A stretch of 39,984 nucleotides of DNA from contig NZ_MUHR01000018.1 in NCBI RefSeq assembly GCF_002105285.1, positions 1-39,984 of the forward strand. The letters are read 5' to 3'. Both the position numbers and the translations under genes were made by a program. The notes beneath the pieces are model-generated. The model searched no databases and was not told the DNA's origin. It saw nothing but the letters and a program-made list of their open reading frames with translations. Shown in pieces: positions 1 to 39,984 of this stretch (position 1 is the first letter of the stretch; every line of letters begins with the position of its first letter). The DNA is from Planktotalea arctica. GTDB taxonomy: Bacteria; Pseudomonadota; Alphaproteobacteria; Rhodobacterales; Rhodobacteraceae.

Positions 1-223
1 GGCGAAGCTTTGAAGAAAGCGATTTGAGCACATCAAAAGCAAGCATGTATAGAGATTATTCTGGAGCGCTTATTTACCTCGAAAGAGGCCATGATCATCA
101 CTGAAAACCATACTCTATAATGAAACGATCTGTGTGATTGTAACATAGCCCGGTTTTGGTTAATGACGTTATCTATCCATCTACTTTTGGTTCTGTATTC
201 CTTTCCTAGATTGTAGCTTCCTT
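1..223. other. Leader region upstream of first gene
   Basis: No convincing gene lies here. It is moderately AT-rich and precedes the dehydratase start at 224, so it probably carries the promoter of the plus-strand polysaccharide string, although I cannot identify a clear -35/-10 pair. Frame 1 from base 1 reads eight codons to a TGA at 25-27 and could be the tail of a gene entering from the left, but that is too short to claim. Confidence 0.4.
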
Positions 224-2086
224 ATGGAACAATTGATCAGAGATATGACGCGCCAGGGTAAAGTCATTTTATGGCTGGCGGTTGATGCGTGTCTAGTGCC
301 GGTAGCGCTTTATGCGGCTTTTGCGCTGCGCCTTGGCACGCCCTCTACGTTTCCAATGATGCAATCGGCTTGGGCGTTGTTTCCGCTTTTGGTGGTGGGA
401 GGTGTGGCGGTGTTTTACGTGCTTGGCTTACCGCGCATCAAGCTGCACTCGTTTGATGCCTATGCCATGCGGCGCATCGGCATGGCGGCGCTGATGCTGA
501 CGGGCGCGGCGATGATCCTCAGCTATCTCTTTGATCTTTGGGCACCGCGCTCTGTGCCGTTGATTTTTGGTGCGATCTTTTTTGGCGCTGCTGTTGTGAT
601 GCGCCTTTTGGGCCTTGCGCTGTTGCAGGCGGTTCTGGGGCGCCTCGGCAATGCGGTGCCGGTTGCTGTCTACGGTGCGGGGGCGGCGGGGATTCAACTG
701 GCCTCGGCACTGCGTCAATCTAACGAGGTGAAACCTGTCGTTTTCGTCGATGATAATCCTGCGCTCTGGGGTCTGTTGATTTCCGGTCTTCAGGTGAAAA
801 ACCCCAAAGAGCTTGCAGGGCTTGCAGCGTCTGGAAAAATTGCACGTGTGCTTTTGGCGATGCCCTCGATCAGCCGCACACGCCAAAGTAAGCTGGTGGT
901 GCAACTCTCCGAGTTAAATTGCGATGTGCAGGTCATGCCATCTTATGCCGATCTGGTCGTGGGTAAAGGTCTGACAGAGACGACGACTCCCGTTGCCCCT
1001 GATGCTCTACTTGGGCGCGACAAGGTTGATCTGGATATTCCTGACGTAGCCAAGGCCTATGCAGGGCGCGCGGTGATGGTAACTGGAGCTGGGGGATCAA
1101 TCGGCTCCGAGCTGTGCCGTCAGCTTCTCGATATCAAACCAAGCCATATCGTGCTTTTCGAGCGTTCTGAATTCGAACTCTACAAGATCGACAATGAATT
1201 GCGCGCGCTGGCCGAGGCGGTAGGCATCAAAGTCACCACGCGCCTTGGCTCGGTTGTGGATGCGCGCCGTGTGCGCGAGGTATTGACAGAGACGGGCGCA
1301 GAAATTGTGATCCATGCGGCGGCCTATAAACACGTGCCGCTGGTGGAGGAAAATGAGCTAGAGGGCGCGCGCAACAATGTGCTGGGTACGCAAGTCGTTG
1401 CCGAAGCGGCGCATGCTGCTGGGGTTGAACGCTTTATTCTGATTTCCACGGATAAGGCGGTGCGGCCTACAAACATCATGGGTGCCACCAAGCGCCTTGC
1501 CGAACTGGTGGTGCAGGATTTGCAGACCCGCTCCGAGGGCACGAAGTTTTCCATGGTGCGCTTTGGTAATGTTTTGGGCAGCTCCGGCTCGGTTTTACCG
1601 TTGTTCGAAAAACAGATCCGGCGCGGCGGCCCTGTGACGGTGACCCACCCTGAAGTCACGCGGTTTTTCATGACTATACCTGAGGCCGCGCGTTTGGTTT
1701 TGTTGGCGGGGGCCTATGCGACGGGGGGCGATGTGTTCGTGCTCGATATGGGCAAGCCCATGAAGATACTAGACATTGCGCGGCGCATGATCGCGCTTTC
1801 GGGGCGCAAGGTGCTGGAGAACGGAGAGGGTGATATCGAGATCAAAATCACCGGTCTACGCCCGGGCGAGAAGCTTTATGAAGAACTGCTGATTGATGAT
1901 GCGAGCCTTTGCGGCACGCCGCACAGTAAAATCCTGCGCGCTGAGGAAGCGATGCTAAGCCAGATCGAAATCGCCGCAATGTTGCGTGAATTGAACAAAG
2001 CGCTTGAGGCTGGCGACACTCCGGCTTTGCGTGCATTGATAGCCGCGCGCGTTGACGGTTATCATCAACTACAAAACTTTCTTTGA
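224..2086 (+). CDS. Membrane-bound NDP-sugar 4,6-dehydratase (WbpM/PglF/CapD family)
   Basis: The 620-residue length fits the large membrane-anchored dehydratases that convert UDP-GlcNAc to its 4-keto-6-deoxy form for deoxy-amino sugars of surface glycans. Four hydrophobic segments occupy roughly residues 14-33, 51-68, 86-103 and 111-130. A CoA-binding-like Rossmann fold follows (GAGAAG near 151-156), then the catalytic SDR domain with TGAGGSIG at about 287-294. The STDK stretch (about 408-411) and MGATK (about 419-423, Met replacing the usual SDR Tyr) are typical of this family. It ends with PGEKLYEEL, also typical. The gene starts the plus-strand export/assembly group and probably makes the sugar that one of the two sugar-phosphate transferases loads onto lipid. 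The family call is firm; the exact substrate is inferred. Confidence 0.92.
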   Translation: MEQLIRDMTRQGKVILWLAVDACLVPVALYAAFALRLGTPSTFPMMQSAWALFPLLVVGGVAVFYVLGLPRIKLHSFDAYAMRRIGMAALMLTGAAMILSYLFDLWAPRSVPLIFGAIFFGAAVVMRLLGLALLQAVLGRLGNAVPVAVYGAGAAGIQLASALRQSNEVKPVVFVDDNPALWGLLISGLQVKNPKELAGLAASGKIARVLLAMPSISRTRQSKLVVQLSELNCDVQVMPSYADLVVGKGLTETTTPVAPDALLGRDKVDLDIPDVAKAYAGRAVMVTGAGGSIGSELCRQLLDIKPSHIVLFERSEFELYKIDNELRALAEAVGIKVTTRLGSVVDARRVREVLTETGAEIVIHAAAYKHVPLVEENELEGARNNVLGTQVVAEAAHAAGVERFILISTDKAVRPTNIMGATKRLAELVVQDLQTRSEGTKFSMVRFGNVLGSSGSVLPLFEKQIRRGGPVTVTHPEVTRFFMTIPEAARLVLLAGAYATGGDVFVLDMGKPMKILDIARRMIALSGRKVLENGEGDIEIKITGLRPGEKLYEELLIDDASLCGTPHSKILRAEEAMLSQIEIAAMLRELNKALEAGDTPALRALIAARVDGYHQLQNFL

Positions 2087-2256
2087 AAGTTCACCATATC
2101 AAATGAATATCAGCTCCTCTTCTGGTAAGAAGTTGGTCGAAGCGCAGACCTTGAGCCAGTGGCGATTACCTTTGGTGACGTGTCTGTTTTGTTTCAGAGC
2201 AAAATGCTGGATGCTTAGACCCCAAATCAAGCGGAAACGGCCTATCTATCTCTATT

Positions 2257-3507
2257 ATGTCCCTAGCAAGAACTGGTCTTTCTGACCCGAAGCCAATATC
2301 ATTGCTTTCTAGATTAGGTGTTCTTATGGCAATCGCTTCTATTCTCCTTCTTTTGGGGCTGTTCCCAGCTTTCTTCCTGTTCGTACTGCAATTAATTTTG
2401 GTAATTATGCTGGGCGACCTCCTGTGGCGCGCACGCCATATTACGGGTGAAAACGTGCGCGCACTTTTGACATGGAGTAATGCAGCAGTCTGGCAATTTA
2501 CGATCTTCTTTTTGATCAATGCCTATGCCTTTGATCTATTGCCCGGGAGCCCGCCTAAGCTGCGTACTGTGGCGCTTGAGTCCTGGATTGGGACATTTTC
2601 TAGCTCGCTTGTATTGATGCTGTGGTTGCAGATACAGAACCCAAGCGTTTTAAAAAACGCCATCCTGCGCTGGCTGCCAGTGGGACTTATGGCCTCATTC
2701 TCGATTGCGACCTATTTCTACATATTTTCTTATCCTGGCCAACGGATACAGGTTTTTACACCTAATCCATTGATTCCTCCGTTTTGGTTTTTGGTTTTTA
2801 CCCTGATCAGCTTTTGTTGGTTTGATCAAATGAGCCAAGCGCAAAAATGCATTCGGCTTACCTTGTTTGTGTTTGCGGGGATTATGATTGTATATGCGTC
2901 GGCGCGCTTCTTGATGCTGGCCTGGTTGGTTGCGGCAGTCGTATTAGCGATTTATGTTATTTTCCTTTCACCTCGGCATTTACGTTCGCAGCAAATGCGG
3001 TTTCTTGCGGTGGGAGGGATGCTGGTTGTTGGGGGCGTTTTGATGACGGATTTTTTGGCAGGAGGGTTGATGATAGCACGGTTTGAGAATCTTCTTGAAG
3101 TCCGCTCTGATTCTGCGCGTTGGCAGGTGGAATTACCGCGATTGCTGATATGGCCAGCGGCTTGGTCGATTACGCAAGAAAACTGGTTGTTGGGGATAGG
3201 GCAGGCAAACGAGCGCACCGCTCTGGCAGCTCAGATAGGATGGGACCGTTGGTTGCGTGCGCATCACGCCTATCTATCTTATCTTATTTCTGGAGGCGTG
3301 CTCGCATTGATTTCTGGTCTTTTTTTTCAAGCCCCAATCTTGCGTTTACTGCACCCTACGCACCTTCGCGCAATGATGCCTGCTTTTATAGGTTTGGGAG
3401 TTGTTATTACACTAAATGCCTTTACAGAGTCAGTTTTTCAATCTGTTGTGGCCGTACAGGCTTATATATTGGCCAGCTTGATTACTTTGCGTGCAGCGAA
3501 TGGGTAA
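2257..3507 (+). CDS. O-antigen polymerase/ligase-like polytopic membrane protein (Wzy/WaaL family)
   Basis: This 416-residue protein is hydrophobic almost throughout, with about ten predicted membrane segments. The central part has the Wzy_C-like pattern SARFLMLAW, then a long periplasmic stretch (SARWQVELPRLLIWPAAW, GIGQANE) and a HHAYLSYLISGGV segment, as in O-antigen ligases and polymerases. These enzymes join lipid-linked glycan to an acceptor or polymerise repeat units in the inner membrane, facing the periplasm. The next gene overlaps its stop by 8 bases, so the two are probably translationally coupled. No good ribosome binding site is visible before the ATG at 2257; a later ATG at 2326 is possible. 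In an ABC-exported system a ligase role is more natural than a polymerase role, but sequence alone cannot decide. Confidence 0.8.
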   Translation: MSLARTGLSDPKPISLLSRLGVLMAIASILLLLGLFPAFFLFVLQLILVIMLGDLLWRARHITGENVRALLTWSNAAVWQFTIFFLINAYAFDLLPGSPPKLRTVALESWIGTFSSSLVLMLWLQIQNPSVLKNAILRWLPVGLMASFSIATYFYIFSYPGQRIQVFTPNPLIPPFWFLVFTLISFCWFDQMSQAQKCIRLTLFVFAGIMIVYASARFLMLAWLVAAVVLAIYVIFLSPRHLRSQQMRFLAVGGMLVVGGVLMTDFLAGGLMIARFENLLEVRSDSARWQVELPRLLIWPAAWSITQENWLLGIGQANERTALAAQIGWDRWLRAHHAYLSYLISGGVLALISGLFFQAPILRLLHPTHLRAMMPAFIGLGVVITLNAFTESVFQSVVAVQAYILASLITLRAANG

Positions 3508-4702
3508 GCAGATTATAATCACAGGTGCCTCTGGCTTTTTAGGGAAGCAACTTGTTCCTTTGCTGGAACAGGCCGGCCATGCGCTACTCTTGAGCGGGCG
3601 CGACCTTGTGCGATTGCAGCAGCTTTTCCCGGGGCGGAAAGTTTGCTCGATAGATAAAATTAGTGTGGTGGCTAAAGGCTTCGACGCGCTTTTGCACCTA
3701 GCGGTGCGCAACAATGATCAACCTGGAACAGAGGCAGAATTTATGGCCGCTAACCATGATCATTTGAGCGCCATTTTGAAGAGTGCGCGCATAGCCGGCG
3801 TTGGCATGCTGATTTACCCCGCCAGTCTGCATGCCGAGCCCCAAGCGCCTACACCCTATGGGCGCAGCAAGTTTTCTGCTGAACAAATGCTGGCGCAACT
3901 TGCGGATATGAATGTGCAACTACTGCGTCTTCCAGCTGTTTATGGCAGTTCTTATCAAGGTCGCTTGTCACAGCTCAATAAGCTTCCCAGTGCTCTTCGC
4001 CCGCTTGCGCGACAAGCACTGGCCTGCCTAAAGCCTGTTGTGCATGTTAGCGTGCTTGCGCAGGCGATTGAGCGCGCTCTTAGTTCGTCCCAAAGCGGCG
4101 AGCAACTGGTGACGGATGATAATGCGCGCAATCCGTTTTACCGCGTTAGCAAGCGGGTGCTGGATCTGGGTTTCGCGGGTTTTGTTGTGCTCGTGCTGTG
4201 GTGGCTTTTACTTGGTGTCTGGGTCGCAGTGCGCCTGACATCATCGGGGCCGGGTATTTTTGCCCAAGAGCGGTTGGGAAAGCATCAACGCCCGTTTACC
4301 TGTTACAAATTCCGCACCATGCAATCAGGTACGAAGCAGGCTGGCACTCATGAGATATCGCAAGCCTCTGTGACTAAAATTGGTCATATTTTGCGGCGCA
4401 CCAAAATCGATGAACTGCCGCAGGTATGGAATATTCTGAAAGGCGAGTTGAGCCTTGTGGGTCCGCGTCCCAACTTGCCTGTGCAGTTGGAATTGAGTGC
4501 TGCACGCGCGCGGTGCGGCGTTTATGATATACTTCCGGGGGTCACTGGTTTGGGGCAGGTGCAAGGCGTGGATATGAGCGATCCGGAAAAACTTGCGCGG
4601 CTTGATGGCACTTATGTTAAAACACAGACGCTGATATTGGATGTGAAAATCATTCTGGCTACAGCGCTCGGTCGAGGAATGGGCGATCGCACGGCGCAAT
4701 AA
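3500..4702 (+). CDS. Fusion of NAD-dependent sugar epimerase and sugar-phosphate transferase
   Basis: Two enzymes sit in one 400-residue chain. Residues 1 to about 205 are a short SDR epimerase/dehydratase with the NAD motif GASGFLG (9-15) and the catalytic pair Y120-x3-K124 (YGRSK). It is clearly shorter than free epimerases (about 300). Residues from about 211 on are a bacterial sugar transferase (PF02397 type): one membrane hairpin at about 222-246, KFRTM (270-274), the Asp-Glu pair in KIDELPQ (302-308), and GPRP (321-324). This part transfers sugar-1-phosphate from a nucleotide sugar to undecaprenyl phosphate, starting a glycan chain. The ATG at 3500 overlaps the preceding stop (ATGGGTAA); a GTG at 3491 is the alternative. 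The fusion suggests that the sugar is modified and loaded by one protein. The transferase assignment is firm; the epimerase substrate is unknown. Confidence 0.9.
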   Translation: MGKQIIITGASGFLGKQLVPLLEQAGHALLLSGRDLVRLQQLFPGRKVCSIDKISVVAKGFDALLHLAVRNNDQPGTEAEFMAANHDHLSAILKSARIAGVGMLIYPASLHAEPQAPTPYGRSKFSAEQMLAQLADMNVQLLRLPAVYGSSYQGRLSQLNKLPSALRPLARQALACLKPVVHVSVLAQAIERALSSSQSGEQLVTDDNARNPFYRVSKRVLDLGFAGFVVLVLWWLLLGVWVAVRLTSSGPGIFAQERLGKHQRPFTCYKFRTMQSGTKQAGTHEISQASVTKIGHILRRTKIDELPQVWNILKGELSLVGPRPNLPVQLELSAARARCGVYDILPGVTGLGQVQGVDMSDPEKLARLDGTYVKTQTLILDVKIILATALGRGMGDRTAQ

Positions 4703-4730
4703 CTCAAGCTGGATACTGGTTGATATGAAG

Positions 4731-4755
4731 CGCCGCGTTGCGGCGATCCTGTTTT
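4731..4755 (+). terminator. Candidate weak intrinsic terminator
   Basis: A perfect 6-bp GC stem (CGCCGC, loop GTT, GCGGCG) is followed by a partly T-rich ATCCTGTTTT. It lies 28 bases after the SDR/sugar-transferase stop and before the ABC permease. The T-tract is imperfect, so it may only attenuate. The 180-base gap it lies in otherwise shows no gene. Confidence 0.4.
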
Positions 4756-4882
4756 GCATATATGCGCGGAATTATCTGTGCTGCATGGGCCTGAGCAGTG
4801 GGCGAGAATGGGTGACAGGTGTTATTGGATTGAAACGTAATAGAGCACGATTAACGCAAAGCACTTGTATCGAGACAGACTT

Positions 4883-5716
4883 ATGAACCCGCACAGCCCC
4901 CATCCAAGTTCGCCCGGCGCGCTGCTTGGCTCGCTTCGCACCTACCGCGAATTGATCTACAAACTTGCGCGCATGGATGTTTCGAGCCGTTATAAAGGCT
5001 CGTTTCTCGGGCTTGGCTGGTCCTTCTTCAATCCGATCCTGATGCTCGCGGTTTATACATTTGTGTTCTCTTTCGTGTTCAATGCGCGCTGGGGGGAGAG
5101 CACCAGTGGCAGCCGCAGCGAATTTGCGCTGGTTCTGTTTGCCGGTCTTCTAGTACACGGTTTCTTTGCAGAAATTCTGAACCGCGCTCCCGCGCTGATC
5201 CTGAACAATGCCAACTACGTCAAAAAAGTTATTTTCCCGCTGGAAATCCTGCCGATCTCGTCCTTGCTCGCAGCGGTGTTTCATACAGGGATCAGCGTTG
5301 TGGTGCTGGTGATCGCTTTTCTTGCGCTCAATGGGTTTTTGCACTGGACTGCGATATTCGGTCCTGTAGTGATGCTGCCACTTGCGATTTTCTCGCTCGG
5401 CTGTGCCTGGTTTCTTGCCTCGCTCGGGGTCTATGTGCGCGATATAGGTCAAACGATTGGCCTGCTTACGACGGTTTTGTTGTTCATGTCGCCTGTGTTT
5501 TATCCGATGTCGATCCTGCCTGAGGCGATGCAATGGGTGATGCTGCTCTGCAATCCGCTGACCTTTATCATCGAGCAAGCCCGCGCCGTGATGGTTTTTG
5601 GCCAACTGCCCGATTGGGGCGGATTGGCGCTTTATACGGCGGTGAGTCTGCTCTTCATGTGGGCTGGTTTTTGGTTCTTCCAGCGCACACGAAAAGGGTT
5701 TGGCGATGTGCTCTAA
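4883..5716 (+). CDS. wzm: ABC-2 type polysaccharide exporter, permease subunit (Wzm/TagG-like)
   Basis: This 277-residue membrane protein (from the ATG at 4883; an in-frame TTG at 4865 is less likely) has six hydrophobic segments. Its N-terminal amphipathic stretch YRELIYKLARMDVSSRYKGSFLGLGWSFFNPI is the hallmark of Wzm/KpsM/TagG permeases. It would form the inner-membrane channel through which lipid-linked polysaccharide is moved to the periplasm, pairing with the ATPase encoded immediately downstream. The ATPase gene overlaps its 3' end (ATG at 5706, stop ending at 5716), so the subunits are co-translated. A specific ABC exporter of this kind is reported as a core gene set of RepA-I biofilm plasmids in roseobacters, which fits the backbone at the right end of this window. 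The family call is secure. Confidence 0.93.
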   Translation: MNPHSPHPSSPGALLGSLRTYRELIYKLARMDVSSRYKGSFLGLGWSFFNPILMLAVYTFVFSFVFNARWGESTSGSRSEFALVLFAGLLVHGFFAEILNRAPALILNNANYVKKVIFPLEILPISSLLAAVFHTGISVVVLVIAFLALNGFLHWTAIFGPVVMLPLAIFSLGCAWFLASLGVYVRDIGQTIGLLTTVLLFMSPVFYPMSILPEAMQWVMLLCNPLTFIIEQARAVMVFGQLPDWGGLALYTAVSLLFMWAGFWFFQRTRKGFGDVL

Positions 5717-7127
5717 GCAGATAAAAACGGTGCCGAGCACCAAACTTGAAAACCCTGGCGATGTGGCTATCCGTGTCACAGGGTTGGGCAAAACCTATAA
5801 AATTCATGACGCGCCCTCTGATCGCTTGAAAGAGATGCTTATAGCGCCGCTACGCCGCCGTTTGGGGCTGCGCGAAAAAAGCTACAGCCGCACGTTCAAA
5901 GCGCTTCAAGATGTGAGTTTCGAGCTGCGCAAAGGCGAGACAACAGGGATCATCGGGCGCAACGGGTCGGGCAAGTCAACGCTGCTACAGATTATTTGCG
6001 GCACCCTCGCGCCAAGCGAAGGCACAGTTGAGGTAAATGGCCGCGTGGCTGCGCTTTTGGAGTTGGGGTCAGGCTTTAATCCGGATTTCACTGGGCGCGA
6101 GAACGTCTATATGAACGGCGCCATCCTGGGGCTGAGCGAAGCTGAAATCGACGCTAAATTTGCCTCGATCCATGCGTTCTCCGAAATCGGTGATTTCATC
6201 GAGCGCCCGGTCAAGACTTATTCTAGCGGTATGATGGTGCGCCTGGCCTTTGCGGTAATTGCCCATGTGGACGCAGACATTTTGGTGGTTGATGAGGCCC
6301 TCAGCGTGGGGGATGCGTTTTTTGTCCAGAAATGCATGCGGTTTTTACGCAAATTCATGGAAACGGGAACAGTGCTTTTTGTCAGTCATGACACGGGCGC
6401 AGTGATCAACTTGTGCAATTACGCTGTCTGGCTTGAAGCCGGCAAGATGATGGGGCAAGGCAGTCCTAAGGGTCTGTCCGAAGCTTATCTGGAAAAGCAA
6501 TATGAGAGCATGCAGGACGTTGTGCGCAAACAAACTAGCGCCAGTGACCTTGATGCGGAGCGCCCCGGCAAGGAGCAAAGCCACTTCTCCCCGGCCGTGC
6601 GCGATATGCGCGCTGATCTGATTGCGGGCAGCACTCTGCGCAACGATCTTGAAGTCTTTGCCTTTGATGAAACTGCCACGGGTTTTGGTGCTGGGGGCGC
6701 GCATGTGGACAAGGCGCAGATGTGCGATGCTAATGGTGCGCCACTGTCGTGGATTGTAGGCGGCGAAGCGGTGCAACTGCATGTGCAGTGCAGTGCAAGC
6801 GCTGATCTGCGCAGCCCGATTGTCGGCTTTATCCTGCGTGACAGGCTGGGCCAGACGCTATTTGGCGACAACACCTATCTGAGCCACCACGACAAACCTA
6901 TTGCAGTGGCTAAGGGTGCGCAATTTGCCGCGCGATTTGATTTTCAGATGCCGCTGTTGCCGCAAGGTGATTACACACTGTCACTGGCTGTCGCGGACGG
7001 CACGCAAGACGAGCACGTCCAACATTACTGGCTGCATGATGCTATCAACTTCAAATCCCACGCCAGTTCTGTCAGCACAGGGCTTGTCGGTGTGCCGATG
7101 CAAAATATCCGATTGGAGACCAGATGA
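5706..7127 (+). CDS. wzt: ABC-2 type polysaccharide exporter, ATPase with C-terminal cargo domain (Wzt-like)
   Basis: Residues 1 to about 270 are a complete ABC ATPase: Walker A GRNGSGKST (84-92), signature YSSGM (172-176), Walker B ILVVDE (192-197) and switch His in VLFVSHD. Residues from about 310 to 473 form a beta-rich extension matching the Wzt C-terminal domain, which in E. coli O8/O9a-type systems binds the capped non-reducing end of the finished chain. Its presence predicts that export here depends on a terminal modification, and a methyltransferase-containing protein is encoded directly downstream with an ATGA overlap. The ATG at 5706 lies inside the permease gene; a TTG at 5700 is the alternative start. 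ATPase and exporter assignment are firm; the cap-recognition role is inferred from the family. Confidence 0.93.
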   Translation: MCSKQIKTVPSTKLENPGDVAIRVTGLGKTYKIHDAPSDRLKEMLIAPLRRRLGLREKSYSRTFKALQDVSFELRKGETTGIIGRNGSGKSTLLQIICGTLAPSEGTVEVNGRVAALLELGSGFNPDFTGRENVYMNGAILGLSEAEIDAKFASIHAFSEIGDFIERPVKTYSSGMMVRLAFAVIAHVDADILVVDEALSVGDAFFVQKCMRFLRKFMETGTVLFVSHDTGAVINLCNYAVWLEAGKMMGQGSPKGLSEAYLEKQYESMQDVVRKQTSASDLDAERPGKEQSHFSPAVRDMRADLIAGSTLRNDLEVFAFDETATGFGAGGAHVDKAQMCDANGAPLSWIVGGEAVQLHVQCSASADLRSPIVGFILRDRLGQTLFGDNTYLSHHDKPIAVAKGAQFAARFDFQMPLLPQGDYTLSLAVADGTQDEHVQHYWLHDAINFKSHASSVSTGLVGVPMQNIRLETR

Positions 7128-10100
7128 CCCAGTCTGCCAAAGTCGCGTCTTTAAACTTTACAGGTGAGCGTTACACGCCTGAAATTACTGGCAACATCTA
7201 CCTTGAGCATATGCATCGTTACTCTGTGCTCAAAGATATGGTGACTGGTCAGCGCGTGCTCGATATCGCCAGCGGCGAGGGGTTTGGCAGCTATCATATG
7301 GCGCAGTTTGCGCGATCTGTCACAGGCGTGGACATCTCGCAAGAGGCCGTTGCTCATGCGCAGCTGCGCTATCAGCGAGACAATTTGAGCTTTAAGACAG
7401 GCAGTTGTTCGGCAATTCCCATGGACAAGGCTAGCGTCGATGTAGTGGTCAGTTTTGAGACTATCGAGCATCACGATGAGCACGTGCAAATGATGGCCGA
7501 AATCCGCCGCGTGCTCAAACCTGGCGGCGTTTTGATTATTTCGAGTCCGGACAAACACGAATACAGCGACGTGCCAGGCACTTCGAATCCCTATCACGTC
7601 AAGGAACTTTATCGCGACGAATTCACCGCGCTGCTGGATGCCAATTTCAAACACAAGGCGCTTTACGGCCAGCGTGTTATCTTTGGCTCGGCGCTCTTTG
7701 CGGAAGGGTTTGACAGTGCGGTTTATACTCAGGACAGCACAAGCCAGCAGATCACCGACGGACTGCTACGCCCGCTTTATCTGGTCGCCGTGGCATCAGA
7801 TAAACCGCTCAAAATCCTGCCTCGGAGTAGTTTTTTTGAGCAAGAGGTTTTGAACAGCGAAGTTGTGAACAACCAGTTCCGTGCACTGCATGTAGAACAT
7901 GCTCTGACTTTACAGAACAAAGATATTGAGCTGGAAAAAACGCGACGTGAAGTTTACGATCAGGGCGAGCAGATCAATGCAATGATCGGCTCTATATCCT
8001 GGCGCGTTACACGTCCTTTGCGCGCGGTGCGCCGCCTCATGGCGGGGGATTTCAGCGCGGTGCGCCGGGTGTTTCATGCGCTGCCAAACGGTGTGAAAAA
8101 ACCGGCCCTCTTTGTGAGAGGACGCATACAGCGGATGCGTCAGGGGGTCTTTGTGTCTCCTGCCAATACGCGCGCGTTCAATGATCTCATGCGCCAGCCA
8201 GCAGAGGTCATAACGGGCCCGGGCGCAATGTGCGCGTGCCTTGATGATGCTGCATTGCCAGATGTGGACATCAGCGCCGTTACCCATAATTCGAGTAAAT
8301 GGCTGGCAGAGTTCACCGAGGCGCTCAAGGCACTAGATTATCCTGTAGGCAAAATGCATATCTGTTTTGTCGACAATGCCTCCAGTGATGATACGCCCGC
8401 GCGTATCCGCGACGCAGTGGCCGATTTGAAAAATGCTGGATTTGATGCGCAGCTGATCGAGCAAGGCAATGTGGGCTTTGGCGGTGGTCACGACACAGGT
8501 ATCAAAGCAGGCAGTAGCAATTTTGCACTGGTCAGCAACGTGGATCTGACCTTTGAACCTGATGCGCTGCGCCGTATTGTCAGTCATGCGTTTAGTGATG
8601 TGCCGGAGGCCGCTGCATGGGAAATGCGGCAAAAGCCCTACGAGCATCCCAAAGTCTATGACCCACTCACAGGGACAACCAATTGGAACGCCCATGCCTG
8701 CGTGCTGCTACGGCGCAGCGCCTTTGATGCTGTGGGTGGCTACAGTCCTGATCTGTTCATGTATGGTGAGGACGTGGAATTGTCCTATCGCCTGCGTGCA
8801 GAGGGTTTCGTGCTACGCTACAATCCGCATGCGGTGGTCTATCACTACACCTATGAAAGCGCTGCCGAGGTGAAACCGATCCAGTTTACTGGCTCGACCT
8901 TCGCCAATCTGTATATCCGTCTGCGGTATGGCACATGGCGCGATATTGTGGTGGTACCCGGCATGGCGCTTTGGCTGATTGTGTCGAAAGAACGCTTTGC
9001 CGGTGCGCGCCTGAAGAACCTGCGCAACATGGGCAAGCTGCTGCTCAAGGTGCCGGCGGCGCTAAAGTATAATCTCACCCATAAAACCACAGCGGCCTTC
9101 CCGTTTTCGGGCTGGGATTATGATCTGGTGCGCCGTGGCCCCTTTCATGAAGGCGTGCCTTTGCCAGAAGAGATGCCAAAGGTTACGATCATCACCCGCA
9201 GTTACAAAGGGCGCGAGGCGCTTTTGCGGCAGGCCATGACATCGGTCGCCAATCAGACCTATCCAAATATCGAGCATATTGTGACAGAAGATCGCGGTAA
9301 AACGCTGGCCCATGTTGTTGCCGATTTCGACGCGACCACCTCCTATGATGTGATCCATGTTACGGGTAATAAAGTCGGGCGTTCGGACGCGGGCAATCTG
9401 GCATTGGAGCGCGCCAGTGGCGCATATTGCATCTTTCTGGATGATGATGATCAGTTCTATTGCGATCATATTGAAACGCTTGTTACAGCGGTTTTGAACG
9501 ACCCTGATGTGCGCGCCGCCTATAGCCTTGCCTTTGATGTGCCGGGCAAGCGCCTGACCGAAACGGGTGTTGAATTCGCGCTTGACCTGCCAAGTACCCA
9601 TGCCTTTATGGTAGCCGAGCTTGATGCAGATGCGATGAAAACCCGCAATTACCTGCCCATTCAGGCGGTGCTGTTCGAAACTGGCCTGTATCATGAGCGC
9701 GGCGGATTTGATGATGATCTGGATATGCTTGAGGACTGGGCGCTTTGGCAGAAATACAGCCACCGTGTGCTGTTCGCCTATGTGCCCAAAACCACGTCCT
9801 TTTACCGCACACCGCTTCATGCGCAGGACTATGCCTCGCGGATGGAGACACTCAACTCGAGTTACGATACGATTGTCGGACGCATGAACATATGGCGCGA
9901 TGAATGGGACAAAGCAAATATGATCAATCTTAGCGATAGGATCAAACGCCGCTTGGGGCTGATCGAGAAACAGATGAGCCAGACCACGGTACAAAGCAAA
10001 CCTGTTCTGGAACAAGAGACTGAGATTGATCTGCTCTTTCCCATTGGCCACTTCTATTCTCCTATCGCCGATCCTGTCGATATTGCTGCGCGCAAAGAAA

Positions 10101-10852
10101 GCATTTTTGCGCGCAAGGAAAACAATGTGGGCATTGATTTTGATGAGAACGCCCAACTGGCGCTTCTGCCGCATCTCAAGAAGCATGTGGACACGATTGA
10201 CTACCCGCTCAAAGATCCAGGAGACGGGCTGACGTATTTCTACGAGAACGATCAGTATCCTGTGCTGGATGCCGAATTCCTTTACGCGGCGTTGAACTAC
10301 TTCAAGCCTAAGAACATGATTGAGATCGGCAGCGGGTATTCTTCCTTGATCACTGCCGATGTGAATCGCCGGATTTTTAAAGGTGGGCTGAATTTCACCT
10401 GTATCGAGCCTTTTCCACGTCAGTTCCTGATCAACGGGGTCGATGGCATCACTCAACTCGAAATTTCTAAGGTCGAGGATTTGCCACTGTCGTATTTCGA
10501 TCAGCTTGGCGCAGGCGATATCCTGTTTATCGATTCCTCGCATGTCTCCAAAGTGGGCAGTGATGTGAATTACCTGTTCTTTGAGGTAGTGCCGCGTCTC
10601 AAGCCCGGGGTGATCGTGCATGTGCATGATATTTTTCTGCCTGACGAATACCCCGAAAGCTGGGCGCTAGATCAGAACCGCAATTGGAACGAGCAGTATG
10701 TGCTGCACGCCTTCTTGCAGTTCAATAGCCAGTGGAAGGTCCTTTGGGCCGCGCATTTGATGGGCTCGCGTCATACAACCGCCGTGCAGGAAACCTTCCC
10801 GCGCTACCCCGAACTGGGTGGCGGGGGCAGTCTTTGGATGCAGCGGGTCTAG
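7124..10852 (+). CDS. Four-domain protein: methyltransferase, two GT2 glycosyltransferases, methyltransferase
   Basis: This 1242-residue protein overlaps wzt by ATGA. Domain 1 (about 1-230) is a class I SAM methyltransferase with VLDIASGEGFG at 45-55 and a VVVSFETIEH motif. About 243-300 is a charged, probably coiled-coil linker ending in SISWRVTRPLR, a phrase common at junctions in bacterial glycan-assembly proteins. Domain 2 (from about 380) is a GT2 glycosyltransferase with SNVDL near 470 and MYGEDVELSYRLRAEG near 545. Domain 3 (from about 686) is a second GT2 enzyme with VTIITRSYKG and an Asp-rich LDDDDQ near 770. Domain 4 (about 1040-1242) is a second methyltransferase with IEIGSGYSS near 1066 and LFIDSSHV. 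It probably extends the exported glycan and methylates it, perhaps capping it for recognition by Wzt. Substrates are unknown. No frame break is visible across its length. Confidence 0.88.
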   Translation: MTQSAKVASLNFTGERYTPEITGNIYLEHMHRYSVLKDMVTGQRVLDIASGEGFGSYHMAQFARSVTGVDISQEAVAHAQLRYQRDNLSFKTGSCSAIPMDKASVDVVVSFETIEHHDEHVQMMAEIRRVLKPGGVLIISSPDKHEYSDVPGTSNPYHVKELYRDEFTALLDANFKHKALYGQRVIFGSALFAEGFDSAVYTQDSTSQQITDGLLRPLYLVAVASDKPLKILPRSSFFEQEVLNSEVVNNQFRALHVEHALTLQNKDIELEKTRREVYDQGEQINAMIGSISWRVTRPLRAVRRLMAGDFSAVRRVFHALPNGVKKPALFVRGRIQRMRQGVFVSPANTRAFNDLMRQPAEVITGPGAMCACLDDAALPDVDISAVTHNSSKWLAEFTEALKALDYPVGKMHICFVDNASSDDTPARIRDAVADLKNAGFDAQLIEQGNVGFGGGHDTGIKAGSSNFALVSNVDLTFEPDALRRIVSHAFSDVPEAAAWEMRQKPYEHPKVYDPLTGTTNWNAHACVLLRRSAFDAVGGYSPDLFMYGEDVELSYRLRAEGFVLRYNPHAVVYHYTYESAAEVKPIQFTGSTFANLYIRLRYGTWRDIVVVPGMALWLIVSKERFAGARLKNLRNMGKLLLKVPAALKYNLTHKTTAAFPFSGWDYDLVRRGPFHEGVPLPEEMPKVTIITRSYKGREALLRQAMTSVANQTYPNIEHIVTEDRGKTLAHVVADFDATTSYDVIHVTGNKVGRSDAGNLALERASGAYCIFLDDDDQFYCDHIETLVTAVLNDPDVRAAYSLAFDVPGKRLTETGVEFALDLPSTHAFMVAELDADAMKTRNYLPIQAVLFETGLYHERGGFDDDLDMLEDWALWQKYSHRVLFAYVPKTTSFYRTPLHAQDYASRMETLNSSYDTIVGRMNIWRDEWDKANMINLSDRIKRRLGLIEKQMSQTTVQSKPVLEQETEIDLLFPIGHFYSPIADPVDIAARKESIFARKENNVGIDFDENAQLALLPHLKKHVDTIDYPLKDPGDGLTYFYENDQYPVLDAEFLYAALNYFKPKNMIEIGSGYSSLITADVNRRIFKGGLNFTCIEPFPRQFLINGVDGITQLEISKVEDLPLSYFDQLGAGDILFIDSSHVSKVGSDVNYLFFEVVPRLKPGVIVHVHDIFLPDEYPESWALDQNRNWNEQYVLHAFLQFNSQWKVLWAAHLMGSRHTTAVQETFPRYPELGGGGSLWMQRV

Positions 10853-10925
10853 CATAGGGATAGGCTTGGTGGCATAAACACAGAAAAAGCCAATAATTTA
10901 TTTAGTATATAAGTCAGGTGATTAA

Positions 10926-11669
10926 ATGAGCGAAGTGACGAAACCTATCCCTGTGCAACCCCCGAGCAGAAACAGGTTCCTGTTTGCCCTACGCTGTATC
11001 TTTGATGTGCAACTTGGCTCGATCGTGACGCATCTCAAGCCATATATGACTCAAAGCAAAGGGCGCTTGCTAGATGTGGGTGCGGGTCAGATGCCGTGGC
11101 TGGACTGGATAAACAGCGACACCGATTATGTTGGGCTGGACGTCGAGGCCGCCGAGAGTTTCGGCATGTCTCACAGTGACAAAATCACCTATTACGATGG
11201 TAATTTATTCCCCTTCAAGAACAATTCGTTCGATCGCTGCATTTGTATTGAAGTGCTGGAACACACTCTTGATCCGGACCTGTTGCTAAGTGAAATTTTT
11301 CGTGTTCTGAAGCCGGGCGGTTCTGTCATGCTCACGGTGCCGTGGTCGGCAAGACGCCATCACACACCGCATGATTTCCAACGCTTCACCCTTGAAGCGC
11401 TGACCTATAAATTTGATGCGAGCGGATTTAGCAAAATCGACGTGGCCGATCGCGGCACAGAACTTGGGGTGATCGCCAATAAAACGATGGTTCTCTGCGT
11501 CAGATTGCTGACATCGGGCAGCCTTCTCAAGCGCATGGTCTCCTTGCCGCTATCCCTGTTTTCGGGCCTGGTGTGCTGTGTGTTTTTAGCGGCCTACAGC
11601 TTGCAGAAATGGACAAAGCCTAAGCGCTCGTTTGATCCTTTGGGCTATGCGATCACGGCTGAAAAATAA
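10926..11669 (+). CDS. Class I SAM-dependent methyltransferase
   Basis: The 247-residue protein carries the Methyltransf_11-type fold: motif I LLDVGAGQMPWLDW, YVGLDVEA, the acidic/aromatic IEVLEHTLDPD and VLKPGGSVMLTVPW. A hydrophobic C-terminal stretch (about residues 205-228) may attach it to the membrane, which would suit a lipid-linked glycan as substrate. It closes the plus-strand group, 73 bases after the large fusion gene, and its stop lies 7 bases from the stop of the convergent GtrA gene. No terminator hairpin is visible between the convergent genes. The fold is clear; the methylated group (sugar, lipid or other) cannot be read from sequence. Confidence 0.85.
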   Translation: MSEVTKPIPVQPPSRNRFLFALRCIFDVQLGSIVTHLKPYMTQSKGRLLDVGAGQMPWLDWINSDTDYVGLDVEAAESFGMSHSDKITYYDGNLFPFKNNSFDRCICIEVLEHTLDPDLLLSEIFRVLKPGGSVMLTVPWSARRHHTPHDFQRFTLEALTYKFDASGFSKIDVADRGTELGVIANKTMVLCVRLLTSGSLLKRMVSLPLSLFSGLVCCVFLAAYSLQKWTKPKRSFDPLGYAITAEK

Positions 11670-11676
11670 GCTGGCC

Positions 11677-12048
11677 TCATCCGACAAACACCCATTTGGT
11701 AAAGATAAAATACGAGAACAGTGCGATAAGTGGCGTGACGATAAGCTGCGCCAGTATCGGCTCTGGAACCAGCGCCATCATCATCAAAAGCGCGGCGTAA
11801 TTGATTGAAATGATGAAGGCATAGACAAGCATAAAAGTTGGAATTTTTCGAACTGACAGATCGCCAAAAGTGATCGTGCTATGGGTTAGAAAATTGAATG
11901 CTGCACCCAAAGAGGCTCCGATGATAAGGGCCACCAGAATGGACGCACCAAAGAACACAGCAGCCGAAAAACAGACCCAGCCGAACAACGAATTCAGTAC
12001 GCCCGAAAATATGAACCTGAAAAATTGCAGCTTTCTGGAGCGCCACAT
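11677..12048 (-). CDS. GtrA-family membrane protein (polyprenyl-phosphate-sugar flippase-like)
   Basis: The protein has 123 residues and four hydrophobic helices with the GtrA signature: FFRFIFSGVLNSLFGW at the N terminus, NFLTHSTITF in the middle and YFIFTKWVF at the end. GtrA proteins are thought to flip polyprenyl-phosphate-linked monosaccharides to the periplasm for O-antigen decoration. The ATG at 12048 shares one base with the stop of the upstream methyltransferase (TGATG); a GTG at 12051 is the alternative. It is the last gene of the long minus-strand string. The same string encodes a GtrB-like transferase (15113-17077) and GT-C-like membrane proteins, making a full three-part Gtr system plausible. 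Confidence 0.88.
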   Translation of the reverse strand: MWRSRKLQFFRFIFSGVLNSLFGWVCFSAAVFFGASILVALIIGASLGAAFNFLTHSTITFGDLSVRKIPTFMLVYAFIISINYAALLMMMALVPEPILAQLIVTPLIALFSYFIFTKWVFVG

Positions 12049-12950
12049 CACTTTTCGCGAAATCCAGACGAAATCATATTTCCTACATTTGCAGAAAGTT
12101 TGACGTTCCCGAGAGAGGTGATGTTCAACAGCGAAATCAGGCTTTTTTTCACAAAGTTAGGCAGCGGCGTAAGGCGCATCCAGTATGAAATATTGTATCT
12201 GTTTTTGAAACTCTCGATGGAAATATCGACCAAGCTTTCGTGCTCCATCATATAGAGCATACTTTTCTTGGAGAAAATCTGCATGTGCTCGATGTCGATG
12301 ATCGGAGAGCGTTTGCCCAACATACGGTTCACGAAGCTGCGATAATCATGGGTGATGAAAACTACCGCGCCACCTGAGCGCAGCAAACGGTGTGACGCGG
12401 CCAGAATCTCTTGCGGATTCCTGACATGCTCCATGGTCATGAAGCAGCAGATCAGATCAAAGCTTTTAGATTCAAAATCGGATTCCACGAAAATGTTTTC
12501 GATGATCCATTCTTTGCGGTGCTCGGGAGCCGCTGCGATGGCCGCAGGCGAAGGTTCAACCCCGACAACCTTGTCAAAGCCCTCTTGCTTCAGGTGATCG
12601 AGCAGAATTCCAGTGCCTGTCCCAATTTCCAACGCCGCGCCCTTTTGGGGCAGCTTTGCCAGGATCGGCTTCATCGCCTGAATATAGGTGATCGCGGCAT
12701 CATTGGCTTCGTCATTGCTGTCAAATTCAGACTGGTGATAAGCCTCGGCCAGTTCTTCTTGGGCAACAGGATCTTCCACATAGACCAGATCACAGGTGTT
12801 GCACTGCACAAGGCGGTGACACATGAATTCCGGGTTCTTGCGCGAGGCATAGCTGAACGAGGAAAGCTTCTCGTGATCAATGTTTTCTTTCAGGAACTCG
12901 GTCGCATCAGAAGAGCTGGATTTGCAGATTGGGCATTGTAAATTTTTCAT
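12048..12950 (-). CDS. SAM methyltransferase with N-terminal zinc ribbon
   Basis: The 300-residue protein starts at the ATG at 12950; the reading frame extends upstream but that part shows no family features. Cysteine pairs C6/C9 (CPIC) and C50/C53 (CNTC) form a probable zinc ribbon. They are followed by a class I methyltransferase domain with ALEIGTGTGILLDHL, VVGVEPSP, MTMEHVRNPQEIL and LLRSGGAVVFITHD. Zinc-ribbon methyltransferases of this type are common in sugar and secondary-metabolite clusters, where some act as sugar C-methyltransferases. Here the gene sits between GtrA (one-base overlap) and a large membrane protein, so it probably methylates the sugar handled by that module. The fold is firm; the role is inferred from position. 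Confidence 0.85.
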   Translation of the reverse strand: MKNLQCPICKSSSSDATEFLKENIDHEKLSSFSYASRKNPEFMCHRLVQCNTCDLVYVEDPVAQEELAEAYHQSEFDSNDEANDAAITYIQAMKPILAKLPQKGAALEIGTGTGILLDHLKQEGFDKVVGVEPSPAAIAAAPEHRKEWIIENIFVESDFESKSFDLICCFMTMEHVRNPQEILAASHRLLRSGGAVVFITHDYRSFVNRMLGKRSPIIDIEHMQIFSKKSMLYMMEHESLVDISIESFKNRYNISYWMRLTPLPNFVKKSLISLLNITSLGNVKLSANVGNMISSGFREK

Positions 12951-13005
12951 AACATTCACTTCAATTTTAAGGCGCACAGGGCAGGAAAGCAGATATAAAT
13001 GCTCC

Positions 13006-15087
13006 TCATTGTACCACAGGGTCCAGCGTGGGCGAGTATCTGATGGCCGCATAGGTTCCGAACACCAATTTTTCTGTTTGCTCATACACAGTGGCGTAAT
13101 CGTCGACAATTGAGGTAAGCGCAAAGGTGTCGCTGATCACGATCCAACCTGCGCGATCGAGCCGTGCCAACGCATTGCGAAGATATTGCTGGCGCTCTTG
13201 CGAGGTGGCGAAATATGCGGTCGACACCGGATGAATTCCCGACCAGGGGCCAAAGCCTGACTGGGCCTCAATCAGCATATGGGCATCAAAAATCTCTGCT
13301 GGCTCGCCCCGCACATCGCGAATGTAATCAAGCGCCTCCCTTAGATCGTTTTGCTGCTGCTCTAGGATCTCTTCTGCCTCGAGGCTTTGCAGCTTCATGA
13401 ACTGCGCCACATTATCCGGGTTTTGATAGCTCATAAGCGTCGTCAGCGCCGTGCCTTGATGGGCAAAATATCCAGCCGTATCTCGAGCATTTTGATAATA
13501 TCCCCAGCCAAATATGCCCGACCAGCCAATCAGAGCGGCCAATAGTACGGCTGCAAGTTGCTGCACCGCCCAAGCGGTTTGCATCGTACGGATCGCAACA
13601 AGCAAGATTGCAAAATAGGGCAGCAGGTTCAGAATGTTGTTGCTGTGGCTGCGGCCCAGAAAATAGGTGAAAGTCACGATTGCAAATAACATCGCAATCC
13701 AGGAGGCCAGCGCCGAGCCATCTGTGGCCTCTTCGTTGCGCATGGCCCAAAGGGCAATAAACCAAAGGCCAAAACACCCCAGCGCGAACCAGATGCTCGC
13801 CATGTAATCAACCGGCAAAGCGCCCGGAGGGTTTCGCAATGACGCCGTATACATCCGCCAGAGCGGTACTTCCCCGGACAACAGCCAGAACACAAATACG
13901 AACCCTGTAAGTGTGGCCAGCAATATGGCCACTAAAAGAGCAACCTGATTGAAGAACACCCGTGCAGAGCGCGGGTGCGGGCCGTAAAAAACGCTGCTCC
14001 AAACGAAGAATGGTCCCCACATAAATGTGGTGTGAACCGCCGCTTCTGGCGACCAGAGCAGACCGAATATCCAAAACAGATGCCCGGGGATTCTAATGCT
14101 ACGCACGGTAGGGTCGTTTGGCTTGCATAAAGCGGTATGAACCAGAAAGCACATCATCAGCGTCGCAGGCAAGAACCGCATCCCTGATGTAGACGGTGTC
14201 GCAACAGGCGAAAGAAGGCTTGGCGGATACATGGTCCATCCGAACGCACAGATTGAAATACAAATCAAAAGCGCGACTGAAGCTGGCAGGGATGACTGCC
14301 GGCTCAAGATTAGCGTTGCGTAGGCAAGCGCAGTAAAGAAGGCGATGGTAAAGACCACATTCAGCCAGTAAAATCCGCTCCAGCAATCCAGAACACCGCA
14401 GCTTAACGCGATTAGGCTTGTCGGGCCGAAGCCGTATTGCGCCGGTATATCATGCAAAGGGTATACCCCTTCGCGCATAAGCTCTGCTGGACCGATATAT
14501 GCTGCCCAATGATGCCAGGTCGTGAGCAAGGTATCATCCAGAATGAGCCCTTTGTAGGGAACAAAAGCACATGCTAGCGCAACAAACACCGCAAGCAAGG
14601 ACCATTCGGTGCGGCCCATCGCGCGATGGGTTTGGACTGTTTCGCTATTAGCAGACCAGTTTTTATATGGCCAGCAAAGCATCAGATAGGCCACGCCCGT
14701 CAAGGTCACGATGCGCAAGCTTTCGATGGTGCTGAGTGAAATGTGATACCCGCTTGTACGCCACCATGCCAGATACGAGGCAAGAAACGCACCCGCCAAA
14801 AAAAGCAAAACATGCGCCGCGTGCTTTTCGCCCTTCACTAGTGCGATTAGAATCCCTGCGCCAAGCGCGCTTACTGAAAATACCGCGCTTATTCTGAAAT
14901 AAAGCAGGCCGCATAATAGCACAATAAACGCCAGTGTTATGTACCAGAGGACGGGCATAGGACGTGCGCGCACTTTTGATGGCGTGCTCGCGGTGCTCCA
15001 AGCTTTAGTGTAAAGTGGGATGCAAAATGACACAAGAAAGGCCACGGCGCAAAACGCACTAATGACTGTTACTTTACTTGTGTCCAT
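13006..15087 (-). CDS. Large polytopic membrane protein, GT-C-like (function unknown)
   Basis: The protein has 693 residues from the ATG at 15087 (GTG at 15093 is possible), with roughly 14 hydrophobic segments and a soluble C-terminal tail of about 130 residues. After several helices there is an acidic pair in GLILDDTLLTTWHHW (about 184-185) followed by HDIPAQYGFGP. That layout, an acidic motif in an early periplasmic loop plus many helices and a soluble tail, resembles GT-C glycosyltransferases that use polyprenyl-phosphate sugars. I do not recognise a specific family. It is encoded 19 bases downstream of the SDR/GT2 fusion and upstream of GtrA, so a GtrC-like role (transferring the flipped sugar onto a glycan) is a reasonable but unproven reading. 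Confidence 0.75.
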   Translation of the reverse strand: MDTSKVTVISAFCAVAFLVSFCIPLYTKAWSTASTPSKVRARPMPVLWYITLAFIVLLCGLLYFRISAVFSVSALGAGILIALVKGEKHAAHVLLFLAGAFLASYLAWWRTSGYHISLSTIESLRIVTLTGVAYLMLCWPYKNWSANSETVQTHRAMGRTEWSLLAVFVALACAFVPYKGLILDDTLLTTWHHWAAYIGPAELMREGVYPLHDIPAQYGFGPTSLIALSCGVLDCWSGFYWLNVVFTIAFFTALAYATLILSRQSSLPASVALLICISICAFGWTMYPPSLLSPVATPSTSGMRFLPATLMMCFLVHTALCKPNDPTVRSIRIPGHLFWIFGLLWSPEAAVHTTFMWGPFFVWSSVFYGPHPRSARVFFNQVALLVAILLATLTGFVFVFWLLSGEVPLWRMYTASLRNPPGALPVDYMASIWFALGCFGLWFIALWAMRNEEATDGSALASWIAMLFAIVTFTYFLGRSHSNNILNLLPYFAILLVAIRTMQTAWAVQQLAAVLLAALIGWSGIFGWGYYQNARDTAGYFAHQGTALTTLMSYQNPDNVAQFMKLQSLEAEEILEQQQNDLREALDYIRDVRGEPAEIFDAHMLIEAQSGFGPWSGIHPVSTAYFATSQERQQYLRNALARLDRAGWIVISDTFALTSIVDDYATVYEQTEKLVFGTYAAIRYSPTLDPVVQ

Positions 15088-15112
15088 TATCACATCACTT
15101 TCTACGTGCTAT

Positions 15113-17077
15113 TCAGATTTGGCTGTTCTTGGTCGGCAAATAATTCGTTGTGCTTCCATTGCGTGTTAGTGAAGCTCGTATCAAGCGTGGGCGGCCTTTG
15201 ACCTCGGCCATGATTTTGGCGATATACTCTCCGAGCATACTGATCGCGAATAGATTGACCGAGCCGAAGAACAAGATTGTAAGCAGAACGGTCGTTGCAC
15301 CGCGCGGGGCGATATCAGGATAGAACAGGCGTAGACCGACAATGACTACGCCGCAGATAACAGAGATCAAAAGCATGATCACACCCGCTGCCGTCAACAT
15401 CGTCAAAGGGGTATCACTATACGAAAAGATACCTTTCTTGGCCCATGAGATATTTTTCAGCAGGCTGTTGGTCGACACACCGAACATGCGTTCGGGGCGC
15501 ACATAATCCACGCCTTTTTGTTGGAATCCCACATAGGCGCGCACGCCACGCATGAACAAATCTCGCTCTGGAAAATTCAACATCCAGCGTACAACGCGCC
15601 TGTCGATAAGGGAAAAATCACCGGCATCATGTGGAATTTCGATATAGCTGAAGGCGGCAAAAATGCGGTAAAAGGCTTTATACATAAAGCCCCAGAACAT
15701 CGACATTTCGCGTTTGACCCTACGGCCATAGACCACGTCATTGCCCGCGCACCACTGTGTGTAAAACTCTTCGATCAATTCGGGCGGGTCCTGAAGGTCG
15801 CCGTCCAGCAACACAACAGCATCCTTGGTCGATAATTCCATCCCGCTGCGGAACGCCATTTGCGAGCCGAAGTTTCGTGAATGGGTAATTCCCAGAACAT
15901 GTGGGTCGGTTGCGCTGATATCGGCAATCACCTTTGCGCTGTCGTCAGGGCTGCAATCATTTACAAAAATGATCTCGTAATCCACGTCGATCTTTTTGAA
16001 TGTCTCTGTCAGGCGCTTGTGCATATATGGGATGGCCTGCCCGTCTTTGTAGCAGGCAATAATGGCGGAAATGCTTCTGCGTTTGTTGATCGCATTGCGC
16101 TTGGTGGCAAGGCTTGTCTCTTCTTCACTTAAATTCTTGACCCATTTCGACATCTCCTCAAGACCAACCGCTAGTGGCGTTTCCACGCGCCATCCCAGCA
16201 AATCGAACGCCTTGGCCGGATTGGAGTACCAATCGCTCAGATCCCAAGACCGTTCTTGCATCTCGTTGAAAGCAGGGTCCATGGGGATGTCAAAGATCTC
16301 CTTACACACATAAGCCAGATCTTTGATGGTGGTTTTTTGCCCTGATCCGATGTTGATACTTTCGCCATATAGATCGACATTCATCCGCGTCGCAGCAAGA
16401 ATAAAGGCACGGCACACATCATCAACGTACACGAAATCGCGCGAAATATCAGGATTTACAAAAGGGGGATATGTTCCCTCAAGGCCTTTGGCCAGAACGT
16501 TGGGAATAAGGCGCGATGTGTCTTCCAGCGCGCCATACACCGAATACAGGCGCAAGTTAACACAGGGAAAAGACAGCGTTTTGCCAGCATAGGCTATGTA
16601 ATCGGAGGTATTACTTTTGGACAATGCATAATGACTGTTGGGATGGCGCGGATCGTCTTCAAGCGGCGCGGCGCAATTGCTGCCATACTCAGACGAGCTG
16701 CCAGCGTGCACATAGGCGCTAATATCTGGGCCAAGCTGGTCTATCAGGCTGACAACCGACAGAAAATTCGTCTGGTAGATCAGATAGCTTTCTTCTTCAA
16801 AAGAATACGCGCCGTAGGCTTTGCAATCAAAAACTGTCTTGGGCTTTATCGAATTCAACAGGTTCTTGGTGGCGTTCGTGTCATTCAGATCTGCTTCCAG
16901 AATATACTCGTCTGCAACATCTTCAAGGCGCCATCCCTTGTCGTGGCGCACAACCGCGTAAACATCGCGTCGGTGTTTCGAGAGGGTTTTGAACAGGTTT
17001 GCACCAATAAACCCGGACGCTCCGATCACCAAAACCGGGCCCTCAAGGGCGTCTATCTCTTTTTTAAGATCGCTCAT
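15113..17077 (-). CDS. Fusion of NAD-dependent epimerase/reductase and GtrB/DPM-like GT2 transferase
   Basis: This 654-residue protein joins two complete enzymes. Residues 1 to about 315 are an extended SDR with GASGFIG (19-25), SSSEYG (about 127-132), the catalytic Y150-x3-K154 (YALSK) and SRDFVYVDDVCRA near 212-224. Residues from about 334 are a GT2 domain of the dolichyl-phosphate-mannose synthase/GtrB/ArnC type: VNDCSPDD near 372, THSRNFGSQ near 398 and LLDGDLQDPPEL near 424. Two C-terminal membrane helices follow (about 570-592 and 605-625). The transferase half should load a sugar onto polyprenyl phosphate; the SDR half probably makes or finishes that sugar. It lies 61 bases after the transketolase pair. 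Both folds are firm; the sugar is unknown. Confidence 0.9.
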   Translation of the reverse strand: MSDLKKEIDALEGPVLVIGASGFIGANLFKTLSKHRRDVYAVVRHDKGWRLEDVADEYILEADLNDTNATKNLLNSIKPKTVFDCKAYGAYSFEEESYLIYQTNFLSVVSLIDQLGPDISAYVHAGSSSEYGSNCAAPLEDDPRHPNSHYALSKSNTSDYIAYAGKTLSFPCVNLRLYSVYGALEDTSRLIPNVLAKGLEGTYPPFVNPDISRDFVYVDDVCRAFILAATRMNVDLYGESINIGSGQKTTIKDLAYVCKEIFDIPMDPAFNEMQERSWDLSDWYSNPAKAFDLLGWRVETPLAVGLEEMSKWVKNLSEEETSLATKRNAINKRRSISAIIACYKDGQAIPYMHKRLTETFKKIDVDYEIIFVNDCSPDDSAKVIADISATDPHVLGITHSRNFGSQMAFRSGMELSTKDAVVLLDGDLQDPPELIEEFYTQWCAGNDVVYGRRVKREMSMFWGFMYKAFYRIFAAFSYIEIPHDAGDFSLIDRRVVRWMLNFPERDLFMRGVRAYVGFQQKGVDYVRPERMFGVSTNSLLKNISWAKKGIFSYSDTPLTMLTAAGVIMLLISVICGVVIVGLRLFYPDIAPRGATTVLLTILFFGSVNLFAISMLGEYIAKIMAEVKGRPRLIRASLTRNGSTTNYLPTKNSQI

Positions 17078-17138
17078 TATAAAAATTCCAAGGCAGCCTG
17101 CATGATTGGGCGTAATACGGGGGGGGAGGGCTGCGTTA

Positions 17139-18047
17139 TCAAGTGTCTGTCAGGTGTTGCATCAGTGTCTGGGCGTCTAGGCCCGATTTCTGCCGCAAAT
17201 ATGTTTGCGAGCCGTAAGCGTCATAACTGTGGCTTTGCGCGAACATATGCACGAAATCCTGCACGCCGATGTGTTCACTGGTGAGCCACATCAAAAGATC
17301 TGCGCCGAAGCCGCCGGTTTGCACATGCTCTTCCGCCACGATCAATTTTGTCGATGCGCCCAGTTGTTCGACAAAGACGCGCGGCGGCAGCGCCCGTTTG
17401 ATCGGAAGCACACAGGCTGCCCAAAGATTGGGGCGCTCGTGCTCGGGCAGGTTTTGCACCCGATCAAGGTAGCCCCCCGCCAGCGGACCAACCGCGACAA
17501 TCACGGGCCCTTGGCCTGCGCACAGCTGGCGCCATGGTGCAAAGGCCGGCGGGGTGTAGCCATCGGGCTTCTCACCGCGCCCAAGGCGCAGATAGCTTGG
17601 TGATTTATCCGATTTGATCCACTGGACAGCGCCCCCGAGGTCTTCATCAAATACCGGAACGCACACTTTCATATTGGGAAGCGTACACAGTACGCCGTAA
17701 TCTTCAATTGCATGATGCGTCGGGCCCATAACACCGTACCCATAGCCGCCGCCATTGCCAACCAACGTTACCGGCAGGTTATGCAAGGCAATGTCGTTGC
17801 GAATTTGCTCGAACGGACGCGCATAGCAAAATGGTGCAATGCTATAGGCCCACACATCAAGCCCCGTGTAGCTAAGACCGGCCGCAACCGAGATCATGTT
17901 CTGCTCGGCAACCCCGGCATTTACAAACCGCGAACCCAATGCTTCTTGCACGGATTCAAGCGCCATAAAGCCCAGATCACCCGTCAGAAACACCATGTCG
18001 TGATTGGCGCTGCGCTCTACTATCGCTTCGGCGAATTGATTTCTCAT
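17139..18047 (-). CDS. Transketolase, C-terminal subunit (split enzyme)
   Basis: The protein has 302 residues from the ATG at 18047, which overlaps the N-terminal-subunit stop as ATGA. It carries the pyrimidine-binding domain with the catalytic Glu in GVAEQNM (E48), SIAPFCYARPFEQIRND, GPTHHAIED and the C-terminal transketolase domain (IVAEEHVQTGGFG). Together with its neighbour it would form a heteromeric thiamine-diphosphate transketolase moving two-carbon ketol units. A housekeeping transketolase is normally a single chain of about 660 residues. Split pairs also occur in surface-polysaccharide and antibiotic clusters, where they can act in synthesis of unusual sugars. The position between a GT-C-like gene and an SDR/GT2 fusion supports a dedicated biosynthetic role, which is inference. 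Confidence 0.9.
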   Translation of the reverse strand: MRNQFAEAIVERSANHDMVFLTGDLGFMALESVQEALGSRFVNAGVAEQNMISVAAGLSYTGLDVWAYSIAPFCYARPFEQIRNDIALHNLPVTLVGNGGGYGYGVMGPTHHAIEDYGVLCTLPNMKVCVPVFDEDLGGAVQWIKSDKSPSYLRLGRGEKPDGYTPPAFAPWRQLCAGQGPVIVAVGPLAGGYLDRVQNLPEHERPNLWAACVLPIKRALPPRVFVEQLGASTKLIVAEEHVQTGGFGADLLMWLTSEHIGVQDFVHMFAQSHSYDAYGSQTYLRQKSGLDAQTLMQHLTDT

Positions 18048-18883
18048 GGGGCTTCCAATTCTAGCATAGCGGCCTCGTACTGATCGTCGTTCAGCGGAAG
18101 ATAATGCCACTTCATCTGGTTCTCCATAAAGCTCACACCGGATCCTTTGACCGTGTTCATGATAATGACATGGACGGTATCGCACTCCAGATTGGCCGCC
18201 GTGCGCAGGGCCTCCAGATCATGTCCGTCGATTTCGCTCACATGGGCATTAAACCCCTCGATGCGCGCGGCTAACGGGGCCATGGACGCAACCGATGTCG
18301 TGTCGCCAAACCCTTGCAATTCATTATGATCGACAAAAATTTTCAGATTCTTGAGCTTGTGATGACAGGCGAAGATCAACGCCTCCCAGGTCGAGCCTTC
18401 TTGCCACTCGCCATCAGATGTCACGCAGAAGACCTGATTGCCCGTGCTCTGGAAGCGCGCGCCAAGCGCGATGCCCGCCGCGAGGGATGTTCCGTGACCA
18501 AGACTGCCCGTTGCAAAAGGAATACCGTCAATGCGCCCCGCTGGCGGATGCCCTGCCAGAAGGGTTGCGTCCTGATGAAAGCTTTTCAAGCTCTCCTCGG
18601 TCAGCCTGCCGCAACTCCACAAAGCCACATAAAGCGCTCCGGCGCTGTGCCCTTTGGACAAAATCAGCTCGTCGCCGGGCGTCACGAATTCATTCAGTAA
18701 AACCAGAAGCGCATCCAGAGAGGACAGATTGCCCCCGATGTGACCAACACCAGCCTCGTAGTGCATCTGTAAGAGACGGCGCTTTGCCATCAACTTTGTC
18801 TGCCGTGAAACGGGCAGGGAGACCGGTGAGGATACGGGCATCAATGAGAATTTGTCCAACGTAGTCACGTTCAATATCTCCAC
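18044..18883 (-). CDS. Transketolase, N-terminal (ThDP-binding) subunit
   Basis: The protein has up to 279 residues. The thiamine-diphosphate/metal motif is SDGEWQEG (156-163) with Asn187 closing it, a variant of the usual GDG often seen in transketolases from polysaccharide loci. Other family marks are GVGHIGGNLSS (46-56), LSKGHSAGALY and GSLGHGTSLAAGIALGAR. It partners the C-terminal subunit encoded directly downstream with a 4-base overlap. The longest start is a GTG at 18883; an ATG at 18841 is equally plausible and neither has a strong ribosome binding site. An 87-base gap separates it from the upstream membrane-protein gene, still consistent with one transcript. Enzyme identity is firm; the donor and acceptor sugars are unknown. 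Confidence 0.9.
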   Translation of the reverse strand: MEILNVTTLDKFSLMPVSSPVSLPVSRQTKLMAKRRLLQMHYEAGVGHIGGNLSSLDALLVLLNEFVTPGDELILSKGHSAGALYVALWSCGRLTEESLKSFHQDATLLAGHPPAGRIDGIPFATGSLGHGTSLAAGIALGARFQSTGNQVFCVTSDGEWQEGSTWEALIFACHHKLKNLKIFVDHNELQGFGDTTSVASMAPLAARIEGFNAHVSEIDGHDLEALRTAANLECDTVHVIIMNTVKGSGVSFMENQMKWHYLPLNDDQYEAAMLELEAP

Positions 18884-18970
18884 TCAATTACCGTACTTGA
18901 CCTTTGGGTAATCGGTACAGGATAGTTCCTGCTATCTAAAGAGAAAATGTTATTTATCTAAAGGTATAGA

Positions 18971-20995
18971 TTAAAGCCGAGACACAAACACCGCTCCGCA
19001 ATGGAACATCTGCTCCTCCAAGCTTTGCCGCGACACAAGCCAGTCAACGCCCTGAGAGCGCAGATAGCTCATAAACGCTTGCGAGCCGACCTCCAGACCT
19101 ACTAGATTGTCTAGTGCGCCTTGTGCACCCTCGGGGATGCGATACCCGCCAGAGTCGGTGACATACGCCCGCAAACCCGTCAACCCGGACCAGCGGAACC
19201 CCTTATTATAGTCGGTAGCATGCAAGATATCCGTTCTGGCGCTACGGGCGTTGATGAACTCCACCGCCTCCATCTCGCAGCTTGAAATTCGGGGGTACGG
19301 AGCACTCAGATACGGCGCGGACTGGATGCCTGAGCTCACAGAGGCGGGCCAGTACACAGATAAAACGCCAAGCCCGACAGCCAGCGCTTTGATCACCGGC
19401 GCTCCTGCTGCTGCCATCTTGGGCGTGGGCATCTTAAGAACGGCCTGCGAAATCGCCGCCAGCGAGAAAAGGGAGACAACAAAATAGGCCCAAACAAAAT
19501 GCCTGTGCAAGAACTCTTCTGGAGTACCCATTTTTCTTTGCTCCAGCGCCAGAGTGGATGCCAGAACAAGATAGACTGCGACAACAAGGAAAGGTGCGAA
19601 TTTCACCGCTGAGTGCATGCGCGCTTGCTCAATAAATAGTGACGCCAAAAGAGCGATGCCGAACACCCCGAGCGTAGAGAAGAACAGAAAGACGGCAAAG
19701 GTTGTGTATTGCCGGACATAAGACGCGCTCGCATCCCCCATGAGGGCGGAAAACACGCTCTTCAGCCCTCCCTCGGGCGTGAAGCTAAGAAGAACAGTGC
19801 GATACCACTCCAGCGCCGAGCCATCCAGCGTAAGCGAGGGAAGCAGCGCTGTGCTTTGGGATATTTTAGTGCCCAGAAAGATCGCGAAGATTATACTGAT
19901 CAGTCCGATCAATCGTGTTTTCGCATTGAACGCGCCGTAAAACAGCACAGGAAAGAACACCGCCGTAATCACAAGCGGTACAAAAATTTGAGCTTTGAAC
20001 AACCCTGTCAAAATTACAAACACCAAGCCGGCCCATAAGGGGCCCGCGCGGTTTTCAGCGCAGGCTTTCAATATAAAATACAGCGCAATACAGGCACAGG
20101 CTACCCCGTAAGCCCCTGACGGCGCAATTTGTTGCAGCCAGTTATATCCGAAGAACGGGTTCCTTAATCCATAAAACGAAGGGTCGGGAAACGTCGCCAA
20201 AAAGGTCATGGATATAAAGGCAGGCCAGACGCCGAAAAAATCTCGGATGATGCCGAAGCCCGCCAGATAGACAAAAACCAGCGCGAGCGGCACGTAAATT
20301 GCGCTATAAGAGACAATTGGCAGGCTTTGCGTTGAAGCGCTAAATAGGGCGGCAACCGTGTAGGATCCATAGTGATACAGACCTGGACTTGATCTTACAA
20401 ACTGCACATCGGACAGGGGGAAATCCTTGTCATGTATCGAAAAATTGGAAATCTGGCTCAGGTGGTAAAATACATCCGCCCAGATGGTCAGGGTAATCTC
20501 ACCTGTTGGGCCGTGCGAAAAGGGCATGAACAAGTCCTGACACCAGAACGTTGTGGCCAGGCAGGCAATCAGGATCGCGCACACCTCTGGCACGCTGCAC
20601 TCTGGCATGAATTTGAGCCACATAATTTTCTGGCGTAGATTTTTTTGGCGCAGCTGATACAGCGCGCATATCCCTATGAGAGCGACAAAAACCAGATAAC
20701 TGGACGTCATGCCAAGCGGCGTAAGCGCGCGCAAAATATAAAGTGCGATCCCTGTCAACAGGCCGCCAGACACTAAAACAATCGAAAGTGGTGTTGTGCA
20801 AGGCTCTGATACGAAGCGGGTAAACACCAGCCCTGCCGCAAAAAAACTCAGCACAATTGCAAGCAGGGACACAATGGCGAGCGCAGATATCTGCCCCAGA
20901 GACAGGCGCGCCCAAAGGCTCAGAAACAGAACGATAATCAACAGGCAGGCGGTACCCAGAAGCGCACTGCGATTTATGAACGAAGCCTTCAGCAT
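18971..20995 (-). CDS. Large polytopic membrane protein, possible GT-C-like glycosyltransferase
   Basis: The protein has 674 residues from the ATG at 20995, with about 13-14 hydrophobic segments. A soluble stretch after helix five to six contains DVFYHLSQISNFSIHDKDFPLSD and YHYGSYTVAAL, and there is a soluble C-terminal domain of about 110 residues (from PYLSAPYPRISSCEMEA). I recognise no specific family. The acidic loop residue (ADVFYH) and overall plan resemble GT-C-type enzymes and other large glycan-modifying membrane proteins. It follows the acyltransferase gene by 16 bases. It is the second such protein in the string; the two are not obviously close paralogues by eye. Confidence 0.7.
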   Translation of the reverse strand: MLKASFINRSALLGTACLLIIVLFLSLWARLSLGQISALAIVSLLAIVLSFFAAGLVFTRFVSEPCTTPLSIVLVSGGLLTGIALYILRALTPLGMTSSYLVFVALIGICALYQLRQKNLRQKIMWLKFMPECSVPEVCAILIACLATTFWCQDLFMPFSHGPTGEITLTIWADVFYHLSQISNFSIHDKDFPLSDVQFVRSSPGLYHYGSYTVAALFSASTQSLPIVSYSAIYVPLALVFVYLAGFGIIRDFFGVWPAFISMTFLATFPDPSFYGLRNPFFGYNWLQQIAPSGAYGVACACIALYFILKACAENRAGPLWAGLVFVILTGLFKAQIFVPLVITAVFFPVLFYGAFNAKTRLIGLISIIFAIFLGTKISQSTALLPSLTLDGSALEWYRTVLLSFTPEGGLKSVFSALMGDASASYVRQYTTFAVFLFFSTLGVFGIALLASLFIEQARMHSAVKFAPFLVVAVYLVLASTLALEQRKMGTPEEFLHRHFVWAYFVVSLFSLAAISQAVLKMPTPKMAAAGAPVIKALAVGLGVLSVYWPASVSSGIQSAPYLSAPYPRISSCEMEAVEFINARSARTDILHATDYNKGFRWSGLTGLRAYVTDSGGYRIPEGAQGALDNLVGLEVGSQAFMSYLRSQGVDWLVSRQSLEEQMFHCGAVFVSRL

Positions 20996-21011
20996 ATGCT
21001 CCGCAGACCTT

Positions 21012-22067
21012 TTATTTGGCAAGTGCGGCGATTGGTGCGGCGCGCGGTTTAAAGCGTAGCGCGCGTTTTTCCAAAAGGTGCCATGAGGCGAAGGCAAACA
21101 AGTAAGAAATCAGGATCGTCAGCCCCATATGGGTGTAAATCGACAGATCATGCCCGTAGCCCCACGACAGCAATTGCGCCACGGGAAACCCGTAAAGATA
21201 CACTCCGTAAGAGATATCTCCGAATCGGCCGAACTGGTTGATCCCCGGCGTCGACATATTGCCAAGAGTGATCACCGCATAAGAGGTGATAAAGATCAGC
21301 GCCAATTCGACCGGATAAACGCTATAGGATATGTAATAGCCCACGACCATCAAAGCGATTGCCAGCAGTGCACTTTGAGGAATGTAGGCACGCAGCAAGT
21401 AGAGGCAGCCACCAACCAAAAAATACGGTGATACTTCTACGACAGCAAAAACGCTGGTTCCATAAACAACCTTGCCTGCGAAGATTTGCGAACCAAACCC
21501 AAAGGCAAGTGTGTTGAGCCCAAGAACCACCACTGTAAGAGCGACCCAGAACCTGGCGAACCAGCGCCCTGAGAAAGCCGCCGCCAGAATGCCCGTCAGC
21601 ATCACCAGAATGTACATAAAAACTTCGGCAGGCAGGCTCCAGAGTGAGCCGTTCACTGCATACGGATAGATATTATCCATAAAGACTGCCGGCAGTGAAT
21701 AGGCGATCAGGAAGCGCAGGTTGGAAAAATAGAGCCAGAATTGCAGATGGGTGAAATATTCGTAGAGACCTAAAGTGGTCACAAAGGGCCCCATGACCAC
21801 CGCGCTTAGAACTACAACGCCTGCAAGAGCGGGCAGGATTCGCAGCCCGCGTTTGGCAATAAAGCGCCATACATGCGGATCATGCACCCAGCTCTTTACT
21901 ACCAGATAGCCGCTTAAAACAAAAAAGACTTTGACCGCATAGGTACTCACGCTGACGCGAAAAAAAACTGGAGTGCCGGGCAGCGCCAAGAGCGCGTAGG
22001 CATGGCCTACGATTACCAGTGTCGCCGCCACGAGGCGGATGAAATCATAGTTATTCGAATGTTTCAT
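21012..22067 (-). CDS. Membrane acyltransferase (acyltransferase 3 family, OafA/ExoZ-like)
   Basis: This 351-residue, ten-helix protein has the family's N-terminal DFIRLVAATLVIVGHAYAL (Arg11 and His22 are the conserved residues) and FFVLSGYLVVKSW. These proteins O-acylate (commonly O-acetylate) sugars of exopolysaccharide or O-antigen on the periplasmic side of the inner membrane. It lies 106 bases downstream of the GT2 gene and has a GAGGA-type ribosome binding site about 10 bases before its ATG. It lacks an SGNH C-terminal extension, so it is the short, ExoZ-like form. The family is firm; the acyl group and acceptor are inferred. Confidence 0.92.
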   Translation of the reverse strand: MKHSNNYDFIRLVAATLVIVGHAYALLALPGTPVFFRVSVSTYAVKVFFVLSGYLVVKSWVHDPHVWRFIAKRGLRILPALAGVVVLSAVVMGPFVTTLGLYEYFTHLQFWLYFSNLRFLIAYSLPAVFMDNIYPYAVNGSLWSLPAEVFMYILVMLTGILAAAFSGRWFARFWVALTVVVLGLNTLAFGFGSQIFAGKVVYGTSVFAVVEVSPYFLVGGCLYLLRAYIPQSALLAIALMVVGYYISYSVYPVELALIFITSYAVITLGNMSTPGINQFGRFGDISYGVYLYGFPVAQLLSWGYGHDLSIYTHMGLTILISYLFAFASWHLLEKRALRFKPRAAPIAALAK

Positions 22068-22173
22068 TGCGCGACGGTCCTCGATCTTCGTCTGTATGAC
22101 TTGTCCAACCGCACCCAGGGCACGAAGTCAACTGCGGGGCGCATGATCTATCATGGCATTTGGAGATGCGTTG

Positions 22174-22920
22174 TTAGTGGGCCGCATGCCGCAACGCTGC
22201 AGGAAGCAGGCGCCTCCAGCTGCGCGAGAAATACCGCATCAGCGATGTGAAATGAAAGCGGCGATACCGCCAGCTTTGCCAGCTGGCGCGCTGTGCTTTA
22301 TGAACAACCTGCGCGCCCATGCAGCCGATGATCCCGCGCCCTGCAGCGTGCAGGCGGGCGCAAATATCCACGTCTTCGTAATACAAAAAAAATCTTTCGT
22401 CAAAACCGCCAATTTGCGCGTAATCAAAGGACTTAAAAAGCAAAAACATGCCAGCTATCCAGTCCGGGGCAAAAATATCGCTTTCTCGCGCTTCGGGATA
22501 TGTTCCATCATCGCGGGAAAGCGCCTTGAGCACCAAAGACACTGGACTGGGAAAACGGCGCCAGCTGTCCTCAATTTGCCCTGATGCGTCCAGAACCAAA
22601 GGGGCAGCAAGGGCGGTTTCAGACGCGAGCAGCCCTTGCATCAACACTGGGAATGGATTGTCCAGCAGCTCGATGTCTGGGTTGACCACGCAATAGAGCG
22701 CGCTCTCGCAGCGTGCAAAAGCAGCGTTGTGATTTGCGCCAAAGCCTTTAGGCACCGCGTTGCGTACAAGCACAAGGCGCGGATCCTCAGGAAAATTCAG
22801 CGCTTCGTCGATGTTGAGCGTCACAATAAGGCGCGCCACTTCAGGCAATTCCAGAAGCCGAGCGCTCAAATTGACAACCATCGCGCCATGCCCGTGGCTA
22901 ACAACAGAGATGGTAATCAT
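22174..22920 (-). CDS. GT2 glycosyltransferase, rhamnosyltransferase-like (WbbL type)
   Basis: The 248-residue length matches single-domain GT2 enzymes. It has a short N-terminal beta strand MITISVVSHG, nucleotide-binding GFGANHNAAF (59-68), NPDIELL (80-86) in place of a classic DXD, and GGFDERFFLYYEDVDICARL near 172-190. That pattern is shared with dTDP-rhamnose-dependent WbbL-type enzymes. It is encoded 22 bases after rmlA, so dTDP-L-rhamnose is the likely donor, transferred on the cytoplasmic face to a lipid-linked acceptor. Assignment to GT2 is firm; rhamnose use is inferred from position and similarity. Confidence 0.87.
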   Translation of the reverse strand: MITISVVSHGHGAMVVNLSARLLELPEVARLIVTLNIDEALNFPEDPRLVLVRNAVPKGFGANHNAAFARCESALYCVVNPDIELLDNPFPVLMQGLLASETALAAPLVLDASGQIEDSWRRFPSPVSLVLKALSRDDGTYPEARESDIFAPDWIAGMFLLFKSFDYAQIGGFDERFFLYYEDVDICARLHAAGRGIIGCMGAQVVHKAQRASWQSWRYRRFHFTSLMRYFSRSWRRLLPAALRHAAH

Positions 22921-22942
22921 CCTGCGGCTCCCTGCGGTGCGC

Positions 22943-23815
22943 TCAAGACAGCAAGTTCAGCAAATACTGACCATAACCGTTCTTCTTGAGCGGCATTGCA
23001 AGCGCTTCGAGTTCACTTGCGCTGATCCAACCTTGATCGAATGCGATCTCTTCAAGGCAACCTGTTTGCAAGCCTTGGCGCGATTGCAGCGTGCGCACGA
23101 AATTTCCGGCATCCAGCAATGAGCCATGCGTGCCAGTATCGAGCCAGGCATAACCGCGCCCCATACGGTTCACCTGCAAACTGTCATCGCTTAGATAGCT
23201 TTCCAGAAGTGTGACAATCTCCAACTCGCCGCGCGGTGACGGCGTGACAGCGCGTGCGCGCGCAGGAGCGGTGTTGTCCAGAAAATATAGCCCTGTGACA
23301 GCATAGTTGGACGGGGCAACCTCGGGTTTTTCGACAATCGCGCGCGCGCGACCATCTGCGTCGAAATCCACCACGCCGTAACGTTCGGGGTCCGTGACGT
23401 GATACCCAAAGACAGTGCCGCCAAGCGTGCGCGTATTGGCCTCGTCCAGCAACTCGGGCAGACCGTGGCCAAAAAAGATGTTATCCCCTAGCACCATCGC
23501 AGAGGGGGCACCATCAAGAAAGTCCTCTGCCAAAATATAGGCCTGTGCCAAACCATCGGGGGAGGGCTGCACAACATAGGTGAACGACAACCCCCATTGT
23601 GATCCATCGCCAAGGACGCGTTTAAATTGAGCTTGGTCCTGCGGCGTTGTGATCAGGCAAATCTCGTGAATTCCCGACAGCATTAACACAGAGATCGGGT
23701 AATAGATCATCGGTTTGTCATAGATCGGCATCAGCTGCTTGGATACACCCATGGTGATGGGATAGAGTCGAGTGCCAGAGCCACCTGCGAGAATAATGCC
23801 TTTGCGCTGTGTCAT
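22943..23815 (-). CDS. rmlA: Glucose-1-phosphate thymidylyltransferase RmlA
   Basis: This 290-residue nucleotidyltransferase makes dTDP-glucose from dTTP and glucose-1-phosphate, the first step to dTDP-L-rhamnose. The N-terminal signature [15 protein letters not shown], the [16 protein letters not shown] stretch, LGDNIFFG and WLDTGTH are all standard for RmlA, and the length is normal. One base separates it from the rmlD stop. It is transcribed last of the four rml genes (order C-B-D-A). Transposon disruption of this operon in Phaeobacter inhibens is reported to impair biofilm formation, which is the known role of the plasmid-borne copy in this group. Confidence 0.97.
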
Positions 23816-23816
23816 C

Positions 23817-24680
23817 TTAAATCGCTTTCAAATCGGTCAGAATATTCGTCAGGCTAGCGCGCCAATCGGGGCGCTGCACACCAAATACATTTGTAATTTT
23901 TCTACAGTCCATCCGCGAATTTCCAGGTCGCAGTGCAGGGGTGGGAAATTCAGAGGATGTAATGTCCACCACGTCACAGCTTATTCCTGCTTGCGCAAAT
24001 ATTTCACGGGCGAATTCTGCCCAGCTGACATCAGGACCACCGGCGAAATGATAAATGCCCGTCTTGCTGATATCAACGGTAAGCTGCGACGCAACCTCCA
24101 TCAAGCACGCGGCAATGTCACGCGCGCAGGTTGGACCGCCGACTTGGTCAGCCACAATATCCAGTGTGTCGTGCTCTGCCCCAAGCCGCAGCATTGTTTT
24201 CACAAAATTTCTGCCATGCGAAGACACTACCCATGAAGTACGCAGGATTGCATAGGGGCCGCCTGCCGCCTGCACGCCTTGCTCGCCCGCCAGTTTCGAT
24301 GCCCCATAAACCCCCAAAGGTCCTGTCGGACCATCCTCTACCCAAGGAGCACTACCAGAGCCGTTAAAGACATAATCGGTTGAGACATGCACGAAAGGCA
24401 AGCCGCGCTTTGCAGCTACTTCGGCCATGGCAGCAGGGGTCTTGCTATTGACCCTAAACGCCATTTCAGTATCTGTTTCTGCTTGATCCACTGCTGTGTA
24501 GGCCGCCACATTGATCACGGCATCAGCCGTTGTTTGAGCGATGATAGCAGCGCAAGCGCTGGGATTGCTCAGGTCTGCTTCAGCGCGCGATAGCGCTGTC
24601 ACACCTTCAAAGCGTCGAATTTCTGTTGCGACTTGGCCTGTCGCGCCGAAGACGAGAATGCTTTTCACGCGCTCTCCCAT
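23817..24680 (-). CDS. rmlD: dTDP-4-dehydrorhamnose reductase RmlD
   Basis: The 287-residue SDR reductase carries out the last step to dTDP-L-rhamnose. It has [10 protein letters not shown] near the N terminus, VSTDYVFNG, and the catalytic YGASK followed by LAGEQ, as expected for RmlD. The ATG at 24680 shares one base with the rmlB stop (TAATG). A GTG at 24668 is an alternative start. Length is typical. It acts in the cytoplasm with the other rml products of the same string. Confidence 0.96.
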
Positions 24681-25720
24681 TATCCATTGCCCAAACGCGC
24701 ACCGACGCCGTCGCGGTTTTGCAAGGCACGCCACCAGTCTTCGTTATCCAAATACCATTGAACCGTCTTCTCTAGGCCTTCTTCAACAGTGACAGAGGGA
24801 CGCCAGCCAAGTTCAGTGCGGATGCGGGTCGGATCAATCGCATAGCGCGCATCATGGCCAGGCCGGTCTGTTACATAAGTAATTTGCTCTGCATAAGAAC
24901 CGCTTGCCTTGGGACGTTTTTTGTCCAAGATCGCACAAAGTGTTTTAACCAGTTCCAAATTGGTCCGCTCGTTTTCACCGCCGATATTATAGCTACGCCC
25001 CAGCTTACCTTTGGTTAAAACTGTTAATAGCGCATTTGCATGATCTTCTACATAGAGCCAATCGCGAACATTCGCACCATTGCCATAGATTGGCAGAGGC
25101 TTGCCCGCGAGCGCATTGAGGATCACCACAGGCACCAGCTTTTCAGGGAAATGATATGGGCCGTAGTTATTGGAGCAATTGGTGAGCAGCACAGGCAGCC
25201 CATAAGTTTCTGCCCATGCGCGGACCAAGTGATCACTCGCAGCCTTTGAGGCGGAGTACGGCGAGCGCGGATCGTAGGGCGTGTCCTCGGTGAACATGCC
25301 CGTTGGTCCAAGGGAGCCGTAAACCTCATCAGTTGAAATATGATGAAAGCGGAAGTTCTCGGGTTTGCCTTGACCTGTCCAATAGGTGCGCGCAGCTTCA
25401 AGCAGCGTGTAAGTGCCTGTGATGTTCGTCTCAACAAACGCGCCCGGGCCGTCTATTGAGCGATCCACATGAGACTCCGCCGCGAGGTGCATGATCGCGT
25501 CTGGTTGCGTCTCGATCAAGATACGATCCATAGCAGCGCGGTCGCAAATACTTGCATGATAGAAAACATAATTCTCATTATCCGCAACAGATTTGACATT
25601 GTCGAGGCAGGCCGCATAGGTCAGCGCATCAACGTTCACAATGCTATGCCCTGTCGCAATTGCATGGCGCACAACCGCTGAGCCAATGAAGCCAGCGCCG
25701 CCCGTGACTAGAATTTTCAT
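24680..25720 (-). CDS. rmlB: dTDP-glucose 4,6-dehydratase RmlB
   Basis: This 346-residue extended SDR has TGGAGFIGS at the N terminus, [13 protein letters not shown], the dehydratase-specific STDEVYG, and the catalytic Tyr-Lys in YSASK. It forms dTDP-4-keto-6-deoxyglucose, the intermediate for RmlC; in principle the same intermediate could feed other deoxysugars made by this cluster. Its ATG overlaps the rmlC stop as ATGA, showing tight coupling. Length and motifs are fully standard. Confidence 0.97.
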
Positions 25721-26286
25721 AGCGACGCCTCAAAGGTGAAGGGACTGTCAAAATCTTTCAGTAAAGGCGCAGTGGCGTCCTTGTCTGACAAGATAGCTTG
25801 ATGCCCGCCAAGGTGCCAATTAATGCCAATATCAGGATCATCAAAGCGGACAGCCCCGTCGCATTCAGGCGAATAATAATTGTCGCATTTGTAAACAATT
25901 TCGGTGTCTGGCTCTAGCGTGGCAAACCCGTGCAAGAATCCTTGAGGCACCAACAACTGCTTGCCGTTCTCGAAACTCAACTCAACGCCAGTCCACTGAC
26001 CAAAAGTTGGGGAGCCTTTGCGAATATCAACGGCTACATCAAAAAGAGCGCCGCGCCCGCAGCGCACCAATTTGCTCTGTGCATATGGCGGTGCCTGAAA
26101 ATGCAAGCCGCGTACCGTTCCAACCTGCGAGGACATCGAATGGTTGTCCTGCACAAAATCATAGTGCAGACCGTTCTGAGCAAAGCTCTGGGCCGAATAG
26201 CTTTCACTGAAAAACCCACGTGCATCCCCAAAGCGTTCAGGTGTTAAGATGAGAACACCGGAAAGCGAAGTTTTTTCAATGTACAT
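25717..26286 (-). CDS. rmlC: dTDP-4-dehydrorhamnose 3,5-epimerase RmlC
   Basis: The 189-residue cupin epimerase is the first gene of the minus-strand string. The active-site His lies in [18 protein letters not shown], and [24 protein letters not shown] is typical of RmlC. It converts the RmlB product to dTDP-4-keto-L-rhamnose. The promoter of the rml operon, and perhaps of the whole 14.6-kb string, should lie in the 158 bases upstream. A modest AAGG ribosome binding site sits about 11 bases before the ATG. Confidence 0.97.
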
Positions 26287-26444
26287 ATTAGATAACCTTA
26301 AGAGAAATCACTTCTTTGCGGTGTCCTTACCAAACAACATAAAGATGTAAAACACTTGGCTTGGAAGTGTTCTGTTGATCCACAATTCAAAGGGCGCTCA
26401 TAAACTATGAAAGTGTACGGCGCGGCTCGGAACCAGACGCTGCG
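26287..26444. promoter_or_regulatory. Intergenic region before rmlC with a 7-bp inverted repeat
   Basis: This must contain the rml promoter unless transcription reads through from pagL. An inverted repeat AACACTT (26351-26357), 7-base spacer, AAGTGTT (26365-26371) is visible. Read on the minus strand it is followed by TTTTAC, so it could be a weak terminator for pagL or an operator for rmlC. No confident -10/-35 pair was identified. Confidence 0.4.
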
Positions 26445-26969
26445 TCAGTTCAGCGGAACACTGACGCGCAGCTGCAAGGTTTCCATACCTGGGTTGACCG
26501 GCGAAATACCACCATTAGAGCGATGATCGAAGGACAAACCCATGCGTAGCCCGCTCTTCGCTTGATAGCCAATTTCTGCACCGGAGCGGAACTCGAGATC
26601 ATGGCCCAAATCGGGGCCGCTACCCTGTACATAAACGCCGGGCATAAAGTGCAACTGCGCATATCCACCAACGCCAGAAGGGCGCTCCCAAAAGCGTGTA
26701 GTATGAGTCGCGCCAAGCCCTACCCAAACGTCATTGCTGTCCGTAACAGAGAGGCCAACAGCTGGCTGGAACGGCCCAAAAGCTGTACCCATATCGTAGC
26801 GTACATAGGCTTCTTGTCCGATGGACTTTTCTTGAAAAATTACATCACCAAATGAAAGCGATATCGCCTGTTGCGCGGGGCTGCGCGCAAGGCAGCCCAT
26901 CTTGCAATCATTGATCTGCATATCGGTGAGGCCCACTACAAAAAAAAGAACTGCTAGACGCCCATCCAT
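26445..26969 (-). CDS. pagL: Lipid A 3-O-deacylase, PagL family
   Basis: The 174-residue length suits an outer-membrane beta-barrel of the PagL family, which removes the 3-O acyl chain from lipid A. The C-terminal signature FDHRSNGGISPVNPGMETLQL carries the His-x-Ser pair (H149, S151) and a Glu (E163) twelve residues later, the same spacing as the known PagL catalytic residues. Alternating hydrophobic residues in the rest fit beta strands, and it ends SVPLN. The N terminus MDGRLAVLFFVVGL is a short hydrophobic stretch that may be a signal peptide, though the upstream Lys/Arg content is low. An AAGGGA ribosome binding site precedes the ATG by 9 bases. Its location links lipid A remodelling to the polysaccharide genes. 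Confidence 0.85.
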   Translation of the reverse strand: MDGRLAVLFFVVGLTDMQINDCKMGCLARSPAQQAISLSFGDVIFQEKSIGQEAYVRYDMGTAFGPFQPAVGLSVTDSNDVWVGLGATHTTRFWERPSGVGGYAQLHFMPGVYVQGSGPDLGHDLEFRSGAEIGYQAKSGLRMGLSFDHRSNGGISPVNPGMETLQLRVSVPLN

Positions 26970-27472
26970 AATAAATTCCCTTGAAACAAGTACGTTATAA
27001 GCAAATAGGACAAGCCTTTCAGCACATTACCACAAAACACCCAAAGCGAGAGCTTTTGACACAGCCGAAAGAGGCGAACAAAGATCCCTTATCTCTCGCG
27101 AACTTCATACATTTTAAAAGTCGATGCAAACATAAGAGTGGCTTGAGCGCAAATATTAACTTGGTTCTATCTAGGGCTCAACTGCGCTGCTACGCCAAAA
27201 CGCACTAGAACCTGCGCCGCCAGCCTTCGTTATTTAGATAAAGCCGCATATAATTCCAACCTACACCTAGTGATCAGCCCATGTTCAACAATTCCTCTCA
27301 CTTAAAACCCACTCATCCTTGCAAATCTTCCCATTCGTCGCGCGCAAAAGATAAATCCGAGACACGCACCATATCTTGTATACTTTTCCTCACTCCACAG
27401 GCTGCCCGTTGACCCCTCCGTCCTTTTTGCCCCATACAAATCCCAAACGCGAAAGCAGTAAGAGGATACCCC
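26970..27472. other. 503-base divergent intergenic region between pagL and ugd
   Basis: No supported gene. A 75-codon plus-strand frame (26981-27208) has no family features and an implausible composition. The region should hold the divergent promoters of pagL and ugd. A TTGACA hexamer occurs near 27054 without a good -10 at standard spacing. I see no long inverted repeats here and no copy of the TGTTTC palindrome. Confidence 0.5.
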
Positions 27473-28795
27473 ATGAAAATTGCCATGATCGGGACGGGCT
27501 ATGTAGGTCTGGTCTCAGGGGTCTGTTTTTCGGACTTCGGCCATGACGTTGTTTGCGTCGACAAGGATCCCAAGAAGATCGAGATGCTTGAGCGCGGTGA
27601 AGTGCCTATCTATGAGCCTGGCCTACACGCGCTGATGGCCAAGAATGTCGAGGCGGGGCGCCTGTCATTCACGCTCAATCTGGCTGAGGCGATCGAGGGC
27701 GCAGAGGCGGTGTTTATCGCCGTAGGCACACCAACGCGGCGCGGTGACGGGCATGCGGACCTGAGCTATGTGATGGCCGCCGCAGAAGAAATTGCGCAGA
27801 TGGCAAAGGATTACGTGGTCGTCGTGACCAAATCCACAGTGCCCGTCGGCACCAACCGCCAAGTTAAACAGGTGATCAAAAAGGCCAACCCCGGCCTTGA
27901 TTTTGATGTCGCCTCCAACCCCGAGTTTCTGCGTGAAGGCGCGGCGATTGATGATTTCATGCGCCCTGACCGCGTCGTCGTTGGCGTGCAATCTGACAAG
28001 GCGGCAGAGGTGATGAACGAAATTTATCGCCCGCTCTCCTTGCGCGACTTCCCCGTTGTCGTCACCGATCTGGAATCGGCCGAGATGATCAAATACGCTG
28101 CCAACGCGTTCCTTGCGACCAAAATCACCTTCATCAACGAGATTGCAGCGCTTTGCGAAAAGGTCGGCGCGGACGTCAAACAGGTGTCCAAGGGCATGGG
28201 TATGGACGGACGTATCGGCAGCAAATTCCTGCACGCGGGCCCCGGCTATGGCGGATCATGTTTTCCTAAGGATACCAAAGCATTGGCACGCATTGGCCAG
28301 GAACATGCAGTGCCCATGCAGATCACCGAAACGGTGATCAACGTCAACGAGGCGATCAAGCGCCGGATGATCACCAAGCTGGAGGATCTGTGCGAGGGCT
28401 CATTCAACGGCAAGGTCATCGCCATTCTGGGCGTGACGTTCAAACCCGACACGGATGATATGCGCGACGCCCCTGCCCTGACAATCGTTCCCGCGCTGGT
28501 TGGCGGCGGCGCCAAAGTGCGTGTGTGCGATCCGCAAGGACAACACGAGGGCGAAGCGCTGCTACCAGGTGTGCACTGGGTCGATGATCCCTATAAAGCG
28601 GCCCACAACGCCGATTTGGTCGTCGTGCTGACCGAGTGGAACGAGTTTCGCGCACTCAATCTCAAGAAACTGGCGCGCAAAATGGCAACGCCGCATATGG
28701 CCGATCTGCGCAACGTCTATTCCGTCAAGGACGCTAAGCGCGCAGGCTTTGAGGCCTACACCAGCATCGGGCGCGCAGGATTTAATAAAGATTAA
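27473..28795 (+). CDS. ugd: UDP-glucose 6-dehydrogenase
   Basis: This 440-residue enzyme oxidises UDP-glucose to UDP-glucuronate with two NAD. The N-terminal GTGYVGLVSG (7-16) binds NAD, and the catalytic Cys263 lies in GPGYGGSCFPKD. STVPVGT and LGVTFKPDTDDMRDAP are also typical. Length is normal. A clear AGAGGA ribosome binding site lies 7 bases before the ATG. UDP-GlcA is the substrate of the epimerase encoded at 30057-31058, so the two genes together supply acidic sugars (GlcA and GalA) for the exported glycan. Confidence 0.96.
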   Translation: MKIAMIGTGYVGLVSGVCFSDFGHDVVCVDKDPKKIEMLERGEVPIYEPGLHALMAKNVEAGRLSFTLNLAEAIEGAEAVFIAVGTPTRRGDGHADLSYVMAAAEEIAQMAKDYVVVVTKSTVPVGTNRQVKQVIKKANPGLDFDVASNPEFLREGAAIDDFMRPDRVVVGVQSDKAAEVMNEIYRPLSLRDFPVVVTDLESAEMIKYAANAFLATKITFINEIAALCEKVGADVKQVSKGMGMDGRIGSKFLHAGPGYGGSCFPKDTKALARIGQEHAVPMQITETVINVNEAIKRRMITKLEDLCEGSFNGKVIAILGVTFKPDTDDMRDAPALTIVPALVGGGAKVRVCDPQGQHEGEALLPGVHWVDDPYKAAHNADLVVVLTEWNEFRALNLKKLARKMATPHMADLRNVYSVKDAKRAGFEAYTSIGRAGFNKD

Positions 28796-28851
28796 CGCAT
28801 ACTTAATGCCCCGCACGGGCTAGTAAGCTACGAGCAAGAGAAATGAAGCAC

Positions 28852-28877
28852 CGTCAGGGCAATCAATTCCCCTGACG
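28852..28877 (+). promoter_or_regulatory. Stem-loop between ugd and the DUF2793 gene
   Basis: Perfect 8-bp inverted repeat CGTCAGGG ... CCCTGACG with a 10-base AT-rich loop. It ends 11 bases before the ATG at 28889, so it borders the ribosome binding region (GAGAG). No T-tract follows, so it is not a standard terminator; it may be an operator or a 5' structure affecting translation of the DUF2793 gene. Confidence 0.45.
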
Positions 28878-28888
28878 AGAGCCAACTC

Positions 28889-29965
28889 ATGTCCCAAACC
28901 AGCCCCCGCCTGACGCTACCTTTCATTCAGCCTGCACAGGCCCAGAAACACGTCACCCATAATGAAGCGGTACGTGCCCTTGATATGCTGGTTCAGCTCT
29001 CTTTTGAGGATGACGCCCTCAATGCGCCGCCTCCGGCTCCAAGCGAAGGTGATTGCTATGTCGTGGCGAGCGGTGGCAGCGGTGTATGGGCCGCGCAAGA
29101 TGGCGCTATTGCCGCCTATCTTGACGGAGCATGGCAGTTTCATACCCCGCGCGCAGGCTGGCGCGGCTACGTGCAATCGCGCTCGGTGATGGTCGTGTTT
29201 GATGGCACCCAGTGGCACGAAATCAGCCCCAGCGCGCTACAAGCCGCCAGCCTGATCGGCCTTGGCATGCAGGCCGACGTAAACACACCGTTTGCAGCAA
29301 AACTGAACACAGCGCTTTGGAGCGCGCTTTATAGCGGGGATGGCGGCACAGGCAGCCTCATGCAGACTTTAAACAAAGAACAAGCAGGGGGCGATCTGGG
29401 TTTTGTTCTGCAAGAAAACTTTCAAACGCGCGCGCTAATTGGTCTCTTCGGCGACAACCGGTTGCGGCTTTCAGTAACGCCCGATGGCAGCACATTCAAC
29501 GATGCGCTGAGCATCGATCCCGCAACGGGTATCGCAAATCAACCCTCCCTGCCCCGCTTCAAAGCGCACACAAATTACGACAATTACATTGGCGTTGCGA
29601 GTTGGACCAAGCTTGGCATCAATGTCACCGAGTATAATGATCAAGCGTGCTTTGACGCGGCCACCAATCTGTTCACGGCCCCCGTAAATGGCACGTATCT
29701 CTTGGGCGGCGCGCTCACATACAAGACCAATGGCAATGCTGGTGCGCGCATGCAAGGACGGCTGGCGTTGAACGGGGGCGCTGCGATTTCCGGCGCCGTT
29801 GGCGAAATCTCTGGCCCGCATACATCAGAAACCACCACCCTGCCCTTGCAAACCCTCGCCCCCCTCAGCGCCGGCGACACAGTCGAGCTACAAGGCAACT
29901 TTCGCGCCTATGACGGCTACGCGATGGCGGGAGAGACCTGTTTTTGGGGCACCAAGATAGGATAG
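28889..29965 (+). CDS. DUF2793 protein with C-terminal C1q/TNF-like jelly-roll domain
   Basis: Residues 1 to about 110 match DUF2793 (RLTLPFIQPAQAQKHVTHNEAVRALD; GDCYVV; AAYLDGAWQFHTPRAGWRGYV), a domain seen in alphaproteobacterial phage-like and secreted proteins. A linker follows, then about 230-358 looks like a C1q-type beta-sandwich: FTAPVNGTYLLGGALTYK, LNGGAAISG and LSAGDTVELQGNFR. There is no obvious N-terminal signal peptide. Such proteins can be fibre-like or surface-binding modules; here the setting suggests a surface or matrix protein. The stop is followed directly by a parS-like palindrome. Domain calls are fairly confident; the function is unknown. Confidence 0.82.
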   Translation: MSQTSPRLTLPFIQPAQAQKHVTHNEAVRALDMLVQLSFEDDALNAPPPAPSEGDCYVVASGGSGVWAAQDGAIAAYLDGAWQFHTPRAGWRGYVQSRSVMVVFDGTQWHEISPSALQAASLIGLGMQADVNTPFAAKLNTALWSALYSGDGGTGSLMQTLNKEQAGGDLGFVLQENFQTRALIGLFGDNRLRLSVTPDGSTFNDALSIDPATGIANQPSLPRFKAHTNYDNYIGVASWTKLGINVTEYNDQACFDAATNLFTAPVNGTYLLGGALTYKTNGNAGARMQGRLALNGGAAISGAVGEISGPHTSETTTLPLQTLAPLSAGDTVELQGNFRAYDGYAMAGETCFWGTKIG

Positions 29966-29987
29966 AATGTTTCGCGCGCGAAACATT
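29966..29987. repeat. parS: parS-like palindrome, copy 1 (22-bp perfect)
   Basis: The 18-bp core TGTTTCGCGCGCGAAACA (29968-29985) is extended by AA/TT to 22 bp of perfect dyad symmetry. It starts at the first base after the DUF2793 stop codon. The core arms equal those of canonical chromosomal parS; I infer a binding site for the ParB encoded at 35783-36790. It could also fold as a hairpin in RNA but lacks a T-tract. Confidence 0.8.
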
Positions 29988-30056
29988 TGGCGACCTTGCT
30001 TTTAGGCCTGCTGAGCGCCATAGCTTTCGCAAGTTATCGCAGCAGGAGACACTCCC

Positions 30057-31058
30057 ATGAGCCGCACAATCCTTGTCACCGGCAGCGCCGGTTTTATTGG
30101 TTTTCACCTATGCCAGCGCTTGCTCGCGGACGGGTTTGATGTGATCGGCTTTGACGCGATGACCGATTATTATGACGTCTCTCTCAAGCACAAACGCCAC
30201 GCCTTGCTGGAAGCATCCGATCGTTTCACGCCCGTAATTGAACGCCTGGAAACTCCGGGGGTGATGGAGCAACTGCTTGCGGCGCATAAACCCGGCATGA
30301 TCGTTCATCTCGCGGCGCAGGCTGGTGTGCGCTATTCGATCGATGCGCCGCGCAGCTATGTGCAGAGCAATATCAGCGGCACGTTCGAGTTATTAGAAGC
30401 CGCGCGCCATCATACGCCAAAGCATCTGCTGATCGCCTCCACATCGTCGGTTTACGGCTCCAATACTGAAATGCCTTATTGCGAAACCCATAAAGTCGAT
30501 ACGCAAATGTCATTTTATGCAGCAACCAAAAAGGCGACCGAGGCGATGGCGCAAACCTATGCGCATCTTTATTCTATTCCCATCACCATGTTCCGCTTTT
30601 TCACCGTTTATGGCCCATGGGGGCGCCCCGACATGGCGCTGTTTAAATTCACCGATGCCATCCTGAACGATCGTGCAATCGACGTTTACAATCACGGCGA
30701 CATGCTGCGTGATTTCACCTATGTCACCGATCTGGTCGATGGCGTGCGCCGCCTGATGGATGCAATTCCAAGCGATACCCCCGTTAGCACCGCTGATAGC
30801 CTCTCGCCCATCGCACCTTGGCGCGCCGTGAATATTGGCAATGGCGCACCCACAAAGCTGAGTGATTTCATTATTGCACTTGAAGGTGTTCTCGGGAAAA
30901 CCGCTCAAAAGAATATGCTGAATATTCAGCCAGGCGATATGCCATCCACCTGGGCAGATACGACGTTGCTATCTGATTTAATCGGCCCATTGAATAAGAC
31001 AGAATTGAAGGACGGCGTGGCTAATTTTGTTGAATGGTACAACGCTGAGTATGTATGA
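30057..31058 (+). CDS. UDP-glucuronate 4-epimerase-like NAD-dependent epimerase
   Basis: The 333-residue extended SDR has TGSAGFIGFHL at the N terminus, DAMTDYYDVSLKHKR, the very characteristic HLAAQAGVRYSIDAPRSYVQSN, SSVYG, and the catalytic Tyr-Lys in YAATK. The TDYYD and AGVRYS phrases are diagnostic of the LpsL/Gla/UGAE group, which converts UDP-GlcA to UDP-GalA. An AGGAG ribosome binding site precedes the ATG. It follows the parS copy and precedes the H-NS-like gene. With ugd it completes UDP-GalA synthesis. Confidence 0.93.
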   Translation: MSRTILVTGSAGFIGFHLCQRLLADGFDVIGFDAMTDYYDVSLKHKRHALLEASDRFTPVIERLETPGVMEQLLAAHKPGMIVHLAAQAGVRYSIDAPRSYVQSNISGTFELLEAARHHTPKHLLIASTSSVYGSNTEMPYCETHKVDTQMSFYAATKKATEAMAQTYAHLYSIPITMFRFFTVYGPWGRPDMALFKFTDAILNDRAIDVYNHGDMLRDFTYVTDLVDGVRRLMDAIPSDTPVSTADSLSPIAPWRAVNIGNGAPTKLSDFIIALEGVLGKTAQKNMLNIQPGDMPSTWADTTLLSDLIGPLNKTELKDGVANFVEWYNAEYV

Positions 31059-31151
31059 TGTAGAAAAATTATGCCTATTTTCTAAAGATATCTTTTCATT
31101 TTAAAATTTTAGGTGTCTTAAAGAGCATCACTTATTCATGGGGATGAAATA

Positions 31152-31454
31152 ATGGACCTGAATACACTCACGCTCAAAGAGCTGAAAAAACTGCGTAAAG
31201 ACGTAGATAAAACGATCAATGATTTCGAGAACCGCAAAAAGCGCGAAGCGCTTGCGGAGCTCGAAAAGAAAGCCGCCGAGATGGGGTTTTCTCTCTCTGA
31301 TCTGACCTCCACAGGCAAAATCAAGACGGTAAGCGCGCCTAAATACGCCAATCCGGCCGATTCCAGCCAGACATGGACCGGCCGTGGCCGTATTCCACAG
31401 TGGATGAAAGCGCTTGAGGCCGCTGGCGGTTCTCGCGACGATACGCTTCTGTAA
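31152..31454 (+). CDS. H-NS/HvrA-family nucleoid-associated protein
   Basis: The protein has 100 residues, the usual length. The first 45 or so residues are highly charged and helical (oligomerisation coiled coil), and the C-terminal DNA-binding part has YANPADSSQTWTGRGRIPQWM, with TWTGRGR at 74-80 the core AT-hook-like motif. Such proteins bind AT-rich DNA in the minor groove and silence genes, including horizontally acquired ones. It stands alone behind an AT-rich leader (31059-31151) and converges on manC with a 15-base gap. It lies inside the parS-bounded interval. A role in controlling the local polysaccharide genes is plausible but unproven. Confidence 0.93.
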   Translation: MDLNTLTLKELKKLRKDVDKTINDFENRKKREALAELEKKAAEMGFSLSDLTSTGKIKTVSAPKYANPADSSQTWTGRGRIPQWMKALEAAGGSRDDTLL

Positions 31455-31469
31455 ATAGCCAAGCGGCGG

Positions 31470-32888
31470 TTATTTGCGTGAATAGACATCCTCGTAACGG
31501 GTGATGTCATCCTCGCCCAAATAGCTGCCGGTTTGCACTTCGATCAGTGTCATATTCACCTTGCCGCGGTTTTCCATCCGGTGGACCGCGCCAAGGGGGA
31601 TAAAGACCGACTGGTTTTCCGTGACCATTGTGACAGCGTCGTCGATGGTGACATGGGCTGTGCCCTCCACCACGATCCAATGCTCTGCGCGGTGCACATG
31701 GCTTTGCAGGCTAAGCTGGCTGCCCGGCGTTACTACAATGCGCTTCACTTGAAACCGTGGACCCATCGCAAGGCTATCGAACCAACCCCAAGGGCGGTGA
31801 TCGCGAGTGAACTGACTGGCTTGCTTTGCGCCCTTTACTTGCAATGCAGCAACGGCTTCTTTGACATCCTGCACACGGGAGCGATCTGCGATCAGCACCG
31901 CATCAGGCATGGCAACTGCAATGATATTTTCCAGACCAATGCCAACCAGCTCCTGCCCCTCGCTTGCGGACCACAAGAGCGAGCCCTCACAATCTACAGA
32001 CGTGGCAGCCCCCACCAGCGCAGTGCCGCGCTCGTCCTTATCGCTGATGCGCCGCAAGGCTTCCCAATCACCAAGATCGGACCAGCCCTCCGAAAAGGCC
32101 ATGACTTGCAGATTATCGGCCTTTTCCATGATCGCGTAATCAAGTGAAATCTTTTCGATCTGCCCAAAGGCGGCGGCGTTCAGCCGGCGAAAACCCAGAT
32201 CTTGTTCGGCGCCGTCCAAGGCCGCCTGCGCGTGGTCCATCATCTGCGGGGCATGCTGTGCGAAAGCGGCACACATCGTTTTCACAGAGACGAGAAAGAT
32301 GCCCGCATTCCACAGGAAGTCACCCGATGCGAGCATTTGTTTCGCGCGCGAAACATTTGGCTTTTCCACAAAGGACTTCAGCGGCTGGGGTAATCCCTCG
32401 GGATGATCATCGCCGCTCAGCTCCAAATAGCCATAGCCGGTCTCAGGGCGATCCGGCGTAATCCCGAAGGTCACGATAGAGCCCGCCTCAGCCGCGCTAC
32501 GCGCGGCCGCTACAGCCCCTCGAAACGCGTCTCCATCTGGAATCGCATGATCCGCTGGCGCAATAAGCATCAAACCATCGGGATCGATCGTTTGTAAGAA
32601 CAGGGCCGCAACCAGAACCGCAGGCGCCGTATCGCGCGGCTCCGGCTCAATGAAGATCGCCTCGGGCAGCACCCCTGCCCCGCCCATCTGTTCAGTTACG
32701 ATAAAACGGTAATCCTCGGACGTCAGCAAAACAGGACGACGAAATTCCTTGCCCGCCAAGCGCTTCACCGTGGCCTGAAACAGCGTATCGGGCTGGCCAA
32801 GATCGGCAAACTGTTTGGGATAGCTCTTGCGCGAGAGCGGCCAAAGGCGCGTGCCGCTGCCACCTGCAAGAATAACCGGAGTAATCAT
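31470..32888 (-). CDS. manC: Mannose-1-phosphate guanylyltransferase / mannose-6-phosphate isomerase (ManC/AlgA type)
   Basis: The protein has 472 residues from the ATG at 32888; the reading frame runs further upstream through the parS at 32971 but that part is not homologous. The N-terminal nucleotidyltransferase carries [29 protein letters not shown] and WNAGIFL. The C-terminal cupin has RPWGWFDSL and SLQSHVHRAEHWIVVEGTA, giving isomerase activity in bifunctional members. It makes GDP-mannose, precursor of mannose or GDP-fucose-type sugars. The coding sequence contains one exact parS core at 32338-32355, translated as part of NVSRAKQ within an otherwise normal FVEKP...ASGDFLWN stretch. Confidence 0.95.
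   Translation of the reverse strand: MITPVILAGGSGTRLWPLSRKSYPKQFADLGQPDTLFQATVKRLAGKEFRRPVLLTSEDYRFIVTEQMGGAGVLPEAIFIEPEPRDTAPAVLVAALFLQTIDPDGLMLIAPADHAIPDGDAFRGAVAAARSAAEAGSIVTFGITPDRPETGYGYLELSGDDHPEGLPQPLKSFVEKPNVSRAKQMLASGDFLWNAGIFLVSVKTMCAAFAQHAPQMMDHAQAALDGAEQDLGFRRLNAAAFGQIEKISLDYAIMEKADNLQVMAFSEGWSDLGDWEALRRISDKDERGTALVGAATSVDCEGSLLWSASEGQELVGIGLENIIAVAMPDAVLIADRSRVQDVKEAVAALQVKGAKQASQFTRDHRPWGWFDSLAMGPRFQVKRIVVTPGSQLSLQSHVHRAEHWIVVEGTAHVTIDDAVTMVTENQSVFIPLGAVHRMENRGKVNMTLIEVQTGSYLGEDDITRYEDVYSRK
32338..32355. repeat. parS: parS-like palindrome, copy 2 (inside manC)
   Basis: Exact 18-bp core TGTTTCGCGCGCGAAACA inside the manC coding sequence. On the minus strand its flanks read AAATG(core)AAAT in the same register as copies 3 and 4, so the flanks are conserved beyond what the manC protein requires. 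Confidence 0.8.
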
Positions 32889-32970
32889 AACCAACGCCCC
32901 TAAACTGAATTGCCTCCACTTTAGCGTCAAGGTTGGGCGAAAGTTTGGCAAGAGAGCTACATCAGATAAA

Positions 32971-32988
32971 TGTTTCGCGCGCGAAACA
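32971..32988. repeat. parS: parS-like palindrome, copy 3 (manC / phosphatase intergenic)
   Basis: Exact 18-bp core TGTTTCGCGCGCGAAACA with flanks AAA and AATG, identical to copy 4 over about 24 bases. It lies between the divergent manC and phosphatase genes, 83 bases upstream of the manC start, in the likely promoter zone. Confidence 0.8.
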
Positions 32989-33127
32989 AATGGCCGTCCT
33001 CCAACAGCCATAAATAGTCTATACGTCCTATCGCCTTTCAATCGTGTTGGGGTATTCTTGACGAAACATGGGTTCACCTCCCAAGGACGATTCAAGCTTA
33101 ATGACTGCGCCAGGAGCAAACACAAGC

Positions 33128-33904
33128 ATGTTGAAACGATTGCAATCCCTTTTCACGCGCTCGCCTGCAACCGCGGTGATGGCACCGCAAAGCAAGAAAA
33201 CCATCCTTTCACCCGATACACCATTTTACGCCATTGGCGATATCCATGGGTGTTTGATTGAAATGAACCTCCTTATCGAGACGATCGAGGCCGAAAACTC
33301 CGATGCAACCATCGTCTTTCTTGGCGATTACATTGATCGAGGAAGCAAATCAGCGCAGGTTCTGGCCCGCCTTCACGATTTGCAGACGCGCCACCCTAAC
33401 AGGATCATCTGCTTGATGGGCAATCACGAGCGCATGATGCTTGAGTTTATTGATGACCCGCTCGGGCGCGGTGCACGCTGGTTGGCCAATGGAGGTATGC
33501 AAACGCTAGGGAGCCTTGGAATCAAACAGAGCAAAGCCCGCCTCAAGGCCGAAGACGCGATGGAAATTGCCGATCAGTTGGAAGAAACACTTCCGGGCGG
33601 CATGCAAGACTGGCTGCGCGCCTTGCCGATGCTATGGTCAAATGGCAACGTGCACTGTGTCCATGCGGCCATGGACCCCTCAGCCTCACCCAAGAATCAA
33701 AAAGAACGCCATTTATTATGGGGGCACAGCGATTTTATGAAAATCCCCCGCGAGGATGCTGAATGCGTTATCTTTGGTCACGTCATTGTCCCTGCACCAG
33801 ATGTGCGCGATGGCCGCATAGCGATCGATACAGGTGCCTATAAAACCGGTCGCCTTACGGCGGTACATATTGATCAAAGCGGATGGCGCTTTCTACAAAG
33901 TTGA
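33128..33904 (+). CDS. PPP-family metallophosphatase (serine/threonine phosphatase-like)
   Basis: The protein has 258 residues from the ATG at 33128, chosen because AGGAG lies 11 bases upstream; ATGs at 33068 and 33101 are in frame. The three PPP metal-binding motifs are GDIHG (37-41), GDYIDRG (66-72) and GNHE (98-101), with later LLWGH and FGHV supplying more metal ligands. Bacterial members include protein phosphatases (PrpA/PrpE type) and diadenosine-tetraphosphate hydrolases. Similar genes occur in alphaproteobacterial polysaccharide loci, where they may reverse kinase control. No kinase is seen in this window. The fold is firm; the substrate is unknown. Confidence 0.9.
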   Translation: MLKRLQSLFTRSPATAVMAPQSKKTILSPDTPFYAIGDIHGCLIEMNLLIETIEAENSDATIVFLGDYIDRGSKSAQVLARLHDLQTRHPNRIICLMGNHERMMLEFIDDPLGRGARWLANGGMQTLGSLGIKQSKARLKAEDAMEIADQLEETLPGGMQDWLRALPMLWSNGNVHCVHAAMDPSASPKNQKERHLLWGHSDFMKIPREDAECVIFGHVIVPAPDVRDGRIAIDTGAYKTGRLTAVHIDQSGWRFLQS

Positions 33905-34054
33905 CGGAAAACAATTATATTTGATGCGTATTTGCTATGCGTACACCATAAATCACCACCACGGCCATTGCGGATTGAACACACAGCGGCCTGACTGCTA
34001 GGTGTAAATTTTTTGAAGACGCCAAAGTAACGGCACCATTTTAGGAAGACTTAT
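33905..34054. other. AT-rich 150-base region upstream of galE
   Basis: No gene seen. It begins with TTGACG at the phosphatase stop followed by AT-rich sequence, and ends with a good AGGAAG ribosome binding site 8 bases before the galE ATG. It probably contains the galE promoter and, being AT-rich, is a reasonable H-NS target; neither is proven. Confidence 0.35.
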
Positions 34055-35074
34055 ATGCGCGTTTTTGTAACCGGAGGGGCAGGGTTCATCGGCTCTCACA
34101 CGCTTGTCCAGCTTTTGCGCACAAACGCCGACATTATGGTCTTTGACAACTACTCCAACAGCTCTCCCGAAGCACTAAAGCGCGTCAAGCGTCTGGCCCA
34201 GTCCGATTTTTCTATCGTCGAAGGCGATATGTGCGATCCACGCGCCCTCGCATCCGCGATGCAGGGCTTCAAACCAGATGCCGTCATCCATTTTGCCGGG
34301 CTCAAAGCCGTTGGAGAGTCCGCTGAAAAGCCGCTCGACTATTACCGAACCAACATTGGCGGCAGCATCACACTGCTCGACGCGATGGATAAAGTTGGCT
34401 GCAAAAGGATCGTCTTTTCCTCGTCAGCCACCGTGTATGATCCAAACAAGCCCTTCCCGTTTACCGAAGACACCGCCCTTTGCGCGGCCAGCACCTATGG
34501 CAGGACCAAGCAGTTCATTGAAGAAATCATCCGCGACTGGAGCGCTGCAACGCCGGGCAGCTCGGCCGCTATTCTCAGATACTTCAATCCGGTAGGCGCA
34601 CATGCTTCGGGCGATATTGGCGAGGATCCTGTTGGCATTCCCAACAATCTCCTTCCCTATATCTCGCGCGTTGCGCATGGCAGCCTGCAAGAGTTGCAGG
34701 TCTTTGGAAATGAATATGCCACGGCAGACGGGACTGGAGCGCGCGATTATATCCACGTCGAAGACCTTGCCAGCGCCCATATCGCAGCGCTGGAGCACAT
34801 CACCTCGATGACGGGTTGCGATACGTTCAATATTGGCACCGGCACGGCAACAACGGTGCTGGAAATGCTGCGTGCCTTCGAGAAGGTCACAGGCAAGCCA
34901 ATCCCATATCGCATTGTCGGCGCACGCGCAGGCGATGTTTCCACAACCGTTGCCAATGTATCAAAGGCAGAGCGGGTTCTGGGCTGGAAAGCAAAATACG
35001 ATATTGATGCCATGTGCCGATCGATCTGGAACTGGCAAACCCGAAATCCGCGCGGCTACGAACCCCGCGGGTGA
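34055..35074 (+). CDS. galE: UDP-glucose 4-epimerase
   Basis: The 339-residue SDR has [11 protein letters not shown] at the N terminus, FDNYSNSSPEAL, HFAGLKAVGES, the catalytic FSSSATVY and YGRTK, and the GalE-specific LRYFNPVGAHASGDIGEDP. It interconverts UDP-glucose and UDP-galactose (or the N-acetyl forms). Length is normal. It is convergent with the sugar transferase gene, and the 38 bases between their stops hold parS copy 4. Its role is precursor supply for the exported polysaccharide. Confidence 0.96.
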   Translation: MRVFVTGGAGFIGSHTLVQLLRTNADIMVFDNYSNSSPEALKRVKRLAQSDFSIVEGDMCDPRALASAMQGFKPDAVIHFAGLKAVGESAEKPLDYYRTNIGGSITLLDAMDKVGCKRIVFSSSATVYDPNKPFPFTEDTALCAASTYGRTKQFIEEIIRDWSAATPGSSAAILRYFNPVGAHASGDIGEDPVGIPNNLLPYISRVAHGSLQELQVFGNEYATADGTGARDYIHVEDLASAHIAALEHITSMTGCDTFNIGTGTATTVLEMLRAFEKVTGKPIPYRIVGARAGDVSTTVANVSKAERVLGWKAKYDIDAMCRSIWNWQTRNPRGYEPRG

Positions 35075-35080
35075 GGCAAA

Positions 35081-35098
35081 TGTTTCGCGCGCGAAACA
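35081..35098. repeat. parS: parS-like palindrome, copy 4 (galE / sugar-transferase intergenic)
   Basis: Exact 18-bp core TGTTTCGCGCGCGAAACA, flanked by CAAA and AATG as in copy 3. It is the copy closest to parAB, about 0.7 kb beyond the parB stop, in the gap between two convergent stops. Confidence 0.8.
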
Positions 35099-35112
35099 AA
35101 TGAGGCTAGGCA

Positions 35113-35715
35113 CTAGCGCCCCGACATGCGCCAAACCTCGCGGGTTGTGGCCAGCAAGATTGCCAGATCGCCGACAAATGACATCTCGTGCGCATAGCGC
35201 ACATCAAGCGCAACGCGGGCGCGGTAGGACAGGGCGTTGCGCCCGCTGATCTGCCAAAGCCCCGTCAGTCCAGGGCGCAGCGCAAGGTAGCGCGGGGCCT
35301 GCACGCCATAGCGGCGCAATTCAGACGCGGGAACGGGGCGGGGGCCAACAAGGCTCATCTCGCCTTTCAGCACGCAGATCAATTGTGGAAGTTCATCAAG
35401 GCTGGTGCGCCGCAGGAAACACCCAAAAGGGGTCACGCGCAGATCATCGCGCGGCTTGCGCGCCGCGCAGCCACGGCGAAGACCACGGCGCATCGTGCGA
35501 ATTTTGAGGCAGCGAAACGTTCGCCCACCATGGCCGACGCGAACATCCGTATACGAGCCTTGCCCTGCCTCGATCATCGCGATGAGCCAGAGCACAGCCG
35601 TTAGCGGCATCCAAAGGGGCAGGGTGAGGCATACCAAAAACAGATCAACCCCCCGCTTACCAAAGCGTTGGTAAAACCCGAGTTCCTGACTTGGCAACAT
35701 GCCAATCGCCTGCAT
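35113..35715 (-). CDS. Undecaprenyl-phosphate sugar-1-phosphate transferase (monotopic, PF02397 type)
   Basis: The 200-residue protein consists of just the catalytic sugar-transferase domain: one membrane hairpin ([26 protein letters not shown]), KIRTM, the catalytic Asp-Glu in [21 protein letters not shown], and [12 protein letters not shown]. It starts glycan assembly by moving a phospho-sugar to undecaprenyl phosphate at the cytoplasmic membrane face. GGGAGG lies 5 bases before the ATG at 35715, which favours that start over the GTG at 35718. The usual LPQLxNVLKGE reads [11 protein letters not shown] here, with Cys for Asn. This is the second initiator in the window, next to the replication backbone. 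Confidence 0.93.
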
Positions 35716-35782
35716 CACAGCCTCCCGTTCAGACGAAAGAGACTTAGGCGAAAAAGATTAAAGGTTCGCTAAAGCGCGCAGC

Positions 35783-36790
35783 CTATCCACGCTGCTTTAG
35801 CCACATCTGCAAAGCCGTATAAAGCTGCGGTGTAACGCGCTCGCCTTGCAAGGTGATCGAGTCTCCCTCTGTGCTCAGGTGAATTCCGGGAACAGGGGAA
35901 ATTGAGGGGGCCTTGGCCTTGACTGGCTTGGGCAGTGTAGGCTCTTTCTTTGTCTCTAAACCATTCTTTAGAGCCCTATTCAAAACATCCTGTTCGTCTT
36001 CGGCACTGGCTGGCTGCGCCGCGCTGAGCGCCGAGAGGATGCGGCGCGGTGCAGCGCTATCTGTGATTAGCGCCTTTGAGAGCTGCAACCCAATCCGCTC
36101 GCCCATCTGCGTGGGGAATTTCAGAGCATTGCCAAGTGTCTGCGCCACCGGAATAAACGATTTTATCTTGGAGCGTTTCGCGCGCGACGCATTCGAGAAA
36201 AGACTCTGCAAGGCGCTTTTGTCACTCTCGAACACTCCAGCTTCAACCGCCTTAACGACGATGCGCGCACGTTCAAAGTAGCTGAGCCCGACGCGAATTT
36301 CGTTTTCCTCGATCATCGCAATATAGGCGTCCGGCGCATCGCGCGGCGGGCTGATGATGGCATTGACGCTCTCGCGACCAATGGCGCGCAGAGCTTGAAG
36401 GCGGCGCCAGCCAGAAATGAGACCATAGCGGTGATCCCCAAGCGCCACCACTTCGATGGGTGTCTGCTGGCCACGCGCCTTGAGCGAGTTGCGCAGGCTT
36501 GCCATATCCTCGTCGTCCACAGGAACGCGATCGCGCACGAGATAGCTCTCGTCAATTTGAGTGAGCGCAATGGGCGTGATCATCCGCCCCTCGGCGCGCG
36601 CGCGGCGCAGGGTCTCGGAGAGTTCCTCAAGAGCGGCAGCGCTAGAAGCATCACCGGCCACGCGCGCGATCGGCGGGGCAGGGTGCGCAGAGAGGCCGGG
36701 CATGGACTTGGTTTCCAGCGGCATGTCGCCCCCAAATTCACGCGCCAGTTCTAGAGATTGTGCGGGGGCGAGACGTTTGCGTTTGGCCAT
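35783..36790 (-). CDS. parB: Plasmid partition protein ParB
   Basis: The protein has 335 residues from the ATG at 36790, which has GGAGG 8 bases upstream; an earlier in-frame start is unlikely. It has a basic N terminus (MAKRKRLAPAQ, probably contacting ParA), a ParB/Srx nucleotide-binding domain with GWRRLQA (127-133, equivalent to GxRRxxA) and ENEIRVGLS (162-170, equivalent to the ENxQR box), then helix-turn-helix DNA binding and a C-terminal dimerisation part. It should bind the parS palindromes and be segregated by ParA. It lies 54 bases downstream of parA. A 15-of-18 match to the palindrome lies within its coding sequence at 36174-36191. Confidence 0.93.
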   Translation of the reverse strand: MAKRKRLAPAQSLELAREFGGDMPLETKSMPGLSAHPAPPIARVAGDASSAAALEELSETLRRARAEGRMITPIALTQIDESYLVRDRVPVDDEDMASLRNSLKARGQQTPIEVVALGDHRYGLISGWRRLQALRAIGRESVNAIISPPRDAPDAYIAMIEENEIRVGLSYFERARIVVKAVEAGVFESDKSALQSLFSNASRAKRSKIKSFIPVAQTLGNALKFPTQMGERIGLQLSKALITDSAAPRRILSALSAAQPASAEDEQDVLNRALKNGLETKKEPTLPKPVKAKAPSISPVPGIHLSTEGDSITLQGERVTPQLYTALQMWLKQRG

Positions 36791-36844
36791 TAGAAAATCC
36801 TCCATGAAAGGGGGGCAGGAAAGCAAGCGGGGGTAAAGCGCGGG

Positions 36845-38245
36845 TTAAGCATCCGAACGCTGCTCTGTTTCTTGGGCCAGCTCGTCGCGGCGCCAGACTC
36901 CAAGCAGCAGTTCTTTGAACGCGGCATAGGTCGCATCAAATGTTTCGCGCCCGCGCACATAGGTCTCGCGGTTGAAATCACGGTAATCGGCTTCGTAGAT
37001 GCCGCTGACCTGCTCGCCGGCTTGTCCGATGAGGGCGGTGAAGTCTTGGCGATGGGGGCTAAGGGTGCGCCCGAGATAAGCCTGCATCAGCCCCGCGAGC
37101 TCTGCCTGCTGCGCACCGTCGTAACGCGTGACCACGGCGCGCACTGCATCCCACTCAAACGCGAGTTCATCGCGGCCAAGGGCACGGGCGGCGATGTTTT
37201 CACCCTCTTCAATGCTGGCGAAGGTGGAATGGAGCATGTCGAAGAAACGGCCCGTTGAGTCGAACTCCAGAAACGAGGCACCAAGGGGGACCAGCAGGAT
37301 GTCAGAGGCAGCAAGCCCGTTGATCGTGAGGTAGCCAAGGGCAGGGGGGGTGTCGATGAAGATCAAATCGTATTTATCGAGCACGCCATCCGCCTCAAGG
37401 CTCTCGGTGAGGGCATCCCAGAGCTTCCATCCCCGCGCCTGCATACGCCAGACAGGGATCTGGAATTCGGCCCAGTAGAGGTTGAGCTGCGCACCAATGA
37501 GATCAATGTTGGGCCAATGGGTCGGCTTGATCAGATCGTTTGCGGTGATGGTGAGCGCCTCGGAGAGGGTGTCATCAAGGGGCAGGGGTGCCTCGCCGCG
37601 ATCAAGGCGTTTCTGGTTCTCTGCGCGCAGGTGCTGGCCGTAATGGCGCGCAAGGAGGGGAAAGACAGTGCCCCATTCATCGTCAACCTTGCCGCCGAAG
37701 ATAGAAGTCATGGACCCTTGGCTATCGAGGTCCAGCACCAGCACTTTGTAGCCATCCAGCGCGGCGGACATAGCGAGATGCGCGGCGGTAGAAGTCTTGC
37801 CAACCCCGCCTTTGAAATTCGCCACAGCAATCATTTTCGCGGGCAGCCCTGCAGGGCGGTAGGGCTGGTATTCTTTTGCCTTGGAGCCACCTGAAGCGAA
37901 ATGGGCGCGCAGGCGCAACACCTCGTCGAGGGTGAACCATTTGGCGCCGCCCTCGGTTTCAGACGTGCCCTGCGGTAGCTCTGGGTTCTGCTTCAGTACG
38001 CGGCGGAAATGGGCCTGCGCCACCGGGATCAGATACTTGGTGATTTCCCATGTGGAAAAAAGACGTAACTGCTTGCGCCCGTCCTCGTTCATCCCGCGCG
38101 AGGCGAGATCATCGCGCCCCGAAGCGCAGGCCTTGGCGATGCTCGCAAAGCCGCTTGTGCTGACTGGACCCCCTAAAGCTTCAAGCGCTTTGTCAGGGTT
38201 AATGTTGAAATACGGAGGCTGCTCTGCCTTAGTGTCTTTGGCCAT
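36845..38245 (-). CDS. parA: Plasmid partition ATPase ParA (long, N-terminal DNA-binding extension)
   Basis: The 466-residue protein has a deviant Walker A KGGVGKT (145-151), Walker A' LVLDLDSQGS and Walker B LIFIDTPPALG, as in ParA/Soj ATPases. The first 135 residues contain a winged-helix-like region (WEITKYLIPVAQAHFRRVLK, TLDEVLRLRAHF), as in type Ia ParA proteins such as P1 ParA, which repress their own promoter. A GGGGA ribosome binding site precedes the ATG. It is first in a parAB operon divergent from repA, with the origin between them. It moves ParB-parS complexes over the nucleoid. Confidence 0.95.
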   Translation of the reverse strand: MAKDTKAEQPPYFNINPDKALEALGGPVSTSGFASIAKACASGRDDLASRGMNEDGRKQLRLFSTWEITKYLIPVAQAHFRRVLKQNPELPQGTSETEGGAKWFTLDEVLRLRAHFASGGSKAKEYQPYRPAGLPAKMIAVANFKGGVGKTSTAAHLAMSAALDGYKVLVLDLDSQGSMTSIFGGKVDDEWGTVFPLLARHYGQHLRAENQKRLDRGEAPLPLDDTLSEALTITANDLIKPTHWPNIDLIGAQLNLYWAEFQIPVWRMQARGWKLWDALTESLEADGVLDKYDLIFIDTPPALGYLTINGLAASDILLVPLGASFLEFDSTGRFFDMLHSTFASIEEGENIAARALGRDELAFEWDAVRAVVTRYDGAQQAELAGLMQAYLGRTLSPHRQDFTALIGQAGEQVSGIYEADYRDFNRETYVRGRETFDATYAAFKELLLGVWRRDELAQETEQRSDA

Positions 38246-38502
38246 GATGTGTCCCCATGGTTTCCAATGTGCGCTGTTTTTCTCAATATACGTATAAAGC
38301 TATCACATGGAAGCAAAACCCTCTCAACACTTCTTTTTTCTCAGTAAAGTCAGGTTTTTCTTAGAGGGAACTGATGTGCATTCGAGGGTGCCGGTGAAAA
38401 TTATCTAGTTATATTTGAGTTATATAATTAGTTAAGGTGCTTAGTCGTTCTCATTAAGTAATTGATTATAGGCGATTTTATAGAGTTCCTTCTTGAGCAA
38501 AT

Positions 38503-38564
38503 GACTCTGAACCCACGATAGGGCGACTCTGGAACCACGACAAAGCGACTCTGAACCCACGACA
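38503..38564 (+). repeat. Three tandem iterons, 22-bp period
   Basis: Repeats start at 38503, 38525 and 38547. The 18-base shared part reads GACTCTGAACCCACGACA in copy 3, with one change in copy 1 (last C to T) and two in copy 2 (GAACC to GGAAC). A fourth, degenerate unit may start at 38569. The spacing of about two helical turns puts bound RepA molecules on one face of the DNA. Confidence 0.85.
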
Positions 38565-38592
38565 GCGCGATAGTCGAATCGTAGACGTCGCC

Positions 38593-38601
38593 TGTGGATA
38601 A
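38593..38601 (-). promoter_or_regulatory. DnaA box
   Basis: TGTGGATAA on the plus strand is the exact complement of the consensus DnaA box TTATCCACA. It sits 28 bases after the last clear iteron, as expected in an iteron origin that needs host DnaA. Confidence 0.8.
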
Positions 38602-38697
38602 CTTTAGGCTAGGTGTTAATGAAAACACGAATCCCGCGCTGTGGAGATTTGCCCGCTTAATGAGGCAGACCCGAGTGCGAGGCATGAGAGCAGACAC

Positions 38698-39711
38698 ATG
38701 GCACAGGCATCACCGGCTTTCGAGCTGGATCCCCACCGGCATCCTACGCGCGATTTTTTCGTTTGCGATATATTCTCGGCTTTGCCCAAGGACGATATGG
38801 CGAGCATGGAACATCCGATGTTCTCGCTCTCGACGCGGCCTGACAAACGCATCCTAAGTTATGAACATAATGGGACGGAGATCACGGTCGTGCCCTCGGT
38901 CAAGGGCCTCGCGACGCTGCATGACAAGGACATCCTGATCTACTGTATTTCACAGCTGATGGCGGCGGTGAATGCGGGGCGGGAGATTTCGCGCACACTC
39001 ACACTGCGCGCCCATGATCTGCTGGTAGCAACGAACCGCGAAACATCCGGCGATGGCTACAAGCGTCTGCGCGATGCGTTCGAGCGGTTGGTGGGGACGC
39101 GCATCACGACGAACATGGTGACCGGCGGGCAGGAGGTGACGACGGGTTTCGGTTTGATCGAGAGCTGGCAAATCGTGCGCGCCTCGAAAGGTGGGCGCAT
39201 GGTGTCGGTGTCTGTTGTGCTCTCGGAGTGGCTGTTTCGCGCGGTGCAGAGCAAATCGGTGCTAACCCTGTCGACGGATTACTTCCGTCTGAGGAAGCCT
39301 TTGGAGCGGCGTGTGTACGAGCTGGCACGCAAACATTGCGGGCGCCAGAAATCATGGCGCGTCTCGGTCGAGGTGCTGTTGAAGAAATCAGGCAGCGCTT
39401 CTCCGCGCCGCGTCTTTCGCAAGATGATCCGCGATATGATCAAAGCGGACCATCTGCCCGATTATGAGATGAGCGAAGAAGAGGGCGACCTGATCCGCTT
39501 TAGCGCGCGCGGCTCTGTGCTGGACGATGGTCTGCAACTGCCGCCTTTGTCGAGCGACGCTTTAGAGGCCGTGCGCGCGCTGGCACCGGGCATGGATGTG
39601 TATGTGCTTGAGGCCGAGTGGCGTGAGTATTGGGCACGGTCTGGGAAGCCAAGATTGAGGTCGAGCGATGCGGCGTTTGTGGGGTTTGTGAAGGTGCGGG
39701 GGGAAGGGTGA
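38698..39711 (+). CDS. repA: Plasmid replication initiator RepA (RPA family)
   Basis: The protein has 337 residues from the ATG at 38698, with GAGAG 7 bases upstream; a GTG at 38641 is in frame but lies closer to the iterons and is less likely. The sequence RPDKRILSYEHNGTEITVVPSVKGLATLHDKDILIYCISQL, followed by LTLRAHDLLVATNRETSGDGYKRLRDAFERLVGTRITTN and RLRKPLERRVYELARKHCG, matches the RPA-type replication initiators of alphaproteobacterial plasmids. These use winged-helix domains to bind iterons. It faces away from parAB, and the combination repA/parAB is the RepA-type backbone of roseobacter plasmids. The compatibility group (RepA-I or other) needs a tree to settle. Confidence 0.93.
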   Translation: MAQASPAFELDPHRHPTRDFFVCDIFSALPKDDMASMEHPMFSLSTRPDKRILSYEHNGTEITVVPSVKGLATLHDKDILIYCISQLMAAVNAGREISRTLTLRAHDLLVATNRETSGDGYKRLRDAFERLVGTRITTNMVTGGQEVTTGFGLIESWQIVRASKGGRMVSVSVVLSEWLFRAVQSKSVLTLSTDYFRLRKPLERRVYELARKHCGRQKSWRVSVEVLLKKSGSASPRRVFRKMIRDMIKADHLPDYEMSEEEGDLIRFSARGSVLDDGLQLPPLSSDALEAVRALAPGMDVYVLEAEWREYWARSGKPRLRSSDAAFVGFVKVRGEG

Positions 39712-39792
39712 GTGGGGCGGATATCGAAGTCATCTTGCGGTTATTCTGTCTATCTCATACAAGCCAGCAACTTTATTTGAGGAAATCGATAC

Positions 39793-39984
39793 GTGGCCAA
39801 CGACTATATTGTTAAAGACATCGCCCTTGCGGATTTTGGCCGCAAGGAACTCGATATCGCAGAAACGGAAATGCCGGGCCTGATGGCGCTGCGCAAGGAA
39901 TACGGCGCAGAGCAGCCTTTGAAGGGTGCGCGCATCGTTGGTTCGCTCCACATGACGATCCAAACCGCAGTTTTGATCGAAACA
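39793..39984 (+). CDS. ahcY: S-adenosylhomocysteinase, 5' part (continues beyond window)
   Basis: From the GTG at 39793 the 64 visible residues read as the N terminus of S-adenosylhomocysteine hydrolase: [30 protein letters not shown] and [20 protein letters not shown], the last being highly conserved. GAGGAAA lies 7 bases before the start. The enzyme splits S-adenosylhomocysteine to adenosine and homocysteine, relieving product inhibition of methyltransferases. This is usually a chromosomal housekeeping gene; here it begins 81 bases after repA. The right end is cut by the window. Confidence 0.93.

Follow-up and report, generated by a model that had tools for sequence, protein, structure and literature searches.

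Plasmids of roseobacters must be handed on at each division, and an 18-bp palindrome that recurs beside parAB in Planktotalea arctica raises the question of whether it is the site through which this is done. RepA-I plasmids with a rhamnose operon have been described from roseobacters and parAB modules have been reported for the RepA type, and the accessible text of these papers gives no centromere (PMC4148982, PMC4148953); the palindromes of RepABC plasmids are described in the accessible text of PMC5613091. Here, we analyze a stretch of 39,984 nucleotides (contig NZ_MUHR01000018.1, hereafter the window) and argue from comparative sequence data that the palindrome, TGTTTCGCGCGCGAAACA, is very probably parS, the centromere of the ParABS system carried by a rhamnose plasmid of the RepA type (PF10134) in this roseobacter.

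The plasmid and its palindromes

The genes and sites on which the argument turns are as follows (strand is given where assigned).

22943..26286, minus strand: rmlA, rmlD, rmlB, rmlC rhamnose operon (TIGR01207, TIGR01214, TIGR01181, TIGR01221, all above curated cut-offs)
29968..29985: parS copy 1 (candidate), exact 18-mer, 2 bp 3' of the stop of ORF 28889-29965 (DUF2793)
32338..32355: parS copy 2 (candidate), exact, within the coding sequence of manC (mannose-1-phosphate guanylyltransferase)
32971..32988: parS copy 3 (candidate), exact, upstream of manC
32993..35077: block of a metallophosphatase gene and galE between two 25-bp repeats, not present at the matching place in the congener G249
35081..35098: parS copy 4 (candidate), exact, 6 bp 3' of the galE stop
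35783..36790, minus strand: parB (PF02195 ParB_N, 34.7 bits; TIGR03454 RepB, 78.4 bits, cut-off 201.5)
36845..38245, minus strand: parA, Walker-type ATPase (TIGR03453, 194.8 bits, cut-off 348.45; PF13614, 105 bits)
38641..39711, plus strand: RepA-type replication initiator (PF10134 RPA, 334.5 bits)

An RPA replicase, parAB and a complete rml operon together give the window the gene content of a RepA-type rhamnose plasmid, putatively of subtype I; the replicase type, the rhamnose operon and the polysaccharide genes are shared with the published roseobacter RepA-I plasmids, as far as their accessible text describes them. The ParA ATPase gene adjoins the ParB gene, whose start was placed by alignment at a conserved MAKRKRL at 36790, preceded by GGAGG (the ORF caller had chosen a TTG at 36826). 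The ParB protein has an N-terminal ParB domain and, in its predicted fold, a helix-rich DNA-binding region (AlphaFold pLDDT 81.9, pTM 0.49). Foldseek places Noc, ParB and KorB at the top of the matches to this model (E ~1e-9 to 1e-7; TM-scores over the whole chain are low, 0.2-0.3), Noc structures being there because the ParB fold is shared.

The first-pass annotation had listed four exact copies of the palindrome, and all four are present at its coordinates. They are real and not due to chance: 100 shuffles of the window gave a mean of 0.07 matches at ≤3 mismatches (maximum 1), and an order-3 Markov model predicts 8e-6 exact copies. Copies 3 and 4 share a 25-bp direct repeat, AAATGTTTCGCGCGCGAAACAAATG, and a fifth copy with 3 mismatches lies at 36174, inside parB. 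Downstream of parB, the ends of the four sites are 685, 2795, 3428 and 5798 bp away, and no site at ≤2 mismatches was found within 600 bp of the gene. The inner 16 bp, GTTTCGCGCGCGAAAC, is the sole repeated GTT-N10-AAC palindrome in the window. Elsewhere in the same genome, one exact 18-mer each is found on contigs C5, C12 and C45 and two one-mismatch copies on contigs C1 and C4, and the organism's other two Par systems each lie near palindromes of their own.

Coupling of the palindrome to parB across relatives

The first-pass annotation proposed that the plasmid ParB reads this site, and named absence of the site from related plasmids as evidence to the contrary. Such absence is not the case: the palindrome (≤2 mismatches) accompanies 71 of 80 named ParB relatives, these being the best 80 of 443 confirmed and overlapping a second set of 60 loci, and 9 of the 80 have no site at this threshold. 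Among the 80, the 300 bp on each side of parB hold 1.73 (before) and 1.96 (after) sites per kb, and the density falls more than 40-fold to 0.035-0.042/kb beyond 1 kb. In the 60-locus set, 57 loci carry the palindrome at ≤3 mismatches (101 sites, 42 exact; a few loci, L022 and L027, with weak or distant sites alone) and three have none, while 40 composition-matched shuffled palindromes, searched for in the same DNA, gave a mean of 1.65 sites, with no site at ≤1 mismatch.

A survey of 248 genomes, one per genus, shows the same association. Of the 92 genomes with the ParB (E≤1e-30), 54 have a site at ≤1 mismatch, vs 9 of the 156 that lack it (Fisher p=2e-20, kinship being otherwise ignored, genomes and copies treated as independent, and the tallies for genome-level and centre tests compiled by hand). 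The reversed palindrome has 0 exact copies in these 248 genomes and is found at 1 mismatch in one. This repeated palindromic site, coupled to parB throughout the family, supports with high confidence the proposal that the 18-mer is the centromere of the plasmid ParB.

Dispersal of the sites through polysaccharide genes

The sites were also described in the first pass as spread through polysaccharide genes rather than sitting beside parB, which is true of the window and does not extend to the family: in most relatives the site adjoins parB. In Planktotalea frisia, whose ParB is 71% identical, a site begins 21 bp past the parB match (L115:7931) and aligns to window copy 3. Three genes lie between parB and the corresponding site in the window, two of them flanked by site copies; these genes would now part parB from a site that adjoins it in relatives, and the spread of the four sites looks secondary. 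The congener G249 has orthologs of copy 1 (exact, L113:9704) and copy 2 (1 mismatch, L113:12063), and copies 3 and 4 have a single counterpart there, L113 12689-12714, which aligns to both window places. In G249 these three sites occupy the same genes, on the chromosome, and there is no ParB at E≤1e-10; sites therefore persist for a time without ParB.

The retention of three chromosomal sites without this ParB could also be expected if the palindrome were an operator through which a transcription factor, of the host or of the plasmid, controls polysaccharide genes, as could the position of the window sites within or adjoining such genes. One contig of a viral collection has a site as well, beside a manC-like gene. 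This reading is very improbable, given that density across relatives peaks at parB and is more than 40-fold lower past 1 kb, and that a site inside manC and two directly 3' of stop codons are poorly placed for operators. Hairpin or terminator-like repeats with no protein reader would account for the several copies just 3' of stop codons (29968, 35081, and one after a murD-like gene in L006), but other copies lie within coding sequence (manC, and genes that are hisG-like and pyrC-like, these names and murD being assigned by eye) and most relatives have sites beside parB. A terminator or hairpin was dropped for the intragenic copies on account of their location, and for the set as a whole it is the least credible explanation considered.

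Anatomy and origin of the site

Across 219 sites, the motif consists of two near-invariant GTTTCGC heptamers flanking a 2-bp centre (positions 2-8 at 0.99-1.00; position 9 G.86, A.14). In the established ParABS mechanism, ParB loads at parS and then spreads, and ParA pulls the ParB-bound copies apart. From the anatomy of the site and its coupling to parB, we infer the same for this plasmid: its ParB would bind here, presumably reading two GTTTCGC half-sites spaced by a 2-bp purine/pyrimidine centre, and would then spread, with ParA separating the plasmid copies.

The first-pass annotation had noted that the arms resemble those of chromosomal parS and had derived the site from it by expansion of the centre. 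The resemblance is borne out, GTTTCGC differing by one letter from the GTTTCAC heptamer of chromosomal parS (accessible text of PMC7022226) and of the organism's own chromosomal copies, with 2 extra central bp. If two base pairs had been inserted into a chromosomal site, a ParB descended from a chromosomal ParB would be expected. The window ParB instead groups with plasmid ParBs and lies 3.35 changes per column, on either side of the root, from two chromosomal ParBs, in a tree where long branches meet and the plasmid groups divide at their base in no resolved order; in the alignment with the same two proteins there is an 8-residue gap before the recognition stretch. The best NCBIfam match of this ParB is the RepABC RepB model (78 bits), which outscores general ParB (48 bits). 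The chromosomal 16-mer, TGTTTCACGTGAAACA, which has no 2-bp spacer, is read by another ParB clade; it has three exact copies on contig C45 and is not found in the window at ≤3 mismatches. RepABC parS already has the GTT-N10-AAC spacing in its published consensus, GTTNNNNGCNNNNAAC (accessible text of PMC9040568). Because of this spacing and the distance between the ParBs, descent from chromosomal parS is not supported, and we consider it very unlikely. RepABC RepB also sits on a long branch of the same tree (3.6), so the tree is no proof of descent from RepABC either.

The inner 16 bp fits the loose RepABC consensus, but the window site does not fit the stricter one, GTTNNCNGCNGNNAAC, and RepABC plasmids of Rhodobacterales have several sites near the par genes and also in nearby ORFs, as in the window (both as given in the accessible text of PMC9040568). 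Both ParA and ParB of the window find their best matches in the RepABC RepA and RepB models, yet each stays below the model's cut-off (for ParB, 78.4 vs 201.5 bits, TIGR03454). The window also differs in having no repC, its replicase being a PF10134 RPA protein on the opposite strand. Chromosomal copies of RepABC parS are not mentioned in the accessible text of PMC9040568.

Copies away from parB

Many chromosomal copies had been named in the first pass as evidence against a centromere. Three exact and two near copies do exist elsewhere in this genome, yet such copies track ParB. Off-locus copies (outside the fetched stretch of ≤20 kb, and so perhaps including sites on the same or another plasmid) were counted across the family: 25 of the 61 genomes whose ParB is strong have them, vs 9 of 156 without ParB (p=2e-9); the comparison excludes 31 genomes with a weaker ParB, 6 of which hold 13 copies at ≤1 mismatch, on and off locus unsorted. 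Being found mostly where ParB is present, they hint at an undescribed link between plasmid and chromosome.

We examined 57 of the off-locus contexts (in G133, for example, 8 out of 15 exact copies lying off locus, and in G092 6 out of 8), some of them copies of one repeat and hence not independent; chromosomal placing was judged from contig size or genes recognized by eye. Off-locus copies often adjoin TTAA-N7-TTAA boxes, which plasmid sites lack, as well as sequence that we take to be IHF-like from the IHF consensus. Their centre tends to match the genome's own plasmid parS. For G149, the 0 exact and 12 one-mismatch copies suggest a variant centre, and a 400 kb sample of its chromosome has no site.

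Alternatively, all copies, on and off the plasmid, could be read by a chromosomally encoded host factor instead of ParB. Copies are present in the 9 of 156 ParB-less genomes, including G238 and G106, which are 99-100% complete. When ten genomes holding copies were searched with a ParB profile, seven of the nine besides the window's own had distant matches alone (best E 1.8e-12), and G251 and G119 had no match. The match in G252, confined to residues 221-304, lies close to the end of a contig and may be a fragment of a genuine ParB that was truncated there. A host factor is nevertheless unlikely, as off-locus copies are much commoner with ParB and their centres tend to track the plasmid parS of the same genome.

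Tentatively, and at somewhat less than even confidence, we propose that the ParB of RepA-type plasmids has two co-evolving sets of targets: parS, close to parB itself, and as many as about 15 sites on the chromosome of the host, which often have TTAA-N7-TTAA (CtrA-type) boxes and IHF-like sequence alongside. There it might work in the manner of Noc, as a regulator, or by anchoring the plasmid to the nucleoid, and so tie the carriage of the plasmid to the cell cycle or the motility regulon of the host. Noc of Firmicutes is likewise a ParB-fold protein with dispersed palindromic sites (NBS) on the chromosome; here, in contrast, the protein is plasmid-borne, the plasmid carries the same site, and a role in nucleoid occlusion is hypothetical.

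Significance

Neither the 18-mer nor its 16-bp core was matched in the literature searched, which left most subscription papers outside, and literature searches on KorB in relation to host chromosomes, on chromosomal sites of plasmid ParB, and on interspersed palindromic repeats with IHF and CtrA brought up nothing on this element. A RepABC plasmid reportedly represses the CtrA regulon in Dinoroseobacter shibae, and the accessible text names no such site (PMC9426580). The palindrome described here would give a centromere to a widespread class of roseobacter plasmids, the RepA-type rhamnose plasmids, and could be used to type plasmid compatibility, a purpose that RepABC palindromes already serve. 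Should the chromosomal copies be targets of ParB, the segregation protein of a plasmid would have chromosome-wide sites that co-evolve with its centromere, which, if true, would offer a concrete, testable route by which a plasmid may act on the physiology of its host.

Description

The 18-mer palindrome TGTTTCGCGCGCGAAACA on this Planktotalea arctica contig is very probably the parS site of a RepA-type plasmid ParABS system. The first-pass annotation had proposed it as the centromere of the plasmid ParB, and this is the reading best supported by sequence comparison, with site density peaking at parB in relatives. All four exact copies that it reported are present, and a fifth, with three mismatches, lies at 36174. 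An order-3 Markov model predicts 8e-6 exact copies; dinucleotide shuffles of the window averaged 0.07 matches with three or fewer mismatches, and five were reached in 0 of 100. The window makes up the entire 39,984-bp contig C10, whose two ends share no overlap between 15 and 400 bases long. RepA-I plasmids of roseobacters bearing rhamnose operons are described in PMC4148982 and PMC4148953. The features are:

26445-26969: PagL-like lipid A 3-O-deacylase (PF09411, 52.5 bits), adjoining the rhamnose operon
29968-29985: palindrome, copy 1
31152-31454: gene between the sugar epimerase gene and manC, for a small plasmid-encoded protein whose C-terminal domain is of H-NS type (PF00816, 57.7 bits)
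32338-32355: palindrome, copy 2, inside manC
32971-32988: palindrome, copy 3
35081-35098: palindrome, copy 4
35783-36790, minus strand: parB, with conserved start MAKRKRL and GGAGG ahead of the start
36845-38245: parA
38641-39711: PF10134 replication initiator
Elsewhere on the contig: rmlA, rmlD, rmlB and rmlC, all exceeding curated cut-offs; manC (fused mannose-1-phosphate guanylyltransferase gene) and galE

Among the strongest matches of a search of 248 genomes of the family, 60 ParB loci were taken, one per genome, and the palindrome was found at up to three mismatches in 57 of them (101 sites: 42 exact, 28 with one mismatch, 24 with two, 7 with three), mostly a few hundred bp or less from parB, with a few farther. 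Across this DNA, forty shuffled palindromes of equal half-site composition averaged 1.65 sites, and zero at up to one mismatch. A second set, overlapping the first, comprised 80 named loci, taken as the best of 443 ParB relatives; 71 of these have a site at up to two mismatches. Site density there is 1.73/kb over the 300 bp preceding parB and 1.96/kb over the 300 bp that follow it, against 0.035 and 0.042/kb on the two sides beyond 1 kb. The exact palindrome is present in 40/248 genomes and its exact reversal in 0/248, the reversal at up to one mismatch occurring in one genome only (G100). Copies with at most one mismatch were found in 54/92 genomes with ParB (E<=1e-30) versus 9/156 without (p=2e-20), and exact copies in 34/92 versus 6/156. 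In a more distant plasmid ParB locus (L308, Sulfitobacter W002; 40.6% identical along part of the protein), AGGTTTCGCGCGCGAAACCT lies inside parB at 3341, so the palindrome core may extend past the RepA-type clade. Around an Alloyangia pacifica plasmid ParB (L309 1678-4695) there are at least 14 palindromes with core GTCCCCGCGGGGAC, probably the parS array of that ParB itself.

A matrix of 219 sites (T.82, GTTTCGC.99-1.00, G.86 / A.14, plus mirror) resolves the site as a pair of GTTTCGC heptamers flanking a 2-bp centre, whereas chromosomal parS, whose heptamers are named in PMC7022226, is in this genome's own copies a GTTTCAC pair with no spacer. "Two extra central bases" relative to chromosomal parS was therefore a fair description. 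Contig C45 has three copies of the chromosomal 16-mer, near a chromosomal parAB, and the window has none. Derivation of the plasmid site from chromosomal parS by centre expansion, also proposed at first pass, is disfavoured by the published RepABC parS consensus GTTNNNNGCNNNNAAC (PMC9040568), whose GTT-N10-AAC spacing is identical to that of the 18-mer, and by a 22-protein tree in which the window ParB falls among plasmid ParBs, distant from two chromosomal ParBs, although long branches meet there (a tool warning), RepABC RepB is also long-branched (3.6) and the fork uniting the plasmid groups is open. The spacing would be a trait common to related plasmid systems, not an expansion that arose on this plasmid. 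A third Par system of the genome, on C2 (locus L126; by eye a DnaA-like replicon), has a palindrome of its own, ACCTTATCCGCGGATAAGGT, twice upstream of its parB (10287 and 10608).

In the congener P. frisia (ParB 71% identical), a site begins 21 bp past the ParB match and aligns to copy 3; in the window, parB is separated from copy 3 by a sugar transferase gene and a metallophosphatase/galE block. This block is flanked by a 25-bp direct repeat (32968-32992 / 35078-35102) that copies 3 and 4 have in common and that consists of parS plus its A+T edges; the block is absent at the matching locus of a second congener, G249. G249 yielded no ParB at E<=1e-10, only a distant profile match (2.3e-9), and has its polysaccharide genes on a 3.95-Mb contig; it keeps copies 1 and 3 exactly and copy 2 with one mismatch, one single site aligning to copies 3 and 4 alike. 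Gene gain or loss between site copies, probably by recombination, would be the simplest history. The repeat flanking the congener-absent block also marks parS as a possible recombination junction.

Outside the window, the 49-contig genome carries the 18-mer exactly once each on C5, C12 and C45, and at one mismatch on C1 and C4. From 21 genomes, 57 exact off-parB contexts (among the matches listed) gave 114 flanks of 60 bases. Of these flanks 14, from 9 genomes, hold an exact TTAA-N7-TTAA box versus 0.09 in AT-matched controls, and 27 versus 1.1 do so at one mismatch. The IHF-like sequence WATCAANNNNTTR was found there 3 times exactly versus 0.05, and 28 versus 6.9 at one mismatch. ParB-locus site flanks had the exact box in 0/437 (1 versus 4.4 at one mismatch), with the IHF-like sequence modestly enriched there too (7 versus 0.7 exact; 23 versus 8.6 at one mismatch). 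TTAA-N7-TTAA is the full CtrA site (PMC6180460). The palindrome with six free central bases plus the box occupies 19 places in 12/248 genomes. Fourteen of these places have a GCGCGC centre, three more have a centre one or two bases away from it, and the remaining two look like chance; the 10 genomes holding those 17 places include 8 with ParB and 2 without (G108, G238). Some copies are conserved in orthologous positions. Planktotalea relatives share one within a hisG-like gene, exact in this genome and with one mismatch in three others; two species share one that follows a murD-like gene, and four genera, of which one lacks ParB, share one within a pyrC-like gene (all genes named by eye). The off-parB composite of IHF-like motif, 18-mer and box, the box often 11 bp away, is found in loci L001, L006, L007, L077-L096, L116, L117, L122 and L225-L260, some being dispersed repeats of 80-100 bp (L085-L087, L093-L094, L226/L241). 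Plasmid or chromosomal copies of Phaeobacter porticola (G075) and G238 (L056:5693, L089-L092) have, by eye, GGTCA...TGACC-type inverted repeat neighbours replacing the box.

Off-locus copies at up to one mismatch, which lie outside the stretch of up to 20 kb fetched around parB and may include other plasmid sites, occur in 25/61 strong-ParB genomes (105 copies) versus 9/156 ParB-less ones (18 copies; p=2e-9, with 31 weaker-ParB genomes left out). Their centre tends to match that of the genome's own plasmid parS: 45/65 are exact where that centre includes GC, versus 4/32 where it is only another (AC, GT, AT; AG in one genome), with p=1e-7 on copies that are not independent and G000, G006 and G107 excluded. 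Phaeobacter porticola has 0 exact and 12 one-mismatch copies, and both copies found in 400 kb of its chromosome share the AC/GT centre of its own plasmid site; G149 has the same counts, and a scan of 400 kb of its chromosome found no copy. Dinoroseobacter shibae is an exception, with 3/8 off-locus copies exact despite its own AT centre. Against a link to ParB stand the nine ParB-less genomes that hold copies, several of which are near-complete assemblies, and the congeners G249 and G251, which carry copies without a close ParB. Tentatively, and with the balance tilting somewhat against it, the same plasmid ParB might also act on chromosomal copies.
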